Source: Flavobacterium sp. CG_23.5
Lineage (GTDB): Bacteria > Bacteroidota > Bacteroidia > Flavobacteriales > Flavobacteriaceae
Assembly (NCBI RefSeq): GCF_017875765.1
Contig: NZ_JAGGNA010000001.1
Span: 2,197,001 to 2,261,000, forward strand
Length of the DNA stretch: 64,000 bases
Direction: 5' to 3'
Translations under genes and position numbers: made by a program
Part shown: positions 1 to 64,000 of the stretch, in pieces
Numbering within the stretch: the stretch's first letter is position 1
Layout of the letters: each line of letters starts with the position of its first letter
The notes under the pieces: generated by a model
Databases searched by the model: none
The model's input: only the letters and a program-made list of their open reading frames with translations
What the model was told of the DNA's origin: nothing

Positions 1-2
1 TG

Positions 3-233
3 CCGCAAGCAGAACTTTTGGAATTTTGTATAGGTATTGCACAAAAAATAATGAAAAACTCCCCTTACGCTATTGGCAAAGCCATAAAAGCAGTCAATGC
101 CAACTTCAAAGAAGGTAAAAACGGATTTGAAACGGAAATAAAAGCTTTTGGAAAATGTTTTGGAACTGAAGATTTTAAGGAAGGGACAACTGCCTTTTTA
201 GAAAAAAGAAAAGCGGTATTTACTGGGAAATAG
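3..233 (+). CDS. Enoyl-CoA hydratase/isomerase (crotonase family), C-terminal part
   Basis: The window starts inside this gene, so only the last 76 codons are visible. They form the helical tail of a crotonase-fold enzyme: a segment around AQKIMKNSPYAIGKAIKAVN followed by GTEDFKEGTTAFLEKRKAVF, the usual end of enoyl-CoA hydratases, where the residues after the ED-F-EG motif build the trimer-forming helix. The catalytic oxyanion-hole and Glu residues lie upstream of the window, so the exact substrate (beta-oxidation or another acyl-CoA) cannot be read. It would act on acyl-CoA in the cytoplasm. The family call is fairly sure, the specific reaction is not. Confidence 0.8.
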   Translation, partial: PQAELLEFCIGIAQKIMKNSPYAIGKAIKAVNANFKEGKNGFETEIKAFGKCFGTEDFKEGTTAFLEKRKAVFTGK

Positions 234-434
234 TTTTTAATATGGTACTATGTTTTTTATAAATATCTTTTTATTACACCATTATTACCGTGTAATAAAA
301 GGATATTGTTTTTTGGAACAATCCCAAAAAAACTGAATCGAATTCTAAAACAATTTTTTTTCTTGCATTAATGGATTCTTTGGACAACAAACCCTAATTT
401 TGCGAGCTAGTTTCAAATTTTAATTTTAAAAAAC

Positions 435-836
435 ATGTCCTACCAACCCGTATTTGCCCTTTTTTGGGAAAGTGTAAAACAAAGTATTCAAGATGGAACC
501 TACGCAAAGCTAACTTTGGCAAAGACCATAGGCGATACTGAATTAAAAAACATCTATGTTCGTCCCGTTTTACTCGAGAATGATGTGTTTGCGCTTTCGG
601 TTACGGCACGTTCCAAAACAGAAGAAATAGAATCATTTCATACATTGGATGAAACCTTTATGGTATTGGCTCCGTTTATGAATAAACCTTTTTTAACGGC
701 ACTTTTATTTACGACTGAGAACGATATTACTTTTAAACTTAATAAGAAAAGAGTCGCAAGTATCATTGAACAAGCTCCCACGTTTAAAAACGCGTCGGAT
801 GTAATTATAGAAATGAAAGCGAAGGGAATCATATAA
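435..836 (+). CDS. Hypothetical protein, 133 aa
   Basis: Small soluble protein of unknown function. It has no signal peptide or membrane segment and I see no catalytic motif. The ATG follows an AT-rich leader containing a possible -7 element. The most informative point is a relative in the same window: the last 33 residues (from KLNKKRVASIIEQ to the end) match a translated fragment at 3508-3612, so a duplicate of this gene once existed on the other side of the cyclase operon. The reading frame is intact, so this copy is probably functional. No function is proposed. Confidence 0.7.
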   Translation: MSYQPVFALFWESVKQSIQDGTYAKLTLAKTIGDTELKNIYVRPVLLENDVFALSVTARSKTEEIESFHTLDETFMVLAPFMNKPFLTALLFTTENDITFKLNKKRVASIIEQAPTFKNASDVIIEMKAKGII

Positions 837-931
837 AAATGCAACTAATGTATCTATTCGATGCATTAGTAAAGCATGATGTTTGTAGCGCTGTTAACCA
901 AATTAAGACTGTCTCGTTCTGATAAATCAAA

Positions 932-2788
932 TCAGCACGCCTCTTTCTTCCCATTCACAAAATACATTTTCATCATACCCCTGTTTTTTACTTCAATTTC
1001 ACCACGATAATCACAGTCAAAACTATCTCTGATGAGTTCAAAGGTATTTTCAGCGATATTAATTTTTCCAGGTTCAGAACAGGATTCCATGCGAGAAGCA
1101 ATGTTCACGGTATCGCCCCAAATGTCGTAGGCAAATTTCTTAGTTCCTACAACTCCAGCAACCACTGGTCCAGAATTAATACCGATACGGATTTCAAAAC
1201 GGGTTTCATTTTGTGGATTATGCTTTAATGATTTGTGTACAAAAGCGGCGATTTCAAAAGCGGCCGACACCATTTTATGGGCGTGGTCTGCTGTAGGAAA
1301 CGGTAATCCGCCAGCACACATATAGCTATCGCCTACGGTTTTGATTTTTTCCAATCCATATTTTTCCATAATGGTATCAAACATAGAAAAATAGTAATCC
1401 ACGCTTTCTACCAACTTCTCAGGAGATAAATAATTGGCGTATTCCGTAAATCCTTTGAAATCTGTAAACAATACTGTAACCGATTCGAACCGTTTTGCGG
1501 CCACTTTACCATTTTGTTTTAGCTCTTGAGCAGTTTCCTCAGGAAGAATATTGAGTAGTAAATTGTCTGAACGGTTTTTTTCTTCTTCAATTATAATGTT
1601 GGTTCTTTTAATGAATTTATAGCGTCTGTACAATCCGATTGCCAATAAGAAAATAAGGAAAAAAGAGAAAACTGTGGCATAAATAAGATTGCGCTGGCGT
1701 TTGGCTTTTAGATGCTGAATTTCTTTGTCTTTTTTGAGTAAATCAACCTGAACTTGTTTTTGATTAACTTCATAATTAGTCCGTAAATCAGCCATTTGTT
1801 CCACTGATTTGAGATTGGTGACACTGTCGCGATAAGAGATGTGGTTCTTGTAATATTTTAAAGATTCTGCTGAATTTCCGGCTTTTTCATAGAGTTGGGA
1901 CAGTTTTAGATTGGACGTACTAGCTTGGTCTTTCAAACCATATTTTTGGGCTAGTTCCAAACTTCGGTTGGCATAATTCAACGCTTTTGTCCAATCATTT
2001 TGTTTCAAATAAATATCCGACATGTGAATTAGATAATCGGAAATTCCATAATAATCTTGCATATTTTCCAAAATGGCCGTCGCTTTCCCGAGATATTCCA
2101 TCGCCAATTTTTGATTGCCTTTTTCTGCATAGACCAGTCCAATATTCCCCAAGCTATAAGCGGTGCCAATCAAATAATCCGCTTTTTTGAAAATGGCGCC
2201 CGACTCATTGAAATAGCGTAAAGACCGATTGTATTGCTTGTTTTTTAAATATTGATCTCCGGCATTTAATAAAGCACTTGCTAAGGCAATAGCATTATCT
2301 GTTTTTCTTAATAGTTGGATCGCTCGGTTATAGTAAATATCTGCATTTTTAGCATTACCCATCACCGAATAAATATCGGCAATGGCGGAATACGCTGTTC
2401 CTTGTCCAACAACGAATTTTGCTTTTGTAGCTGCTTCTTCACTTTTGATAAAAGCATCCAAAGACTTATCTAAATCTCCGGCAAGTCTGTGTTTATTTCC
2501 TTTTTGATAATATCCTCTGTGAAGGTATAAATAGTTTTTTTCCGCTTTAGATAATGCAATAAGTTCGTCGGCATATCGTAGTGAAAGTCCCAGATTATCA
2601 ACTTCATTAAATGCTAAATTTCTCAACAGTTCTAACTTTTCAGTTCCTTTGAGATTCCCTTTAGCGTAAATCAGCTTTAAACTGTCGGCTACTTTTTGCT
2701 CTTGTCCCCAAGCAGTTTCAGACAGGAAAAATAGAAAACACAACGCACCGGAGATTTCTACAATACACTTGTAAAATCTCAATTTCAT
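932..2788 (-). CDS. Exported TPR-containing class III adenylate cyclase
   Basis: 618-residue membrane protein that should make cAMP from ATP. An N-terminal signal peptide (about residues 1-29) is followed by tandem TPR-like helical repeats (about 60-320), a charged coiled coil, one membrane segment near residue 370 (IYATVFSFFLIFLLAIGLY), and a C-terminal cyclase domain from about residue 420. Seen in that domain are the metal-binding Asp of LFTDFKGF, the second Asp in KTVGDSYM, and the NIASRME segment with the transition-state Asn and Arg. The Lys of KIKTVGD and the Asp of YDIWGD are the pair known to select ATP over GTP. The layout implies a periplasmic TPR sensor controlling a cytoplasmic cyclase. 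Its ATG overlaps the stop of the upstream gene in an ATGA, so the two are translationally coupled. Confidence 0.88.
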   Translation of the reverse strand: MKLRFYKCIVEISGALCFLFFLSETAWGQEQKVADSLKLIYAKGNLKGTEKLELLRNLAFNEVDNLGLSLRYADELIALSKAEKNYLYLHRGYYQKGNKHRLAGDLDKSLDAFIKSEEAATKAKFVVGQGTAYSAIADIYSVMGNAKNADIYYNRAIQLLRKTDNAIALASALLNAGDQYLKNKQYNRSLRYFNESGAIFKKADYLIGTAYSLGNIGLVYAEKGNQKLAMEYLGKATAILENMQDYYGISDYLIHMSDIYLKQNDWTKALNYANRSLELAQKYGLKDQASTSNLKLSQLYEKAGNSAESLKYYKNHISYRDSVTNLKSVEQMADLRTNYEVNQKQVQVDLLKKDKEIQHLKAKRQRNLIYATVFSFFLIFLLAIGLYRRYKFIKRTNIIIEEEKNRSDNLLLNILPEETAQELKQNGKVAAKRFESVTVLFTDFKGFTEYANYLSPEKLVESVDYYFSMFDTIMEKYGLEKIKTVGDSYMCAGGLPFPTADHAHKMVSAAFEIAAFVHKSLKHNPQNETRFEIRIGINSGPVVAGVVGTKKFAYDIWGDTVNIASRMESCSEPGKINIAENTFELIRDSFDCDYRGEIEVKNRGMMKMYFVNGKKEAC

Positions 2789-3231
2789 TGCGGATTTATT
2801 GCTAATTTTGGATCAATACTAAACGATTTATAATTAGAAGGTGAATCATAAATGCTGAAATTAATCAGGTAAATATCTTCTAAACCAGCTAACCTATTAT
2901 CGTTTTTAACGTTGGCATTTACATTACCTGACCTCCCAGCTGAACCTTGAATGGTTTTGGCAGTAAAGAAATTGGTATCGCCGTCTTCTGAGTCAAAGAC
3001 AATGCTGGTGATTGCTATGGTATATCCGTTATCACCTGTAACACCAACCCATTTCACATTGTTATTTATAAATACGATGGAGGTGAAATCTGGTAAAGTT
3101 CCGTTGGGAGAATTACCGTTGTTGTCATCAGATAAGACACATATTTCATTAATCTGTGCTTTTGTTGGATTAGTTAATCCAAAAAGATAATTTGCTTGAA
3201 CACTTAATGTGATTGTTACTGGCTTTGCCAT
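2785..3231 (-). CDS. Hypothetical protein coupled to the adenylate cyclase
   Basis: 148-residue protein with alternating beta-type segments, many Asn/Asp/Gly residues and no clear signal peptide or membrane helix. It ends in a IDPKLAINPQ-like tail, faintly reminiscent of the AidA/PixA inclusion-body family, but I do not consider that assignment secure. It lies directly upstream of the adenylate cyclase and overlaps it by four bases (ATGA), so the two are almost certainly one operon and the proteins may act in one process. Start chosen at the ATG giving MAKPVTITL; the upstream 270 bp are non-coding. Function unknown. Confidence 0.65.
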   Translation of the reverse strand: MAKPVTITLSVQANYLFGLTNPTKAQINEICVLSDDNNGNSPNGTLPDFTSIVFINNNVKWVGVTGDNGYTIAITSIVFDSEDGDTNFFTAKTIQGSAGRSGNVNANVKNDNRLAGLEDIYLINFSIYDSPSNYKSFSIDPKLAINPQ

Positions 3232-3507
3232 AATTACTATATTTAAAGGTTAATAAATACATATTTATATAGACCATTAATTAAATTCGGCGGGGCAAGC
3301 CAGTAAGATTTGGAGTAATTCGATCTAAAAACGAATATCAAATTTAATGTTTTTTTTCTAATAATTTAATATTGTTTTTCTCAAATTACTGTTTTTTAAG
3401 CGATTATTATTAAAATTGTATGTGGAATCACTATTTTCCTTCATCATCTAAAAAGAAACATTTCGTCTAAAAAAAATCTAATTCTCAATATAAATGGATT
3501 GGTCCTT

Positions 3508-3612
3508 AAAATTAATAAAAAAAGAATGCGAAGTACTATTGAACAAATTATGACTTTTAAAAATGTTTGTGATGTAATTATTGAGGTGAAAGAAAAGGGA
3601 ATTTCGATTTAA
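3508..3612 (+). pseudogene. Remnant of a duplicate of the 435-836 gene
   Basis: Translation in frame from 3508 gives KINKKRMRSTIEQIMTFKN, then VCDVIIEVKEKGISI and a stop. This aligns without gaps to the C-terminus of the 133-aa protein at 435-836 (KLNKKRVASIIEQAPTFKN, then ASDVIIEMKAKGII). No convincing start or N-terminal two thirds can be found upstream, so this is a decayed 3' fragment. The rest of 3232-3703 is AT-rich and shows no other gene. Confidence 0.75.
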
Positions 3613-3703
3613 GAATTTTGATTAACGATTGCTGATTTTTGATTTAAAAATCAGCAACAAGAAACATTTGAAATTTAAAATCGTTTATCTGAAATCTAAA
3701 ATA

Positions 3704-4357
3704 TTATTTCTCCCCTTCCCATTCCGCATAAAATTGCGACAGGAATCCTTCCATGTATTTATGTCTTTCTTGTGCAATTTGTTTTCCGGTCACCGTATTC
3801 ATTTTGTCTTTTAGCAGTAACAACTTTTCGTAAAAATGATTGAGCGTTGGAGAATCATTATTCTTGTACTCTTCCTTTGACATCTTCGTTTTCGGAGCAA
3901 TTTTAGGGTCGTAGATCGTTCTGTTTTTAAAACCCCCATAATTAAACGTTCGGGCAATTCCAATGGCGCCAATGGCGTCTAAACGATCCGCGTCCTGAAC
4001 TATATCCAGCTCAATGGAAGAGAATTTCTTTTCGAAATTACCGCCTTTGTAGGAGATGTTTTCAATGATATTTATTACATGTGCTATCGTTTCTTCTGCT
4101 GCGTTTTCTGATTCTAAGAATTCGCGGGCTACGGTGGGTCCAACAGTCTCGTCTCCATTATGAAATTTACTGTCGGCAATATCATGAAGTAGCGCTCCTA
4201 AACGAACAATTGTTGCATCACACGCTTCGTTTTTAGAAATTAAAACAGCATTTTTATACACTCTTTCAATATGGAACCAGTCGTGTCCGCCTTCGGCATT
4301 TTCTAATTTTTCTTTAACGAAAAGAATCGTCTTGTCAATTATATCTTCTTTGATCAT
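3704..4357 (-). CDS. HD-domain phosphohydrolase
   Basis: 217-residue cytoplasmic protein of the HD superfamily, metal-dependent phosphohydrolases that often act on nucleotides. With the start placed at MIKEDIIDK, the metal ligands are visible as H29 (HDWFHIERV), H58-D59 (LLHDIADSKFH) and a distal Asp in QDADRLDAIGA. This pattern fits the YedJ/YpgQ-type small HD hydrolases. A further 21 codons upstream are open, but they look like read-through of the leader, so the ATG at 4357 is preferred. It is followed by the 3' pseudogene region and preceded by the desaturase. The substrate cannot be predicted from sequence. Confidence 0.8.
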   Translation of the reverse strand: MIKEDIIDKTILFVKEKLENAEGGHDWFHIERVYKNAVLISKNEACDATIVRLGALLHDIADSKFHNGDETVGPTVAREFLESENAAEETIAHVINIIENISYKGGNFEKKFSSIELDIVQDADRLDAIGAIGIARTFNYGGFKNRTIYDPKIAPKTKMSKEEYKNNDSPTLNHFYEKLLLLKDKMNTVTGKQIAQERHKYMEGFLSQFYAEWEGEK

Positions 4358-4451
4358 TTTAATATTGGTCTTAATCAAAAATGTTGAATCTTGAAGCACA
4401 ATAACTTCAAAACTCAACATTTTTTATTCTTTTATTTAGAACTTAAAAAAT

Positions 4452-5441
4452 CTATCGTGCTAAAGCAGGTTCTACCCATTTGAAAATATGGGATTCTTGT
4501 GGAATTACCATACGTTCTGAAATTTTAGCCATTCTTCCTGGTAATTTCATTAAGTAATCACGGGCTTTCTCCGCTTCATCTGTCAAACCAGACATTTTTT
4601 CAATTTCCCATTTTTCAACCAGTTTTTGCATGATATCAACATAATCGGAAGCAGTGTAAACACCTATTCGCTGCGCCGAATCAGAAAACTGTTCGAAAGC
4701 AGTACTGATTTTTTGTCCAGATTCTCTCAGAAAATGCGCAGGCATAACGATTTTTGCTTTCATCATATATTGAAAAGCAAGCATCATTTCACTTGGATCC
4801 ACTTGAAAAATTCTAGTCACAAATTCGCTATACGCATGATGATGGCGCATCTCGTCACCAGCAATCATTTTGCACATTTTAGACAATTTGTTATCTCCAT
4901 ATTTCTTCGCCATTTGCGCCACTCTATTATGAGAAACATAAGTAGCTAACTCTTGAAAACTAGTGTATACAAAATTCTTGTAAGGATCACGTCCGGTTCC
5001 AATATCAAAACCATCATTAATAAGATGTTGTGTAGTCATCTCGATTTCACGCATGTTTACACGACCTGACAAATACAAGTATTTATTCAGCAAATCTCCA
5101 TGACGATTTTCCTCACCAGTCCATTGTCTGATCCATTTAGACCAGCCATTTCTTTCCACGTTATCAATACCATCTACATCCATTAACCAGGATTCGTAGG
5201 TTGGCAAAGCTTCTTCGGTGATTGTATCTCCCACTAAAGTTACCCAGAAATCATATGGTAATTCTTTTGCTATTTCACGTAATTCTTTAACCTCATCAAA
5301 AAAGGTGTCACTTTCAGAATTAGGCAAAAAATCTGATGGTTGCCATATTTTTTCCACTGGGATTAGGTACTGATCAACAAAGCTATCCACGTTTTTTTCC
5401 AAAAACTGCATTACTTCTAATCGAATGTTTTTTATTGACAT
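4452..5441 (-). CDS. Acyl-ACP desaturase (stearoyl-ACP type, ferritin-like diiron)
   Basis: 329-residue soluble desaturase that introduces a double bond into acyl chains carried on acyl carrier protein. The two diiron-binding motifs of the family are seen: EENRHGD (about residue 110) and GDEMRHHHA (about residue 195), each an E-x-x-H element. Further Glu ligands are expected in neighbouring helices. Length is normal. The gene sits 10 bp from the PlsC-type acyltransferase on the same strand, suggesting a two-gene membrane-lipid operon: one enzyme makes the unsaturated acyl group, the other puts acyl chains on glycerol phosphate. Confidence 0.92.
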   Translation of the reverse strand: MSIKNIRLEVMQFLEKNVDSFVDQYLIPVEKIWQPSDFLPNSESDTFFDEVKELREIAKELPYDFWVTLVGDTITEEALPTYESWLMDVDGIDNVERNGWSKWIRQWTGEENRHGDLLNKYLYLSGRVNMREIEMTTQHLINDGFDIGTGRDPYKNFVYTSFQELATYVSHNRVAQMAKKYGDNKLSKMCKMIAGDEMRHHHAYSEFVTRIFQVDPSEMMLAFQYMMKAKIVMPAHFLRESGQKISTAFEQFSDSAQRIGVYTASDYVDIMQKLVEKWEIEKMSGLTDEAEKARDYLMKLPGRMAKISERMVIPQESHIFKWVEPALAR

Positions 5442-5451
5442 TATATATAAA

Positions 5452-6186
5452 TTAAATTTTTATTCCTTGTACTACAGTTTTTTCTGTTAATTCTGATAGT
5501 TCCTCATAACCATAATCTTTTACCGCTAATGGTTTATGTATTACAAAGGTAAGGTGATTTCCTAAACCTAAGGGGAAAAATCCATATTTAACGATTTTCC
5601 AAGAGTTGTTTATCGTTACCGGAACCACGTAAGCAGATGGTGCATTTTTACATAATATTTTCAATCCGGTTTGGGAAAACGACTTTGGCGCTCCGTTCTT
5701 GCTTCTAGTTCCTTCCGGAAAAATAACTGCCGAGCGTTTGTATTTTTCAATATATTCTGCTAATCCTTTGATTGCAGGAATAGCTTGTTTTGGATCTTTG
5801 CGATCAATAAGGACCGAACCCCCGTGTCTCAAATTATAAGAAACACTTGGAATTCCTTTTCCTAATTCCATTTTACTGACAAATTTACAATGAAAACGAC
5901 GTAAATACCAAATCATTGCAATAATATCATACATACTTTGATGATTAGAAACAAAAATCAAAGGGGCATCTTTAGGAATATTATCTATATTTTCAAATTT
6001 ATAGGTTGTTCCTAAAAGATTGGTGCATTTTACCAACAAAAAGTTCATATAATCCACACTCTTTTTGTGAGCCTGATAACCAAAAACAGTAAAGCAAGTC
6101 CATTGAATGGGATGAAACAGGACCAATATAAGACCAAAACACAAATAATAAATTATGGATATAGGATAGGAAATCAGTTTTTGCAT
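5452..6186 (-). CDS. plsC: 1-acyl-sn-glycerol-3-phosphate acyltransferase (PlsC family)
   Basis: 244-residue inner-membrane enzyme that converts lysophosphatidic acid to phosphatidic acid. Start placed at MQKLISYPIS because the next six upstream codons add nothing conserved; an ATG at 6204 is also possible. An N-terminal hydrophobic helix (YPISIIYYLCFGLILVLF) is followed by the catalytic NHQSMYD (the HX4D motif) and the substrate-binding FPEGTRS block. It lies immediately upstream of the acyl-ACP desaturase, and a second, diverged PlsC-like protein is at 15822-16589. The fold assignment is secure. Which lysophospholipid it uses is inferred from the better match of this copy to the FPEGTRS consensus. 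Confidence 0.88.
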   Translation of the reverse strand: MQKLISYPISIIYYLCFGLILVLFHPIQWTCFTVFGYQAHKKSVDYMNFLLVKCTNLLGTTYKFENIDNIPKDAPLIFVSNHQSMYDIIAMIWYLRRFHCKFVSKMELGKGIPSVSYNLRHGGSVLIDRKDPKQAIPAIKGLAEYIEKYKRSAVIFPEGTRSKNGAPKSFSQTGLKILCKNAPSAYVVPVTINNSWKIVKYGFFPLGLGNHLTFVIHKPLAVKDYGYEELSELTEKTVVQGIKI

Positions 6187-6271
6187 TCTTAAAATATTAG
6201 CCACAAAAGTAAGAAATATATTTTTAGTCGGATTTAAATCACAAACAATATATAGAATTCGTGTTTAATCG

Positions 6272-6279
6272 TAACTTTG
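6272..6279 (+). promoter_or_regulatory. Promoter -7 element upstream of rnpA
   Basis: TAACTTTG matches the Bacteroidota housekeeping -7 consensus TAnnTTTG and lies about 33 bp before the rnpA start. No clear -33 TTG is seen at ideal spacing. Confidence 0.5.
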
Positions 6280-6311
6280 CAGAATAAAATCCATGTCTTT
6301 TTTATCCAAAA

Positions 6312-6737
6312 ATGAACTTCACTTATCCAAAAAACGAAAAACTAAAAAGTAAAATCACCATTGGATTATTGTTTTCCGAAGGGAAATCAGTGTCTAAATA
6401 TCCTTTACGATTAGTCTATTATTCTGGTAATTTGGACAATCCCGACACTTCGGGGCAAAATATAAAGATGGGAGTTTCGGTATCAAAAAAACATTTTAAA
6501 AAAGCGGTTGACCGAAATTATTTTAAACGCGTTCTTCGTGAAACCTATCGTCTCAACAAACATTTACTATTGGATAATCTGGATAAACCCTATGCTTTTA
6601 TGTTGTTTTACCAAAGCAAAGACCGTTTGTCTTATGAGGAAATCAACACCAAAACTATTCAATTGTTTGAGAAATTTTTGCAACAAAATAGTAAAACTAC
6701 TTTGTCAGAAAATAACCTAGATTTAGAAAAATTATAA
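6312..6737 (+). CDS. rnpA: Ribonuclease P protein component
   Basis: 141-residue basic protein that assists the RNase P RNA in trimming tRNA 5' leaders. The family signature is clear: MGVSVSKKHFKKAVDRN followed by FKRVLRE, the RNR-type RNA-binding helix. The gene is followed by an S41 peptidase, an order I associate with flavobacteria. Neither rpmH nor dnaA is adjacent, unlike the classic arrangement. An acidic loop DNPDTSGQ before the signature is encoded by an imperfect palindrome (6440-6455) similar to the repeat found at tRNA-Cys and in the GH3 gene, so it may be a small palindromic insertion. Confidence 0.93.
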   Translation: MNFTYPKNEKLKSKITIGLLFSEGKSVSKYPLRLVYYSGNLDNPDTSGQNIKMGVSVSKKHFKKAVDRNYFKRVLRETYRLNKHLLLDNLDKPYAFMLFYQSKDRLSYEEINTKTIQLFEKFLQQNSKTTLSENNLDLEKL

Positions 6738-6845
6738 TTTGCAATTCAATCAAATGAAGCAATAGAACCTTTATATACAATACTTTAATTAATATTGACG
6801 TTTTATTGTTATTTTAGCGGTTACAAATTTAGTTATACGAAACCC

Positions 6846-8483
6846 ATGAACTTCTTTTTCAAAAAAAAATTCATAATTCCTATTGTCGCTTCGGCATTTT
6901 TATTCATTGGAACCAGTTTCAAAGACGATTTTTTTGAAATTGCAAAACAGATAGAAATATTCACTACGCTATTTAAGGAGTTGAATAAAAATTACGTAGA
7001 CGAGACAAATCCTGGCGATTTAATGGACAAAGCCATCAAAGGAATGTTAGGCAGTCTAGACCCTTACACTGTTTATTTCAACGAGCAGGAGGTGGTACGA
7101 TTCAAAATAAATAACACAGGAGAATATACTGGAATCGGTGCTTTATTAACAAGAAAAGAGGAGAAACTAACGGTAAAAGAAATTTATAAAAACTTCCCTG
7201 CGGATAAAGCTGGACTCAAGCCTGGTGACGAAATTATTCAAATAGGTGATGTGCTTTTATCTGCATTCAAAGAAGATGCTTCACAACTTTTTAAAGGGGC
7301 AAAAAATACTAAAATCGACATCAAATACATTCGACAAGGAAAAACCAACACAACCCAAATTGTATTGGATGAAGTAGAAATAAAATCAGTGCCATTTTTC
7401 GGGAAAATTGATGAAAAAACCGGTTATATTGTCTTGTCCCATTTCAATAAAAAAGCTTCCGTCGAAACCAAAGAGGCATTAGAACAATTAAAAAGGGAGG
7501 GTGCGCAAAGAATTATCTTGGATCTAAGAGACAACCCAGGCGGACTTTTGAATGAAGCAGTGAATATTTGCAATCTCTTTGTTCCAAAAAATGAAATCAT
7601 CGTAACTACAAAATCGAAAATCGAAAAACACAATACTACCTATAAAACTGCCAATGAACCTATTGATACCGAAATTCCATTAATTATAATTGTCAATGGA
7701 AGAAGCGCATCCGCATCAGAAATTGTTTCGGGAGCCTTACAGGATTTAGACCGTGCCGTGGTACTGGGAAGCCGAAGTTTTGGAAAAGGATTAGTGCAAA
7801 GACCAGTAGAATTAACCTATGGAACGCAACTAAAGGTAACCATTGCCCGTTATTATACCCCTTCCGGAAGATGTATTCAAGCCCTAGATTATGCACATAA
7901 AGACAAAAGTGGTGTAGCCACTAGAACCGAGCAAAAAAATTACAATGCATTCAAAACACGAAAAGGAAGAGCTGTTTATGATGGTGGCGGCATTCAGCCT
8001 GATGTAGAGCTTAGCGAAACTAAACTAAGTCCAATCACCAACGCATTAATACGCAATGATGGAATTTTCAATTATGTAACGCATTATTATTATAAAAATC
8101 CAACTTTAGGAGATAAGATTCCAACGATTTCAGATGCGGATTATTTAGACTTTAAACAGTTTTTAAAAGCTGAAAAGTTCTCTTTTGATACTGAAACAGA
8201 GTTGGCTTTGAAAAATACTTTGGCTATAGCCAAAAAAGAAAAAGTAGACGAATCCATATCAACAGAATACCAGCAATTGTTGAGTGCATTGCAAAAAAGT
8301 GAAGATCTGCTATTGGATAAAAATCAAAAAGAGATCAAGAATCTTATCTTAGATGAAATCATAAAAAGGTATCAATACCAAGAAGGATTATATCAATATT
8401 ATATAAAAAACAATACCGAAGTTAAAAAAGCGGTTAGCATTTTGGACAATAATTCAGAATACAAATCTATTTTGAAATTATAA
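6846..8483 (+). CDS. S41 carboxy-terminal processing peptidase
   Basis: 545-residue exported serine protease of the CtpA/Prc family, which cleaves proteins at their C-termini in the periplasm. The start at MNFFFKKKFIIPIVA gives a proper signal anchor; 17 further upstream codons are unlikely to be used. A PDZ domain lies near residues 80-170 (TGIGALLTR, LKPGDEIIQIGD). The catalytic Ser/Lys pair is seen in NGRSASASEIVSGAL and SFGKGLVQ. The long C-terminal part (about 150 residues) is helical. The stop overlaps the next ATG by one base, so the OmpA-like protein is cotranslated and may be a partner or substrate. Confidence 0.92.
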   Translation: MNFFFKKKFIIPIVASAFLFIGTSFKDDFFEIAKQIEIFTTLFKELNKNYVDETNPGDLMDKAIKGMLGSLDPYTVYFNEQEVVRFKINNTGEYTGIGALLTRKEEKLTVKEIYKNFPADKAGLKPGDEIIQIGDVLLSAFKEDASQLFKGAKNTKIDIKYIRQGKTNTTQIVLDEVEIKSVPFFGKIDEKTGYIVLSHFNKKASVETKEALEQLKREGAQRIILDLRDNPGGLLNEAVNICNLFVPKNEIIVTTKSKIEKHNTTYKTANEPIDTEIPLIIIVNGRSASASEIVSGALQDLDRAVVLGSRSFGKGLVQRPVELTYGTQLKVTIARYYTPSGRCIQALDYAHKDKSGVATRTEQKNYNAFKTRKGRAVYDGGGIQPDVELSETKLSPITNALIRNDGIFNYVTHYYYKNPTLGDKIPTISDADYLDFKQFLKAEKFSFDTETELALKNTLAIAKKEKVDESISTEYQQLLSALQKSEDLLLDKNQKEIKNLILDEIIKRYQYQEGLYQYYIKNNTEVKKAVSILDNNSEYKSILKL

Positions 8484-9289
8484 TGAACAAATTTTTCCAA
8501 ATATTATTTTTACTTTTTTGTTGTTATCTAAAAGCTCAAGAAAAACCGGTTGAAACGGTATTTTTTGAATTTGACAAATACAACCTTAGCGAAGAACAAA
8601 TAAAAACCATCATTGATTTTGCTAAAAAAGCAGATACGACCAAGATAGAATCGATTCAAATTTATGGTTATTGTGACGATAGAGGGGACAACGATTATAA
8701 TTATAAATTATCCAAGAGCAGGGTGAATACCGTTCAAGACATCCTTACTTCCAACGGTTTTAATAAAAATAAAATTGTGATCATAGAAGGTAAGGGACGT
8801 GTGATTATACAAACGGACGCTGTGGAAAACTTAGTAGAAACTCGTTCCAAAAACAGACGTGTTGATTTATTTCTTGTAAAAAAGAATAGTTTTGGAAACG
8901 GCATTTTTAACTCTTTTCAAGAAAATCATAAGGTTGGTGATCGTATTTATCTAGAAAATATCTTCTTTGATTTAGGAAGAAGTGAGCTTACTTTACATTC
9001 GAAAAAAGAATTAGACAAAGTCATATTGATTTTGCAAAAAAATCAAAATCTTCAATTTGAAATAAGAGGCCATGTCTGTTGCACACCCAGTTATTACGAT
9101 GATGCCATAGACGAAGCCACACAGGAAAGAAAACTTTCGACGAATCGTGCCCGGAATGTTTTTAAATATTTAATGTCAAAAAAAATTAACAGCCTTCGAA
9201 TGACCTACAAAGGCTGTGGCAATAAATTTCCCGTTGGAAAAGGGGATGCTTTTGACCGAAGAGTAGAATTTCTTATTGTAAAAATATAA
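8483..9289 (+). CDS. OmpA-family protein with two OmpA-like domains
   Basis: 268-residue secreted protein with an N-terminal signal peptide (LLFCCYLKAQ). Two consecutive OmpA-like peptidoglycan-binding domains are visible. The first has FFEFDKYNLSEEQ, GYCDDRGDNDYN and SKNRRVD; the second has NIFFDLGRSELTL, RGHVCC and DRRVEF. The domain anchors outer-membrane or periplasmic proteins to peptidoglycan through the Asp and Arg of these motifs. In the second copy the usual GHTD-type element has become GHVCC, so binding may be altered. It is coupled by a one-base overlap to the S41 peptidase and converges tail-to-tail, without a gap, on the GNAT gene. Confidence 0.87.
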   Translation: MNKFFQILFLLFCCYLKAQEKPVETVFFEFDKYNLSEEQIKTIIDFAKKADTTKIESIQIYGYCDDRGDNDYNYKLSKSRVNTVQDILTSNGFNKNKIVIIEGKGRVIIQTDAVENLVETRSKNRRVDLFLVKKNSFGNGIFNSFQENHKVGDRIYLENIFFDLGRSELTLHSKKELDKVILILQKNQNLQFEIRGHVCCTPSYYDDAIDEATQERKLSTNRARNVFKYLMSKKINSLRMTYKGCGNKFPVGKGDAFDRRVEFLIVKI

Positions 9290-9733
9290 TTATTCCCGTT
9301 TCATCTCAATATGCGGGATGTCATCCTCCAAATACATTTCGCTGGTTTGAACAAAACCATGACCTTCATAGAACTTTTTAAGGTATAATTGGGCACCAAT
9401 GGTAATTTGGCTTTCGCCAAAATGCAGCAAAACACCAGCAATAGCTTCACGCATTAAATCATGTCCCCATTTCCGGTCACGGTAATTTGCATCTACAACC
9501 ACTCTACCAATCGAGGCATTATCAAAACTGATTCCTGCCTTAAAAAGTCTTGCATGAGCTACGATTTTTCCTTCGAATTCTCCAAAAAGATGCAACGCCA
9601 CTTTATCCTTGCCGTCAAGATCGAGATAAACGCAGTTTTGTTCCACTACAAATATTTCGCTTCGCAATCGCAGCAAATCGTATAGTTCGTGAACAGAAAG
9701 TGCCTCAAAAGGCTTTATACTCCATTTTAACAT
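9290..9733 (-). CDS. GNAT N-acetyltransferase, ElaA type
   Basis: 147-residue cytoplasmic acetyltransferase. It opens with LRSEIFVVEQNCVY, the characteristic ElaA N-terminus, and carries the acetyl-CoA-binding region IGRVVVDANYRDRKWGHDLM, where the RxxGxG/A loop appears as YRDRKWGHDL. The FYEGHGFV element near the end is also typical. Substrate unknown. It is a stand-alone gene convergent with the OmpA-like gene. Confidence 0.87.
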   Translation of the reverse strand: MLKWSIKPFEALSVHELYDLLRLRSEIFVVEQNCVYLDLDGKDKVALHLFGEFEGKIVAHARLFKAGISFDNASIGRVVVDANYRDRKWGHDLMREAIAGVLLHFGESQITIGAQLYLKKFYEGHGFVQTSEMYLEDDIPHIEMKRE

Positions 9734-9782
9734 CGTGTGCTTTTTATTCTATTTATAGATTGCAAATTAAAGAAAATAAAAA

Positions 9783-10760
9783 TCAGTTTTTCAAAACAAC
9801 AACCGATTTTATTATGGATTCTAACTCATGCATCAAATCGCGTTTTTCAATGGAAGGCGCATAACAAAAACCCTCCAGAACCAGAATTCTGCTGTTTTCC
9901 TTGTCAACAATGGCATAATTGATAAATGGTCCCTGCATATAATCATTTTTCAACTCCCAGGTTCCTTTAGTCTCATAGGTTTTTTTCCCATCAAGCGTGG
10001 TCTTGAAAAGATACGGTGCATAGGCTTCTTCCGTAACCATGTTAGATTTTGGTTCGGTACCACTAATGTATAATTGCCCAATTGAATCTCTCATTTTGAT
10101 AATACTGGTAATCAAATTTGAATTCTTCTTTATGGAACTTATAGGAACCTGATAGATCAAAAGGCTATTGTTTCCCCCGTTAATTTCCTTTTTCAACCAC
10201 ATAAATTTACTTTTATGAAGTACATAGGCATAGTTGGAAGGGATTTTTAGTGAAATATGGAATTTGTTAGCAATAACTTTTGGATTGAGTAGTGAATGAG
10301 AATTAATTCTCTGGCTTTCAGCTATTTCTGTTTTTTTGATTAACTGAAGCATTTTCGGAGCATTTTTTTCTATACATTTTATAATGTCTGCCCCTGTTTT
10401 TCCGGAGATATAAAACACATTTTGAGGTGATGCATATTGATTTTTTTTTATTTCAAAATTGTTTTCTACTTCTTTTTTAACCACTATAATTGCTCTGCTA
10501 TCCGTCATGAATCCTTCCAGAAGTTTAATTGGATATTGATTTATGTTAAAAAGAGGTTCTTCTTGTGGTAAACCAATAACTGGTGATGCAAACTTATTTC
10601 GGATGCTGTCGCCCACTTCGCCATTCCACAATTGATCATCGATAATAACGGAAATCGTGTTGATTTTCCCATTAGTTTTCCGAGGTAAATTATCACTTTT
10701 CTTGGCACAGGAAAAGAACATAAAAGAAATAAAAAGAAATAAAAATTGAGCCTTCTTCAT
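9783..10760 (-). CDS. DUF4837 family lipoprotein
   Basis: 325-residue exported lipoprotein: a signal sequence with a lipobox ending FFSCAKKSDN, so it is probably anchored in the outer or inner membrane on the periplasmic side. The remainder (DDQLWNGEVGDSIRNKFASP, then GLPQEEPLFNINQYP near the N-terminus) matches what I know of DUF4837, a family confined to Bacteroidota and without an established function. It is 49 bp downstream of the GNAT gene start on the same strand; a common transcript is possible. No catalytic motif seen. Confidence 0.82.
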   Translation of the reverse strand: MKKAQFLFLFISFMFFSCAKKSDNLPRKTNGKINTISVIIDDQLWNGEVGDSIRNKFASPVIGLPQEEPLFNINQYPIKLLEGFMTDSRAIIVVKKEVENNFEIKKNQYASPQNVFYISGKTGADIIKCIEKNAPKMLQLIKKTEIAESQRINSHSLLNPKVIANKFHISLKIPSNYAYVLHKSKFMWLKKEINGGNNSLLIYQVPISSIKKNSNLITSIIKMRDSIGQLYISGTEPKSNMVTEEAYAPYLFKTTLDGKKTYETKGTWELKNDYMQGPFINYAIVDKENSRILVLEGFCYAPSIEKRDLMHELESIIKSVVVLKN

Positions 10761-10946
10761 TATTATTTAATTAAAAAATAAAACCCAAATTTATAGCTAT
10801 TTCTTTTATTATCCGCTTCATTACAGGTTTACTATTTCTGCAGCGAATATCATTCCATTTTTTCAGTCTGTTTACAATCATTTATTCCTCCTGCTCTGTT
10901 TCAATTTACTAGAAATAAATTTTGCATTCGCAATGGATAAAAATAA

Positions 10947-10987
10947 AAAACCCATAAATAATGCTTGTAACACTATTTATGGGTTTT
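10947..10987 (-). terminator. Rho-independent terminator of pgk
   Basis: Perfect 14-bp inverted repeat (arms 10947-10960 and 10974-10987, AAAACCCATAAATA) with a 13-base loop, flanked by A and T runs, 38 bp beyond the pgk stop. The remaining part of 10761-11024 shows no gene. Confidence 0.8.
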
Positions 10988-11024
10988 CAGGTAAACTACA
11001 AAAAGTAGTTTTAGTATGTCGCAA

Positions 11025-12212
11025 TTAGTCCAAGATAGCCGCAATTCCAGGTAATACTTTACCTTCCAGCATTTCAAGCATAGCGCCTCCGCCTGTAGAA
11101 ACATAACTCATCTTATCTTCTAAACCAAATTGTTTTACTGCCGCAACTGAATCGCCACCACCAACTAGAGAAAACGCTCCTTTTTCTGTAGAAGCCGCAA
11201 TATAATTCCCAAGAGCAATAGTTCCTTTTGCAAATTTTTCCATTTCAAAAACACCTAATGGTCCGTTCCAAAGAATGGTTTTGGACTCCATAATTACTTT
11301 TTCGAACATAGCTAATGATTTTGGTCCTGCGTCAAGTCCTTGCCATCCATCTGGAATTTCATTAACATCTACAATTTTCGTTTCCGCATCATTTGAAAAT
11401 GCATTCGCTGCAACAACATCAACCGGAATATGAATTTGAACTCCTTTTTCCTTAGCCAATCTTAAAATTTCTAATGCCAATTCTTGTTTGTCATCTTCAC
11501 AGATAGAATCTCCAATTTTACCGCCCAATGCTTTCACAAAAGTAAAGGTCATTCCGCCACCAATAATCATGTGATCCACTTTGTCCAAAATATTTTCGAT
11601 AACCGTAATTTTAGAAGACACTTTTGATCCACCAAGAACTGCTGTGACTGGTTTTTCACTGTTTTTCAAAACCTTATTCAAGCTTTCAATTTCTTTAGCC
11701 AATAATAATCCGAAACATTTTTCAGTAGGAAAGAATTGCGCAATAATAGTTGTAGATGCATGTGCTCTGTGTGCTGTTCCAAAAGCATCATTTACATAAA
11801 TATCACCAAGCGACGCTAGCTCTTTTGCGAAAGCAACATCTCCGGCTTCTTCTTCGCTGTGAAAACGCAAATTTTCCAATAATAAAACTTCTCCAGCCTG
11901 TAATTTTGCTGCAGCATCTTTGGCTACCGAACCAACACAATCTGAAGCAAATTGAACAGGAACTCCAAGAACTTCTGAAGTCGTTTTTAAGATATGTTTT
12001 AATGAATATTTGCCTTCAACACCTTTTGGTCTTCCTAAATGTGACATCAAAATTACGCTTCCGCCTTGTGCAAGAATTGCATCGATTGTAGGTTTTGCCG
12101 CTTCGATACGAGTAGCATCAGTCACGTTAAAATCCTCATCTAATGGCACATTAAAATCAACACGGATTATAGCTTTTTTATTTTTGAAATTGAAATCGTT
12201 TAAAGTTTTCAT
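11025..12212 (-). CDS. pgk: Phosphoglycerate kinase
   Basis: 395-residue glycolytic enzyme transferring phosphate between 1,3-bisphosphoglycerate and ADP in the cytoplasm. Seen in order are [10 protein letters not shown] (substrate-binding Arg/Asp/Asn), [10 protein letters not shown] (the HLGRP loop), the ENLRFH segment, [11 protein letters not shown], and the C-terminal nucleotide-binding WNGPLGVFE and VGGGDSVAA. Length and order are normal for the family. It is a single-gene transcription unit with its own terminator, divergent from holB across a 261-bp AT-rich spacer. Confidence 0.98.
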
Positions 12213-12461
12213 TAGGCCTTTTTTTAGTTTATTTTTTTTGAAAGAATAACAAATATAGAACTTTTAAATTATTAATAAATTTGAAAAAATCAAATAAATT
12301 CTGTTTTAAGCAACGAAATCGATGTAAATAAATAAATAATGTTTCATTTTAATGTTTTAAGTGTTTTTTATTCTAAAGGAAGTTAAATTTTTATTATTTA
12401 AAACATCGGATGCTTAACTATCATTTTACAGCTGAAAATTTTAGACTAAACCATTTTCTTA

Positions 12462-12469
12462 TATCTTTG
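12462..12469 (+). promoter_or_regulatory. Promoter -7 element of holB
   Basis: TATCTTTG fits TAnnTTTG exactly and ends only 4 bp before the holB ATG, implying a very short or leaderless 5' end. Elsewhere in 12213-12473 I see only AT-rich sequence, presumably including the pgk promoter on the other strand. Confidence 0.5.
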
Positions 12470-12473
12470 CTTT

Positions 12474-13622
12474 ATGCAATTTTCAGAAATTTTAGGACAA
12501 GAACACATTAAAAGTCATTTGACAAAAAGTGCTGATTTGGGAAGAATTCCCCACGCACAACTGTTCGTGGGTCCTGAGGGAAGCGGTACGTTACCTATGG
12601 CAATCGCTTATGCCCAATACATTATTTGCAGCAATCAAAACTCGGAAAATTCGGGTTCAAATGAGGCTTGTAATCTGAAATTCAATAAAATTTCGCACCC
12701 CGATTTACATTTTGTTTATCCAACCGTAAGCACCGAAGAAGTAAAAACAAAGCCAAAAAGTATTGATTTCATTACAGAATGGGGACAATTTTTAACTGAA
12801 AATCCTTATGGAGGATTGTTTGATTGGTATCAAATGCTAGGCGTTAAAAATAAACAAGGCGAAATTAGAGTCGACGATGCACAGGAAATCCTGAAATCTT
12901 TGGCTTTGAAATCCTATGAAGGCGGGTACAAAATAATGATCATTTGGATGGCAGATAAATTAAATATCGCCGCTTCCAATAAATTATTGAAATTACTGGA
13001 GGAACCAACAGACAGAACGGTTTTCATACTGATTTCGGAAAACGAAGAAGATCTTATTCAAACCATACGTTCCCGTTGCCAAGTCTTGCATTTTAATGGT
13101 TTACCCGAAAAAGTTATTGCCGAAGCCTTAGTTTCACGTGAAAATACTGAAACTAAAACGGCCGTAAAAATAGCGCACCAAGCGCAAGGAAATTACAACA
13201 AAGCACTACAATTGTTGCAACCGGATAGCGAATCTGTTTTTTTCGAAAAATGGTTTGTAGATTGGGTTCGTGCCGCTTTTAGAGCAAAAGGAAATGCGGC
13301 AGCAATTCAGGATTTAATTCAGTGGAGCGAACAAATTGCCGGTTTGGGAAGAGAGACTCAAAAGAAGTTTTTACACTTTTGTATTGATATGTTCCGTCAG
13401 GCTTTGTTATTGAATTATCAAGCCGAAAGTTTAGTTTACATAGAACCGCAAGTCGAGAAATTCAAAATGGAGAATTTCGCCCCTTTTGTCAATGGCAATA
13501 ATATTAATGATATCTTTCAGGAACTTTCGGATGCGATGTATCATATTGAACGCAACGGAAATGCAAAAATAATCTTAACCGATTTATCAATAAAACTTAC
13601 CCGATTAATTCACAAAAAATAA
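12474..13622 (+). CDS. holB: DNA polymerase III subunit delta'
   Basis: 382-residue clamp-loader subunit. The N-terminal AAA+ fold is recognisable from ILGQEHIKSHL, the P-loop position FVGPEGSGTLPMA (lacking the Lys-Thr needed for ATP hydrolysis, as expected for delta'), LLKLLEEPTDRTVFILISE and the sensor-1 RSRCQVLHF. This matches delta' rather than the gamma/tau subunit, which keeps an intact Walker A. It helps open the sliding clamp during replication. A DoxX gene starts 4 bp downstream and may share its transcript. Confidence 0.92.
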   Translation: MQFSEILGQEHIKSHLTKSADLGRIPHAQLFVGPEGSGTLPMAIAYAQYIICSNQNSENSGSNEACNLKFNKISHPDLHFVYPTVSTEEVKTKPKSIDFITEWGQFLTENPYGGLFDWYQMLGVKNKQGEIRVDDAQEILKSLALKSYEGGYKIMIIWMADKLNIAASNKLLKLLEEPTDRTVFILISENEEDLIQTIRSRCQVLHFNGLPEKVIAEALVSRENTETKTAVKIAHQAQGNYNKALQLLQPDSESVFFEKWFVDWVRAAFRAKGNAAAIQDLIQWSEQIAGLGRETQKKFLHFCIDMFRQALLLNYQAESLVYIEPQVEKFKMENFAPFVNGNNINDIFQELSDAMYHIERNGNAKIILTDLSIKLTRLIHKK

Positions 13623-13626
13623 AAAC

Positions 13627-14010
13627 ATGAACAACATTACTTCGATTTTAATTCTAATTTTCTTAGCTATTACTTTTCTTCAATCCGGATATGATAAACT
13701 GTTTTATTGGAAAGATAATGTGGATTGGTTAAAAGGTCATTTTGCAAAAACACCGTTGAAAAATGCTGTGCCATTAGCCTTATTGAATATATTAATTTTA
13801 GAGTTGATTTCAGGTATTTTATGTGTGGTTGGCTGCATCGAATTATTTGTAAACAACGGAAGAATTTTTGGTTTTTATGGAGCTGTTTTTTCTTGCATTA
13901 CTTTACTAATGTTACTATTCGGACAGCGATTGGCTAAAGATTATGATGGCGCAAGAACTATAGTTATCTATTTCATACCAGCAATAATGGCTGTGTATTG
14001 GTTAAACTAA
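13627..14010 (+). CDS. DoxX-family membrane protein
   Basis: 127-residue integral membrane protein with four hydrophobic helices (starting ITSILILIFLAITFLQSGYD, and including LNILILELISGILCVVGC). The LQSGYDKLF region close to the N-terminus is typical of DoxX/MauE-like proteins, which are often linked to quinone or thiol redox steps in membranes. It lies 4 bp after holB and 40 bp before the thioesterase, on the same strand. The exact role is unknown. Confidence 0.75.
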   Translation: MNNITSILILIFLAITFLQSGYDKLFYWKDNVDWLKGHFAKTPLKNAVPLALLNILILELISGILCVVGCIELFVNNGRIFGFYGAVFSCITLLMLLFGQRLAKDYDGARTIVIYFIPAIMAVYWLN

Positions 14011-14050
14011 AAATAAAATCAGAAAAAAAGTAATTACATTGACAAATAAA

Positions 14051-14560
14051 ATGATACCAAAACATCCTTCAGAATCCGTAACAATATTAACCGATTTAGT
14101 TTTGCCAAGTGAAACAAATCCTTTAAATAATCTTTTTGGTGGCGAACTTCTAGCTCGTATGGATCGTGCAGCAAGTATCGCAGCAAGAAGACATTCGAGA
14201 AGAATTGTGGTTACAGCCTCCGTAAATCATGTAGCTTTCAATAGAGCCATTCCATTAGGAAGTGTGGTTACGGTCGAAGCCAAAGTTTCCAGAGCTTTCA
14301 AGAGTTCGATGGAAATTTTTATTGATATTTGGGTAGAAGACAGAGAATCTGGAAACCGCACCAAAGCCAATGAAGCAATTTATACTTTCGTTGCCGTAGA
14401 TGATACCGGAAGACCTGTTGAAGTTCCTCAAATAATCCCGGAAACAGAACTGGAAAAACAACGTTTTGACGCTGCTTTGCGCCGCAAACAACTCAGTTTG
14501 GTTTTAGCAGGGAAATTAAACCCTCATGATGCCACTGAATTGAAAGCGTTGTTCATGTAA
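14051..14560 (+). CDS. Acyl-CoA thioesterase (hotdog fold, YciA/BACH type)
   Basis: 169-residue cytoplasmic thioesterase hydrolysing acyl-CoA. Hotdog-fold hallmarks are seen: NPLNNLFGGELLARMDRAAS (the FGG turn and the catalytic helix) and the strand VTASVNHVAFNRAIPLGSVV. The residue pattern fits the YciA/BACH family. The ATG at 14051 is chosen over a TTG 12 bp upstream. A long unpatterned C-terminal tail is typical for this group. Confidence 0.88.
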   Translation: MIPKHPSESVTILTDLVLPSETNPLNNLFGGELLARMDRAASIAARRHSRRIVVTASVNHVAFNRAIPLGSVVTVEAKVSRAFKSSMEIFIDIWVEDRESGNRTKANEAIYTFVAVDDTGRPVEVPQIIPETELEKQRFDAALRRKQLSLVLAGKLNPHDATELKALFM

Positions 14561-14764
14561 AAAAAAGAATAACTGATTAACTTTTGATGAAAATTAAGGA
14601 TTTAAAAATATTTTATAAAGAGAAAATTCACATCAAAAAAAGAAGTATTTTTACGAAAATATATGTTGCTCTAAATGAAATTTTCAGGAGAAATATTCAT
14701 CCTGCCAGTTTCTTACGATTATAAAAAATAATACAAATAGATGAAAGAAAAGGTAAAAGAGAAG

Positions 14765-15772
14765 ATGAGTACAGAGAAAGAAGCAAAATTAAAAGCGTTA
14801 CAACTTACGCTAGACAAATTGGACAAAACCTACGGAAAAGGTACGGTGATGAAAATGGGAGACAAAGCCATTGTAGAAGTAGAAACTATTTCTTCGGGGT
14901 CTCTAGGGATTGATTTAGCCTTAGGAGTTGGTGGTTATCCAAGAGGAAGAATTATTGAAATATACGGTCCGGAATCATCTGGTAAAACAACATTGACACT
15001 TCACGCGATTGCTGAAGCTCAAAAAGCAGGTGGAATTGCTGCTTTTATTGATGCGGAACATGCATTCGACAGAAATTATGCGGAGAAATTAGGAGTAGAC
15101 ATTGAAAATCTAATCATTTCTCAACCAGATAATGGAGAACAAGCATTAGAAATTGCCGAAAACTTGATTCGTTCAGGTGCAATTGACATTGTAGTAATTG
15201 ACTCGGTTGCTGCTTTGACTCCAAAAAGTGAGATCGAAGGGGAAATGGGAGATTCTAAAATGGGACTTCATGCTCGTTTAATGTCTCAAGCATTACGTAA
15301 ACTAACCGGTACCATCAGCAAAACAAATTGTACTGTTTTCTTTATCAATCAATTGAGAGAGAAAATTGGAGTAATGTTCGGAAATCCAGAAACTACAACT
15401 GGAGGAAATGCATTGAAGTTTTACGCTTCAGTACGTTTAGATATTCGTCGTTCTACACAAATCAAGGATGGTGATAATGTACTTGGAAACAGAACCAAAG
15501 TTAAAGTGGTGAAAAACAAAGTGGCTCCGCCATTTAAAATCGCTGAATTTGACATCATGTATGGTGAAGGAATTTCAAAAACAGGAGAAATTTTAGATCT
15601 TGCTGTAGAATTTGAAATCATCAAAAAAGCGGGTTCTTGGTTTAGTTATGGTGAAACCAAATTAGGACAAGGTCGTGATGCGGTAAAATCTTTAATCAAA
15701 GACAATCCAGAATTAGCAGACGAATTAGAATTAAAAATAAAAGCAAGAATAAAAGAATTAGCTGAAGCATAA
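14765..15772 (+). CDS. recA: Recombinase A
   Basis: 335-residue RecA. Start set at [13 protein letters not shown] because it gives the usual flavobacterial N-terminus; an in-frame ATG 24 bp upstream exists. Walker [10 protein letters not shown], Walker [13 protein letters not shown], loop L1 ([14 protein letters not shown]), and loop L2 near [14 protein letters not shown] with [17 protein letters not shown] are all visible. It binds single-stranded DNA, catalyses strand exchange and drives SOS induction. No obvious palindromic LexA site was found upstream. A strong terminator follows. Confidence 0.98.
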
Positions 15773-15777
15773 AACTA

Positions 15778-15808
15778 AAAAAGAGTTCACTACGGTGGAC
15801 TCTTTTTT
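15778..15808 (+). terminator. Rho-independent terminator of recA
   Basis: Stem AAGAGTTCAC / GTGGACTCTT (one G-T pair) with a 4-base loop, then a run of seven T, directly after the recA stop. It also lies just beyond the end of the convergent acyltransferase. Confidence 0.88.
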
Positions 15809-15821
15809 TATATACTATTTA

Positions 15822-16589
15822 TTAAAAAGCAAACTTATTTTCATTTTCGGTCTTTTCAAATTCCTGCAATTGAGAGTAAATGGTATTTCGAACTTCTTCC
15901 CGAATTACTTTTCTACTGCTTCCGGTTTTACCAAAGGTATCTACTTGCGAATGTATTTTAACCCTCATAATTCCTGGGCTTCCGCTAAAAAAAGTATAGG
16001 AAAATCTTTTTTTATTGTCGGCAAAACTAATTGGAACAATAGGTATTTGATGTTCAATCGCTAATCTGAAAGCGCCGTCTTTAAAAGTGTCTAACAATAC
16101 CGATTCATCATCCGGCACGCCGCCTTCTGGGAAAATACAAACACTCAATCCTCTATCAATTCTATTCTGCGCCTGATTAAAAACTTCCATTCTGCTTTTT
16201 GGACAGCCTCGATCGACTAAAATACAGCTTCGTTTGTAAAAAAATCCAAATAATGGAATCTTGGCCAACTCGTGTTTACCAACAAAAACAAAAGGATTTT
16301 TAATGGTGGCCAGCATCAGCATGATATCGGCCATGGAAGTGTGATTGGCAACAATCATATAGCTTTTATGGGATTCCAGTTCCTGGTTTTTTTCAACTTT
16401 ATAATAAAAACCCATTCCAAAGAGAATGAATTTTGCCCAAATTCGAGCCATCTTAAAAAAGTAAGGATATCCGCTTTCGGTCAAAATGGAAAGCACCAAA
16501 AAAGGAAACATAGCGAGAATGGGAATAGCCATTAAAATGTAAAACCATACGCGCCACAGTGTCCAAAAAATAATTTTTAATCCTTTCAT
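15822..16589 (-). CDS. PlsC-like lysophospholipid acyltransferase
   Basis: 255-residue membrane acyltransferase. The start at MKGLKIIFWTLWRVWFYIL is chosen because it begins directly with the signal-anchor helix; a further 37 open upstream codons lack family features. The HX4D motif is seen as NHTSMAD, and the second block as FPEGGVPDDE, a variant of FPEGTRS in which Thr-Arg is replaced. This suggests a substrate or acyl donor different from that of the enzyme at 5452-6186. Monocistronic and convergent with recA. Confidence 0.85.
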   Translation of the reverse strand: MKGLKIIFWTLWRVWFYILMAIPILAMFPFLVLSILTESGYPYFFKMARIWAKFILFGMGFYYKVEKNQELESHKSYMIVANHTSMADIMLMLATIKNPFVFVGKHELAKIPLFGFFYKRSCILVDRGCPKSRMEVFNQAQNRIDRGLSVCIFPEGGVPDDESVLLDTFKDGAFRLAIEHQIPIVPISFADNKKRFSYTFFSGSPGIMRVKIHSQVDTFGKTGSSRKVIREEVRNTIYSQLQEFEKTENENKFAF

Positions 16590-16671
16590 AATGCCAAAAG
16601 TAAGGAATCGGATGTAAATAGCGGTAAAAGAATTAAATTTGGCAACTTTAGTGTTAGAAAAAAATAGTAAT

Positions 16672-16710
16672 CTTTGCGAACTTTGCGAAAAACTTTGCAA
16701 CCTTTGCGGT
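16672..16710 (+). repeat. Tandem CTTTGC-type 9-mers ahead of trpS
   Basis: Four near-identical 9-mers (CTTTGCGAA twice, then CTTTGCAAC and CTTTGCGGT after a 3-base spacer) lie 19-57 bp upstream of the trpS ATG. The core resembles the TTTG part of the -7 promoter element, so it could present several weak start signals, or be an interspersed flavobacterial repeat. Confidence 0.6.
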
Positions 16711-16728
16711 AAAACGTTAAAAAATACA

Positions 16729-17703
16729 ATGGCAAAAATACTTACCGGCGTTCAAAGTACAGGAACACCACATTTAGGAAACTTACTTGGCGCAATCATT
16801 CCCGCAATAGCTTTATCAAATAATCCCAAAAATGAATCGTTTCTTTTCATTGCCGATTTGCACTCGATCACGCAAATAAAAAACGGCGAAACATTAAGAA
16901 CAAATACCTACAGCACCGCTGCTGCTTGGCTTGCCTGTGGTTTAGATGTAAATAAAGTGGTTTTTTACAGACAATCGGATGTGCCTCAAACGGCGGAATT
17001 ATCCTGGTATTTGAGTTGTTTTTTCCCTTTTCAACGTTTGACATTGGCACATTCATTCAAGGATAAAGCGGATAGACTGGAAGATGTTAATGCCGGTTTG
17101 TTTTCGTATCCAATGCTAATGGCTGCCGATATTTTATTATACGATGCAAATTTTGTTCCCGTGGGGAAAGACCAGTTGCAACACCTTGAAATCACTCGCG
17201 ATGTAGCATCTCGTTTCAACCACCAAATGGGAGAAACTTTTGTAATTCCCGAAGCGATAATACAAAAAGACGGCATGCTTATTCCCGGTACCAATGGAGG
17301 AAAAATGAGTAAATCAGCAAATAATATCATCAATATTTTCCTTGATGATAAGTCCTTACGCAAACAAGTGATGAGCATCGAAACCGACAGCACGCCACTG
17401 GAAGATCCTAAAAATCCGGAAACGTGTAATGCATTTGCGATTTATAAATTATTAGCCAATGAAGAACAAATAGCCAGAATGACTGCCAATTACCTTGGTG
17501 GATATTACGGTTACGGTCACGCCAAACAAGCTTTGTTTGAATTAATCACGGAGACCTTCAAAACCGAAAGAGAGAAATACAATTACTACATGAATAACCT
17601 TCCTGAGGTCGATGCTTTACTAAAAATTGGTGCTGGGAAAGCTTCGGCTGTAGCTAATGGCGTTTTAGCAAGAGTGAGAGATAAATTAGGATTTGAGGTG
17701 TAA
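16729..17703 (+). CDS. trpS: Tryptophanyl-tRNA synthetase
   Basis: 324-residue class I aminoacyl-tRNA synthetase charging tRNA-Trp. The HIGH-type motif is seen as GTPHLGNLLG close to the N-terminus and the KMSKS loop as GGKMSKSANN near residue 195. Between them are SLHS/DLHSIT and MLMAADILLYDA, characteristic of TrpRS. The open frame extends 90 bp upstream, but those codons come from the 9-mer repeat region, so the ATG giving MAKILTGVQS is preferred. Length is normal for bacterial TrpRS. Confidence 0.97.
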   Translation: MAKILTGVQSTGTPHLGNLLGAIIPAIALSNNPKNESFLFIADLHSITQIKNGETLRTNTYSTAAAWLACGLDVNKVVFYRQSDVPQTAELSWYLSCFFPFQRLTLAHSFKDKADRLEDVNAGLFSYPMLMAADILLYDANFVPVGKDQLQHLEITRDVASRFNHQMGETFVIPEAIIQKDGMLIPGTNGGKMSKSANNIINIFLDDKSLRKQVMSIETDSTPLEDPKNPETCNAFAIYKLLANEEQIARMTANYLGGYYGYGHAKQALFELITETFKTEREKYNYYMNNLPEVDALLKIGAGKASAVANGVLARVRDKLGFEV

Positions 17704-17724
17704 TAATCTATTTTTAAAACATGG

Positions 17725-17780
17725 AAGTCATTTAAGTTTTTTATAGTTTTATTACTATTTCACAAAAGCTTAAATGACTT
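17725..17780 (+). terminator. Long-loop hairpin after trpS
   Basis: Perfect 12-bp stem AAGTCATTTAAG / CTTAAATGACTT with a 32-base loop, 22 bp beyond the trpS stop. It lacks a good T run, so it may be a 3'-end stabiliser rather than a terminator. Confidence 0.45.
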
Positions 17781-17804
17781 ATATGTTAAAATCATATTTA
17801 TAGC

Positions 17805-17845
17805 AATCCCTTTTTAGTTCAAAGACTGGAAAGGGATTTTTTTTT
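17805..17845 (+). terminator. Rho-independent terminator downstream of trpS
   Basis: Stem AATCCCTTT / AAAGGGATT followed by an uninterrupted run of T. It isolates the trpS unit from the accessory island that begins at about 17.9 kb. Confidence 0.75.
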
Positions 17846-17949
17846 AAAATATCACTAAAAGTGGGTATTTCTTATAAGATTTACAATCCATATTTTTGGT
17901 AAAGACTATTTAAAAAAATAGCACTAACTTTAAATCATAAAACTATGAA

Positions 17950-17984
17950 ACAAAGCACAAAGCACAAAGCACAAAGCACAAAGC
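17950..17984 (+). repeat. Five 7-bp tandem repeats (ACAAAGC) in the start region of a lipoprotein gene
   Basis: Five perfect copies of ACAAAGC follow an ATG at 17945. With five copies the frame opened by this ATG stops at a TAG after 15 codons. With one copy fewer it would run on as MKQSTKHKAQSYISK, then FILFVLAITFSNC, straight into the large frame that continues to 19514. A unit that is not a multiple of three, placed between a start codon and a signal peptide, is the classic structure of a slipped-strand phase switch. In this sequence the switch is OFF. Confidence 0.85.
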
Positions 17985-18143
17985 TACATTAGCAAATTTA
18001 TTCTTTTTGTTTTAGCAATAACGTTTAGCAATTGCCAAGTAGAGGAAGAACTCCTTGAAAATAAAGAGCAACACAATGCTATTGATAAAGACAAAATTTC
18101 GCTTGTTCAATTCAAAAACGAAACAAAGCTCAATCCCAAGCAA

Positions 18144-19514
18144 ATGCAATCCAATACAGCAGCTAAAAAAAACAATACAGCTAAAGAAACCATGCGCTTT
18201 TCTGATTTTATAATTGATACGCTGGCAATAAAAAAACACGTTAGTGAAACTAATAAAACGACTTATACTTTTCGTATTTACCCATTGACAACAGTAGCGC
18301 AACCAAATGAAATATATAATCTTGTATATCATAAAGTCAACAATTCATGGGAAACCTCCATTTTTTACTTAAAGAAATTCCCGAAAAGTGATACTAAACA
18401 AAAAATATTTGAAAAAATAGAACGGATATATGAAGGAACCGTCGCTAATTCTTTGACATCAAAAACTACTAGTTTAGAAATGTGTACTTTTGAAACTACT
18501 AGTTATCACTGTACAAATAGCGGAGAGTGCAGTAGAACTGGCATCTGTGATTTATGTTATTTATGCACAAGCACAACCATAACTTATGAATCTTGTGCCA
18601 GCGGAGGAGGTAGTGGCGGCGGAGGGTCGTCTGACCCAGGCAATACTTCTGATGGCGGAGGCACAGCGGATCCTTATGCTTACGCACCTAATTTTTATGA
18701 CAATCCTGTATATGACGACCCAAACTATATTAATGCAGTAAAGAGGTCGTATGTTTGGACTAATTTAGGAGATGCAGCACAAGGTTTTTTTGCCAGTAAT
18801 CAAGATAATATGAATGCTTTTAATCAAATTATTCAATATCAAATCGATGAAAATTGGTCGGACGAAAGTTGTGTTTTTGCACAAGAAATGTTTAATTATT
18901 TATCTGGAAATAGTTTTAACGGGATTATTGTTCCTGCAATTAATCAATTTGTTAAAGAAATGATTAATTCAATGGTAAATAATTATGGCTATTCTTCTGA
19001 CGGATTTATGGGGGACACTGATTACGATAACATTGATTATTCTGGCCCTAAACAGTTGATTCCAAAGAGTATTATTCTGAACGATGGTTCTACACTAATA
19101 ATAAGCTTTGGAACCACTCAAAGCGACAATAAAAATTCAAACAATGAGGTTGCTGTAGATTTAGTTAATAGTATAAAATTTGCAATAAATTTAGCAAATA
19201 GCAACCTAGAAAATTCTAATAAAATAACCTCAATATATATTGCTGCCACAACAAATGGCACTCATTCCTCTACAAGTAATCATACAAGAGGCACTGCGGT
19301 TGACATAAGTAGAATAAATGGCACAAAAATGATTAATTTAGGTAATAATATTCAAGTTAAAGCCCTGCAAGATGCTTTTGATAACTATCCGTCAATCAGA
19401 GAGAATTTCGGACCTTCTTTTAAACACAAGACATTTCCTAACGGATCTGTAAATCTGAATTGGCCTATTGGCGGTCACCAAGACCACATTCATGTATCAG
19501 TTCAAAGTTATTAA
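18144..19514 (+). CDS. Putative phase-variable lipoprotein with C-terminal M15-type zinc peptidase motif
   Basis: The first in-frame ATG (18144) gives 456 residues, but the frame is open back to 17949 and encodes a lipoprotein signal just downstream of a 7-bp repeat: hydrophobic FILFVLAITF then SNC as lipobox. This start is probably therefore an artefact of the OFF state. The protein has a Cys-rich region (about 8 Cys near residues 112-152), a Gly-rich linker (GGGSGGGGSS), a middle domain of unknown type, and a C-terminal domain with SNHTRGTAVDI and HQDHIHVS. These fit the SxHxxGxAxD and HxH zinc ligands of M15/VanY-like peptidases, which cut peptidoglycan cross-links. With the small exported gene 16 bp downstream, it looks like a secreted cell-wall toxin with an immunity protein; a housekeeping peptidase is the alternative. 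Confidence 0.7.
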   Translation: MQSNTAAKKNNTAKETMRFSDFIIDTLAIKKHVSETNKTTYTFRIYPLTTVAQPNEIYNLVYHKVNNSWETSIFYLKKFPKSDTKQKIFEKIERIYEGTVANSLTSKTTSLEMCTFETTSYHCTNSGECSRTGICDLCYLCTSTTITYESCASGGGSGGGGSSDPGNTSDGGGTADPYAYAPNFYDNPVYDDPNYINAVKRSYVWTNLGDAAQGFFASNQDNMNAFNQIIQYQIDENWSDESCVFAQEMFNYLSGNSFNGIIVPAINQFVKEMINSMVNNYGYSSDGFMGDTDYDNIDYSGPKQLIPKSIILNDGSTLIISFGTTQSDNKNSNNEVAVDLVNSIKFAINLANSNLENSNKITSIYIAATTNGTHSSTSNHTRGTAVDISRINGTKMINLGNNIQVKALQDAFDNYPSIRENFGPSFKHKTFPNGSVNLNWPIGGHQDHIHVSVQSY

Positions 19515-19530
19515 TCCTTAAAATACAATT

Positions 19531-19932
19531 ATGAAAAATATTATTTTACTATTATCTATAATGACAGTTTTAAGTTGTAAATCTCAAAACTTTGAAGCTA
19601 AAGAAGTAAACAATTTAGAATTAAATAATTTAATTGGAAATATAAGTTATTTTAAATCTTACGCTTTAACTGATAATTTAATCAATATCGTTATCACAAA
19701 AAACGAGGTAGGAAGCGCAAAAAATGAAGAATCAGGTGAAGTTTCCAATAATTTGTATTTATCTAAATGCGAATTTGGAGAACTGCCAATTTGCAAATTA
19801 TATTTATTGGAGAATTTTATCAATATAAATATTGTAAAAGTATATGAGGATAAAAAAAACATTAAAATTGATATTACATCTGGAAATTTTAATCAGCGTA
19901 AATCATATACAATTTTAATCTCACTAAATTAA
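19531..19932 (+). CDS. Small lipoprotein, putative immunity protein
   Basis: 133 residues with a lipoprotein signal (MKNIILLLSIMTVLSCKSQ; lipobox VLSC). The mature part is rich in Asn/Ile/Lys with no recognised domain. It starts 16 bp after the M15-motif protein, on the same strand, and is followed by a strong terminator, so the two form a closed two-gene unit. A periplasmic lipoprotein beside a predicted peptidoglycan peptidase is what an immunity protein would look like. That role is inferred only from context and export signal. Base composition is lower in GC than the housekeeping genes around it. Confidence 0.6.
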   Translation: MKNIILLLSIMTVLSCKSQNFEAKEVNNLELNNLIGNISYFKSYALTDNLINIVITKNEVGSAKNEESGEVSNNLYLSKCEFGELPICKLYLLENFININIVKVYEDKKNIKIDITSGNFNQRKSYTILISLN

Positions 19933-20007
19933 TATATTGAATATTAGGTTTAATAGTCCAAAATAGTTGATGAAACCCTTTCTGGGTACTATTAAATATA
20001 ATGTTCC

Positions 20008-20045
20008 AAAAAGTTGATTGATATCCGTTTCAATCAACTTTTTTT
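20008..20045 (+). terminator. Rho-independent terminator of the lipoprotein pair
   Basis: AAAAAGTTGATTG pairs with CAATCAACTTTTT around a 10-base loop and ends in a T run, about 75 bp downstream of the small lipoprotein gene. Confidence 0.8.
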
Positions 20046-20129
20046 AATTTAAATAAATTCAAAAAAAAGTGTAACCCACCGTGTAAAATTCAACTGATAA
20101 CCCAGATATTTCTCTACATTCTATGATAA

Positions 20130-20288
20130 AAACAAGCGAAAATTACAATATTAGGTTATATAAATGTTGGTATTAAATTGAGAGTACTAGAATTTGGTAT
20201 AAAACAAAGGAAATTAATTGAATTATTAGTGAATAAAGTAACTGGCAAAATTTGCTGTGTCTCAGTAAAAAATATTAAAAATAAATAA
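20130..20288 (+). pseudogene. Orphan coding fragment (about 52 codons)
   Basis: An open stretch bounded by in-frame stops at both ends reads LGYINVGIKLRVLEFGIKQR and later NKVTGKICCVSVKNIKNK. It has no start codon of its own. It is preceded by an overlapping short fragment at 20101-20154 ending FYDKNKRKLQY. I take these as remains of a displaced C-terminal exon-like cassette of a larger protein. Function unknown. Confidence 0.4.
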
Positions 20289-20376
20289 TTATGGAAAAGA
20301 TTTTGGAAGTAGTCGTAAGTTTAATACCTCGCCTAATGGAGGCGTTAAATCGATAAGAATTTGGATTTTAAATTAA
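20269..20376 (+). pseudogene. Orphan C-terminal fragment upstream of a small exported gene
   Basis: In-frame from 20269 to a TAA at 20376 the sequence encodes NYGKDFGSSRKFNTSPNGG followed by VKSIRIWILN. There is no start or signal. It ends exactly 6 bp before the ATG of the next small exported protein. The same 6-bp spacing recurs at 21120/21127, suggesting two relics of toxin C-termini still attached to their partner genes. Confidence 0.5.
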
Positions 20377-20381
20377 AAAGT

Positions 20382-20894
20382 ATGAAAAAGTTAATGTTTT
20401 CTCTGATTTTTCTATCAAATTTAATTTCTTATTCCCAAGAAATAAGAAATACAGATAGATTCTTTTTTAATAGTCAAAAATATAATTATTTACATTTTAG
20501 TTGGGGTCAGAGTAGCTACAGCAAACCATTTAAAATAATTGTCTGTTCTTCTAAAGATTTAAAAACTATAGAAACTAATTTAAGAATATGCCAAAAATTT
20601 AAATTAGAATATACAGATTATTATATTTTATCTCTAACAGATATCTCTACAAGCCACCAATGTATTAAGATAATTAAAGCTTTTCTGAATACAGTAGATA
20701 AAAAGCGAATAGGTGCAAATCTCTCAAGAGTAATAGTGAGAAAAAAAATGGAAGATAAAACTAATTCAAATCAGAAAATTGAATATTTTGTGGACGTTTC
20801 TAAAACTGCTTGCCTAAATGATGTTGAAGATTTATATATAAATGTTGAGCCTAAATCATTATGTAATGCTATTAGAGGTTTGACCCATTTCTAA
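20382..20894 (+). CDS. Small exported protein, putative immunity protein
   Basis: 170 residues with a signal peptide (MKKLMFSLIFLSNLISYSQ). A TTG 21 bp upstream is open, but the ATG gives the proper signal. The mature part has four Cys, no known domain and no membrane helix, so it should be periplasmic or secreted. Its ATG lies 6 bp after the stop of an orphan C-terminal coding fragment. Together with its neighbours it fits an orphan toxin-immunity module in which only a tail of the toxin remains. Function is not known. Confidence 0.55.
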   Translation: MKKLMFSLIFLSNLISYSQEIRNTDRFFFNSQKYNYLHFSWGQSSYSKPFKIIVCSSKDLKTIETNLRICQKFKLEYTDYYILSLTDISTSHQCIKIIKAFLNTVDKKRIGANLSRVIVRKKMEDKTNSNQKIEYFVDVSKTACLNDVEDLYINVEPKSLCNAIRGLTHF

Positions 20895-20988
20895 AATTAT
20901 TTAATAAACAACCCGACTGCTCCAATATTCACTAAATTTCTCTTATACGGATAGCGCATTCTATGATAAAAAACAAGAAAAAATGTAA

Positions 20989-21120
20989 AATTTAACAGGC
21001 AAATTTATGTGTATTTATGTAGGGAGTGCATCATATCTTCGAATAAAAGGAAGATATGATGCTGAAAGTAGTGGTCGTACTGTAAATGGACAAACCATAA
21101 TAGGAAAACCTTGTAATTAA
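20989..21120 (+). pseudogene. Orphan C-terminal fragment preceding a lipoprotein gene
   Basis: A start-less frame reads GKFMCIYVGSASYLRIKGRY then DAESSGRTVNGQTIIGKPCN and stops at 21120, 6 bp before the ATG of the next lipoprotein gene. Just upstream, 20957-20984 repeats almost exactly a stretch at 20117-20142 (both encode FYDK), which indicates duplicated cassette junctions. Confidence 0.5.
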
Positions 21121-21126
21121 GATAAT

Positions 21127-21726
21127 ATGAAAAAAAATATTTATATAGTTAGTTTGTTGCTTATTATTTATGGCTGTTCTTCTGCAAATAAGGAAATTGC
21201 TCCTATAAATGCATATTTAAAAGAGGCCATAAAAACTAACGATACCATCGTCATTATTACAAACAAAATTAATAATAATTACACATTGAATTTGTGGAAG
21301 GATAGAGTAAATATTGATGTAAATCATAATAATTTAGAAAATAGTCTTGATGAAAATCCAAGAATTTATGAAGAGAAATATTGGAATGAAATGAATGAAA
21401 AATACCGAAATCATAATACTGATTCTTTGTGGTTGGGAAACTCACTATGGAAACAAAAAGATTTTAAAAATTTAAAAGTTAAAATGATGACCGAAAAGGT
21501 TTTTCCAAAACCCTATATATATAATGAATATATGGGTAAAATCCCAGAACGATCTGCTTTTTCATTCTCAGAGCCAATGATCTACAAAAAAATATATGCT
21601 GTTTTTGCAATTTCAGAAACAACAACAGGGCGACAATTTATAAATCCGAGGTCATTTGTAATTATGAAAAAGAAAAAAGGCGAATGGATATTCGTTAAAG
21701 AAATAACTGACGGGGCTTACTATTAA
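21127..21726 (+). CDS. Lipoprotein, putative immunity protein (paralogue 1)
   Basis: 199 residues with a lipoprotein signal (lipobox IYGCSS). It is clearly paralogous to the next gene: shared blocks are the NxYL/F segment near residue 30, xWKxxDF in the middle, FSFSEPMxY near residue 150, and VIMKKxKGxWI near the C-terminus. No catalytic motif is seen and the domain is unknown to me. It follows an orphan C-terminal coding fragment by 6 bp. The family's tandem duplication and export signal suit immunity proteins that protect against related periplasmic toxins, but this is inference. Confidence 0.55.
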   Translation: MKKNIYIVSLLLIIYGCSSANKEIAPINAYLKEAIKTNDTIVIITNKINNNYTLNLWKDRVNIDVNHNNLENSLDENPRIYEEKYWNEMNEKYRNHNTDSLWLGNSLWKQKDFKNLKVKMMTEKVFPKPYIYNEYMGKIPERSAFSFSEPMIYKKIYAVFAISETTTGRQFINPRSFVIMKKKKGEWIFVKEITDGAYY

Positions 21727-21783
21727 AACTGTAACAGCGGGAATATATCTATTTAGAACTACCCTGTAATTAAAATCTATATC

Positions 21784-22401
21784 ATGAAAAACATAATAAT
21801 ATACTTATCGCTATGCATCGCCTCTACTAATTATTCGCAAACTAAAAGTACTTTAAAAAAAGATGAAAAAGAAAAGCTTGAAGCCATCAATGATTATTTT
21901 ATAACAATTGTAAAAGATAGTAATAGAGTAGTATTCATTGCCCAAGAAAAACTCAATTCTAATTTAACATTAGAAATTTTTAAACAAAATTTCATTCAAG
22001 CTATTGATTTAAAAGGAAATATAGAACCGGACACACATTTATTTAACGAAAAAGACTGGAAAAAATTTAAAAAACAAAATCAGGATCCACCTATCCAAGA
22101 TAATAGAATTTGGGATACCCATAAATATTGGGGCAAAAATGATTTTAGCCACAGTCAACTTATTTTTGAAAGTATGAACACAAAAACAGGGATAGAATTA
22201 ATAATTGAGAAGTACGATAAATCAGATGTTTGTATATATAGTTTTTCTGAACCTATGTATTATCTAAACAAAAAACATCTAATTTTCACAAATTTAAAAA
22301 TTTGCATATCAGGCGGAAGTAAATTTGTTGTTATTATGAAAAAAATAAAAGGCAAATGGATCCGAACCCATGAAGCTTTCAATCCAAATGAGACATATTA
22401 G
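21784..22401 (+). CDS. Exported protein, putative immunity protein (paralogue 2)
   Basis: 205 residues with a signal peptide ending near TNYSQ. Unlike its upstream paralogue it has no lipobox Cys, so it is probably soluble in the periplasm. Shared blocks with paralogue 1 include FNEKDW, YWGKNDF, YSFSEPMYY and FVVIMKKIKGKW. Spacing of 57 bp to the previous gene suggests a common transcript. No toxin remnant lies between the two, so it probably arose by gene duplication. Role unknown. Confidence 0.55.
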   Translation: MKNIIIYLSLCIASTNYSQTKSTLKKDEKEKLEAINDYFITIVKDSNRVVFIAQEKLNSNLTLEIFKQNFIQAIDLKGNIEPDTHLFNEKDWKKFKKQNQDPPIQDNRIWDTHKYWGKNDFSHSQLIFESMNTKTGIELIIEKYDKSDVCIYSFSEPMYYLNKKHLIFTNLKICISGGSKFVVIMKKIKGKWIRTHEAFNPNETY

Positions 22402-22420
22402 AAGAATGAGTATTAAGAAG

Positions 22421-22463
22421 ACTGCTAATTCGCAGATAATTTAAAAATCAGATAATTAGCAGT
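22421..22463. terminator. Hairpin between convergent genes
   Basis: ACTGCTAATT pairs with AATTAGCAGT around a 23-base loop between the last island gene and the convergent dprA. The T run is poor in either direction, so this is a weak call. Confidence 0.4.
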
Positions 22464-22478
22464 ATTATTATGTTAAAA

Positions 22479-23579
22479 TCATATAGCCTCAAACAATTTC
22501 CCCGGCAATGGCCTAATAACTCCTTTCAATTCCATATTCAACAGCATTCCTGAGATTTTATAAATAGGGAAATCACAACGCAAAGCGATAATATCCATCA
22601 ATTCTTTGCCGGTTTTTAGAAGAAAATCATAGACTTTTTGTTCGTCATCGTCAAGAGAGACAAACAATTGTTTTTGCACGGGTTTCATTTCCTTTTCAAG
22701 ATCCCAATTCAGGATATAAACCAAATCAGCAGCGCTGGTCAGCACATTTGCTTTCTGGGTTTTGATTAAGTTGTTACAGCCTTGACTGTACTTGTCGGTT
22801 ACGCGTCCCGGAACGGCGAAAACATCGCGGTTGTAATCGTTGGCCATGTTGGCGGTAATTAACGATCCGCCTCTATCCGCTGATTCTATTACGATGGTTG
22901 CTTCGGTCATTCCTGCAACGATTCTGTTTCTTCGAACAAAATTTTCTTTATCGGGATTCGAGGAACTCCAAAACTCGGTCATAAAACCGCCGTTTTGCTC
23001 GACCTTGGCGACGTATTTTTTATGGGTTTTAGGATAAATTTGGTTCAAACCATGCGCCACCACTCCTATCGTTTGCAGATTATGTTCCATCGCCAATTGA
23101 TGTGCCACGATATCAACGCCATAAGCAAATCCGCTTACGATTACCGGATCAAGCGGTGCCAAATCTTCAATCAGTTTTCGGCAGAACTCCATTCCGTAAG
23201 ACGTGATTTGGCGCGTTCCCACAATACTGATTATCTTTTTATTTTTTAAATTGATATTCCCCGATGTAAACAACAAAACGGGACCATCGATGCAATGTTT
23301 TAAGCGCTCCGGATAATTCTCATCCTGAAAATAGGCCACATTAATATCGTTCGCTTTTATAAACTCCAGCTCCTGACTGGCTTTTGTGAAAACAGATTGG
23401 TCTTTTAGATTTTTTAGTAAAATCGAACCAACGCCATCGATAGCGGCAAGCTGTGACGCTTTGGCTTTGAAAACCGCTTCGGCGCTTCCCAAATGAGTCA
23501 ATAGTTTTTTGGCCATAATATCGCCAACTCCTTCTACCCTTTGCAACGCCAATAAATGAAATAAATCCTGTTCTAACAT
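22479..23579 (-). CDS. dprA: DNA-processing protein DprA
   Basis: 366-residue protein that loads RecA onto incoming single-stranded DNA during natural transformation. Start at MLEQDLFHLLALQ; 47 more upstream codons are open but lack family features. An N-terminal helix-hairpin-helix pair (VEGVGDIMAKKLL, IDGVGSILLKNL) is followed by the Rossmann-like core with VSGFAYGVDIVAHQ, VRRNRIVAGM and ESADRGGSLITA, and a C-terminal winged helix (about the last 65 residues). It marks the right edge of the accessory island, which may have been acquired by transformation or other transfer. Confidence 0.95.
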   Translation of the reverse strand: MLEQDLFHLLALQRVEGVGDIMAKKLLTHLGSAEAVFKAKASQLAAIDGVGSILLKNLKDQSVFTKASQELEFIKANDINVAYFQDENYPERLKHCIDGPVLLFTSGNINLKNKKIISIVGTRQITSYGMEFCRKLIEDLAPLDPVIVSGFAYGVDIVAHQLAMEHNLQTIGVVAHGLNQIYPKTHKKYVAKVEQNGGFMTEFWSSSNPDKENFVRRNRIVAGMTEATIVIESADRGGSLITANMANDYNRDVFAVPGRVTDKYSQGCNNLIKTQKANVLTSAADLVYILNWDLEKEMKPVQKQLFVSLDDDEQKVYDFLLKTGKELMDIIALRCDFPIYKISGMLLNMELKGVIRPLPGKLFEAI

Positions 23580-23800
23580 AGCTGAAAATTGTTCGTCTTT
23601 TATATTTTTAAATGTAATTTCATTGAATACTGGCAATACAAAACGTCGGTTCGAGTGTTTTTTGTGAAATGAAATGGAATAAAAAAATGTATCGAGAACT
23701 CTTTCCTGATAATTTCTCATTTATTAATTCCGAATAACTGTTTGAAATTGAAATGTATAAAATTTAAAGCAGATTGTTAATAAAAATTGTGAATAAAATT

Positions 23801-23829
23801 TTGATAACTATATTCGTTGTATAACTTTG
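23801..23829 (+). promoter_or_regulatory. Promoter of the HU/SPOR gene
   Basis: TTG at 23801, an 18-base spacer, and TAACTTTG at 23822-23829 fit the Bacteroidota promoter form TTG-N17-23-TAnnTTTG. The ATG is 5 bp further on. Confidence 0.55.
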
Positions 23830-23834
23830 TTACT

Positions 23835-24782
23835 ATGAAAATCGAACCTTACATCGCGCAGCTTTTATACCGTTATCAATGTGTAACCGTTCCAGGTTTC
23901 GGAGCTTTTTTAACCGAAATTCAATCGGCTCAACTGAATGAAAGCTCGAATTCGTTTTCTCCTCCAAAGAAAATGATTTCTTTCAATGCCAATTTGAAGA
24001 ACAATGATGGTTTATTAGCCAATCATATTGCCCAAGCAGAAAAAACATCTTATGAATATGCCGTTAGCGCCATTCAGTATGAAGTTTTTCTTTGGAAAAA
24101 AGCATTGGAAGAAAACGCCATTTTCTCGATAAAAAATGTAGGTGATTTTTGCCTGAACGCCGATGCTAATTTAGTATTTACTCCATATGATCAAACCAAT
24201 TATTTGACAAATTCATTTGGTTTAAGTCCGTTTGTTTCGCCACTTGTGAAAAGAGAAATCTTCGAACAAAAAATTGAAGCAATCGAGGAAAATCAAACCA
24301 TTGCTTTGATTCCAGAGGAAGCAAGAAGAATGAATCCATATTTAAAATATGCTGCCATTTTTGTACTGGGATTAGGATTAACAGCAGGTGTTGGCTATCC
24401 AATTTACCAAAATCAAATCACAACTCAAACTACGCTTGTTGAAACGGCCGTTCAAAAACAGGTTCAGAATAAAATACAAGAAGCTACTTTTTTTATCGAA
24501 ACTCCAATTCCCGCTGTAACGCTATCCGTTAAATCAGCTACGGAAGTAAAAATGTCGTATCATATCATGGCAGGCGTTTATAGAGAAGAAAAAAATGCAC
24601 AAAAAACATTTAATCAATTAACTCGCTTAGGATACAAAGCCCGCCGAATCGCTCCTAACAGACACGGATTATTCCCTGTCCTTTACGGAAGTTATGCCAC
24701 TATTGCAGAAGCCGAAAAAGCAAAACAGGAAATTCAGAAAAAACACAATCCGGAAGCTTGGATCTTAATCCAATCGCTATAA
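23835..24782 (+). CDS. HU-CCDC81 and SPOR domain membrane protein
   Basis: 315-residue inner-membrane protein. The N-terminal region (YIAQLLYRYQCVTVPGFGAF, with SFNANLKNNDG) is the bacterial HU/CCDC81-type domain, a divergent DNA-binding HU fold. One membrane helix follows near residues 180-200 (YLKYAAIFVLGLGLTAGVGY). The C-terminus is a SPOR domain (YHIMAGVYREEKNAQKTF to the end), which binds denuded peptidoglycan at division sites. Such proteins are specific to Bacteroidota. The domain order suggests a link between chromosome and cell wall; that functional idea is inference. Start chosen at the ATG six codons inside the open frame. Confidence 0.85.
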   Translation: MKIEPYIAQLLYRYQCVTVPGFGAFLTEIQSAQLNESSNSFSPPKKMISFNANLKNNDGLLANHIAQAEKTSYEYAVSAIQYEVFLWKKALEENAIFSIKNVGDFCLNADANLVFTPYDQTNYLTNSFGLSPFVSPLVKREIFEQKIEAIEENQTIALIPEEARRMNPYLKYAAIFVLGLGLTAGVGYPIYQNQITTQTTLVETAVQKQVQNKIQEATFFIETPIPAVTLSVKSATEVKMSYHIMAGVYREEKNAQKTFNQLTRLGYKARRIAPNRHGLFPVLYGSYATIAEAEKAKQEIQKKHNPEAWILIQSL

Positions 24783-24806
24783 AATAAAAATCCTTACGGT
24801 TTAGAC

Positions 24807-24846
24807 TACCCCCAAAAAGCAAAAAGCTATTTGGGGGTATTTTTTT
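24807..24846 (+). terminator. Rho-independent terminator of the HU/SPOR gene
   Basis: TACCCCCAAA pairs with TTTGGGGGTA around a 13-base loop, followed by TTTTTTT. Confidence 0.85.
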
Positions 24847-24860
24847 AGGAGCAATCTCCA

Positions 24861-24926
24861 GCTATCCGCTATATCTCTTGTGCCCGCCGCTGCGCGCAAA
24901 AGAGGATGCCGCCTCTATCTGGGCTA
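24861..24926 (-). repeat. Interspersed palindromic repeat, copy C
   Basis: Read on the minus strand it runs TAGCCCAGATAGAGGCGG, ATCCTCTTTTGCGC, then a GC-rich hairpin loop, and ends AGATATAGCGGATAGC. The same frame of conserved ends occurs in two further copies at 26420-26492 and 28886-28965. I recognise this as a common flavobacterial intergenic element; it may be a REP-like sequence or a structured RNA. Confidence 0.55.
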
Positions 24927-25118
24927 GGTATTCGAATAACAAGTACCTCCGACATACCAAATAAGCCTTTTTTAAGCGGTTTAATGCGTGATTGTTTTAT
25001 AAACACACAAGAAGTCGACCAAAGGTAAATTGTGTGTCGTAAACCTTGATTTATTGTAATTAATTTTTATTCTTGGTGTTGCTGCAAATGTTGTACAAAG
25101 TTTGTGAGATAGGATATC

Positions 25119-25436
25119 CTAATCTGGTGCTCGTTTGCAACGAGTACCTACTTTTTTTTTAGCACTAAACAAAGCGTTTGAAACGCGGCTCATTTACCAC
25201 AATGGTTCAACATTTACATTATAAAAAATAGTATTGTCTTCTTCATAATTGCTATAACTGCTATTTACATAATCGCGCTAATCTGGTGCTCGTTTGCAAC
25301 GAGTACCTACTTTCTTTTTAGCACTAAACAAAGCGTTTGCAACGCGGCTCATTTACCACGATGGTTCAACATTTACATTACAAAAAATAGTATTGTCCTT
25401 TTCATAATTTCTATAACTACAATTTACATAATCGCG
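25119..25436 (+). repeat. 159-bp tandem duplication in a palindromic intergenic element
   Basis: 25119-25277 and 25278-25436 are two highly similar copies in direct tandem. They lie inside a larger inverted-repeat element: the left arm at 25124-25153 (CTGGTGCTCGTTTGCAACGA plus AGTACCTACTT) is matched on the other strand by 25468-25497. An inner inverted pair around GCGTTGCAAACGCT is also present. There is no coding frame of note in 24850-25570. It resembles a non-autonomous element with REP-type hairpins. Confidence 0.7.
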
Positions 25437-25533
25437 TTGCAAACGCTACGTTTTGTCTTTTCAATTTAAGTAGGTACTCGACGCAGTCAAGCACCAGAGC
25501 AGAGGAATCTAGTGTTAGAAAGAAAACCATTAA

Positions 25534-25568
25534 AAAACGCTGTTTGAAAAATTTTCAAACAGCGTTTT
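25534..25568 (-). terminator. Rho-independent terminator
   Basis: Perfect 17-bp stem (arms 25534-25550 and 25552-25568) containing ACGCTGTTTG, with A/T-rich flanks usable in both directions. It lies just after the stop of the minus-strand barrel protein. Confidence 0.8.
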
Positions 25569-25574
25569 AATTTT

Positions 25575-26219
25575 TTAAAACTTCCTACCTATTCCTAAAG
25601 AAAAATTCCAAAAACTAAAATTATCTATCGTTTTATGATAGCCACCGTCTAAGGCAATAAGAAAATTTTTACCTGTTTTATAATCTAGATGTAAACCAGG
25701 GAATATGCCAGCGGTATAACTATAACCGTCAACATTTTTAACTTCAAACCAACTATATGAATAAATGACATTATTTTTATCGACCTGAATCGATGAAAGT
25801 CGAAATAATTTGTCTTTATATGCAATAATTCCCAACCCCATGTTGCAGGATAGGTTTATTTTTCTATTCTTGTAAATGGAATAATGAATTTTAGCTCCTA
25901 TTTCATGGTTTTTCACATAATCCCATTCGGTGTCTTCAAAAATTGTCTCAGGATTCCCAGTTAATATAAATCGATCCAATTCTTTTTCATTGCCATAAAA
26001 ACTGGGAAAGTAATCGTTTTGAGAATATAAAAAATAATATTCCATGGACCACTTTTCGTTTCTTTGTCTGTGGTAACTGACTGAAATATTGAAATTTCTT
26101 TGATTTTCTTTCATATTCGGATAAATGCTTAGTCCTGAATTTACAAAGAATTTGTTTTTTTCTTGCGCAAAAGATATAAGACTGAAAAAACAGAATGGTA
26201 TATAAAATATTTTTTTCAT
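25575..26219 (-). CDS. Predicted outer-membrane beta-barrel protein
   Basis: 214-residue exported protein with a signal peptide ending SFAQ. The mature part is a series of amphipathic strands ending in aromatic residues, with a terminal WNFSLGIGRKF, the C-terminal Phe signature of outer-membrane barrels. No specific family recognised. It is a single gene bounded by a terminator and by the repeat-rich 26220-26524 spacer. Role unknown; a small porin-like or structural barrel is likely. Confidence 0.65.
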   Translation of the reverse strand: MKKIFYIPFCFFSLISFAQEKNKFFVNSGLSIYPNMKENQRNFNISVSYHRQRNEKWSMEYYFLYSQNDYFPSFYGNEKELDRFILTGNPETIFEDTEWDYVKNHEIGAKIHYSIYKNRKINLSCNMGLGIIAYKDKLFRLSSIQVDKNNVIYSYSWFEVKNVDGYSYTAGIFPGLHLDYKTGKNFLIALDGGYHKTIDNFSFWNFSLGIGRKF

Positions 26220-26419
26220 TGTATTTATTAAAATAGAGTGCTTCCGAACGGTTTTAAATTAATCATTATGATAGATTGTCGGTAACCGTACATATATTTC
26301 AGATAAAGTAAGACCAAACCAATATGTGAAAATAGGTCTCACTTCCATCATACCTTATTTACATTCAAATATATAATAAATATCTTACTATTGTTAATTA
26401 AAAACCCAAACAATCTCCG

Positions 26420-26492
26420 TAGCCCCGATAGCAGTGGAAATCCTTTTCTTTTTTTCTTTAAAAAAGAAAAGATTGCAACGCATAGCGGGAGG
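26420..26492 (+). repeat. Interspersed palindromic repeat, copy A
   Basis: Begins TAGCCCCGATAGCAGTGG, AATCCTTTTC, has a central T-run/A-run hairpin, and ends AAGATTGCAACGCATAGCGG. It shares both ends with copies at 28886-28965 and, inverted, 24861-24926. It lies in a gene-free stretch (26220-26524) that otherwise shows nothing. Confidence 0.55.
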
Positions 26493-26524
26493 ATTCGTTC
26501 TTAAAAACCATGAACACACTGCTC

Positions 26525-28795
26525 CTAATTCAAACTCGCCTTGAACATTCTCAATTCGTCCCAAGTATATTTGTCGCCAAATTGCTCTTTCATGCCGTTC
26601 AGCGATTCTTCTTTGTAATGCTTGAAGGCTTGGCTCAATTCCTTGATTTTGTCCTGTGGCAGTATGTCTTGGACGCTTACTTTCTTGGATTGGATCAGTT
26701 TGACCAAATGGCTTTCTATAGTTTGGGTGGTTAATTTCCTGATATTTGCAATATCCTGAATCGAATTTTTGCCAATCCACAAGTCGTAGGTTTCCTCCAC
26801 GGTCGATTTCTTGGGTGCTTTCTTGGTCGCTTTTTTAGACGTATAGCGTTCCAAGTCGGCTTCGTCTTCAATCAAAGTGACATGTGTTTTCTTAAATTGG
26901 TTTTGAATCGCTTCAGTTTTTCTAGTGATGTATTTCTTTATTTCGTCAGAGGTTAGTTTTTCCTTCGAAATGGTTTCACCGGCAACCACGGTTTCAATCA
27001 AAAGCTTGGCTTTCATCAATCGCAAAACGGCTTTAGTCTGCAATTCTTCGAGCACAATCAGTTCCTCATAATAAGTCTTACTTTTTTTCTCTCGCTTCAC
27101 TTCTTCGAGTTTCCAGAGAATTTCAAAAACCATCTCGTCCAATGGCTTTAAGAAATAGTTGAAAGCGGCTTGAATCCTGTCGGAAACATGGATTAAATCC
27201 ACGGTTTCGTTATTGAAGATTTTGTTGAGCTGCGCCATGAATTTCTGGGAGGGATCCAAAAGGGAATCGATGGCTTCCATTTGGTTTGTTGCCCAGCGCG
27301 CATGTTTCGATTTGGCTGAATTTTCAGACTTATCCCCATAGCTGTACTTGTGATTGCGCCATTCCTGTGCTAAATCAGCCCAGTTAAAACTGTGCATCAA
27401 ATAGTTATGGATGAAATTCTTGGTTTCAAAATGCAGTGAATTTTTCAATAATTCTTCCGAAGCCTTGTTTAAAGAGTAATCCATGACATCCTGGTCGTTA
27501 GAAATCACGTTCATACGCAACGGAGATAGCAAAATAAGCCCTTCTAACGAGCGTAAACGCGATAATGCCACATACGCTTGTCCCGGCATAAAAACCTGCG
27601 AAACATCGATCGCAGCCTTGTCAAAAGTTAATCCCTGGCTTTTATGCACCGTAATCGCCCAAGCCAATTTTATTGGATAATGTACAAAAGTCCCTAAAAC
27701 CTCTTCTTCAATTTCCTTTGTGGCGGGATCAATTTTATAGCGGATATTTTGCCATTCGTATTTTTCGACTTCTATGGTTTTGTCTTCTTCCGGAAAATGA
27801 ACCAGAATCTCCTGGCTCGAAAGGGATTTTATGATTCCCATTTTTCCGTTGAAATAGTTTTTATCGAAGGATAGATCGTTTTTCACAAACATTACTTGTG
27901 CGCCCAGTTTTAATTGTAAGCGTTCCTCAATCGGGAAAATCTTCTCGGGAAAATCGCCCACGATATCCGGCTTGTAGGTTATCAACTCCCCTTTTAAATC
28001 TTCCAAAGCTTGTGCGTTCATAGCATCGGCCTTGGCATTGTGGGTGGTAAGTGTGATATAGCCTTTGTTATTTTTTAAATCAAAATCAGGTTTTACGTAT
28101 TTGTTCAGCGCCTGAACATCGGCTGCGGTGATTTGGTTGTTCCGTAAATTATTCAAAACCGAGATGAACTCCGTGTCGGTTTGGCGGTATATTGTGGATA
28201 ACTCAATATATAAAGGCGGATTTTGCTGAACAGCATGCGAATGGAAAAAGAATTTTCCTTTGTAATAATTGCGCAGCGTTCTCCATTCCTCATCCCGAAT
28301 CACCGGTGGCAATTGCAATAAATCACCGATAAACAAAACCTGCACTCCGCCAAAAGGAGTTGCGTTCTTTCGCACCGTTTGCATCATATAATCCATTGCA
28401 TCCAGCAAATCAGCGCGCAGCATACTCACTTCGTCGATCACCAACAATTCCATATTGCGAATCACCGATTTCTTCAATCCACTCATTTTAAAATGCCGGC
28501 GCAAGGTATCTTTCGACTCAAATTTTACCGTATCCGTGAATTGGGAATCGACATTAAAGGCAGGAATAAATCCTCCAAACGGCAACTGAAACATCGAGTG
28601 AATCGTAACACCTCCTGCATTTAAAGCCGCTATTCCCGTGGGCGCCACGACAACTGTGTTCTTGTGCGTGGTTGCTATGATTTCCTTTAAAAGCGTGGTC
28701 TTCCCGGTTCCTGCTTTACCGGTAAGAAATACCGATCGATGTGTTTGATTAATAAATTGTAAGGTGTAAGCAGCGGCTTCAGAGATTGTTTGCAT
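26525..28795 (-). CDS. Pif1/RecD-like superfamily 1 DNA helicase with C-terminal HTH domain
   Basis: 756-residue ATP-dependent helicase. The N-terminal core shows Walker A GKAGTGKTTLLKEI, Walker B VIDEVSMLRADLLD, the GDLLQLPPV motif III, and the C-terminal motif VI KSQGLTFDKAAIDVS plus YVALSRLRSLEGL. This combination is Pif1/RecD2-like. The last third holds a charged linker and a helix-turn-helix domain (TYDLWIGKNSIQDIANIRKL), as in RecQ-associated HTH_40 domains. Likely role is resolving structured or forked DNA during replication or repair. Monocistronic. Confidence 0.9.
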   Translation of the reverse strand: MQTISEAAAYTLQFINQTHRSVFLTGKAGTGKTTLLKEIIATTHKNTVVVAPTGIAALNAGGVTIHSMFQLPFGGFIPAFNVDSQFTDTVKFESKDTLRRHFKMSGLKKSVIRNMELLVIDEVSMLRADLLDAMDYMMQTVRKNATPFGGVQVLFIGDLLQLPPVIRDEEWRTLRNYYKGKFFFHSHAVQQNPPLYIELSTIYRQTDTEFISVLNNLRNNQITAADVQALNKYVKPDFDLKNNKGYITLTTHNAKADAMNAQALEDLKGELITYKPDIVGDFPEKIFPIEERLQLKLGAQVMFVKNDLSFDKNYFNGKMGIIKSLSSQEILVHFPEEDKTIEVEKYEWQNIRYKIDPATKEIEEEVLGTFVHYPIKLAWAITVHKSQGLTFDKAAIDVSQVFMPGQAYVALSRLRSLEGLILLSPLRMNVISNDQDVMDYSLNKASEELLKNSLHFETKNFIHNYLMHSFNWADLAQEWRNHKYSYGDKSENSAKSKHARWATNQMEAIDSLLDPSQKFMAQLNKIFNNETVDLIHVSDRIQAAFNYFLKPLDEMVFEILWKLEEVKREKKSKTYYEELIVLEELQTKAVLRLMKAKLLIETVVAGETISKEKLTSDEIKKYITRKTEAIQNQFKKTHVTLIEDEADLERYTSKKATKKAPKKSTVEETYDLWIGKNSIQDIANIRKLTTQTIESHLVKLIQSKKVSVQDILPQDKIKELSQAFKHYKEESLNGMKEQFGDKYTWDELRMFKASLN

Positions 28796-28885
28796 TTGGC
28801 GTGTATAGAGATAGCTAAAATATTGAAAATAGGAATAGTATTTTCATTTTTGGAAAACAATTTTAATTTTAAATCCGGTCGTTTT

Positions 28886-28965
28886 TAGCCCCGATTGAAA
28901 TGGAAATCCTTGACAGTTGAAAAGCGATTTTTTCTAAACAGAAAAGAGCGACCGCAGGAAGCTCC
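28886..28965 (+). repeat. Interspersed palindromic repeat, copy B
   Basis: Begins TAGCCCCGATTGAAATGG, AAATCCTTGAC and ends AAGAGCGACCGCAGGAAGC. Divergent third member of the family described at 26420-26492. It occupies most of the spacer between the helicase and the Skp-like gene. Confidence 0.5.
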
Positions 28966-29037
28966 TTTTATGGTTAAGAAAAAACGCTTTACGACTGAGA
29001 GATTGAAATGAAAAGCGGGATAAAGCTCCAAAAAAAA

Positions 29038-29071
29038 GCCTTCATTCTAAAATTTAGATGAAGGCCGTTTT
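29038..29071 (-). terminator. Rho-independent terminator of the Skp-like gene
   Basis: GCCTTCAT pairs with ATGAAGGC around a loop, flanked by A7 on the left (U-run when read on the minus strand) and T6 on the right, 22 bp beyond the gene's stop. Confidence 0.8.
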
Positions 29072-29092
29072 TTGAATTAATATATAAAAAAA

Positions 29093-29653
29093 TTATTTTT
29101 TAACTTCTTCCTTTGATTCAGGAGATTTGTATTTATCGTTTAAAGCTTTTACAATCACTTTAGTAATATCGTATTTATCTTCAGCATATAAAACAGAGGC
29201 AGCGTCACCAGTACCGTAGATATACGAATATCCGTTTTCTTTACCGTAGGTTTTGATGAATTTTTTAACACCGCTAACTAAAGAATCCATTTCTTTACCG
29301 CTTTCTTGTTGCAATTCTTGAGCCAATGCTTGTTGCGCTTGACCTAATTGTTGCTCTCTTTTTTGTAATTCAGCTCCTTTTTGTTGTGCCCACGCTTGTC
29401 CATTTGCTTGTGCTTGACTTTGAAAATTAGCAGCATCTTGCTTAAATCTTGAAATTTCAGCGTCCAGTTGTCTTCCTTTCTCTTCTGATTTTGCTTTATA
29501 TTTAGCTTCAAGGTCTTTTGCTTCGGTATATTCTTTCATTAACACTGAAGTATCCACATAAGCTGTTTTTACTTCCTTTACTTGTGGCGCTGGTTTATTA
29601 CAAGATAGTATTGTAATTGAAAGTGCGATAATTACTAATGCTTTATTACTCAT
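29093..29653 (-). CDS. OmpH/Skp-family chaperone-like lipoprotein
   Basis: 186-residue exported protein. The start at MSNKALVIIALSITILSC is chosen because it yields a lipobox (ILSC); 27 further upstream codons are leader. The mature protein has a short beta segment (VKTAYVDTSVLMKEYTEA), a long Gln/Ala/Lys coiled coil (about residues 45-125) and a C-terminal segment (GYSYIYGTGDAASVLYAEDK), the plan of Skp/OmpH periplasmic chaperones, which hold unfolded outer-membrane proteins. Lipidation is unlike E. coli Skp. Monocistronic with its own terminator. Confidence 0.85.
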   Translation of the reverse strand: MSNKALVIIALSITILSCNKPAPQVKEVKTAYVDTSVLMKEYTEAKDLEAKYKAKSEEKGRQLDAEISRFKQDAANFQSQAQANGQAWAQQKGAELQKREQQLGQAQQALAQELQQESGKEMDSLVSGVKKFIKTYGKENGYSYIYGTGDAASVLYAEDKYDITKVIVKALNDKYKSPESKEEVKK

Positions 29654-29944
29654 ATTTTTAATATTTCTTTTTTGGTATTCGTGAATCTTCGATTTCATTT
29701 GATGAATTTCTAATTTTTTATGTATGCGTGACAAAAATATAAAAAAATAAGTAGCATTGACATAAAGTTTGAAAAATACACATTTATTTATGATATCAGT
29801 TTTTGTTATTGTAAAGGAATTATTGATAATTTAAGGTTATAGCAATCGAATCCAATAGCTTTTAAATGAGCAGCTTTTTTAAAAAAGACAATATTCAGCT
29901 TGGTTTTAGTCTAAATCAGCGCTTAAATGCTTTTAAAATAGATT

Positions 29945-30793
29945 TTAGTTGTTTTTTATGATGTAAATATGCGAAGAATACTCAAAATCCTTCTTTGCTC
30001 TCCAATTGGATTGTAATCCGACGAAAAAGGCTTTTATAAAATTCATTTTCCCTGTTTTGTATTTTTCTGAAAGCAATGCCACGTAAAAAGAATCAAACTT
30101 CATAGGAAGCACTTTTACCAGTTTCATTTTTTCTTTTTCGAAAAGAGATTGGATAGCGGTTTTGGAAAAATGCCAAAAATGAATGGGCACATCATAAGCA
30201 GCCCAAAATTTCCCGTAATGTTTTGCATCGAAAGATTTGAAATTTGGAACCGCAATAATTAAAGTCCCGTTTGGTTTTAATAATCGTTTCAGTTCTTTTA
30301 TTTGTTCGTCTAAATTCGGAACGTGTTCCAGAACATGCCACATCGAAATAACATCAAAAGAGTTATTTTCCAATTCAGTTGTTTTTTCGACAAAAGAAAC
30401 GCCTTTGTTTTTTGCAATCGCTTTTGCTTTATCACTTGGCTCCACTCCTATTGTCTGCCAACCGTTTTGTTTTGCCACCGATAAAAAATCTCCAGTTCCT
30501 GCTCCAATATCCAAAATCCTGCCTTTATCAGATTGCAGTGAATTTATTAAATTGAGTTTGTTTTTTAAAGCTATGCTTTTTACGAAATGATATGCTTTTT
30601 CAAACAACGACCGTTTGCTGTCCGTATGCGAAATATAATCTACGCTTTCGTAATACTTTCCTAAAGCATCTAAACTGGGTTGCGGAGAGGTAACCAACAT
30701 GTCCAACTCTTCGTCATGATATAAATCAAATGTTTCTTTGGAAACGGAATAATCTTTAACGGTTAAAAAATGTTTTTTGTTTGAAATGTCCAT
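29945..30793 (-). CDS. Class I SAM-dependent methyltransferase
   Basis: 282-residue cytoplasmic enzyme. The SAM-binding motif I is RILDIGAGTGDFL, motif II is near TIGVEPSDKA, and VISMWHVLEHVPNLDEQ is the post-motif region seen in UbiE/BioC-like methyltransferases. The substrate cannot be deduced. The first 90 residues contain a Tyr- and Asp-rich segment (LYHDEELDMLVTSPQP) often found in polysaccharide- or quinone-related methyltransferases. Monocistronic. A 291-bp AT-rich spacer without features separates it from the Skp-like gene. Confidence 0.85.
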   Translation of the reverse strand: MDISNKKHFLTVKDYSVSKETFDLYHDEELDMLVTSPQPSLDALGKYYESVDYISHTDSKRSLFEKAYHFVKSIALKNKLNLINSLQSDKGRILDIGAGTGDFLSVAKQNGWQTIGVEPSDKAKAIAKNKGVSFVEKTTELENNSFDVISMWHVLEHVPNLDEQIKELKRLLKPNGTLIIAVPNFKSFDAKHYGKFWAAYDVPIHFWHFSKTAIQSLFEKEKMKLVKVLPMKFDSFYVALLSEKYKTGKMNFIKAFFVGLQSNWRAKKDFEYSSHIYIIKNN

Positions 30794-30867
30794 ATTGTTA
30801 GTTTTCAGTTTTCAGTCGCAGTTTGCAGCTAAATCCCTTTATGTATATTGTTTTTGTTTTTATACTA

Positions 30868-30902
30868 AACCCCGAAAGCACTTTTAAATACTTTCAGGGT
30901 TG
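30868..30902. terminator. Hairpin in the mnmG/methyltransferase spacer
   Basis: AACCCCGAAAG pairs with CTTTCAGGGTT (one bulge-like mismatch) and is followed by a T-rich run on the plus strand. It lies between two minus-strand genes, so its direction is uncertain. Confidence 0.4.
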
Positions 30903-30950
30903 AAATTTTTTATTTTGGAATTATCCAATAATAGCAAGGCTTCACAAGAT

Positions 30951-30966
30951 AGTTTCACGTGGAACA
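30951..30966 (-). other. parS-like ParB binding site 1
   Basis: Read on the minus strand, TGTTCCACGTGAAACT matches the canonical parS TGTTCCACGTGAAACA at 15 of 16 positions. It is in the spacer downstream of mnmG. Confidence 0.75.
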
Positions 30967-31038
30967 AAATTAGTGTTCGGTGTTCAGTATTTAGTATTCA
31001 GATACGATGATCACTGAAAACTGATCACTGAAAACTCC

Positions 31039-32910
31039 TTAACGTCCCATATATATCAATAAAACCGAAACATCACTTGGCGACACCCCACTAATTCGTG
31101 AAGCTTGAGAAATAGTTACCGGTCGAATCTTGCTTAATTTTTGTTTGGCTTCAATTGACATCGATTTGATTTTATTGTAATCGAAATTTTCAGGAATTTT
31201 CACATCTTCTAAACGCAATAATTTATTAGCGTTGTTTCTTTCTTTTTCGATGTAACCGGAATACTTCACTTGGATTTCGGCTTGCTCTAATATTTCCTGA
31301 TCCACATCGTTTTCCGAAATATACGTTGCCACCTTTTCAAATTTCATTATATCTTCTAAATCAATTTGCGGACGAGAAAACACTTTAAACATTTTATCTC
31401 CTTGCGAAATCAACGCTGTGTCTTTTGATTCCAAAATAGGATTTGCTTCCGCTACAGAAACACTTGTTTCTTTGAAGAAAGCTACCATTTTTTCAGATTG
31501 ATTTAGTTTGTGTTCCATTCTGCGCAAACGCTTCTCGGAAGCCAAACCAATTTCATGCGACATTGGTGTTAATCTGAAATCGGCATTATCCTGACGAAGT
31601 AACGTTCTGTATTCCGCACGAGAAGTAAACATTCTGTATGGCTCTTCCGTTCCTTTGGTAATTAAGTCATCTATCAAAACTCCGATATACGCTTCATCTC
31701 TTTTTAAAATCATAGGTGCTTTTTCATGCACTTTTAAATGCGCATTAATACCAGCCATTAATCCTTGAGAAGCCGCTTCTTCATATCCTGTAGTTCCATT
31801 TATTTGTCCTGCGAAATACAAACCTTCAACAAGTTTGGTTTCTAAGGTATGCTTCAATTGTGTCGGAGGAAAATAATCATATTCGATTGCATAACCCGGA
31901 CGGAAAAATTTCACTTTCTCAAATCCCACAACGGAGCGCAACGCTTTAAATTGAATATCCTCCGGAAGTGAAGTAGAAAAACCATTTACATAAACCTCGC
32001 ACGTATTCCACCCTTCTGGCTCCACAAATAATTGATGTCTTTCTTTATCGGCAAAACGATTAATTTTATCTTCAATAGACGGACAATAACGTGGTCCGAT
32101 ACTTTTTATTCTACCATTAAACATTGGCGAACGATCAAAACCTTCTCTCAAAATATCATGAACATCAAGAGAAGTGTACGTCATGTGACAAGACCTTTGA
32201 TGAATCAATGGCGAAGTAATATCCGAATACGAAAACTTATCTGGCTTAGCGTCACCTTTTTCTTCATTCATTTTAGAATAATCCAAAGAACGCCCATCGA
32301 CTCTTGGCGGCGTTCCTGTTTTCATTCTTCCTGCTTGAAAACCTGCATTCACTAAATCTTCGGTGATGCCGTAAGCAGCGCTCTCGCCTGCTCTTCCTCC
32401 GCCGAATTGTTTTTCTCCAATATGAATCAATCCATTTAAGAAAGTTCCATTGGTCAACACAACCGATTTAGCTTTTATTTCCACTCCAAGCGAAGTGCGA
32501 ATTCCTTTTATCTTTCCGTTTTCTATAATCAATCCTTTCACCATTTCCTGATAAAAATCAAGATTTGGCGTTCCTTCTAACATCATACGCCACTCTTCTG
32601 CAAAACGCATACGGTCACTTTGAACCCTTGGCGACCACATTGCAGGGCCTTTTGACTTGTTCAGCATCTTGAATTGAATCGCCGTCCTATCGGAAACAAT
32701 TCCAGAATACCCGCCCAGAGCATCAATCTCGCGGACGATCTGCCCTTTGGCAATCCCCCCCATCGCAGGATTACAGGACATTTGCGCAATGTTTTGCAAA
32801 CTCATTGTCACCAACAAAGTTTTGGAACCCAAATTCGCAGCCGCCGCCGCCGCTTCAGAACCGGCGTGACCCGCACCAACAACAATTACATCATATTCTT
32901 CTTGAAACAT
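31039..32910 (-). CDS. mnmG: tRNA uridine-5-carboxymethylaminomethyl modification enzyme MnmG (GidA)
   Basis: 623-residue FAD protein that, with MnmE, modifies U34 of several tRNAs. The FAD-binding GxGxxG is seen as VVGAGHAGSEAAAAAANLG at the N-terminus, followed by SCNPAMGGIAKGQIVREIDA, a MnmG signature, and the second GQINGTTGYEEAASQG. The C-terminal helical domain ends SRISGVSPSDVSVLLIYM. Length is normal. In many bacteria gidA lies close to oriC; here it is surrounded by parS-like sites. Confidence 0.98.
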   Translation of the reverse strand: MFQEEYDVIVVGAGHAGSEAAAAAANLGSKTLLVTMSLQNIAQMSCNPAMGGIAKGQIVREIDALGGYSGIVSDRTAIQFKMLNKSKGPAMWSPRVQSDRMRFAEEWRMMLEGTPNLDFYQEMVKGLIIENGKIKGIRTSLGVEIKAKSVVLTNGTFLNGLIHIGEKQFGGGRAGESAAYGITEDLVNAGFQAGRMKTGTPPRVDGRSLDYSKMNEEKGDAKPDKFSYSDITSPLIHQRSCHMTYTSLDVHDILREGFDRSPMFNGRIKSIGPRYCPSIEDKINRFADKERHQLFVEPEGWNTCEVYVNGFSTSLPEDIQFKALRSVVGFEKVKFFRPGYAIEYDYFPPTQLKHTLETKLVEGLYFAGQINGTTGYEEAASQGLMAGINAHLKVHEKAPMILKRDEAYIGVLIDDLITKGTEEPYRMFTSRAEYRTLLRQDNADFRLTPMSHEIGLASEKRLRRMEHKLNQSEKMVAFFKETSVSVAEANPILESKDTALISQGDKMFKVFSRPQIDLEDIMKFEKVATYISENDVDQEILEQAEIQVKYSGYIEKERNNANKLLRLEDVKIPENFDYNKIKSMSIEAKQKLSKIRPVTISQASRISGVSPSDVSVLLIYMGR

Positions 32911-32990
32911 CTTTTTATTAATTTGTCCCGAGAAACTCAGGATTAAGATTCAAGCGGAATTTAAACCGCTCAAAACTTGATTTTATTTAT

Positions 32991-33006
32991 TGTTCCACGT
33001 GAAACA
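32991..33006 (+). other. parS site 2 (exact)
   Basis: TGTTCCACGTGAAACA is an exact copy of the canonical bacterial parS, in the 168-bp spacer between ybeY and mnmG. Confidence 0.88.
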
Positions 33007-33036
33007 TTTTAAAACGATTCAAAACATTATATTGCA

Positions 33037-33052
33037 TGTTCCACGTGAAACA
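33037..33052 (+). other. parS site 3 (exact)
   Basis: Second exact TGTTCCACGTGAAACA, 46 bp (centre to centre) from site 2, in the same spacer. ParB bound here would nucleate the partition complex. Confidence 0.88.
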
Positions 33053-33078
33053 ATACTGTTTTAAATTTCAAAATTCAC

Positions 33079-33498
33079 TTACTGTTCCACGTGGAACAGT
33101 GCGATTTTTTCATCTTCTTTAGAACGCATCAACAGTTCCTCCGCTTCGCCTTTGTCCTTATATCCGCAATAATGCAGAACGCCATGAACCAAAACACGCT
33201 TCAGTTCTTCTTCAAAAACAACGTTGAAATCTTTAGCATTGTCCTTAACTCTTTCGACAGAAACAAAAATATCCCCGCTTAACTCATTCCCCATCGTGTA
33301 ATCAAAACTAATGATGTCTGTTAATGTGTCGTGATTGAGATATTCTAAGTTGATTTTATGTAAATATTCGTCGTCGCAAAAGATATAGTTTATCTCTCCT
33401 TCTTTCTTCTTTTCTGACACAATCACATTAGACAACCAGGCAGCAATTGCTTCTTCGTTTTCTAAATTAAAGTCAGTTTCGTAATTAAAATTGATCAT
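33079..33498 (-). CDS. ybeY: rRNA maturation endoribonuclease YbeY
   Basis: 139-residue zinc-dependent RNase for 16S rRNA 3'-end maturation and ribosome quality control. The ligand motif appears as LVHGVLHYCGYKDK; the first two His are present, whereas the usual third His (GYDH) is replaced. I believe this variant is common in Bacteroidota. The last codons (FHVEQ, stop) lie inside a parS-like palindrome. The 5' end overlaps the DUF4175 gene's stop by 4 bases, so the two are coupled. Confidence 0.92.
   Translation of the reverse strand: MINFNYETDFNLENEEAIAAWLSNVIVSEKKKEGEINYIFCDDEYLHKINLEYLNHDTLTDIISFDYTMGNELSGDIFVSVERVKDNAKDFNVVFEEELKRVLVHGVLHYCGYKDKGEAEELLMRSKEDEKIALFHVEQ
33083..33098 (+). 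other. parS-like site 4 inside the ybeY 3' end
   Basis: TGTTCCACGTGGAACA is a perfect 16-bp palindrome made of the left half of parS and its mirror, one change from the exact site. It encodes the final residues of YbeY on the minus strand. Confidence 0.8.
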
Positions 33499-36400
33499 TT
33501 TTTATTGAAATATTCTTGAACCTTTTGATTAAAATTCGACCGCAAAGGTAAGGATTGTCTATTTAATATTTCGATGCTATTCAAATAATCTAATAAAGCC
33601 GCAGGCAATGCATTAGATTGATTCGTAAACTCCTTTTTGTTGGTTTCTGATTCTCGTTTATTTTCCTGTCCTTGCTGCTGAATTGCCGTGTTTAATTTCA
33701 ACAATTCTTGTTTTACATTAAGGATTTTTTGAAGCGTTTCGTTTTTAAATCCTTTGTTTAAAAGTTGTTTTTCTATATGTTTCATTTGCTCTAAAGCACT
33801 CTGTCCATTTCCACCCAATCCCTGTTTGTTTAATTCGTTTTGCAACGCTTCACGCAATTGCTTTTGTTCTTTATAAATTTCCATAATAGATTTAGCATCT
33901 CCTTCACCGTCTTCGCCGTTATCTCCATTTTGTCCAGAACCCTTTTTCCCTTTTTCTCCATCTCCTGGCTTCTGTCCTTCCCCAGGCTTCTTCCCTTTCT
34001 CCATTCCCGCTTTCATCTTCTCACCAAGACCTTCCTGCTTTTTAATGATATCCGGCAATTGCATTCCCTGACCTTGACCAGGTTTGGGTTTTCCCGAGCC
34101 CATTCCAGACAATGACATTTGCATGTTGGCTAACGTTTCACTCAACATATCGGCAAGTTTATTGGCTGCTGAAATAGCGTACTGTTGATGGGATAACCCC
34201 TTGGGGATTTGAGATTCCGTCAAAGTCTCTAACGACTTGTCAATATTATACTGAACGTTTCCAATTTCCTTAGTCACGTCATCGGCTATTTTTGGGTTTC
34301 GCAACGACATAGCAAACAAACTGTCGTCAACATGCTTGAACTCCTGCTTAAGATTTTGTTGGATTTTAATGTTCTTATTAAACGAAGGCGATCCTGTTTT
34401 GAGTCCTTTGAATTGAAGCATTACATCCTCCTGAGACAATGAATAAGCCAATAAATTATCTAAAATTTGTCTCAGCATTTTTACATCTTCCTCTAGTTGT
34501 TCCTTTTCTGCACCTTCCATGCTTTGTTCCATTTTCATAGACATCTCTTTCATTTTCTTAGAAGCACTTTTTTGTTTTGGTTTTGCTTTAGCTTGATTTT
34601 GCTTTTGCAATTCCTCCGCAGCCTTCTTCAAATCTTCATCAATACTTTTTTCTTTCTCGGCATCTTTTGGAATATCCATTGGAGATTTAAGCGTAGCGTT
34701 TTCCTTTTCCAAATCTTTTAAGTCTTCTTCAATTTTGTCAAAAGCGTCGTTGATATCTTTTTGATTCTCTTGTTTGTTTTCCTTTTCGTTATCCGATAAT
34801 TTATCTTGTTTCTCAGAAAGCTTGTCTAACTTATCGGCGATTTGTTCCGCCTTTTTATCTACATAATAGCGCTTAGTCAGTTCCACTAATTGTGCTAGAT
34901 TCTTAGTTTGGTTTTTACTGTTTTGTTTGAACTTTTCTAATTTATCAAGCAAGTCCTCATTCTTAATTTTATCATTTAAAGATTTAAGTTCATCCAATAG
35001 TTTCTGGTTTTTCTCTAAATCTTTATCGGCTTTATCCAAACGTTTTTGCAAATCTTCTTTTAGTTCGTCCTTTTTATCCGTTTTAAATTTATCCAGATTA
35101 TCTTTCATTTTCTCTGCAAATTCCTTCATCATTTCATCCTGCTGTTTTTGACGCTGAATAAAATCATCTACTTTTTGCTGATCATTGAATTCCAAATTTG
35201 ATTTTTCTTTTCCGCTCTTTTGAATTTTTTCAATAGCAGAAATTTGTTTATCCTGATTCTTCAAGGACTTTTCTAAACTGTTGATATTGTCGTTCTGTTG
35301 TTTCAAAACCTGATCTTCCTTCTCTTCCTCTGTGGCAACACGATTCGAGAAGACAGAAGATTTGGTGCTTTTAAAACGATGAATGGCATCATTATCATAA
35401 ACCTCAAAATAGTAATCATACGACTTCCCTTGAACCACAGGAAGATTTCCTGGAAAAGTAAAAACAAATTGATCATATACTCCGGACTTCACAACAATTG
35501 TTCCACGTTTGGCGGTTTGTGGCCTCTCTCTTTCATAATATACCACTTGCAGTTTAGACAATCCATAATCGTCAGAAATTTGACCCAATACATAATTTTT
35601 CTCCACCTTCAAACTGTCAGGAGCATTACTGACTTTGATCGTTGGGAACTGGTCTTTGATTATTGAAAGCTGATAATCCAACTTTTCATAGTTTTTTACT
35701 TTATTATTAGAGGTAAGGATTTGATATTCTGTGTTTTGCAAGATACTTCTAGATAAAGTAAAGTTGTTTTCTGCTTTCGCAAAAGAAAAAACGGATGATG
35801 CATCTTTCCAAACCACATTTTGAGTCGCTTGCGTGCTCATTTTCCAAGTAACTCTGGTTCCTTCGGGAATAATAGCATTCCCCGTTCCTTTGATAAATTC
35901 CGATCTTCTATTCAAATACGACGGAAAGTTTAATATCATTTCAAAATTAGAAATAGATGGCACTGTTATTACTTTCAATTCATAATCCTCCGAAGATATT
36001 CCATTGGCCTCCACGTGAAACATTACGTCTTTTGAAGGTTTCGAAATCTTAAATTGGAAATCACCTGATTTAGTAGTTTCCATAAAATAACTTTCATCGT
36101 CTATAAAAATCGTAGCATTTTCTGGAACAACTTTCCCTTCCGTTTTTACATGCAGAATAAAGTCTTTATTTTGTTCGGTTTGCAGATTGCTGTTTAATAG
36201 TATGAATTGAAATGGTGCCGGAGGTAAAAATGGCGAATTGAAATGCACTACTCTATTCAAACTTTGGGAAATTATTCTACTGTTACCCGACAAATAAAAA
36301 ACAGCTAAAACCAAAACAGGAAGTAACGCCAAAGGCAAAAACCTTTTGTTCTGATTTAAATTAATCGCGTTTCCAAAAGGAATTGGCTGTAAGGTTTTCG

Positions 36401-36821
36401 CTTTCTGTTCTATCGACGCTAATAGCAATTCGGATTGATTCGCATCATTTGACAATTGTAAAAAATTAGTCAGCTTATCGTTTACTTCGGCAAAATGATT
36501 TCCGATAATGGTTGATGCCTGTTTGTAGTCAATTCCTTTTTGGAGTTTGAACAATTTAAAGATTGGAAACAAAATAAATCGGAACATCAGGAAAACTTCA
36601 ATAGCAACAAAGGTCCAAAACAAAAACCGTCGTCCCATTGGCTTAAGCCAAAGAAAATACTCTACAAAAAGCGTGAACAAAAAATACAACAACCCTAAAC
36701 CGATAAAGAATAATATTCCCCGAATCAGTTCATTGGTATAATACTTTTTGATAAAAGCCTCCAATTTTTGAAAAATAACATTTCCTGTTTCCAAAATTTC
36801 TAACTTATTTGTAATAACCAA
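33495..36821 (-). CDS. DUF4175-family large membrane protein
   Basis: 1108-residue protein. Three membrane segments are near the N-terminus (about residues 35-55, 68-88 and 155-175). Then come a beta-rich periplasmic region (about 200-500), a very long Lys/Glu/Gln coiled coil (about 500-760), and a low-complexity Gly/Lys/Gln stretch (MEKGKKPGEGQKPGDGEKGK). This architecture and the N-terminal sequence match DUF4175, known in Bacteroidota without a firm function; I infer a cell-envelope scaffold. No ATG is available near the expected start: TTG at 36821 or TTG at 36794. A weak parS-like site lies within the gene at 36007-36022. Confidence 0.8.
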   Translation of the reverse strand: MVITNKLEILETGNVIFQKLEAFIKKYYTNELIRGILFFIGLGLLYFLFTLFVEYFLWLKPMGRRFLFWTFVAIEVFLMFRFILFPIFKLFKLQKGIDYKQASTIIGNHFAEVNDKLTNFLQLSNDANQSELLLASIEQKAKTLQPIPFGNAINLNQNKRFLPLALLPVLVLAVFYLSGNSRIISQSLNRVVHFNSPFLPPAPFQFILLNSNLQTEQNKDFILHVKTEGKVVPENATIFIDDESYFMETTKSGDFQFKISKPSKDVMFHVEANGISSEDYELKVITVPSISNFEMILNFPSYLNRRSEFIKGTGNAIIPEGTRVTWKMSTQATQNVVWKDASSVFSFAKAENNFTLSRSILQNTEYQILTSNNKVKNYEKLDYQLSIIKDQFPTIKVSNAPDSLKVEKNYVLGQISDDYGLSKLQVVYYERERPQTAKRGTIVVKSGVYDQFVFTFPGNLPVVQGKSYDYYFEVYDNDAIHRFKSTKSSVFSNRVATEEEKEDQVLKQQNDNINSLEKSLKNQDKQISAIEKIQKSGKEKSNLEFNDQQKVDDFIQRQKQQDEMMKEFAEKMKDNLDKFKTDKKDELKEDLQKRLDKADKDLEKNQKLLDELKSLNDKIKNEDLLDKLEKFKQNSKNQTKNLAQLVELTKRYYVDKKAEQIADKLDKLSEKQDKLSDNEKENKQENQKDINDAFDKIEEDLKDLEKENATLKSPMDIPKDAEKEKSIDEDLKKAAEELQKQNQAKAKPKQKSASKKMKEMSMKMEQSMEGAEKEQLEEDVKMLRQILDNLLAYSLSQEDVMLQFKGLKTGSPSFNKNIKIQQNLKQEFKHVDDSLFAMSLRNPKIADDVTKEIGNVQYNIDKSLETLTESQIPKGLSHQQYAISAANKLADMLSETLANMQMSLSGMGSGKPKPGQGQGMQLPDIIKKQEGLGEKMKAGMEKGKKPGEGQKPGDGEKGKKGSGQNGDNGEDGEGDAKSIMEIYKEQKQLREALQNELNKQGLGGNGQSALEQMKHIEKQLLNKGFKNETLQKILNVKQELLKLNTAIQQQGQENKRESETNKKEFTNQSNALPAALLDYLNSIEILNRQSLPLRSNFNQKVQEYFNKK
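36007..36022 (+). other. Weak parS-like site 5
   Basis: GCCTCCACGTGAAACA matches parS at 13 of 16 positions, with all mismatches at the left end. It lies in the coding region of the DUF4175 gene, again on an FHVE-encoding stretch. It may be fortuitous. Confidence 0.4.
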
Positions 36822-36931
36822 TAAAAGTACTAATTTTTAATTAGAAAATTTACCAATGAGAAAATTAGAAAACGGAGAAATTGTCGGAATTATTGGATTA
36901 CAAACATTTACTCATTGTCTAATTAGAGTTG

Positions 36932-36939
36932 TATCTTTG
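36932..36939 (+). promoter_or_regulatory. Promoter -7 element of gltX
   Basis: TATCTTTG fits TAnnTTTG and ends 16 bp before the gltX ATG. Confidence 0.5.
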
Positions 36940-36955
36940 CAAAAAATCAACAATA

Positions 36956-38461
36956 ATGTCTAAACAAGTTCGGGTGCGTTTTGCACCAAGTCCAACTGGA
37001 CCTTTACATATTGGCGGAGTTCGTACCGCCTTATTCAATTATTTGTTTGCCAAAAAAAATAATGGTGTGTTCTTCCTGAGAATTGAGGATACGGATCAAA
37101 ACCGTTATGTTCCAGGTGCCGAAGAATATATCATGCAAGCACTGGAATGGCTGGGAATTGCACCAGACGAAACGATTGGAAAGAATGAGAAATTTGGTCC
37201 TTATCGTCAAAGCGAAAGAAAACATTTGTACAAAGAATATGCGGATCAATTAATCAATTCCGGTAATGCGTATTATGCGTTTGATACTGCTGAGTCTTTG
37301 GACGCACAAAGAAAACTAGAAGAAGAACAAGGAAATACCTTTATATACAATCATCACAACAGAGAAAAACTAGATACTTCTTTGGTTATTTCTGCTGAAG
37401 AAACGGCTAAAAGAATCGCTAACGGAGAACATTATGTAATCCGTTTTAAAACTCCGGTAAACGAAACATTACATATGCATGACATCATTCGTGGTGACGT
37501 AAAATTTGAAACAAATCTTTTGGATGATAAAGTGTTGTTTAAAAGCGATGGAATGCCAACGTATCATTTAGCCAATATTGTGGATGATCATTTAATGGAA
37601 ACTACCCATGTGATTCGTGGTGAAGAATGGTTGCCATCGATGCCTTTACACGTTTTATTATACAGCGCTTTTGGTTGGGAAGCGCCACAATTTGCCCATT
37701 TACCATTGATTATGAAACCTGTCGGTAACGGAAAATTATCAAAAAGAGATGGTGACAAAATGGGATTCCCTGTATTTCCATTAGATTGGAAAACCGAAGA
37801 AGGCGTTTCATCTGGTTATAGAGAAAAAGGATTTTTCCCCGAAGCAGTTATCAACTTCCTGGCATTATTAGGATGGAACGACGGTACGGAAAAAGAATTA
37901 TATACGCTTGAAGAATTAGTTCAAGCTTTTGATTTGAGCAGAGTTCATAAAGCCGGAGCTAAATTTGATCCGGAAAAAAACAAATGGTTCAATCATCAAT
38001 ATTTGGTAAAACAGAAAGATGAAGATTTGGCGAAAGCCTTCGCTCCTATTTTGATTGAAAAAGGTTTCAACGTTTCTGAAAAAATAGTTACAAAAGTAGT
38101 TTCCTTAATCAAAGAACGCGCACATTTTGTTTCAGAATTTTGGGAACTATGTGATTTCTTTTTTGTGGCTCCAACATCGTATGATGAAAAAGCAAGCAAA
38201 AACTGGAAAACAGAAACACCAGCATTAATGCAGGAATTAATCTCTGTTGTGGAGGAAATAACGGATTTTACGTCCATGAATATCGAAACCATCGTAAAAG
38301 ACTGGATGACGAAAAACGAAATTGGAATGGGAAAAGTAATGCAACCCTTTCGTTTGAGTCTGGTTGGCGCGCTGAAAGGCCCTCACCTATATGATATTGT
38401 TGAAGTAATTGGAAAAGACGAAACGATTAAGAGAATCCAAAACGCAATTGCTACCTTATAA
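36956..38461 (+). CDS. gltX: Glutamyl-tRNA synthetase
   Basis: 501-residue class I synthetase charging tRNA-Glu. HIGH-type motif PSPTGPLHIGGVRTAL is at the N-terminus and the KMSKS-type loop is GKLSKRDGDK. The catalytic-domain segments (FLRIEDTDQNRY, HVIRGEEWLPS) fit GltX. The start at MSKQVRVRFAPS is nine codons inside the open frame and preceded by a -7 element. Monocistronic, with a very strong terminator. Confidence 0.97.
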   Translation: MSKQVRVRFAPSPTGPLHIGGVRTALFNYLFAKKNNGVFFLRIEDTDQNRYVPGAEEYIMQALEWLGIAPDETIGKNEKFGPYRQSERKHLYKEYADQLINSGNAYYAFDTAESLDAQRKLEEEQGNTFIYNHHNREKLDTSLVISAEETAKRIANGEHYVIRFKTPVNETLHMHDIIRGDVKFETNLLDDKVLFKSDGMPTYHLANIVDDHLMETTHVIRGEEWLPSMPLHVLLYSAFGWEAPQFAHLPLIMKPVGNGKLSKRDGDKMGFPVFPLDWKTEEGVSSGYREKGFFPEAVINFLALLGWNDGTEKELYTLEELVQAFDLSRVHKAGAKFDPEKNKWFNHQYLVKQKDEDLAKAFAPILIEKGFNVSEKIVTKVVSLIKERAHFVSEFWELCDFFFVAPTSYDEKASKNWKTETPALMQELISVVEEITDFTSMNIETIVKDWMTKNEIGMGKVMQPFRLSLVGALKGPHLYDIVEVIGKDETIKRIQNAIATL

Positions 38462-38479
38462 AAACAAAAAGAATAAAAA

Positions 38480-38512
38480 AAAGCTTCCAGCCTTTTGAAG
38501 GCTGGAAGCTTT
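38480..38512. terminator. Rho-independent terminator after gltX
   Basis: Perfect 13-bp stem (AAAGCTTCCAGCC / GGCTGGAAGCTTT) with A-runs upstream and T-rich flank. It lies between convergent genes and can serve both. Confidence 0.85.
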
Positions 38513-38533
38513 AAATTAGAACCATTTTTACGC

Positions 38534-40036
38534 TTAGGCTTTAAAGAAAGTTACTTTATAATACTTTTCATTATCAGATTCCATTAACCAAATTCCTTTG
38601 TCAGAAATAATAGTATTAAAAAATAATTTGTTTTTTGAATCTATATTTTTCAAATAATCTGCTACTTTTTTGTTTGTATCGATAGCTACTAAACCATCAT
38701 AATCGAATACTTTGTTTTTATATCCTTCATATTGATAAAAAGAAAGCAAGAAAGCCCTGTAGTCTCCTTTAAATGTATATATCTTATCTTCTTTATAAGA
38801 AATCTTATTTTTATTTAAAATTTTCCCCGTCATTTTATCCAAATAACCATAATGAACATAGTCAAAAGTATTATCCGTTCCAGTTTGAAAAAGTAGATTG
38901 TCATTATACATTGAAAGTTTTGAAAACAAACCCACTAAATAAAATTTATGGTTAAATTCTTTTACATCATCAATTTTATTAATTGATTCCCATATTTTTT
39001 TTCCTGTTTTATCAAACTTAAAAATATAGTACCCAGATGGCGAATTCATATCATTTAATTCTTCTGCTTTAATACCAAACAAACCATAGATATAAACATC
39101 TCCAGTTTTAAAATCCTCACAAAAATTATTAATTGATAAATCATCCATAAAAATAGATGCTGAATTTGTAGCAGTTCTTTTAATATTAATATAAGAAGGA
39201 TCATTAGGGTTATTAGGAAATGTAAATGGCAATCCCTGCACACTTCCTTTGAATCCTCCGTCATTTGAAGAATAAATTAAAAAACTATCTTGTAAATTAA
39301 CGGTGAAAGACTTTTCATTAAGTTTCTTCCCTTCCATATTATAATTTGTTCTATATAAAATAGTTGTTTTATAATCTTTAGAAATAGATTTGGTAATAAT
39401 TTCAAACTTTTCATTATCAACAATATTTGCAACAAACCCTAAATCTACATCTGCCTTTATAAACCCATCTCCTATTAACCTGTTTATCTCCGGCTTTTCA
39501 ATACTTATTCTCTTATTATTTTTTGTGAAGATATCAGTTACATCTAATAAAAGTTGATCTTTTTTAAAATTAATACTGTTTTTGAATTTTTCATCAGTAA
39601 ACCCTAATTCATATTTATCGTTAAAAAATTGAGGCCTAAATACTCTATGATTACTGTTTCTTTGATCTGAAAAATTTAATGAAGGAGTTTCTTTGCCATC
39701 AACAACATATTTGTATGTTTTAGCACCTGAAAATTTTGTGAAATCAACTAATTGAAATGTATTTTCGGTGATTGAAAATGTAGATTCCGCGGTTTCAAAA
39801 TTATCAGCTAAAATTTCTTTTTTTCCATTACTATCATAACTACTAATGTTATTTATCCTTCTGTTAATAGACATAGAAACATATCCACCCTTTTCAATAA
39901 CAATTTTGTCGCTTTTTGTTAGATAATGGTATCGCATTGGAGTGTTGTCCTTTTCAAATTTTTCCTCTACAATCGTGGTTTGAGCATTCATATAAATGCT
40001 AGAAAGTAATACAAAATAAAAAAGTGGCTTCTTCAT
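38534..40036 (-). CDS. Exported protein of unknown function, 500 aa
   Basis: Signal peptide MKKPLFYFVLLSSIYMNAQ followed by a large beta-rich secreted region. Repeated patterns of about 40-50 residues (…YKYVVDGK…, …YYIFKFDKTGKKIW…, …YGYLDKMTGKIL…) resemble beta-propeller-like blades of a type often seen in flavobacterial secreted proteins. No T9SS C-terminal domain, no lipobox and no known catalytic motif are seen. Monocistronic between two terminators. A surface or periplasmic structural role is a guess; function unknown. Confidence 0.6.
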   Translation of the reverse strand: MKKPLFYFVLLSSIYMNAQTTIVEEKFEKDNTPMRYHYLTKSDKIVIEKGGYVSMSINRRINNISSYDSNGKKEILADNFETAESTFSITENTFQLVDFTKFSGAKTYKYVVDGKETPSLNFSDQRNSNHRVFRPQFFNDKYELGFTDEKFKNSINFKKDQLLLDVTDIFTKNNKRISIEKPEINRLIGDGFIKADVDLGFVANIVDNEKFEIITKSISKDYKTTILYRTNYNMEGKKLNEKSFTVNLQDSFLIYSSNDGGFKGSVQGLPFTFPNNPNDPSYINIKRTATNSASIFMDDLSINNFCEDFKTGDVYIYGLFGIKAEELNDMNSPSGYYIFKFDKTGKKIWESINKIDDVKEFNHKFYLVGLFSKLSMYNDNLLFQTGTDNTFDYVHYGYLDKMTGKILNKNKISYKEDKIYTFKGDYRAFLLSFYQYEGYKNKVFDYDGLVAIDTNKKVADYLKNIDSKNKLFFNTIISDKGIWLMESDNEKYYKVTFFKA

Positions 40037-40064
40037 AAATAATTTTAGTTTTTAAGTTAAAAAT

Positions 40065-40101
40065 AGAAATCACTCAAATGTAAAACATTTGAGTGATTTC
40101 T
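40065..40101 (-). terminator. Perfect 16-bp terminator hairpin
   Basis: Arms 40065-40080 and 40086-40101 (core AAATCACTCAAATG) with a 5-base loop lie after the stop of the 40152-40793 gene. Flanks are T-rich on both strands. Confidence 0.85.
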
Positions 40102-40151
40102 ATTTTGATTTTTCCTGATATTTTAATAAAATTTTTCCTATAAGTGTAAAT

Positions 40152-40793
40152 TTATAAATACAGAATAAGCTTTCCGTTAATGATTCCGGGATTTCCTTTG
40201 AAATTTACCCCTAAGTTTTTGCTGTTCAGGTTTTCCAGCATATTGTTTAAACCATATTGATACGAAACATTTGCCCGAAAATGACGAACCCCAAAAGTAA
40301 CTCCAACCGTGGGATAGAAATTAAATTTAGAAATATCAACAATATCTTTGGCCAACAATGTGGTTCCAGAAATGATGTTGTTTTCATTTTCAGCATCAAT
40401 ATTAAATTTTCCATTCACTTGTACTATTGGACCAAACTCCACACTCAAATGATTTTCTATAAATTTATAACTCAACTGCAGCGATATTTGTGCTGATGGC
40501 AATTTATAATTGACCTCTTTATTTGATAAAAAAGGACTTTTAGTAGCGACCTTAAAATTGTTTTCGCTGAACTGCAAGGCATAAACCATATCCCAATCAT
40601 TATAGAAGTTCCCTCTTATGGAAAGCCCAGCGTTCCAACCCATATCTGGCGTGGAATGAAAGTTATTAGTGTTCATTGTGAATTGGTTTACGCCAAAAGT
40701 AATTCCAATTCGATTCGAATCCCGATAATTATATTGGGCAACAACAGCCACTGAAAGGAGAATAAAAACAGTAGTTAAACCTATCTTTTTCAT
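40152..40793 (-). CDS. Predicted outer-membrane beta-barrel protein (porin family)
   Basis: 213-residue exported protein with a signal peptide (MKKIGLTTVFILLSVAVVAQ). The mature part has alternating strands with aromatic girdle residues (GVNQFTMNT, LQLSYKFIENHLSVEFGP, TVGVTFGVRHFRANVSYQYG) and ends GKLILYL. This fits small OprF/Ail-type barrels often annotated as porin family proteins in flavobacteria. No enzyme motif. Monocistronic. Specific role unknown. Confidence 0.7.
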   Translation of the reverse strand: MKKIGLTTVFILLSVAVVAQYNYRDSNRIGITFGVNQFTMNTNNFHSTPDMGWNAGLSIRGNFYNDWDMVYALQFSENNFKVATKSPFLSNKEVNYKLPSAQISLQLSYKFIENHLSVEFGPIVQVNGKFNIDAENENNIISGTTLLAKDIVDISKFNFYPTVGVTFGVRHFRANVSYQYGLNNMLENLNSKNLGVNFKGNPGIINGKLILYL

Positions 40794-40870
40794 GTTTTAA
40801 AATTTAATCAGCGCAAACCTAAAGTTTTTTTGTAATTTAACACTAACTTTTTAATTAAATTATTAATACT

Positions 40871-41869
40871 ATGAACATTACGTTAATTATCTTCCTTGTC
40901 TTTGGATTATTTATCTTACTTTCTTCCTTTTTTACTGTCAAACAACAAACCTCAGTCATTATTGAACGTTTCGGAAAATTTTTAAGTGTCAGACAATCGG
41001 GACTACAACTGAAAATTCCTTTAATTGATCGAATTGCCGGACGCGTTAATCTGAAAATTCAGCAATTAGATGTTATCATCGAAACCAAAACGAAAGACAA
41101 TGTTTTTGTAAAACTAAAAGTTTCGGTGCAATTTATGGTCATCAAAGAAACCGTATATGATGCTTTTTACAAACTCGAATATCCGCATGATCAAATTACT
41201 TCTTATGTATTTGATGTAGTTCGCGCCGAAGTTCCAAAATTAAAACTGGATGATGTTTTTGAAAGAAAAGACGACATTGCCATTGCTGTAAAAAGAGAAT
41301 TGAATGAAGCAATGACCACTTATGGATATACCATAATCAATACATTGGTTACTGATATTGACCCTGATATTCAAGTAAAAAATGCAATGAACAGAATTAA
41401 TGCAGCAGATAGAGAAAAAACGGTAGCAGAATTTGAAGCAGAAGCATCCAGAATTAGAATTGTGGCTAAAGCCAAAGCAGAAGCAGAAAGCAAACGTTTA
41501 CAAGGACAGGGAATTGCGGATCAACGCCGCGAGATTGCAAGAGGTTTAGTAGAAAGTGTAGATGTATTAAACAAAGTTGGGATAAACTCTCAGGAGGCTT
41601 CGGCGCTTATTGTTGTAACTCAACATTATGATACTTTACAGGCTATTGGCGCAGACGCCAACTCTAATTTAATATTACTACCTAATTCTCCTCAAGCCGG
41701 TAGTGACATGCTGAATAATATGGTCGCTTCTTTTAGCGCGTCTAATCAAGTGGGCGAAATGATGAAAAATAAGAATAAAAAGAGAAAACCAAAAGCAGAT
41801 GAACATGATCCTGGTTTTAAAGCTCCTCTCCCACCACAGCCGCCGGAAACACCCGAAATAGAAGAATAA
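40871..41869 (+). CDS. SPFH/band 7 (stomatin/HflK-like) protein
   Basis: 332-residue protein with an N-terminal membrane helix (ITLIIFLVFGLFILLSSFF) followed by the SPFH domain (QTSVIIERFGKFLSVRQSGL, then LVTDIDPDIQVKNAMNRINA) and a charged coiled coil (EAEASRIRIVAKAKAEAESK). The C-terminal Pro/Lys tail (KRKPKADEHDPGF) is unstructured. Such proteins assemble membrane rings that organise microdomains and modulate proteases such as FtsH. Single gene with a terminator; no NfeD partner is next to it. Confidence 0.9.
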   Translation: MNITLIIFLVFGLFILLSSFFTVKQQTSVIIERFGKFLSVRQSGLQLKIPLIDRIAGRVNLKIQQLDVIIETKTKDNVFVKLKVSVQFMVIKETVYDAFYKLEYPHDQITSYVFDVVRAEVPKLKLDDVFERKDDIAIAVKRELNEAMTTYGYTIINTLVTDIDPDIQVKNAMNRINAADREKTVAEFEAEASRIRIVAKAKAEAESKRLQGQGIADQRREIARGLVESVDVLNKVGINSQEASALIVVTQHYDTLQAIGADANSNLILLPNSPQAGSDMLNNMVASFSASNQVGEMMKNKNKKRKPKADEHDPGFKAPLPPQPPETPEIEE

Positions 41870-41880
41870 AAAACATAAAA

Positions 41881-41905
41881 AAAAGAGGCTATTTGCCTCT
41901 TTTTA
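41881..41905. terminator. Terminator hairpin between SPFH and DUF6327 genes
   Basis: AAAAGAGGC pairs with GCCTCTTTT around a short loop. The right arm overlaps the 3' end of the convergent DUF6327-like gene, so it may stop both transcripts. Confidence 0.75.
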
Positions 41906-42185
41906 ATTTTGATACCCATTTAGATATAAATGGAATTGCTTTTGAAACAAACGGAACCGCTTTGGCAACATATGGAATTGCCAAACTGACTAATGGTCCA
42001 TAGGACCCTGAGAAAGCATTTAAAGATGAACCTATAACCCCACTAACAATGTTTTTGGGCGTAAAGCTTTCCTTGGTTTTTTTAATCCCGAAGACTAATT
42101 TTTGATAACTGATTTCTTTTTCAATTCTCAAAATCTCCAGTTCTCTGTCGATTTGAGCGTAGGATGAGTATTTTTTAGTTTCCAT
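41889..42185 (-). CDS. DUF6327-like small membrane-associated protein
   Basis: 98-residue protein with an N-terminal charged helix (SYAQIDRELEILRIEKEISY) and a C-terminal repeat of short hydrophobic stretches (AIPYVAKAVPFVSKAIPFIS), ending with basic residues. I associate this form with DUF6327, found in Bacteroidota beside holin-like and YtxH proteins. It starts 2 bp from the stop of the next gene upstream, so it is the third cistron of a three-gene unit. Likely an envelope-stress or phase-specific membrane protein; function unknown. Confidence 0.6.
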   Translation of the reverse strand: METKKYSSYAQIDRELEILRIEKEISYQKLVFGIKKTKESFTPKNIVSGVIGSSLNAFSGSYGPLVSLAIPYVAKAVPFVSKAIPFISKWVSKLKRGK

Positions 42186-42187
42186 AA

Positions 42188-42538
42188 TTAGTCGTTAAAA
42201 AAGATTTCTGAAAAGTTCTCCAATACTGATCCTTCAAAAAATTTATCCCTAATGGTAAATAAAAGTCCTGTAATGACTAAATATATTCCTCCTACGATTA
42301 AAAATCCAATCGGATAACTATCCATGTATTTCCCAATCGCTAATGCTCCGGCAATAGAACAAAATAATAATACGATGCCAAAACAAATAAAAATCAAGGT
42401 CAATTTAAGAATCATGGTGGTTGATTTCATCGCCACCTTAAAACCCCATAATTTATAATAAGCCACATTGCTTTCCAAGAAAGATTGCATCTGTTCTTGG
42501 ATATGCTCTGTGTTTTCTTTTAATTCTTCAAAAGCCAT
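42188..42538 (-). CDS. Holin-X-like (phage holin superfamily III) membrane protein
   Basis: 116-residue membrane protein with an N-terminal coiled segment (LKENTEHIQEQMQSFLESN) and two hydrophobic helices (LKLTLIFICFGIVLLFCSI and YPIGFLIVGGIYLVITGL). The layout resembles the Actinobacterial Holin-X family, usually not a phage protein in this setting but a small envelope protein. It is flanked by the YtxH gene (39 bp) and the DUF6327 gene (2 bp) on the same strand, forming a stress-type cassette. Function unknown. Confidence 0.6.
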   Translation of the reverse strand: MAFEELKENTEHIQEQMQSFLESNVAYYKLWGFKVAMKSTTMILKLTLIFICFGIVLLFCSIAGALAIGKYMDSYPIGFLIVGGIYLVITGLLFTIRDKFFEGSVLENFSEIFFND

Positions 42539-42577
42539 AAATATATTTTTTAATATAATTAATAATGGTAACTAATA

Positions 42578-42910
42578 TTATTTTTGAAGCTTAGCATTTT
42601 GCTCTTTCAAATCAGCTAATTTTTGCTCTAAAAATGAAATTACATCTTCCGCTTTATGACTCACATTTGAAATCATATCATCATAAGTGTCTTGTAAATT
42701 ATTTTGTTTGAAAAGAGAAATTTTATTTTTCAACTCATCAGATGCATTATCATATTTGAGTTTCAAATTATTTTTGGCATCATCATACCCATCATTAATT
42801 TTTTCTCTAGTTCTGGAACCTTTGTCTGGTGCATATAAAATTCCTAAACCCGCTCCAATAGCTAAACCAGTTACTAAACCCATCAATGTACTTCCAGCTT
42901 TATTCGACAT
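42578..42910 (-). CDS. YtxH-domain general-stress-type protein
   Basis: 110-residue protein opening MSNKAGSTLMGLVTGLAIGA, with a Gly-rich helix and then APDKGSRTREKI, the YtxH hallmark, followed by a long amphipathic coiled coil. YtxH proteins are general-stress proteins of Gram-positive and Bacteroidota bacteria. First cistron of the three-gene unit 42910-41889. Start chosen three codons inside the open frame. The 305-bp upstream spacer (42911-43215) holds only AT-rich DNA and one hairpin (43160-43183). Confidence 0.8.
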   Translation of the reverse strand: MSNKAGSTLMGLVTGLAIGAGLGILYAPDKGSRTREKINDGYDDAKNNLKLKYDNASDELKNKISLFKQNNLQDTYDDMISNVSHKAEDVISFLEQKLADLKEQNAKLQK

Positions 42911-43215
42911 AATTTTCAATTTTTATAGTTAATAACCTAAAGTTACGCATTCTATTAACATAGCGTTGTTAACAAGCCGTTAAATTGCTTTTGATTAGTC
43001 TAAAAAAGCAAATAAAGCGCCTCATTGAATAAAAAATCAACGAACATAAAAGAAGTCATAAAACTTAAAAAGTCGTTTTAAATTCAATTTATATACGTTG
43101 TTTTTGATTGATAAATTTTATGTTTTTTATAATTTTAATAACGAATTACTATAATAACAAAAAGCGTCCTGTTAAGGCGCTTTCGATTGAAAAAATCTAT
43201 ATGGTTAAGCGAGTG

Positions 43216-45318
43216 TTATATTTTTAAATCATTTAATAAATGTAAAACTTTCTCGTTTTTCTCACCACTTTTCATTTCTATAAGTTGCGCTTCGAAATGC
43301 GTATAGTTATTCAAATCATTTTGTAAATTTTGAATAGCTAAAATTCTAACGGCAGTCATTTGACTTTTTAAAGACATTGTATATAATTTAGTCAATGACT
43401 CTTCTTCAATGTCTTTAATCTTAACTTTATCAGAATAGTGCAAAATCAAATTAGAAAACAACAAGGAGTTATTATCATTTTTAATATTCTTAACAATAGT
43501 TTGAATAATTAAACTGTAATTATCAATACTTTTTATGTTTTCAATAATAGAATTTAAAATCAAAACCGCATTATTCTCGTCCTTTTCCTTCACATATTTA
43601 TTGATTTCTTTTTGGGTATTCATCAATAAATTTTCTTCTTTCTTGCCTTTTTCTTCCCAGGCATCTTTCAATCCAACGGTTTTATTAAAGACAATTTTAC
43701 CTTCGGATGTGTCTTTATCGACATTAAAATAACCCAAACGTTGAAACTGGAATTTTTCATCTGATTTTACGTCAGATAAACTTGGTTCCACAAATCCTTT
43801 TACAATTTGCAAAGAACTAGGATTCATAAAATCTAAGAAATTTTTCTCCTTATGACTGTCCGGCGCTTCATCAATAAATAAACGATCATACAAACGAACT
43901 TCTGCTTCCAAAGCATGTTTTATAGAAACCCAATGTAAGGTTCCAGCAACTTTTCTTTGACTGGCTTCACTCCCACTTCCGCTTCTACTGTCTTCATCAT
44001 ACGTCACATGAATTTCAGTGATATTTCCTGCAGCATCTTTAACAACGCTTTCGCCTTTAATGATATAGGCATTTTTTAGTCGCACTTCTCTCCCTAAACT
44101 CAATCGGAAAAATTTAGCCGGCGCCTCTTCTAAAAAGTCTTCTCTTTCAATGTATAATTCTCTTGAAAAAGGGACTTTTCTGAAACCCGCGTTTTCATCT
44201 TCCTGATTATTTTCGGCTTCCAACCATTCTTCTTTTGCTTCCGGGTAATTAGTGATAATCAATATTATCGGATCCAAAACTGCCATAACTCTGAGAGCCG
44301 TTTTGTTTAAATCTTCACGCAAACAAAATTCCAAAAGTGAAACATCTATGACATTTTCTCTTTTGGCAACTCCGATAATATCACAAAATTTACGAATAGA
44401 AGCAGCGGTATACCCTCTTCTTCTCAAGCCGGAAATCGTAGGCATTCTTGGGTCATCCCAACCGTTTACTATATTTTCCTGAACTAATTGCAATAATTTA
44501 CGTTTACTCATTACGGTGTAATTCAAGTTCAAACGCGCAAATTCATATTGATGTGGTTTTACTTTTGAATCATCATAAATTTGGTCTAAAAACCAATTGT
44601 ATAATTCTCTATGCATCACAAATTCCAACGTACAAATAGAATGCGAAATTTGTTCGATGTAATCACTTTCGCCATGTGCATAATCATACATCGGATAGAT
44701 TTTCCAATCGTTTCCGGTTCGGTGATGATGGCGGTGTAAAATTCGATACATCAATGGATCACGCATCAACATATTAGTTGATTTCATATCAATTTTAGCA
44801 CGTAAAACATGACTTCCTTCGGGGAAATCACCGTTTTTCATTCCTTCAAATAAACTAAGATTTTCTTCTACAGAACGGTTTCTATAAGGTCCATCAACAC
44901 CAGGTTGTGTAGGCGTTCCTTTTTGGATAGCCATATCCTCAGAGGATTGACTATCAATATACGCTTTACCATTTTTAATCATGGCAACAGCCCAATCATA
45001 TAATTGCTGAAAATAATCAGAAGAATACAATTCTTCAGTCCAATCAAAACCCAACCATTTCAAATCTTCTTTGATAGCGTCTACGTATTCCTGCTCTTCT
45101 TTGGCTGGATTAGTATCATCAAAACGCAAGTTTACTGGCGCATTATATTTTAATCCTAAACCAAAATTCAAGCAGATCGATTTGGCATGGCCAATATGTA
45201 AATAACCATTAGGTTCCGGTGGAAAACGAAAACGCAATTTATCTTGAGGAAAACCGCTTGATAAACTGTCTTCAATAATTTGTTCTATAAAATGGAGCGA
45301 TTTTTCTTCGGTTGACAT
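43216..45318 (-). CDS. glnS: Glutaminyl-tRNA synthetase with C-terminal extension
   Basis: 700-residue class I synthetase charging tRNA-Gln. The HIGH motif is seen in PEPNGYLHIGHAKSICLN and the KMSKS motif as VMSKRKLL. The anticodon-binding beta-barrels run to about residue 550 (ending VFNKTVGLKDAWEEK). After that is an unusual tail of about 140 residues made of helical segments rich in Asn, Leu and Lys (INKYVKEKDENNAVLILNS) that E. coli-type GlnRS (about 550 aa) lacks. The extension resembles HEAT-like repeats or a YqeY-like domain, though I cannot settle which. Start at MSTEEKSLHF. Monocistronic. Confidence 0.9.
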   Translation of the reverse strand: MSTEEKSLHFIEQIIEDSLSSGFPQDKLRFRFPPEPNGYLHIGHAKSICLNFGLGLKYNAPVNLRFDDTNPAKEEQEYVDAIKEDLKWLGFDWTEELYSSDYFQQLYDWAVAMIKNGKAYIDSQSSEDMAIQKGTPTQPGVDGPYRNRSVEENLSLFEGMKNGDFPEGSHVLRAKIDMKSTNMLMRDPLMYRILHRHHHRTGNDWKIYPMYDYAHGESDYIEQISHSICTLEFVMHRELYNWFLDQIYDDSKVKPHQYEFARLNLNYTVMSKRKLLQLVQENIVNGWDDPRMPTISGLRRRGYTAASIRKFCDIIGVAKRENVIDVSLLEFCLREDLNKTALRVMAVLDPIILIITNYPEAKEEWLEAENNQEDENAGFRKVPFSRELYIEREDFLEEAPAKFFRLSLGREVRLKNAYIIKGESVVKDAAGNITEIHVTYDEDSRSGSGSEASQRKVAGTLHWVSIKHALEAEVRLYDRLFIDEAPDSHKEKNFLDFMNPSSLQIVKGFVEPSLSDVKSDEKFQFQRLGYFNVDKDTSEGKIVFNKTVGLKDAWEEKGKKEENLLMNTQKEINKYVKEKDENNAVLILNSIIENIKSIDNYSLIIQTIVKNIKNDNNSLLFSNLILHYSDKVKIKDIEEESLTKLYTMSLKSQMTAVRILAIQNLQNDLNNYTHFEAQLIEMKSGEKNEKVLHLLNDLKI

Positions 45319-45436
45319 ATTTTTTCTTAATTTTAGCAAAGATAAAAAAGTTTAAGGTTTAATGTTTAATGTTTCCATAGAAACCTATGAAAAGTTAGCA
45401 ATTCCGCTTTAAATTTTAAACAAAAAAATTAAATTA

Positions 45437-45796
45437 ATGGGATTTATAAAATTAAAAAACATCAGAACTTACTCTTATCATGGTTGTTTGCTGGAAGAGA
45501 GTAAAATAGGTTCCGATTACAGAGTAGATTTAAAAATAAAAACAGATTTACGGAAATCGTCCTTTTCAGATGATCTGAATGAAACGGTGGATTATGTGCA
45601 TTTAAATCGAATTGTGGAAGAAGAAATGGCTATTCGATCTAACTTGCTGGAACATGCGGCACAACGTATTATGACAAGAATTTTCAAAGAACTACCATCG
45701 GTTTCTAAGGTAATTTTACAAGTATCAAAATTAAATCCTCCTATGGGCGGTGATGTTGAAGCAGTTACTGTAGAGTTAGAAGAAGATAGAAACTAA
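45437..45796 (+). CDS. folB: Dihydroneopterin aldolase
   Basis: 119-residue folate-pathway enzyme cleaving dihydroneopterin to hydroxymethyl-dihydropterin. The substrate- and oligomer-forming segments are seen: YSYHGCLLEESKIGSDYRVD (with the Tyr/Glu residues of FolB) and the C-terminal LNPPMGGDVEAVTVELEE. In-frame and of normal length. It lies just upstream of tRNA-Cys; the intervening 105 bp contain no other gene. Confidence 0.9.
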   Translation: MGFIKLKNIRTYSYHGCLLEESKIGSDYRVDLKIKTDLRKSSFSDDLNETVDYVHLNRIVEEEMAIRSNLLEHAAQRIMTRIFKELPSVSKVILQVSKLNPPMGGDVEAVTVELEEDRN

Positions 45797-45901
45797 GTTA
45801 ATTAGGAGTTACCCATTACGAATCACGAATTTTTAAAACTTTGTGGTTATTGGCTTTCCTTTTTTAACTTTTTTACTATATTTGCACACCAATAAATAAT
45901 T

Positions 45902-45972
45902 GGCGTCGTGGCCGAGTGGCTAGGCTGGGCTCTGCAAAAGCTCCTACTCCGGTTCGAATCCGGACGATGCCT
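45902..45972 (+). tRNA. tRNA-Cys (GCA)
   Basis: Folds as a full cloverleaf: acceptor GGCGTCG/CGATGCC with one G-U pair, D-arm with GAGTGGCTA loop, anticodon loop CTGCAAA (anticodon GCA), T-arm TCCGG-TTCGAAT-CCGGA. Discriminator base is U, an identity element for Cys. CCA is not encoded. A terminator follows directly. Confidence 0.95.
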
Positions 45973-45976
45973 CTAA

Positions 45977-46006
45977 AAGAGATACAGAAATGTATCTCTT
46001 TTTTTT
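45977..46006 (+). terminator. Rho-independent terminator of tRNA-Cys
   Basis: AAGAGATACA pairs with TGTATCTCTT around a 4-base loop, then eight T. The same sequence is repeated at about 46385-46420 inside the repeat array, showing the array grew by copying this segment. Confidence 0.85.
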
Positions 46007-46531
46007 GTTTCAATTTTTAGGAAAAATTAAATAAAGTTATGGTTTGAATCTGTCCCGAAGCTTCGGGAGATGCCTCTAAAACCTTCAAAGCAATTTGGAG
46101 GTTTTTTTATATCTAATTTTTAGAAAAAATTAATTAAAGATATAGTTCGAATCAGTCCCGAAGCTTCGGGAGATGCCTCTAAAACCTTCAAAGCAATTTG
46201 GAGGTTTTTTTATATCTAATTTTTAGAAAAAATTAATTAAAGATATAGTTCGAATCAGTCCCGAAGCTTCGGGAGATGCCTCTAAAACCTTCAAAGAAAT
46301 TTGGAGGTTTTTTTATGTCTAATTTTTAGGAAAAATTAAATAACGTTATGGTTTGAATCTGTCCCGAAGCTTCGGGAGATGCCTCTAAAAGAGATACAGA
46401 AATGTATCTCTTTTTTTTTGTTTCAATTTTTAGGAAAAATTAAATAAAGTTATGGTTTGAATCTGTCCCGAAGCTTAGGGAGATGCCTCTAAAACCTTCA
46501 AAGCAATTTGGAGGTTTTTTTATGTCTAATT
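46007..46531 (+). repeat. tRNA-derived about 103-bp tandem array, part A (units 1-5)
   Basis: Five tandem units with period 103-104 bp. Each has a T-arm-like GTTTGAATCTG or GTTCGAATCAG, the palindrome TCCCGAAGCTTCGGGA (first bases at 46053, 46156, 46259, 46362 and 46466, the last with one change), GATGCCTCTAAAA as in the end of tRNA-Cys, and a terminator hairpin. Units 1-3 carry a hairpin of type CCTTCAAAGCAATTTGGAGG; unit 4 carries the tRNA-Cys terminator. The IS starts 50 bp after unit 5's palindrome. Confidence 0.85.
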
Positions 46532-46571
46532 TGTCCCGTCCTGAAATAGCGATACACAAAAAAGTATCCTA

Positions 46572-47006
46572 ATGGAAAAGCTAGAAGTAACTCGCTATTT
46601 AAAGCGAACTCAAAAAGACTATTCAATGTCTTTTAAATTACAAATTGTTCAAGAAATTGAGCAAGGACAACTTACTGCTACAGAAGCTACAAAGAAATAT
46701 GAGATTCAATGTAGAAAAACTGTCGTTAATTGGCTTAGAAAATTTGGTAACTTTGATTGGGAAAATCAAATGCCTTTTAATATGCCCAAATCACCCGAAC
46801 AGAAGATAATGGAACTTGAGTCTCAAGTTAAATTATTAGAGAAACAGAAAGCGCTTCTTGAGCGACACGCTTTTGTCGCTGACAAGAAAGCTATCATTTT
46901 TGATATGATGATTGATATTGCAGAAAAAGAATATCAAATTGACATACGAAAAAACTCATCACCCGAACAATCGATCATTTTAAAGAACAACAAAAACAAA
47001 CAGTAA
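46572..47006 (+). CDS. IS3-family transposase OrfA
   Basis: 144-residue helix-turn-helix protein of the insertion sequence. The N-terminal half (QEIEQGQLTATEATKKYEIQ, with TVVNWLRKFG) is the typical recognition HTH of IS3-family OrfA. The C-terminal half is a leucine-zipper-like coiled coil (LESQVKLLEKQKALLERHAF). It overlaps orfB by one base (TAATG), so orfB is made by reinitiation or by frameshifting into an OrfAB fusion. Confidence 0.88.
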   Translation: MEKLEVTRYLKRTQKDYSMSFKLQIVQEIEQGQLTATEATKKYEIQCRKTVVNWLRKFGNFDWENQMPFNMPKSPEQKIMELESQVKLLEKQKALLERHAFVADKKAIIFDMMIDIAEKEYQIDIRKNSSPEQSIILKNNKNKQ

Positions 47007-47872
47007 TGTTTGCCTGTACTTTGTTTGGGGTAGATAGACAGGTTTATTATCGAAAAATAAAAAGAAGAATAGCTAGACAATCTAACGCTTCAAAAGTGGT
47101 TTCTATGGTTTTAGAAATCAGACAAACTATGCCTAGAATTGGAGCAAAAAAGTTGTATTTTCTTTTGAATAATGAATTAAAACAATTAAAAATAGGCAGG
47201 GATAAATTTATCAACATCCTTAGAGCCAATCATTTATTAATTACGCCTAAACGCTCCTATCATATAACAACGAACTCGCATCATCGATTCAGGAAACATC
47301 AAAACCAAATTCTAGAATTGCAAATACAGCGGCCCGAACAAGTCTGGGTATCGGACATCACCTATATTGGCAAAAGAGAAAGTCCTCGCTATTTAAGTTT
47401 GGTAACCGATGCGTATTCTAAGAAAATAATGGGCTACAATGTAGCTGATAATATGAATACAGAAAGCACTTTGGCTGCTTTGGAAAATGCAGTAAAGTAT
47501 AGAAAAAACAAGGATTTACCATTAATACATCATTCTGATAGGGGATTACAATATTGTGCTAACGAATATCAAAAACTACTCAATAAAAGCAAAATAAAAT
47601 GTAGCATGACGCAAAATTCAGATCCTTATGAAAATGCTGTGGCAGAAAGAATAAATGGTATTTTAAAGCAAGAATTTAATATTGATAAATACAGCCAGAG
47701 CTTGCCTGTAATGAAACAAATAATAAAAGAAGTTGTTGAAATCTACAACAATAAAAGACCCCATTATTCTAATTTTATGCTTACACCTAACCAAATGCAT
47801 GTGCAGAATCAAATTAAAATGAGAACCTATAAAACAAAAAACAGCAGTAAACTTTTGCTTACTACTGTTTAA
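47006..47872 (+). CDS. IS3-family transposase OrfB (DDE integrase)
   Basis: 288-residue catalytic subunit. The three acidic residues of the retroviral-type integrase fold are present: D in VWVSDITYIGK, D in HHSDRGLQYC, and E in ENAVAERINGILKQ. An N-terminal HTH_21-like region (RIGAKKLYFLLNNELKQL) precedes them. No stop or frameshift interrupts the gene. It ends 53 bp before the right terminal repeat. Confidence 0.93.
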   Translation: MFACTLFGVDRQVYYRKIKRRIARQSNASKVVSMVLEIRQTMPRIGAKKLYFLLNNELKQLKIGRDKFINILRANHLLITPKRSYHITTNSHHRFRKHQNQILELQIQRPEQVWVSDITYIGKRESPRYLSLVTDAYSKKIMGYNVADNMNTESTLAALENAVKYRKNKDLPLIHHSDRGLQYCANEYQKLLNKSKIKCSMTQNSDPYENAVAERINGILKQEFNIDKYSQSLPVMKQIIKEVVEIYNNKRPHYSNFMLTPNQMHVQNQIKMRTYKTKNSSKLLLTTV

Positions 47873-47925
47873 TAATTTGTATATTTATTTTTATTAATCC
47901 TGTATCGTTTTTTTAGGACTAGACA

Positions 47926-48663
47926 ATTTTTAGAAAAAATTAATTAAAGATATAGTTCGAATCCGTCCCGAAGCTTCGGGAGATGCCTCTAAAACCTTCA
48001 AAGCAATTTGGAGGTTTTTTTATGTCTAATTTTTAGAAAAAATTAAGTAAAGATATAGTTCGAATCCGTCCCGAAGCTTCGGGAGATGCCTCTAAAACCT
48101 TCAAAGCAATTTGGAGGTTTTTTTATGTCTAATTTTTAGAAAAAATTAAGTAAAGATATAGTTCGAATCCGTCCCGAAGCTTCGGGAGATGCCTCTAAAA
48201 CCTTCAAAGCAATTTGGAGGTTTTTTTATGTCTAATTTTTAGAAAAAATTAATTAAAGATATAGTTCGAATCCGTCCCGAAGCTTCGGGAGATGCCTCTA
48301 AAACCTTCAAAGCAATTTGGAGGCTTTTTTATGTCTAATTTTTAGAAAAAATTAAGTAAAGATATAGTTCGAATCCGTCCCGAAGCTTCGGGAGATGCCT
48401 CTAAAACCTTCAAAGCAATTTGGAGGTTTTTTTATGTCTAATTTTTAAGAAAAATTAAGTAAAGATAACGTTCAAATCCGTCCCGAAGCTTCGGGAGATG
48501 CCTCTAAAACCTTCAAAGCAATTTGGAGGTTTTTTTATGTCTAATTTTTAAGAAAAATTAAGTAAAGATAACGTTCGAATCCGTCCCGAAGCTTCGGGAG
48601 ATGCTTCTAAAACCTTCAAAGAAATTTGGAGGTTTTTTTATGTCTAATTTTTAGAAAAATTAA
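47926..48663 (+). repeat. tRNA-derived 103-bp tandem array, part B (units 6-12)
   Basis: Seven more units with a 103-bp period (palindrome starts at 47966, 48069, 48172, 48275, 48378, 48481 and 48584). Each unit contains GTTCGAATCCG, the 16-bp palindrome, GATGCCTCTAAAA, a terminator hairpin (AAAACCTTCAAA / TTTGGAGGTTTT) and an AT-rich spacer. No spacer differs between copies, so this is not CRISPR. The sequence is more uniform here than in part A, suggesting recent expansion. Confidence 0.85.
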
Positions 48664-48730
48664 GTAATACCAAAATACATATGAATTTACTGGAATGGAT
48701 GTGATATAATTAGCAAATATTAATCAAGTC

Positions 48731-48807
48731 TGTCTTTCCGACGAAGGAGGAATCTCATCGAAAATATTCCTCAAAACAATGAGATTCCTCCTTCGTTGGA
48801 ATGACAA
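48731..48807. repeat. Inverted REP-like pair
   Basis: CCGACGAAGGAGGAATCTCAT and its inverted copy ATGAGATTCCTCCTTCGTTGG flank a 29-bp centre. I recognise the TCATTCCGACGAAGGAGG core as a widespread interspersed palindromic repeat in Bacteroidota. Confidence 0.6.
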
Positions 48808-48891
48808 AAAAATTGTTCTAAACAACAAATATAAACTGTAAATCGACCTACTGAAATTACCCATATTTTTAGAGAATCATAAATACAAAAA

Positions 48892-48926
48892 AGCCTAAAT
48901 CGGAATATTACTATCCGATTTAGGCT
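48892..48926 (-). terminator. Rho-independent terminator of the LysE-family gene
   Basis: AGCCTAAATCGGA pairs perfectly with TCCGATTTAGGCT around a 9-base loop, with A-rich and T-rich flanks, 29 bp past the gene's stop. Confidence 0.85.
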
Positions 48927-48954
48927 AAATATTTTTGAAATAAAACTTATTTAA

Positions 48955-49632
48955 CTATTTTTCTATTTTTTCTAAAGCATTTTTAACCATTTGTTTTTCT
49001 TTTGGAAACCAACCTTGGGTTATCAAAACCGTTCCAAAAATCATTAAAACAATACTAATTCCCTTTTTAATTTTTAAAATATTTAAAGGAGTTAATTTGT
49101 TTTTTAACTGCTTGGCTAATAAAATTTTAATGCAATCAACAAACAAATAAGATAAAATTACGGCAGCAAAAAAACTGATCATTCTAGAAGTTTGCATTTC
49201 CAGTTTTGGACCAACTGAAATAATAATTGCCAACCAGAAACCAAGAACTCCAATATTAATAATGTTTAAAAAAAATCCTTTTAAAAATAGACTTCCGTAA
49301 TTCTTTTTAATAATCTCTTTATCAATAATATCAGTATTTACTTTTTCTTCCTTTTTTAACTGTAAAAAAGAAATAATACCATAAACCAACATCAATATAC
49401 CGCCAAAAATAAAAAGAGCAGGCTTATCTTTTAGACTTTGAATCAGTCTGTAACTACCTAAATATGCGATTCCTATAAATACAATATCACCCAATATCAC
49501 ACCTAAATCAAAAACTAATGCTGCTCTAAATCCCTTTATAATACTTGTTTCCAGCAGAATAAAGAAGACAGGACCTATCATAAAACTTAAGAAAATTCCC
49601 CACGGAATACCGGATAAAATATCGTTTATCAT
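48955..49632 (-). CDS. LysE-family amino-acid/threonine efflux transporter
   Basis: 225-residue inner-membrane protein with about six hydrophobic helices (GIFLSFMIGPVFFILLETS, AALVFDLGVILGDIVFIGIA and others). The start with GIPWGIFLSFMIGPVFFILL, including the PVF/L motif, is typical of LysE/RhtB exporters. The substrate is not deducible. It precedes the GIN-domain gene by 38 bp on the same strand. Confidence 0.85.
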   Translation of the reverse strand: MINDILSGIPWGIFLSFMIGPVFFILLETSIIKGFRAALVFDLGVILGDIVFIGIAYLGSYRLIQSLKDKPALFIFGGILMLVYGIISFLQLKKEEKVNTDIIDKEIIKKNYGSLFLKGFFLNIINIGVLGFWLAIIISVGPKLEMQTSRMISFFAAVILSYLFVDCIKILLAKQLKNKLTPLNILKIKKGISIVLMIFGTVLITQGWFPKEKQMVKNALEKIEK

Positions 49633-49669
49633 TAAAATTTAAAATTTATCAAATAGAATTGCAAAACTA

Positions 49670-50335
49670 TTATTTTTCTGTGATAGTTCCGCCTATGAAA
49701 ACTTCTTTATTAATTTGTTTAGGTTTACCGTATATGAAAATAGAGCCTCCAGCTTTCACTTTTGCATCAACCAATGTGGTAGCATATATATCTGCATTTC
49801 CTCCTGCAGAAACGTTTATTGATGTTTGTGTGGTATGTAAATCCTTTGCTTTTAGCATACCTCCAGAAGTAATAACAACATCTTGATTTAATGCTGTTCC
49901 TGCTAAGTCAATTATTCCGCCTGCATTAGCCATAACATTTACTTTTTCTACATCAACAGTCACTTTTATTTCTGCTCCAGCTTTGGCATTCAAATTTAAA
50001 ATAGTTTGCTTAAAAGTAGATTCTCCTGACACATAACTTCCTTCGCTTGCAGTAATGTTTTCTAATTTTTTAAAATACAATTTCACTATAATATCATTGC
50101 CTGAAAGTAATTTTGGAAAAGGCATTCTAACTTTTAATATGCCATTTTTATTTACCGCTTCCACTTCATTGGCTCTATTTCCAGTAATGACTACTTTATT
50201 TTCTGAAGATGGAATTAATTTCACATTGATTTTGTCAAATACTCTGACTTCATTAAAATCCCCTATGTTTCTCGTTATCTGTGCAAATGTTAATTGAGTT
50301 AATAACACAAATGCAATTATAAATACTTTTTTCAT
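49670..50335 (-). CDS. GIN-domain (DUF2807) putative auto-transporter adhesin
   Basis: 221-residue secreted protein with a signal peptide (MKKVFIIAFVLLTQLTFAQ). The remainder is a right-handed beta-solenoid of short strands (KAGAEIKVTVDVEKVNVMAN, AGGIIDLAGTALNQDVVI), the GIN domain. Proteins of this type sit in the periplasm or outer membrane in Bacteroidota; the exact role is unknown. It ends 37 bp upstream of the LysE gene start and begins 2 bp after the rnr stop, so rnr, this gene and LysE may share one transcript. Confidence 0.85.
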   Translation of the reverse strand: MKKVFIIAFVLLTQLTFAQITRNIGDFNEVRVFDKINVKLIPSSENKVVITGNRANEVEAVNKNGILKVRMPFPKLLSGNDIIVKLYFKKLENITASEGSYVSGESTFKQTILNLNAKAGAEIKVTVDVEKVNVMANAGGIIDLAGTALNQDVVITSGGMLKAKDLHTTQTSINVSAGGNADIYATTLVDAKVKAGGSIFIYGKPKQINKEVFIGGTITEK

Positions 50336-50337
50336 TT

Positions 50338-52533
50338 TTACGGTTTTGCTATGTCTTCAATTCGTCTTATAAAATTGAAATCCAATTGTTTTTTTACCAG
50401 GTCGGCGTTTTTTACTTTAACGTAAATTTCATCTCCCAATTGTAATAATTTACCAGATGTTGCGCCAGTTAGTGCATATTGTTTTTCGTCGAAAGTGTAA
50501 TAATCATCTTTTATATCTCGAATTCTACACATTCCCTCGCATTTATTCTCTATAATTTCTACATATATTCCCCATTCTGTTACACCGGAAATTACACCCA
50601 AAAACTCTTGATCCTGATGATCTTGCATGTATTTTACCTGCATGTATTTGATAGAATCTCTTTCCGCATTTGTCGCTAAACCTTCCATGGTAGAAGAATG
50701 AACACATTTCGTTTCATACGTTTCTTCATCAGCAGATTTTCCTCCATCCAGATAATGTTGCAATAATCGATGCACCATTACATCAGGATAACGACGAATT
50801 GGTGAAGTAAAATGAGAATAATATTCGAATGCTAAACCGTAATGTCCTATATTATCTGTAGAATATTTGGCTTTGCTCATACTTCTAATCGCAAGAGTGT
50901 CAATTAAATTTTGCTCTTTTTTACCATTCACTTCTTCCATCAAAGCATTCAATGATTTTGAAATGTCTCCTTTGTTTCTAAAATCTATTTTGTAACCAAA
51001 CTTTGCAATTAAAGTTTGCATCGCAATTAATTTGTCTTCGTTAGGTTCATCGTGAATCCTGTAAATAAAAGTTTTCTTTTGTTTACCAATATATTCTGCC
51101 ACTTTTCTATTGGCCAAAAGCATGAATTCCTCAATTAAATGATTGGCATCTTTTGACACTTTAAAATAAACACCTTGAGGTTCTCCGTCTTGATCCAAAT
51201 TGAATTTTACTTCGACTTTATCGAAAGAAATAGCGCCATCGGCCATTCTTCTTTTTCTAAAAATTTTAGCTAATTCATCCATTTTAAGCGTCGCAGAAAC
51301 AATATCATCTGAAACTACATATGAACTTCCGGTAATAGATATTTCTTCTGGAATTGTATTGTCTTTGGTCTCTATGATGTACTGCGCTTCTTCATAAGCA
51401 AAACGCTGATCCGAATAAATTACAGTTCTACCAAACCATTGATTTACCACTTGTGTTGTTTCTGTTATTTCGAAAACAGCAGAGAATGTATATTTTTCTT
51501 CATTTGGACGTAACGAACAAGCAAAATTAGACAGCACTTCCGGTAACATAGGCACTACCCTGTCTACTAAATAAACCGAAGTTGCTCTTTGATACGCTTC
51601 GTCGTCAAGAATAGTTCCTTCTTCCAGATAATAAGAAACATCGGCAATATGAATACCTATTTCGTAATTTCCGTTCTCTAATTTTTTAAAGGATAAAGCA
51701 TCATCAAAATCTTTGGCATCTTTTGGATCAATGGTAAAAGTCAACGTATCGCGCATATCACGACGTTTGGCAATTTCACTTGCTTCTATCGAGGTATCTA
51801 TTTTTTGAGCATAAGTTTCCACTTCAATAGGAAACTCAGATGGCAATCCATATTCGGCAAGAATAGCATGAATCTCCGTGTCATGTTCTCCTGGTTTCCC
51901 TAAAACTTTGATTACAGAACCAAAAGGACTATCCGCTCTGGCTGGCCAATCTTCGATATGAACCAAAACTACATCTCCTTGCTCTGCCTCTCCTATTTTA
52001 TCTTTTGGAATAAAAATATCAGTATACATTTTTGGATTGGCAGTAGAAACAAAAGCAAAATTAGCTTGAATGTCAATTACACCAACAAAGTCAGTTTTGT
52101 TTCTTTCAATTACTTCAATGACTTCGCCTTCAGGTCTCTTTCCTTTTCTTCTATTGTAAACATAGACTTTAACAATATCTTTGTCTAAAGCGTGATTTAA
52201 ATTATTGGTTGGAATAAAAACATCTTCTTCCAGTTCAGCACAAACAAAATAAGCCGTTTTACGACCGGTCATATCAATTTTACCTTCGTAATAATCTTTA
52301 CTTACTGCTTTTACTAAATATTTACCGGGTTCTGATTCTATAATTTTATCTTGAGATGCCAGAATCTTCAAATCTTTAATAATTTGATTTCTGCTTTGGG
52401 TGTCATCCAGTTCCAGCTTTGCTCCTATTTGTTTATAATTGAATGCTTTATTAGCACTTTGCGATAATATTTTTAATATTTTATCAGAGAAATCTTTCTC
52501 TTTTTTGATCGGCTTTCTTAATCTTTTACTCAT
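50338..52533 (-). CDS. rnr: Ribonuclease R
   Basis: 731-residue 3'-5' exoribonuclease. A winged-helix N-terminus (about residues 1-90) precedes cold-shock-like domains and the RNB catalytic core, where TFTIDPKDAKDFDDALSF shows the metal-binding Asp cluster. The C-terminal S1 domain is GVISGVTEWGIYVEIIENK. The order CSD-RNB-S1 and length are typical. It degrades structured RNA and tmRNA-tagged messages. First gene of the rnr/GIN/LysE run on the minus strand; the plus-strand DUF2007 gene is divergent. Confidence 0.96.
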   Translation of the reverse strand: MSKRLRKPIKKEKDFSDKILKILSQSANKAFNYKQIGAKLELDDTQSRNQIIKDLKILASQDKIIESEPGKYLVKAVSKDYYEGKIDMTGRKTAYFVCAELEEDVFIPTNNLNHALDKDIVKVYVYNRRKGKRPEGEVIEVIERNKTDFVGVIDIQANFAFVSTANPKMYTDIFIPKDKIGEAEQGDVVLVHIEDWPARADSPFGSVIKVLGKPGEHDTEIHAILAEYGLPSEFPIEVETYAQKIDTSIEASEIAKRRDMRDTLTFTIDPKDAKDFDDALSFKKLENGNYEIGIHIADVSYYLEEGTILDDEAYQRATSVYLVDRVVPMLPEVLSNFACSLRPNEEKYTFSAVFEITETTQVVNQWFGRTVIYSDQRFAYEEAQYIIETKDNTIPEEISITGSSYVVSDDIVSATLKMDELAKIFRKRRMADGAISFDKVEVKFNLDQDGEPQGVYFKVSKDANHLIEEFMLLANRKVAEYIGKQKKTFIYRIHDEPNEDKLIAMQTLIAKFGYKIDFRNKGDISKSLNALMEEVNGKKEQNLIDTLAIRSMSKAKYSTDNIGHYGLAFEYYSHFTSPIRRYPDVMVHRLLQHYLDGGKSADEETYETKCVHSSTMEGLATNAERDSIKYMQVKYMQDHQDQEFLGVISGVTEWGIYVEIIENKCEGMCRIRDIKDDYYTFDEKQYALTGATSGKLLQLGDEIYVKVKNADLVKKQLDFNFIRRIEDIAKP

Positions 52534-52651
52534 ACATCTGTTCTTAAAGCTATAAAATTACGAAATACTTAACGTTTATTAGTAAGGAGCCGCTAGTTTT
52601 AAAGAAAATATAACTTTAAAGAAAAATTGTATCTTTATAAAAACAATTAAA

Positions 52652-52885
52652 ATGGAAGACTTTCAAACTATCGCTATTTTCAATTATTCGCATGAAATTG
52701 TAGTTCTGAAACATATTTTGGATCAAGAAGGAATTCATTATTTTTTCGAAAATGAAACTACGTTGGCGGTCGTTCCTTTTTACTCTGCCGCTTTAGGTGG
52801 AATCAAACTAAAAATACATCCAAACGATTTTCAAGCCGTTCAAGTTATATTAGACAACCTCAATAACAATCTTCGAATAGTATAA
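52652..52885 (+). CDS. DUF2007-domain small protein
   Basis: 77-residue protein with a ferredoxin-like beta-alpha-beta pattern (QTIAIFNYSHEIVVLKHILD, GIHYFFENETTLAVVPFY and KIHPNDFQAVQVILDN). This is DUF2007, also called putative signal transducing protein; its function is unsettled. Divergent from rnr with a 118-bp gap. It is followed by the gene-free 738-bp region, with no obvious terminator before it. Confidence 0.85.
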   Translation: MEDFQTIAIFNYSHEIVVLKHILDQEGIHYFFENETTLAVVPFYSAALGGIKLKIHPNDFQAVQVILDNLNNNLRIV

Positions 52886-53589
52886 AGAAACAGACCTTTT
52901 ACTTTTTTTAAAGATGGTTTTGAAATTGAAAAACTCAAATGTTATCAACATCTATTTAAATAAACAAAAAGAAAAATTAAATTTAAATTATTTTTTAGTT
53001 GTTATTATAGCTTGTTAATAGTTACAATAAATTTATTTTAAAATGTATTGAAATGAACTTTTAAGATGTTATATAGAGTTATCAACATACTTATCTTAGC
53101 TTAAAGGATTAGTTTTAAAGTGTTTTTAAATTTTAATTAACAATGGTTAATAATCTAAACGGAATTGTTTTTGTAAATAACTATTTCTAAAATTTTTGTT
53201 AATAAATAACTTTTTTATATTGATAACTATTCCAAAATTTCACCAAACAAAATTTGGATTTCTAAAGTGCGTTTTGGATTACTTATTTTTTGTTTACCAC
53301 CCAAAAAAACTTCTAATATTCTATCTAAACTTATGAACAATCTATGTTAATTTAAAGTTAACTGAATATCAAGTGATTGCGTTTTGCTATTAACAATGTA
53401 AAAAATTAACAATTCTATTATATTATATGTATTGGTTAACAACGGTTTATATAAATAACATAATGTACAATAATGCTATGTTTTTAATAATGTGATAGTT
53501 AGAATTCGGTCTTAAAATGATTGTCTTCAACCAAATTATTTTTAACAAATAAACAAATTCACTAAACCATATATATAAAATTGTTTGGT
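52886..53589. other. Candidate chromosomal replication origin (oriC)
   Basis: A 700-bp very AT-rich gene-free stretch with two exact TTATCAACA boxes (52942-52950 and 53079-53087), a further TTATGAACA (53331-53339) and many GTTAAC/TTAACAA repeats. TTATCAACA is one base from the DnaA-box consensus TTATCCACA. Genes turn from mostly minus (to the left) to mostly plus (to the right) at this place, as at an origin, and the parS cluster is about 20 kb to the left. No dnaA gene lies in the window. It is not proven to be an origin. Confidence 0.5.
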
Positions 53590-53597
53590 TAAATTTG
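53590..53597 (+). promoter_or_regulatory. Promoter -7 element of rpiB
   Basis: TAAATTTG fits TAnnTTTG, 27 bp before the rpiB ATG. Confidence 0.45.
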
Positions 53598-53623
53598 CCC
53601 CACACAACTTAATAAAATAAAAA

Positions 53624-54052
53624 ATGAAAATCTCCATAGGAAATGATCACGCTGGCCCGGAATACAAAAAGGCTATTGTTGAAATGCTTAAAGCAAAAGG
53701 GTACGAAGTAACTAATTACGGTACGGATTCAACTGACAGTGTAGATTATCCTGATTTTGCGCATGCTGTTGCAAATGATGTGTCAAATGAAAAAGCTGAT
53801 TTTGGAATCATTATTTGCGGAAGCGGTAATGGAATCGCCATGGCAGCGAACAAACACGAGAAAGTTCGTGCCGCTTTATGTTGGATGAAGGAAATTGCAA
53901 CTTTGGCTCGCCAACATAATAATGCCAATATTATAAGTATACCAGCGCGTTTTACTTCTATACCACAAGCAATTGAAATGGTCGAGACATTCTTAGATAC
54001 TGAATTTGAAGGTGGTAGACATCAAAATAGAGTAGATAAAATTAGCTGTTAG
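53624..54052 (+). CDS. rpiB: Ribose 5-phosphate isomerase B
   Basis: 142-residue cytoplasmic isomerase interconverting ribose 5-phosphate and ribulose 5-phosphate. Family features are GNDHAGPEYKKAIVEML, DSVDYPDFAHAVA, and the catalytic/active-site segment GIIICGSGNGIAMAANKHEK with the conserved Cys. Length and ends fit RpiB. Monocistronic with its own terminator. It lies directly to the right of the candidate origin. Confidence 0.95.
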   Translation: MKISIGNDHAGPEYKKAIVEMLKAKGYEVTNYGTDSTDSVDYPDFAHAVANDVSNEKADFGIIICGSGNGIAMAANKHEKVRAALCWMKEIATLARQHNNANIISIPARFTSIPQAIEMVETFLDTEFEGGRHQNRVDKISC

Positions 54053-54085
54053 TAAATAAAATAGGATACTATACCCTATTATCTT

Positions 54086-54128
54086 AAAAAAATCGTGCAA
54101 TTATTTTGAAATAATTGCACGATTTTTT
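54086..54128 (+). terminator. Rho-independent terminator of rpiB
   Basis: Near-perfect 20-bp stem containing ATCGTGCAATTATTT and its mirror with a TG loop, followed by a T run. Confidence 0.88.
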
Positions 54129-54156
54129 ATTTTCATCAGTTGATTTTTTTAATTTC

Positions 54157-54236
54157 ATTGACTGAATTTATATTAATTTGGTCAGTACATTGACTGAATT
54201 AACGTTAATTCAGTCAGTACGTTGACCGAATTAGCG
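54157..54236 (+). repeat. Three 32-bp iterons with a 26-bp palindrome
   Basis: ATTGACTGAATT at 54157, ATTGACTGAATT at 54189 and GTTGACCGAATT at 54221 recur with a 32-bp period. The centre contains a perfect 26-bp palindrome (54191-54216), with half-site TGACTGAATTAAC. It lies immediately upstream of a -7 element and the AAA ATPase gene, where an operator would sit. Confidence 0.7.
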
Positions 54237-54245
54237 TTTTTTATG

Positions 54246-54253
54246 TATATTTG
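54246..54253 (+). promoter_or_regulatory. Promoter -7 element of the AAA/DUF4143 gene
   Basis: TATATTTG fits TAnnTTTG, 24 bp before the ATG. The iterons end just upstream, so a protein bound there would affect RNA polymerase access. Confidence 0.5.
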
Positions 54254-54277
54254 TTCTAGATTTCTAAAACAAGTAGT

Positions 54278-55420
54278 ATGGGAAATTATTTTAAGAGAGC
54301 CATTGTCCAAGAATTTAACCGAAAATTACTTCCAAATAAAGTACTGATTTTATTAGGGGCGCGACGTGTTGGAAAAACGGAACTCATAACAAATTATCTT
54401 CAAACCATTCCTAGTGAAAGCTACTTGAAACTCAACGGCGAAGATATTAATGATGCCAATTTACTCAAGGAACGTTCCGTGAGTAATTATCAACGATTGT
54501 TGTTAAATATCGATTTATTGGTGATAGACGAAGCTCAAATTATTCCTGATATCGGTTTGATTTTAAAACTGATTGTTGATTCTATTCCTGGTATAAAAAT
54601 TATTGCAACAGGTTCTTCAATATTTGATTTGAATAATAATCTGGGCGAGCCATTAGTGGGTCGAAAAAACACTTTATATCTTTTTCCATTGGCACAAATG
54701 GAGCTTGCTCCTTATGAAAATTACAAACAAACTACCGAAAATTTGGAACAACGATTGCTCTTTGGCGGTTATCCGGAATTGGAGCAATACACTGATTGGG
54801 AAGATAAAAAAGAGTATTTGTATGAAATCATCAACTCCTATTTGTTAAAAGACATTTTGATTTTTGATGGCATCAAGCATTCCGATAAAATATACGATTT
54901 GTTGCGCTTGATTGCATATCAATTAGGTAAAGAGGTTTCGTTGCTAGAGTTGGCAACTCAATTACAAATGTCTAAAAATACAGTTGCCAACTATTTAGAT
55001 TTGCTTTCTAAAGTGTTTATAATTTTCAAAGTGGAAGGTTTTAGCAGGAATCTGCGAAAGGAAATTGTAAAATCGAGCCGGTGGTATTTTTATGATAATG
55101 GCATTCGGAATGGTATCATCAATAACTTTAATCGTTTGGATTCCAGAACCGATATTGGCGATTTATGGGAAAATTATCTCGCTTCAGAAAGAGTCAAAAA
55201 GCAAAATTATCAAAAGATAAAAGCTAAAAATTACTTTTGGAGAACTTACGATCAGCAAGAACTAGATTGGTTGGAAGAAACAGGAGAGGAACTTCACGGT
55301 TTTGAATTTAAATGGAACGAAAAGAAAAAAGTCAAAATTCCGACCGCTTTCGCAAAAGCCTACCCAGATGCGACTTTTGAAGTAATTAATAAGAGTAATT
55401 ATTTAGATTTCATACTCTAG
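54278..55420 (+). CDS. AAA-family ATPase with DUF4143 domain
   Basis: 380-residue ATPase of the AAA_14/DUF4143 type. Walker A is LLGARRVGKTELITNY and Walker B LLVIDEAQIIPDIG, with the sensor GSSIFDLNNN. A winged-helix region (VSLLELATQLQMSKNTVANY) and DUF4143 follow, with YFWRTYDQQELDWLEE, which recalls the (E/D)xK endonuclease-like core seen at the end of these proteins. Roles of this family are poorly known; defence, plasmid or mobile-element association has been suggested. It is often horizontally transferred. It sits beside the candidate origin under iterons that could be its own operator. Confidence 0.8.
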   Translation: MGNYFKRAIVQEFNRKLLPNKVLILLGARRVGKTELITNYLQTIPSESYLKLNGEDINDANLLKERSVSNYQRLLLNIDLLVIDEAQIIPDIGLILKLIVDSIPGIKIIATGSSIFDLNNNLGEPLVGRKNTLYLFPLAQMELAPYENYKQTTENLEQRLLFGGYPELEQYTDWEDKKEYLYEIINSYLLKDILIFDGIKHSDKIYDLLRLIAYQLGKEVSLLELATQLQMSKNTVANYLDLLSKVFIIFKVEGFSRNLRKEIVKSSRWYFYDNGIRNGIINNFNRLDSRTDIGDLWENYLASERVKKQNYQKIKAKNYFWRTYDQQELDWLEETGEELHGFEFKWNEKKKVKIPTAFAKAYPDATFEVINKSNYLDFIL

Positions 55421-55684
55421 AAAGTCAAGATATAACAATCCCAAAACCACTAAAATTTGGATAAATACAATTCTATAAAACTTAAAAAGATAATATTTTT
55501 TAGATGTTTTATGATTGAAAAAATACATGGCTAATGCCGAACCAATGGTGCCGCCAAAAGCAGCAAAAGTCAAAAGGGTTTCTTCGGAAATCCTTTTTTT
55601 ATGCACAATCGCCAACCGTTTGTCATAAGCAGTAATTATAAAAGCTAAAATATTCAAGGTCAAAAAACTATATAATAAAGTCAT
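55403..55684 (-). CDS. DUF1294 membrane protein
   Basis: 93-residue membrane protein. Two or three hydrophobic helices flank KKRISEETLLTFAAFGGTIG, which includes the family's conserved core, and FFNHKTSKKYYLFKFY. DUF1294 is widespread with no assigned function. It overlaps the 3' end of the convergent AAA ATPase gene by 18 bases. Confidence 0.8.
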   Translation of the reverse strand: MTLLYSFLTLNILAFIITAYDKRLAIVHKKRISEETLLTFAAFGGTIGSALAMYFFNHKTSKKYYLFKFYRIVFIQILVVLGLLYLDFLEYEI

Positions 55685-55801
55685 AATTGATATAAATTTG
55701 AAGTTAAAAGCTATTATTTTAGCTAAAAATTAATTAGATGATTTCATTTTTCTAATTAAAAATTTATCAGATTAATACGTTTAAAATTATCTAATTACAG
55801 G

Positions 55802-57925
55802 ATGACCAATATACAATTTATAGCTAAATATGTTTCTACTGAAGCAATTAATATTCAAAACACAGTTCAATTATTAAAAGAGGATTGTACGATTCCATTT
55901 ATTTCCCGTTACAGGAAAGACAAAACCGGAAATCTGGACGAAGTTTTTATTGAACAAATTGCCAAATTCCAAAAAGATTACGAAGTCATTGTAAAACGAA
56001 AAGAAGCGATTTTAAAATCGATTCAGGAACAAAATGCGCTTAGTCCAGAATTAGAGAAAAAAATCCAAAACAGTTTTGACTTACAGGAATTGGAAGATTT
56101 TTATTTGCCTTATAAAAAGAAGAAAAAAACCAAGGCCGATGTTGCTCGTGAAAACGGATTGGAACCGCTCGCTAAAATCATCATGGCGCAAAATAATGAT
56201 GATGTCGACTTTATTTCAACACAATATTTAAACGAAAATGTCAGCAATGAAGAAGCAGCACTACAAGGAGCCAGAGATATTATTGCCGAATGGATTAATG
56301 AAAATATTTATGTTCGAAAACAACTCCGAAGATTGTACGAACGCAAAGCCACCATTACAACCAAAGTAGTAAAAACGAAGAAAGACGAAGAAGCAGCACA
56401 GAAATTCAATCAATATTTTGAATGGTCAGAACCTTTGACAAAAGCACCTTCACACAGATTACTAGCGATGCTTCGTGCCGAAAACGAAGGTTTTATTAAG
56501 TTTAAAGTCGAAGTCGATATTGATGAAGCGTATGATATTATTGATGCGTTAGTTTTAAAAAGTCAAAATAAAACCACACCACACGTACAATTAGCGATAG
56601 AGGATAGTTACAAACGATTGTTAAATCCGGCAATTTCAAACGAAGCTTTACAAGAAGCAAAGGTGAAGGCTGATGCCAATTCGATTCAGGTTTTTGCAAA
56701 TAATTTGGGGCAGTTATTGTTAGCGCCTCCTTTAGGTGAAAAAAGAATTTTAGCGATTGATCCAGGGTTTAGAAGTGGCTGTAAAATTGTTTGTTTGGAC
56801 GAAAAAGGAGATTTACTATACAATGAAACGATTTATCCGCATGCGCCACAAAAAGAGGAAGCCATGGCGATGAAAAAAATTCGTTCGATGGTGAATTCTT
56901 ATAAAATTGATGCGATTTCCATTGGAAACGGAACCGCTTCGCGTGAAACCGAATTTTTTATCAAGAAAATAGCTTTCGACAAACCGGTTCAGGTTTTCAT
57001 TGTTTCAGAAGCTGGCGCATCTGTTTATTCCGCATCGAAAATTGCAAGAGAGGAATTTCCTAATTATGATGTGACGGTTCGTGGCTCGATTTCTATTGGG
57101 AGACGACTTTCGGATCCTTTGGCAGAATTGGTGAAAATTGACCCGAAAGCCATTGGCGTAGGCCAATACCAGCATGATGTGGATCAAAATAAGTTGAAAG
57201 AAGAACTGGATAATACCGTGATTCGTTGTGTGAATTCCGTAGGTATCAATATCAATACGGCGAGTAAACATTTGTTGAGTTATGTGAGTGGAATAGGAGA
57301 GAAGCTGGCCGAAAATATAGTTCAGTATCGCTCGGAAAACGGTCCATTTACGGATCGAAAACAACTCAAAAAAGTGCCGAGATTAGGTGAAAAAGCCTAT
57401 CAGCAAGGCGTTGCTTTTATTCGAATTTCGAATGCCAAAAATCCGTTGGATAATTCCGCTGTGCATCCGGAAGCTTACGGAATTGTGGAGAAAATGGCCA
57501 AGGATTTGAAATTGACGGTGAATGATTTAATTGCCAATACAGAAAAAACGACTTTAATAAAACCAGAAAATTACATTACACCAGAAATTGGTTTGTTAGG
57601 ATTGAAAGACATCATCAAAGAATTGGAGAAACCAGGATTGGACCCGCGAAAATCGGCTAAAGTATTTGAATTTGATCCCAATGTAAAAACCATTAAAGAC
57701 GTAAAAACCGGAATGATTTTACCGGGAATTGTGAATAACATCACCAATTTTGGTTGTTTTGTGGATATTGGCGTGAAAGAAAGCGGCTTGGTTCACATTT
57801 CGCAACTTAAAGCGGGGTTTGTGAGTGATGTAAACGAAGTGGTAAAACTACACCAACACGTTCAGGTAAAAGTAACGGAAGTTGATGAAGATAGAAAACG
57901 GATTCAGTTGACAATGATAATTTAA
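55802..57925 (+). CDS. tex: Tex-family RNA-binding transcription accessory protein
   Basis: 707-residue protein with the Tex plan: an N-terminal helical domain (PFISRYRKDKTGNLDEVFIE), a YqgF/RNase H-like domain (ILAIDPGFRSGCKIVCLDEK), HhH motifs (INTASKHLLSYVSGIGEKLA and LKKVPRLGEKAYQQGVAFIR), and a C-terminal S1 domain (GMILPGIVNNITNFGCFVDI). It binds nucleic acids and affects transcription and virulence genes in other bacteria. Monocistronic. Confidence 0.95.
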   Translation: MTNIQFIAKYVSTEAINIQNTVQLLKEDCTIPFISRYRKDKTGNLDEVFIEQIAKFQKDYEVIVKRKEAILKSIQEQNALSPELEKKIQNSFDLQELEDFYLPYKKKKKTKADVARENGLEPLAKIIMAQNNDDVDFISTQYLNENVSNEEAALQGARDIIAEWINENIYVRKQLRRLYERKATITTKVVKTKKDEEAAQKFNQYFEWSEPLTKAPSHRLLAMLRAENEGFIKFKVEVDIDEAYDIIDALVLKSQNKTTPHVQLAIEDSYKRLLNPAISNEALQEAKVKADANSIQVFANNLGQLLLAPPLGEKRILAIDPGFRSGCKIVCLDEKGDLLYNETIYPHAPQKEEAMAMKKIRSMVNSYKIDAISIGNGTASRETEFFIKKIAFDKPVQVFIVSEAGASVYSASKIAREEFPNYDVTVRGSISIGRRLSDPLAELVKIDPKAIGVGQYQHDVDQNKLKEELDNTVIRCVNSVGININTASKHLLSYVSGIGEKLAENIVQYRSENGPFTDRKQLKKVPRLGEKAYQQGVAFIRISNAKNPLDNSAVHPEAYGIVEKMAKDLKLTVNDLIANTEKTTLIKPENYITPEIGLLGLKDIIKELEKPGLDPRKSAKVFEFDPNVKTIKDVKTGMILPGIVNNITNFGCFVDIGVKESGLVHISQLKAGFVSDVNEVVKLHQHVQVKVTEVDEDRKRIQLTMII

Positions 57926-57930
57926 ACTAT

Positions 57931-57969
57931 AAAAAAAAGGCTTTTCAAATTTAGAAAAGCCTTTTTTTT
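57931..57969. terminator. Bidirectional terminator of tex and tatA
   Basis: AAAAAAAAGGCTTTTC pairs with GAAAAGCCTTTTTTTT around a short loop between the convergent tex and tatA genes. It overlaps the tatA stop codon by 2 bases. Confidence 0.88.
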
Positions 57970-58147
57970 ATTTTGTTTCTTCGTCTACTTTTTTATCAGC
58001 AGGCTGGTTATCATCCTTAGCAGCGTTTTTGAATTCTTTAATTCCGCTTCCTAAACCTTTCATTAATTCCGGGATTTTTTTACCTCCGAAAAGTAATAAA
58101 ACAACGGCTAATATAACAAGGATTTCTGTAACACCAAATCTTCCCAT
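57968..58147 (-). CDS. tatA: Sec-independent protein translocase TatA/TatE-family subunit
   Basis: A short gene (59 codons) coding for [20 protein letters not shown], then [20 protein letters not shown] and a charged acidic tail. This is the complete TatA plan: a short N-terminal transmembrane helix with the conserved GGKK(I/L)PEL hinge and an amphipathic helix. TatA oligomers form the pore of the twin-arginine pathway for folded proteins. It is convergent with tex, ending in the shared terminator. The start is well supported. Confidence 0.9.
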
Positions 58148-58336
58148 GATTGAATAATTTATGCCGAAGCAAATTTGTAATAAAAACTATAGACAAAGGT
58201 AATTAGAATAAATTAATAGGAACTCATTTTAAGGCAGTTATTTGGTTTCAACAACGTTAAAAATTTATTAAAATACTTTTTTAACTTCCTGCAAAGGGTT
58301 GAAAGGATTCAAATACCAGCAATAGCAATAATTGTT

Positions 58337-58344
58337 TATATTTG
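58337..58344 (+). promoter_or_regulatory. Promoter -7 element of the M23-like gene
   Basis: TATATTTG fits TAnnTTTG, 17 bp before the ATG. Confidence 0.45.
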
Positions 58345-58361
58345 TTCAATAATCAAATTGT

Positions 58362-58868
58362 ATGTCCAAGAAAAGACAGAAACGTAAAATAATAAAGGAA
58401 AATCTATTCAATAAAAGACGTTTAATAATTCTAAACGAAGATACTTTTGAGGAAACTTTTTCTTTGAAACTTACTTTGATGAATGTGTTCGTATTTGTTA
58501 CTTTGAGTACAATTATTATTATAACGGTTACCACTTTTATTATCGCTTTTACGCCTTTACGAGAATTTATTCCGGGATATTCTTCCTCAAAACTTAAAAA
58601 AGATGCGACCCAATTAGCTATAAAAGCGGATTCATTGTCATTTGCCTTGAAGAAAAACGAGGCTTACATCAAATCAATTCAGAAAGTATTAACGGGTGAA
58701 TTAGAATTTGCAAAATTCAATAAAGATTCGATACTTGCGGCAACCGAAGACGTACCGTCACAGGTTAATTTATCTCCGTCAAAAGAAGAATTGGAATTAA
58801 GAACACAAGTGACGAAAGAAGATTCCCACCCAGCCTACCCTAAGGGGACGAGCCAAAACTCAAAATAA
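58362..58868 (+). CDS. Shortened M23-type membrane protein lacking the peptidase domain
   Basis: 168-residue protein with a charged N-terminus, one membrane helix (about residues 36-62: NVFVFVTLSTIIIITVTTFI), the segment FTPLREFIPGYSSSKLKKDA, and a coiled coil. To my knowledge, homologues between tatA and GH3 in flavobacteria have the same start but continue for 100 or more residues into an M23/LytM zinc-peptidase domain. Here the gene ends after KEELELRTQVTKED with a foreign-looking tail (SHPAYPKGTSQNSK) encoded by a GC-richer palindromic stretch (58829-58858). I infer that a small repeat insertion cut off the catalytic domain. Confidence 0.6.
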   Translation: MSKKRQKRKIIKENLFNKRRLIILNEDTFEETFSLKLTLMNVFVFVTLSTIIIITVTTFIIAFTPLREFIPGYSSSKLKKDATQLAIKADSLSFALKKNEAYIKSIQKVLTGELEFAKFNKDSILAATEDVPSQVNLSPSKEELELRTQVTKEDSHPAYPKGTSQNSK

Positions 58869-58948
58869 TAAATAGGGTTTTTAGCTTATAATAAAATCTT
58901 GGTGCCTTTGATTCTTCATGGCAAAAAAAAATTAAAAAGATAAAAAAA

Positions 58949-60457
58949 ATGTCAATAAAATCAGTCGCTGCAAAACTTTTTGCAAAGAAAATATATACGA
59001 AAACACAGAAGTGGGCCGATAATCCTGTTAAAACCCAAAACAAAGTTTTACAAAAGTTAATCAACGAAGCTAAGGGAACTCAATTTGGCATGGACCATCA
59101 TTTTGATACTATAAAAACAAGTTCTGATTTTGCGAAAAATGTTCCAGTTCGAGATTATGAAGGGTTGAAAACGTATGTTGATAAGGTTGTAAATGGAGAA
59201 GAAAATGTACTTTGGAAAGGGAAACCGCTCTATTTTGCCAAAACATCAGGCACAACATCGGGAGCCAAATATATTCCGCTGACGAAGGAATCGATGCCGT
59301 ATCATATTGAAGCGGCCAGAAATGCGATTTTGCTTTATATTCATGAAACCGGCAAAGCTGATTTTGTAGACGGAAAAATGATTTTCCTGCAAGGAAGTCC
59401 AATTCTGGAAGAAAAAAATGGGATCAAGCTGGGGCGATTATCAGGAATTGTGGCTCATTTTGTTCCTAAGTATTTGCAAAAAAATAGAATGCCTTCTTTG
59501 GAAACCAATTGTATCGAAGATTGGGAAACCAAAGTAAATGCGATTGTCGAAGAAACATTTAACGAAAACATGACGGTGATTTCAGGAATTCCTTCTTGGG
59601 TGCAAATGTATTTTGAAAAATTGCAGCAAAAAGGAGGAAAGCCGGTAGGTGAAATCTTCAAAAACTTCAATTTGTTTATTTATGGCGGGGTGAATTATGA
59701 ACCGTATCGCGCTAAATTTGAAAATTTGATTGGTCGAAAAGTGGATAGCATCGAGTTATTTCCCGCTTCGGAAGGATTTTTTGCCTGCCAAGATTCCCAA
59801 AAAGAAAAGGGAATGTTACTGCTTTTGAATGGTGGTATTTTCTACGAATTTATTAAAAGTGACGAATTTTCTGCCGATCCCGAATCCCGAAGTTTCGGGA
59901 CGGGACCGAGACGTTATACCATTGGCGAGGTAGAATTGAACGTAAACTATGTTTTGATTATTTCTACAAATGCGGGACTTTGGGGATATAACATTGGTGA
60001 CACCGTTCAGTTTGTTTCATTGAAACCGTATCGAATAATTGTTTCCGGAAGAATCAAGCATTACATTTCGGCTTTCGGGGAACACGTGATTGGCAAGGAA
60101 GTAGAAAGTGCCTTGCAGGAAGCGATAATTGGAACTACTATACGGATTAATGAATTTACTGTTGCGCCGCAAATCACACCAGCTGAAGGATTGCCATATC
60201 ATGAATGGTTCATCGAATTTGAGAACGAACCGGAAGACATCGCAGCTTTTGCGGAAGCGATAGACAATGCCATGAGAAAGCAAAACATCTATTATGACGA
60301 TTTAATTGTGGGGAACGTATTGAAAAAAGTGGTACTTACAAAAGTGGCAAAAAATGGTTTTCAGGATTATATGAAATCCATTGGAAAATTAGGAGGTCAG
60401 AATAAAATTCCAAGACTTTCTAATGACAGGAAGATTGTGGATTTATTAAAACTTTAA
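58949..60457 (+). CDS. GH3-family acyl-adenylate-forming enzyme
   Basis: 502-residue protein resembling plant GH3 acyl-acid amido synthetases and bacterial relatives. Seen are TSGTTSGAKYIPLTKESM (the ATP-binding phosphate loop), YGGVNYEPYR, ELFPASEGFFACQDS (the second adenylation motif) and INTGDTVQF-like NIGDTVQF. It should activate a carboxylic acid with ATP. The bacterial substrate is unknown. A 16-bp palindrome (59885-59900) encodes a short loop that may be an insertion. First complete gene of a run (GH3, DUF6909, Wzz-like, lipoprotein) on the plus strand. Confidence 0.88.
   Translation: MSIKSVAAKLFAKKIYTKTQKWADNPVKTQNKVLQKLINEAKGTQFGMDHHFDTIKTSSDFAKNVPVRDYEGLKTYVDKVVNGEENVLWKGKPLYFAKTSGTTSGAKYIPLTKESMPYHIEAARNAILLYIHETGKADFVDGKMIFLQGSPILEEKNGIKLGRLSGIVAHFVPKYLQKNRMPSLETNCIEDWETKVNAIVEETFNENMTVISGIPSWVQMYFEKLQQKGGKPVGEIFKNFNLFIYGGVNYEPYRAKFENLIGRKVDSIELFPASEGFFACQDSQKEKGMLLLLNGGIFYEFIKSDEFSADPESRSFGTGPRRYTIGEVELNVNYVLIISTNAGLWGYNIGDTVQFVSLKPYRIIVSGRIKHYISAFGEHVIGKEVESALQEAIIGTTIRINEFTVAPQITPAEGLPYHEWFIEFENEPEDIAAFAEAIDNAMRKQNIYYDDLIVGNVLKKVVLTKVAKNGFQDYMKSIGKLGGQNKIPRLSNDRKIVDLLKL
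59885..59900 (+). repeat. Palindrome TCCCGAAGTTTCGGGA inside the GH3 gene
   Basis: Differs in one base from the palindrome of the tRNA-Cys array. It is in frame and encodes part of PESRSFGTGPR, a segment that looks like an insertion in the GH3 loop. A looser cousin (6440-6455) lies in rnpA. Confidence 0.7.
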
Positions 60458-60495
60458 ATAAAAGAATTACATTTACGGGTTAGAAAATAAAAAGA

Positions 60496-62175
60496 ATGAA
60501 AGAAACTAAAAATATATCAAGATCCAGAGCACAAGAATCATCGGCAGCTATTGAAAAAATGTACATCACGATGCGCCATTTATTCAATAGAGGTTTTTAT
60601 AAACCAATGGGAATTTCTGGGGATACTTTACGCGAAGCCTTATTGGCGTTACGCCCTGAAATATATGGAAATATTGGTGAAGAAAAAGTAGAATTAAATG
60701 GGCTTTTATATGTTATTGAACGTCTTCCTTTAGGAATTGAAGAATGTCGTTTTATTAATTTAACTTCGGAAGAGGGATATTCCAAATCTCATTTTCAAGC
60801 GATTGTTCCGCCTAAAAGACGTCGTAATTGCTATAGAATTGACGAGGAACAAATGAATGTAGAAATTACCCGTGGACGTTCCGACATCTATGATATTTTG
60901 ACGCATTTGACGTTTATTTTCATTGAATCCCATAAAATCAGAAATCGAGTTTTGCTGGATGACGCCGGTGAAGTATCGCGCGATTGGTTTAAACTGGAAC
61001 AGGCGGTTTCCCAAAACAAAAAACTGACTCTTATAGAAAAAGAGAAAGCGATTTCACATGCTGCGAATATCCTTGGACGAACATTTGAAGAGGTTTTAGA
61101 CATTTATGATTCATTTGGTTCCGCTGCCTCACCAGATCGTTTTTTACACGTAATTTTTTGGTTAGGAAAATTGGCAATCGAAGAGATTGTGAATGATAAT
61201 AAAAGAACCATAACGTTCAGTCCTATTTTAAGAGAACGTTTAGGACATCACATTCATGGTGAAATATGGGCAACAAATATTAAGGAAGTTCTTAAAGAAA
61301 ACGAACTTTTAGGACGACCTATTCATGTGATTAGTGCCAATATGCACAGTGTGATGAACTCTATTTTTGCAACCGAGGTTTTGAAAACCAAATTTAAAGG
61401 CAAAGCGGATTTCTTTATTTATGAAGAATTGAGCAAGCAGGGAGCAAATGAAGTTCGAAATCAAGTGGAAGAAGTAGCGCTGAAACACGGAATGATTTCG
61501 TTGCCCGATACTTCAGGAACTAATATTGATGTTCAAATTTTTGATACTGCCAAAATTGATTGGGCTAAATCATCGTTTCCAAAATCTAATTTAGGGGATA
61601 AACAACCCGTAATTATTGTCATGGACTATGCTTTTGGTGAGCAAGCTTATGAATGCATTGACGAGTTATTGAAACCGTATAAAAAAGAAACTTTACTCAA
61701 CGTAGAATCCGTTTCTATAATGGGAAAAGCAGGTATTCTGGAAGGCGGAAAAGGCGATATTATGATTCCGAATGCTCATATCAATGAGGGAACGGCGGAT
61801 AATTATTTTTTCGAAAATGAATTAACTGCGGATATGTTTGAAGGAAATGGTATTTCAGTTTTTGCGGGACCAATGGTTACTGTACTTGGAACTTCCTTAC
61901 AAAACAGAGATTTATTGAAATTTTTTCACGAATCTACTTGGGGAGTTATTGGTCTGGAAATGGAAGGTTCTTATTATCAAAAAGCCATTCAATCCGCTTC
62001 CAAAATCAGGAAGAGTGTCCCATTGGATATTAAAGTGAGATATGCGTATTATGCTTCGGATAATCCACTTGAAACCGGAAGCACATTAGCTTCGGGTGGA
62101 CTTGGAACGACAGGAGTAAAACCTACGTATTTGATTACCATTAAAATATTGGAACAACTTTTCAACGTAAAATAA
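60496..62175 (+). CDS. DUF6909-family protein with nucleoside-phosphorylase-like C-terminus
   Basis: 559-residue cytoplasmic protein. The C-terminal third (PVIIVMDYAFGEQAYECIDE, VSIMGKAGILEGGKGDIMIP, and WGVIGLEMEGSYYQKAIQSA) carries the glycine-rich phosphorylase core and the GLEMEG signature of purine nucleoside phosphorylase/MTA-SAH nucleosidase-type enzymes. The N-terminal part (MYITMRHLFNRGFYKPMGIS) is specific to this Bacteroidota family. A nucleoside or AMP-nucleosidase-like reaction is likely but unproven. It is 38 bp after GH3 and 9 bp before the Wzz-like gene: an operon. Confidence 0.78.
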   Translation: MKETKNISRSRAQESSAAIEKMYITMRHLFNRGFYKPMGISGDTLREALLALRPEIYGNIGEEKVELNGLLYVIERLPLGIEECRFINLTSEEGYSKSHFQAIVPPKRRRNCYRIDEEQMNVEITRGRSDIYDILTHLTFIFIESHKIRNRVLLDDAGEVSRDWFKLEQAVSQNKKLTLIEKEKAISHAANILGRTFEEVLDIYDSFGSAASPDRFLHVIFWLGKLAIEEIVNDNKRTITFSPILRERLGHHIHGEIWATNIKEVLKENELLGRPIHVISANMHSVMNSIFATEVLKTKFKGKADFFIYEELSKQGANEVRNQVEEVALKHGMISLPDTSGTNIDVQIFDTAKIDWAKSSFPKSNLGDKQPVIIVMDYAFGEQAYECIDELLKPYKKETLLNVESVSIMGKAGILEGGKGDIMIPNAHINEGTADNYFFENELTADMFEGNGISVFAGPMVTVLGTSLQNRDLLKFFHESTWGVIGLEMEGSYYQKAIQSASKIRKSVPLDIKVRYAYYASDNPLETGSTLASGGLGTTGVKPTYLITIKILEQLFNVK

Positions 62176-62184
62176 GAAGACAAT

Positions 62185-63171
62185 ATGAGTACAAATGTAC
62201 CCCAACCTAATCCAGAAGATCAGGAAATAGACTTATCACAAATTTCAAAAAAGATAGGAGGTTTTTTCGAGAAAATTAATGCTCTTATATTCAATGGCAT
62301 TCGGTTTTTTATAAAAAATGCGATTGTAATTTTAATTTTGTTAGTAGTAGGAGTTGGTATTGGATTATTTTTAGACCAAACGCAAAAAAGTTATGATAGT
62401 CAAATCATTGTAACACCAAATTTTGGAAGCACCGATTATTTGTATTCAAAAATTGATTTGATCCAATCAAAAATCAATGAAGGAGACACGGTTTTTTTAA
62501 AAGAAGTTGTAGGTATAAATATACCTAAGAAATTAAAAAAAATAGAGATAAAACCCATTAATGATGTTTATAAATTTATTGAAAACAAAACTGAAAACTT
62601 TGAATTAATCAAGTTGATGGCGGAAGACGGGGATATTAAAAAAATTCTTGAAGATAATTTGACTAGTAAAAATTATATATTTCATACTATTTCTATGCAA
62701 ACAAATGGAATAACGAATGATAAAGCAACGATTCAACCGTTGTTGAATTATTTTAATAAATCCGATTATTTTGCTAAAATTCAAAAGATTTCAATTAAAA
62801 ATGTTGAAATAAAGATGAGTCAAAATGACACTATTATTTCACAAATTAATAATGTCTTAAATGGATTTTCTAATATGGTAAACGGTGCTCAAAAAAGCGA
62901 TAAACTAGTTTATTATAATGAAAACACGCAACTAAATGACATTATTAAGACGAAGGATAATTTAATTAACGAGCAAGCATCTCACAGAGTCGAGCTTGTT
63001 GGATTAAATAAAATTGTAAAAGATGACAGTGCAGTATTGAATCTCGAAAGTCCTAGTGCTATCAATGGAAAATTAAAATTTGTTCTGCCAATTTTATTTA
63101 TATTTGCATTCATAATATATTATTTTTTTGTTGCCTTTTATCGCAAACAAAAATTAAAATTGCAACAATAA
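62185..63171 (+). CDS. Wzz-like chain-length-determinant membrane protein
   Basis: 328-residue inner-membrane protein with two terminal helices: IVILILLVVGVGIGLFLD near residue 55 and FVLPILFIFAFIIYYFFV near the C-terminus, and a periplasmic coiled region between them (residues 80-290). This is the layout of Wzz/polysaccharide co-polymerase proteins, although the typical Pro-Gly motif is not conspicuous. It follows DUF6909 by 9 bp, so it is in the same operon. The coupling suggests a role in envelope polysaccharide or lipoprotein handling; uncertain. Confidence 0.6.
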   Translation: MSTNVPQPNPEDQEIDLSQISKKIGGFFEKINALIFNGIRFFIKNAIVILILLVVGVGIGLFLDQTQKSYDSQIIVTPNFGSTDYLYSKIDLIQSKINEGDTVFLKEVVGINIPKKLKKIEIKPINDVYKFIENKTENFELIKLMAEDGDIKKILEDNLTSKNYIFHTISMQTNGITNDKATIQPLLNYFNKSDYFAKIQKISIKNVEIKMSQNDTIISQINNVLNGFSNMVNGAQKSDKLVYYNENTQLNDIIKTKDNLINEQASHRVELVGLNKIVKDDSAVLNLESPSAINGKLKFVLPILFIFAFIIYYFFVAFYRKQKLKLQQ

Positions 63172-63209
63172 TTAAAGAATTAAATCCAATCACAGTAAAA
63201 GAAATATAA

Positions 63210-63743
63210 ATGAAAGTAAAATTATTTTTTCTATGTTTATCAATGATATTATGTTTGATTTCGTGTAAAAAAGAAGTAAAAAAAGAAGAAAAAATTGACG
63301 ATACAAAAAATTTATTTAAAGTCACTTTAGATTTAGTAATCAAGGAGAATGATACACTTCATTTGTATTATGCACAAGATTCTGCCGAAGATTATACTGA
63401 ACAAAGCTCAATTTGGCTTCCTGTGCAAGGAAAAGAAGTAGGGCAGCAAGTTACTTTTAGTTTACCAAAAGATGTTCTGCCAATAAAAGTAAGATTTGAT
63501 TTTGGAGTTAATAAAGAGAATAAGGAAATTATCTTGAATAAAGTTAAATTTAATTATTTTGACAGGAAGTTCGTAGCAGATGAAACCAATATTTTCAATT
63601 ATTTCAGAGCAGACGAGAATGCTACAATTATTGATTATAAAACAAGATCATTAAAGAGGAAAGACCCTAACAGTGTTAAGGGAGCATCTTTATACCCCCA
63701 TGATTTAGCAATAAAAACAGAAATTGAAAAACTTATAAAGTAA
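63210..63743 (+). CDS. Lipoprotein of unknown function
   Basis: 177 residues with a lipoprotein signal MKVKLFFLCLSMILCLISCK (lipobox LISC). The mature part is beta-rich (YAQDSAEDYTEQSSIWLPVQ) and may fold as a carbohydrate-binding-like sandwich, but I recognise no family. It lies 38 bp after the Wzz-like gene and is closed by a very strong terminator, so it is the last gene of the GH3 run. Function unknown. Confidence 0.65.
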   Translation: MKVKLFFLCLSMILCLISCKKEVKKEEKIDDTKNLFKVTLDLVIKENDTLHLYYAQDSAEDYTEQSSIWLPVQGKEVGQQVTFSLPKDVLPIKVRFDFGVNKENKEIILNKVKFNYFDRKFVADETNIFNYFRADENATIIDYKTRSLKRKDPNSVKGASLYPHDLAIKTEIEKLIK

Positions 63744-63783
63744 AAATGATAAAAGGAAGTTAGAAACTTCCTTTTATCATTTT
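63743..63783 (+). terminator. Rho-independent terminator of the GH3-DUF6909-Wzz-lipoprotein run
   Basis: Perfect 19-bp stem (arms 63743-63761 and 63765-63783, core GATAAAAGGAAGTT) with a 3-base loop and T run, directly after the lipoprotein stop. Confidence 0.9.
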
Positions 63784-63800
63784 TAGATAATATTTAAGGA

Positions 63801-64000
63801 ATGAATTTAACTGCTACGGATATTAAAACTACAGTTATTTTTAGATTATATGATGCTGTTGATACGCTTAATAAATTGCCGCTCTCTTTCGATTTAGATC
63901 GACAGAAATTAATTAAATGTACAAATAAAGCAGATGACCACTATTTAAGAAAAATGCGCTTTGATTTTTTTTCTTCTTTAATAAACTCATGTGTATTTCT
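63801..64000 (+). CDS. Partial gene at the right edge, unknown
   Basis: An ATG at 63801 opens a frame that runs off the window: MNLTATDIKTTVIFRLYDAV, then a Leu-, Asp- and Lys-rich segment (RKMRFDFFSSLINSCVF at the cut). The first 66 residues are hydrophilic with no signal peptide. No family recognised. It is preceded by the strong terminator, so it starts its own transcript. Confidence 0.5.
   Translation, partial: MNLTATDIKTTVIFRLYDAVDTLNKLPLSFDLDRQKLIKCTNKADDHYLRKMRFDFFSSLINSCVF

What the first reader, a model, noticed from the sequence alone, without database searches (positions are those of the whole stretch)
17945..18144. Heptanucleotide repeat that appears to switch a lipoprotein gene on and off
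An ATG at 17945 is followed by five perfect ACAAAGC units (17950-17984). In the present sequence this ATG reads into a TAG after 15 codons. The long frame continuing to 19514 has no ATG, GTG or TTG before 18144, yet its first codons after the repeat spell a lipoprotein signal (FILFVLAITF, then SNC). Removing exactly one 7-bp unit joins that ATG in frame to the signal and to 456 further residues. Seven is not a multiple of three, so each slippage changes frame. I read this as a phase-variable switch now OFF; a fixed frameshift or an assembly error is possible.
Basis: partly seen in the sequence, partly recalled or inferred. Interest (0 to 1): 0.88.

Follow-up and report, generated by a model that had tools for sequence, protein, structure and literature searches.

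The report
Repeat switch on a bacterial toxin
A short DNA repeat at the start of a gene, whose length decides whether the gene can be read, probably switches on and off a toxin that these bacteria use against rival bacteria.

Summary
In detail: five perfect ACAAAGC units (17950-17984) follow an ATG at 17945 that stops after 15 codons; the long lipoprotein frame has no usual start before 18144. The phase-variation reading is well supported, and the gene can be named more exactly. It is a polymorphic-toxin lipoprotein of Flavobacterium: conserved N-terminal part, interchangeable C-terminal domains (here MepA/M15-like peptidase; Tae4, metallopeptidase or AHH nuclease in relatives), a likely immunity gene next door (19531-19932), two orphan immunity-like genes and a remnant of another toxin's C terminus. 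Relatives carry repeats at the same place, between start codon and lipobox, with units of 1, 2, 4 or 7 bases. Two F. frigoris-type loci differ, over 1.9 kb, by one base and exactly one 7-base unit. F. fryxellicola holds an in-frame version at the same trpS-adjacent site. Of 17 repeat-bearing loci 13 are out of frame, close to the two thirds expected. One orthologous pair, both out of frame, still shows purifying selection (dN/dS 0.29). Switching within one strain, toxicity and protection were not shown. New variant of a known kind: slippage control of polymorphic lipoprotein toxins in Bacteroidetes.

The parts
16729..17703 (+). trpS, the conserved upstream neighbour that marks the locus
   Evidence: trpS at 90-94% identity lies just upstream of the matching 5' region in 7 other genomes (G278, G309/F. 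frigoris and its near-twin L083, G045, G256, G117, G113, G209/L081); a family member without repeat also follows trpS in G233 (79% over the 184 residues held)
17853..17870 (+). upstream element CACTAAAAGTGGGTATTT
   Evidence: exact match here, 10 places with up to 2 mismatches in the genome; present upstream of 6 of 8 repeat-bearing and 2 of 78 other family members
17945..17992 (+). ATG start and the 15-codon frame it opens at present, ending in TAG
   Evidence: the aligned ATG of F. fryxellicola starts an intact 593-aa gene
17950..17984 (+). slippage-prone heptanucleotide array (ACAAAGC)5
17949..19514 (+). toxin gene body: open frame of 521 codons, at present without a usual start codon before 18144
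17994..18035 (+). hydrophobic signal KFILFVLAITFSNC with the lipobox Cys codon at 18033-18035
   Evidence: Cys nearly invariant (90% or more) in alignment A1
18036..18947 (+). conserved N-terminal region shared by proteins with different C-terminal domains
19023..19511 (+). C-terminal MepA/M15-like peptidase domain; SxHxxGxAxD at 19275-19304 and HxH at 19485-19493
19531..19932 (+). likely cognate immunity lipoprotein (133 aa), 16 bases after the toxin stop, with its own ATG
   Evidence: homologues directly after M15-type toxins in L024 (86%) and L023 (45%); 24 proteins listed, one marked as the window's own
20136..20285 (+). remnant of another toxin's C terminus: 50 codons, 82% identical to the end of the toxin of G105
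20382..20894 (+). small protein with a signal-like N terminus; no homologue among the fetched loci, nor in the stretch after the G105 toxin; role unknown
21127..21726 (+). orphan immunity-like lipoprotein gene, distant paralogue of the next (25%)
   Evidence: homologues in L018/L091, L163, L174, L048
21784..22401 (+). orphan immunity-like gene; a homologue (34%) directly follows the metallopeptidase-type toxin in the F. frigoris-type locus L083

Best explanation
This is a contingency locus that switches an antibacterial toxin on and off by slippage. DNA polymerase slippage at the heptanucleotide array changes its length by 7 bases, which is not a multiple of three, so the ATG is either joined to the lipoprotein signal and toxin (ON) or runs into an early stop (OFF, the present state). 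Shown here: the array, the frames, copy-number change between near-identical loci, in-frame relatives, repeats of other unit sizes at the same place, the domain swaps and the conserved immunity-like neighbour. Inferred: that slippage is frequent and reversible, that the ON protein is a membrane-anchored toxin cutting peptidoglycan in rivals, and that 19531-19932 protects the producer. The immunity-like gene has its own start codon, so OFF cells may stay immune while not paying for the toxin.
For: Copy number: L083 against F. frigoris L082, 1927 aligned columns with one mismatch and one 7-base gap, i.e. 4 against 5 units. ON/OFF pair: G371 locus with (AAAC)4 in frame and G278 locus with (AAAC)11 out of frame, 415 aa after the repeat 98.3% identical, then unrelated C-terminal domains. 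F. fryxellicola at the same trpS site: 4 imperfect units, in frame, 593 aa. Survey: repeats other than poly-A/T near the start in 8 of 86 family members against 2 of 215 control ORF starts, one of which is a family member's own ATG frame and the other a unit of three (Fisher 2.5e-4 for 8/86 against 1/214, 3.6e-5 against 0/214 non-triplet); background expectation 0.49. State: 13 of 17 repeat-bearing loci out of frame (15, 2; P of at least 13 at two thirds is 0.28). Selection: two orthologues both out of frame, dN/dS 0.288 over 586 codons; window toxin domain against F. fryxellicola 0.096 over 184 codons. Toxin nature: of 10 repeat-bearing members, Tae4 in 3 and Tox-MPTase3 in 1 above Pfam cut-offs. 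Immunity-like gene conserved after M15-type toxins; remnant of a foreign toxin C terminus downstream.
Against: No reads, so no variation inside one strain was seen. Both F. frigoris-type loci are out of frame, so that pair shows a changed count but no ON form. The in-frame cases are the short or imperfect arrays, apart from the poly-C case (G113), whose frame ends after 47 codons; all 12 of the other perfect arrays that pass the survey thresholds, and G256, are out of frame. The window's genome has one family member and one assembly. The toxin domain of the window has no Pfam or NCBIfam match above cut-off and no meaningful PDB relative by sequence. Six of the ten repeat-bearing members tested have no Pfam domain above cut-off. 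Arrays of ACAAACC also lie outside this family (6 of 10 genomes).
Confidence: 0.8

Rival explanations
1. The gene is a fixed pseudogene: the frame was lost once, and the array is a neutral relic.
For: The present frame is closed; the longer arrays are out of frame; remnants of such genes lie at the same trpS site in G045 and G117.
Against: 521 codons stay open with the peptidase motif intact. Purifying selection between two out-of-frame orthologues, dN/dS 0.288. Non-triplet repeats are concentrated at this place in the family. The out-of-frame share fits random phase.
Confidence: 0.12
2. The protein is made in the present state by another route: initiation at the in-frame ATT (17988) or a programmed ribosomal frameshift in the repeat.
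For: An ATT codon lies in frame just before the hydrophobic stretch; non-AUG starts exist (general knowledge).
Against: The frame offset differs between loci: 1 in the window, L083, G256, G105, G016, G278c, G230 and G612, but 2 in F. frigoris, G036, G209, G278b and G506, so one fixed frameshift cannot serve all. In-frame relatives use the ATG before the repeat.
Confidence: 0.05
3. The unit count is a sequencing or assembly error.
For: Single assembly; no reads available.
Against: The array is 35 bases, shorter than common reads (general knowledge); related loci in other assemblies also carry out-of-frame arrays; in the F. frigoris-type pair the extra stretch is exactly one unit.
Confidence: 0.03
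4. The repeat switches a lipoprotein that is not an antibacterial toxin, for instance a surface protein varied to escape phage or grazers.
For: Toxicity not tested; the conserved N-terminal part has no named domain.
Against: C-terminal domains swap among Tae4, Tox-MPTase3, AHH and M15-like types, and small genes downstream track the C-terminal type in the cases compared.
Confidence: 0.12

Closest known systems
neuO of E. coli K1 (heptanucleotide AAGACTC at the 5' end of the coding sequence; passages of PMC13001214)
   Same: A seven-base unit inside the 5' coding region; the frame depends on the count; about two thirds of genomes out of frame (42 of 64 in that paper).
   Different: neuO is a phage-borne capsule acetyltransferase; here the gene is a lipoprotein toxin with immunity-like genes, and relatives use several unit sizes.
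SitA lipoprotein polymorphic toxins of myxobacteria (passages of PMC5562445)
   Same: Lipoprotein toxin, conserved N-terminal and variable C-terminal part, adjacent immunity gene.
   Different: SitA travels by outer membrane exchange through TraA, which was not tested here; the phrase 'phase variation' has no hit in that paper's main text.
APD1/APD2 lipobox effectors of Amoebophilus (passages of PMC3482391)
   Same: Bacteroidetes lipobox proteins with conserved N-terminal and polymorphic C-terminal parts.
   Different: Described there as aimed at the eukaryotic host; this family has immunity-like neighbours, which points to bacterial targets.
TANFOR polymorphic toxins of Bacteroidetes (passages of PMC7073777)
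   Same: Polymorphic toxins in the same phylum, including Flavobacterium.
   Different: Other N-terminal domain; no NCBIfam match for the window protein; the word lipoprotein has no hit in that paper's main text.
MepA murein endopeptidase (PDB 1tzp) and M15/LAS peptidases
   Different: 15% identity; no profile match above cut-off.

Membership tests
Phase-variable (contingency) loci by repeat slippage | Repeat with a unit not divisible by three between start codon and gene body | tested here: met
Phase-variable (contingency) loci by repeat slippage | Unit number differs between closely related isolates | tested here: met
   Met in relatives (4 against 5 units; 4 against 11); not testable in the window's own species
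Phase-variable (contingency) loci by repeat slippage | In-frame version exists | tested here: met
   F. fryxellicola at the same locus, G371 elsewhere
Phase-variable (contingency) loci by repeat slippage | Reversible switching within a strain and frame-dependent expression | not testable with these tools
   no reads, no expression data
Polymorphic toxin systems | Conserved N-terminal part with unrelated C-terminal toxin domains | tested here: met
Polymorphic toxin systems | Adjacent gene that tracks the C-terminal domain | tested here: met
   two M15-type loci; metallopeptidase type
Polymorphic toxin systems | Toxicity neutralised by the neighbour protein | not testable with these tools
   needs an experiment
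Lipoproteins | Signal with lipobox Cys in the open frame | tested here: met
   Cys nearly invariant in A1; read by eye, no dedicated predictor was run
M15/LAS peptidases | Zinc-ligand motif SxHxxGxAxD ... HxH | tested here: met
   (the meaning of the motif is recalled)
M15/LAS peptidases | Profile match above curated cut-off | tested here: not met
   so called M15/MepA-like, not a filed member
M15/LAS peptidases | Fold | tested here: inconclusive
SitA toxins | Delivery by TraA outer membrane exchange | not tested
   no search for TraA was made
TANFOR toxins | TANFOR N-terminal domain | tested here: inconclusive
   no NCBIfam match at E <= 0.05 for the window protein; I did not check that TIGR02542 is held in that library
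T6SS effectors | T6SS present in the genome | tested here: inconclusive
   TssD 0 matches, but also 0 in the 14 control genomes

The most novel reading that the evidence does not exclude
Environmental Flavobacterium run a family-wide contingency system on antibacterial lipoprotein toxins: different repeats (poly-G, poly-C, AC, AAAC, ACAAASC) arose repeatedly at one place between start codon and lipobox, tied to a shared upstream element, while the immunity gene keeps its own start. A clonal colony would then hold a small toxin-producing fraction inside a fully immune population, with the killing domain exchanged by recombination behind a conserved switchable 5' end.
Probability: 0.5. Interest if true: 0.82.

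Novelty: new variant of a known kind. Interest (0 to 1): 0.68.

Why it matters
Slippage switching is best known for surface structures of host-adapted pathogens (general knowledge). Here it appears to govern weapons of Flavobacterium, a genus of mostly free-living bacteria. If true, it gives a genetic basis for cell-to-cell variation in toxin production within immune clones and makes division of labour in bacterial warfare directly testable by counting repeat units. It also warns that gene callers may truncate such toxins: the called start of the relatives P0001 and P0012 falls inside the lipobox, as would happen if the true start were out of frame (inference).

Tried and rejected
Named genome hits by protein: the scan of genome contigs found no relative of the full protein; named loci came from a DNA pattern (3 loci). 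The pattern (ACAAASC)3 hit 10 of 398 genus genomes; the reversed-pattern control hit 4. In six of the ten (G264, G228, G375, G046, G443, G274) the array showed no family signal or lipobox in the frames printed and looks intergenic or upstream of other genes. So ACAAACC arrays are not special to this family; their place right after the ATG is.

Upstream element as a dedicated toxin signal: rejected, since it has 10 places in the genome (backward control 1) before varied genes; yet it goes with repeats inside the family (6 of 8 against 2 of 78, Fisher 1.6e-6). A literature search for its letters listed 9 papers, none of them by title about such an element (listing only).

Literature: searches for phase variation or phase-variable genes with Flavobacterium, polymorphic toxins, immunity proteins, Bacteroidetes lipoproteins or bacterial competition and for Flavobacterium with polymorphic toxins (20 of 23 listed) listed no paper that, by title and start of abstract, treats slippage-controlled polymorphic toxins in Bacteroidetes; the library holds open-licence papers only. 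PMC4287609 and PMC3848433 (passages) gave nothing on slippage of the toxin genes themselves.

Full report
Observation. The window holds (ACAAAGC)5 at 17950-17984. The ATG at 17945 gives 15 codons and TAG; the long frame opens at 17949 after a TGA and reaches 19514 without ATG, GTG or TTG before 18144. The array is the longest perfect array with a unit of 1-12 bases in the window, and its chance expectation is about 1e-11. In the 3.67-Mb single-contig genome (ACAAAGC)2 occurs elsewhere only once.

Neighbours. The 133-residue lipoprotein at 19531-19932 starts 16 bases after the toxin stop. Its homologues sit directly after the M15-type toxins of F. fryxellicola (86%) and G363 (45%), and 24 proteins are listed in the protein collection, one marked as the window's own. 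Bases 20136-20285 are a remnant of another toxin's C terminus, 50 codons at 82% identity to the end of the G105 toxin. Genes 21127-21726 and 21784-22401 are distant paralogues of each other (25%); a homologue of the second directly follows a metallopeptidase-type toxin in L083. This is the usual picture of one toxin, its immunity gene, and orphan cassettes and immunity genes (inference from gene order).

The locus. trpS at 90-94% identity precedes the same 5' region in seven other genomes. In them the gene is heptamer-bearing and out of frame (F. frigoris/G309, G209, G256), in frame (F. fryxellicola), poly-C bearing (G113), or reduced to remnants (G045, G117). In G233 a family member without repeat also follows trpS (79% over the part held). 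The alignment of seven 5' regions shows the element, the start and much of the sequence after the array conserved, and the array variable in length.

Copy-number change. L083, from a metagenome bin labelled Paludibacter, and F. frigoris DSM 15719 (L082) align over 1927 columns with a single mismatch and a single 7-base gap: one unit. Both counts are out of frame there. The G371 and G278 pair has 4 and 11 AAAC units; the first is in frame and the second not.

Family survey. One search found 82 of 398 genus genomes with a match and listed 114 rows by my count; I used the 86 that begin at model position 20 or earlier and left out 28 internal or C-terminal pieces. Eight of 86 have a repeat near the start, poly-A/T not counted: two heptamers, one AC, one poly-G, four AAAC. 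None has a unit divisible by three. Controls: 2 of 215 ORF starts, one being a family member's own ATG frame and the other ATT; 0 of 28 lipoprotein-like starts. From the background density (9 non-triplet arrays in 308 kb) 0.49 would be expected in 86 windows (Poisson P 5e-8; Fisher 2.5e-4 for 8/86 against 1/214, 3.6e-5 against 0/214 non-triplet). The repeat thresholds were chosen after the first cases had been seen, and members are related by descent, so these figures overstate the case; the different unit types suggest four or five separate origins (inference). An order-level search (31 of 395 genomes matched) added two more AAAC cases among 19 of its 41 rows that I checked. Loci that share the 5' region but not the N-terminal profile (F. 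frigoris, L083, G209, G256, G113, G376) came from DNA searches and are not in the 86.

States. Of 17 repeat-bearing loci 13 are out of frame, near the two thirds expected of a random phase and near the 42 of 64 reported for neuO (PMC13001214, passages). The in-frame four are F. fryxellicola, G371, G376 and G113; the arrays of F. fryxellicola and G376 fall below the survey thresholds, and the G113 frame ends after 47 codons. In G612 the frame behind the repeat is also broken further on.

Selection. G278b and G506 are orthologues, both out of frame, with dN/dS 0.288 over 586 codons. The window's toxin domain against F. fryxellicola gives 0.096 over 184 codons. A gene silent for good should drift towards 1. 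These are averages over history and do not rule out a very recent loss in one strain. The synonymous distance of toxin domain (0.56) and immunity-like gene (0.26) is below that of trpS (0.94), which suggests exchange of the cassette between species (inference).

Toxin types under the switch. Ten repeat-bearing members were scanned: Tae4 above cut-off in G036, G016 and G230, Tox-MPTase3 in G371, sub-threshold SprT-like and C39 matches in two, nothing in four.

Mechanism. Best reading: replication slippage at the array sets the frame; ON gives a lipoprotein with a toxin domain, OFF gives a 15-residue peptide; the immunity-like gene has its own start and need not switch. A second layer may be the upstream element, which goes with repeats within the family but also precedes other genes. 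Delivery is unknown; the lipid anchor recalls SitA (PMC5562445, passages).

Novelty. Slippage switches, polymorphic toxins and lipoprotein toxins are each known. Their union, with several unit sizes at one place across a family of Bacteroidetes toxins, was not found in the searches named under Tried and rejected.

Noticed in passing
window 45902-48667: tRNA-Cys is followed by arrays of a 103-bp repeat (45999-46532 and 47925-48667) whose units contain a tRNA-3'-end-like stretch; the arrays flank a two-ORF element that looks IS3-like (46572-47872; name from reading the proteins, not searched)..
   Followed up: partly
window 17853-17870 and nine other places in G000: Element CACTAAAAGTGGGTATT[GT] (up to 2 mismatches) stands about 70-310 bp upstream of varied ORFs; its first part CACTAAAAGTG is a small inverted repeat. 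It may be a regulator site..
   Followed up: partly
L183:1159-4550: In G376 the toxin gene is followed by three tandem, alike immunity-like genes..
   Followed up: no
L083:3204-3308: A partial metallopeptidase toxin C-terminal cassette lies after the immunity-like gene in the F. frigoris-type locus..
   Followed up: no
L083: The contig is labelled Paludibacter but differs from F. frigoris by one base and one repeat unit over 1.9 kb, so the bin label is probably wrong..
   Followed up: yes
window 25119-25436: Two tandem copies of a 159-bp unit, 94% matches..
   Followed up: no
L090 and L018/L091: Remnants of the switchable 5' end and of toxin parts remain after trpS in G045 and G117..
   Followed up: partly
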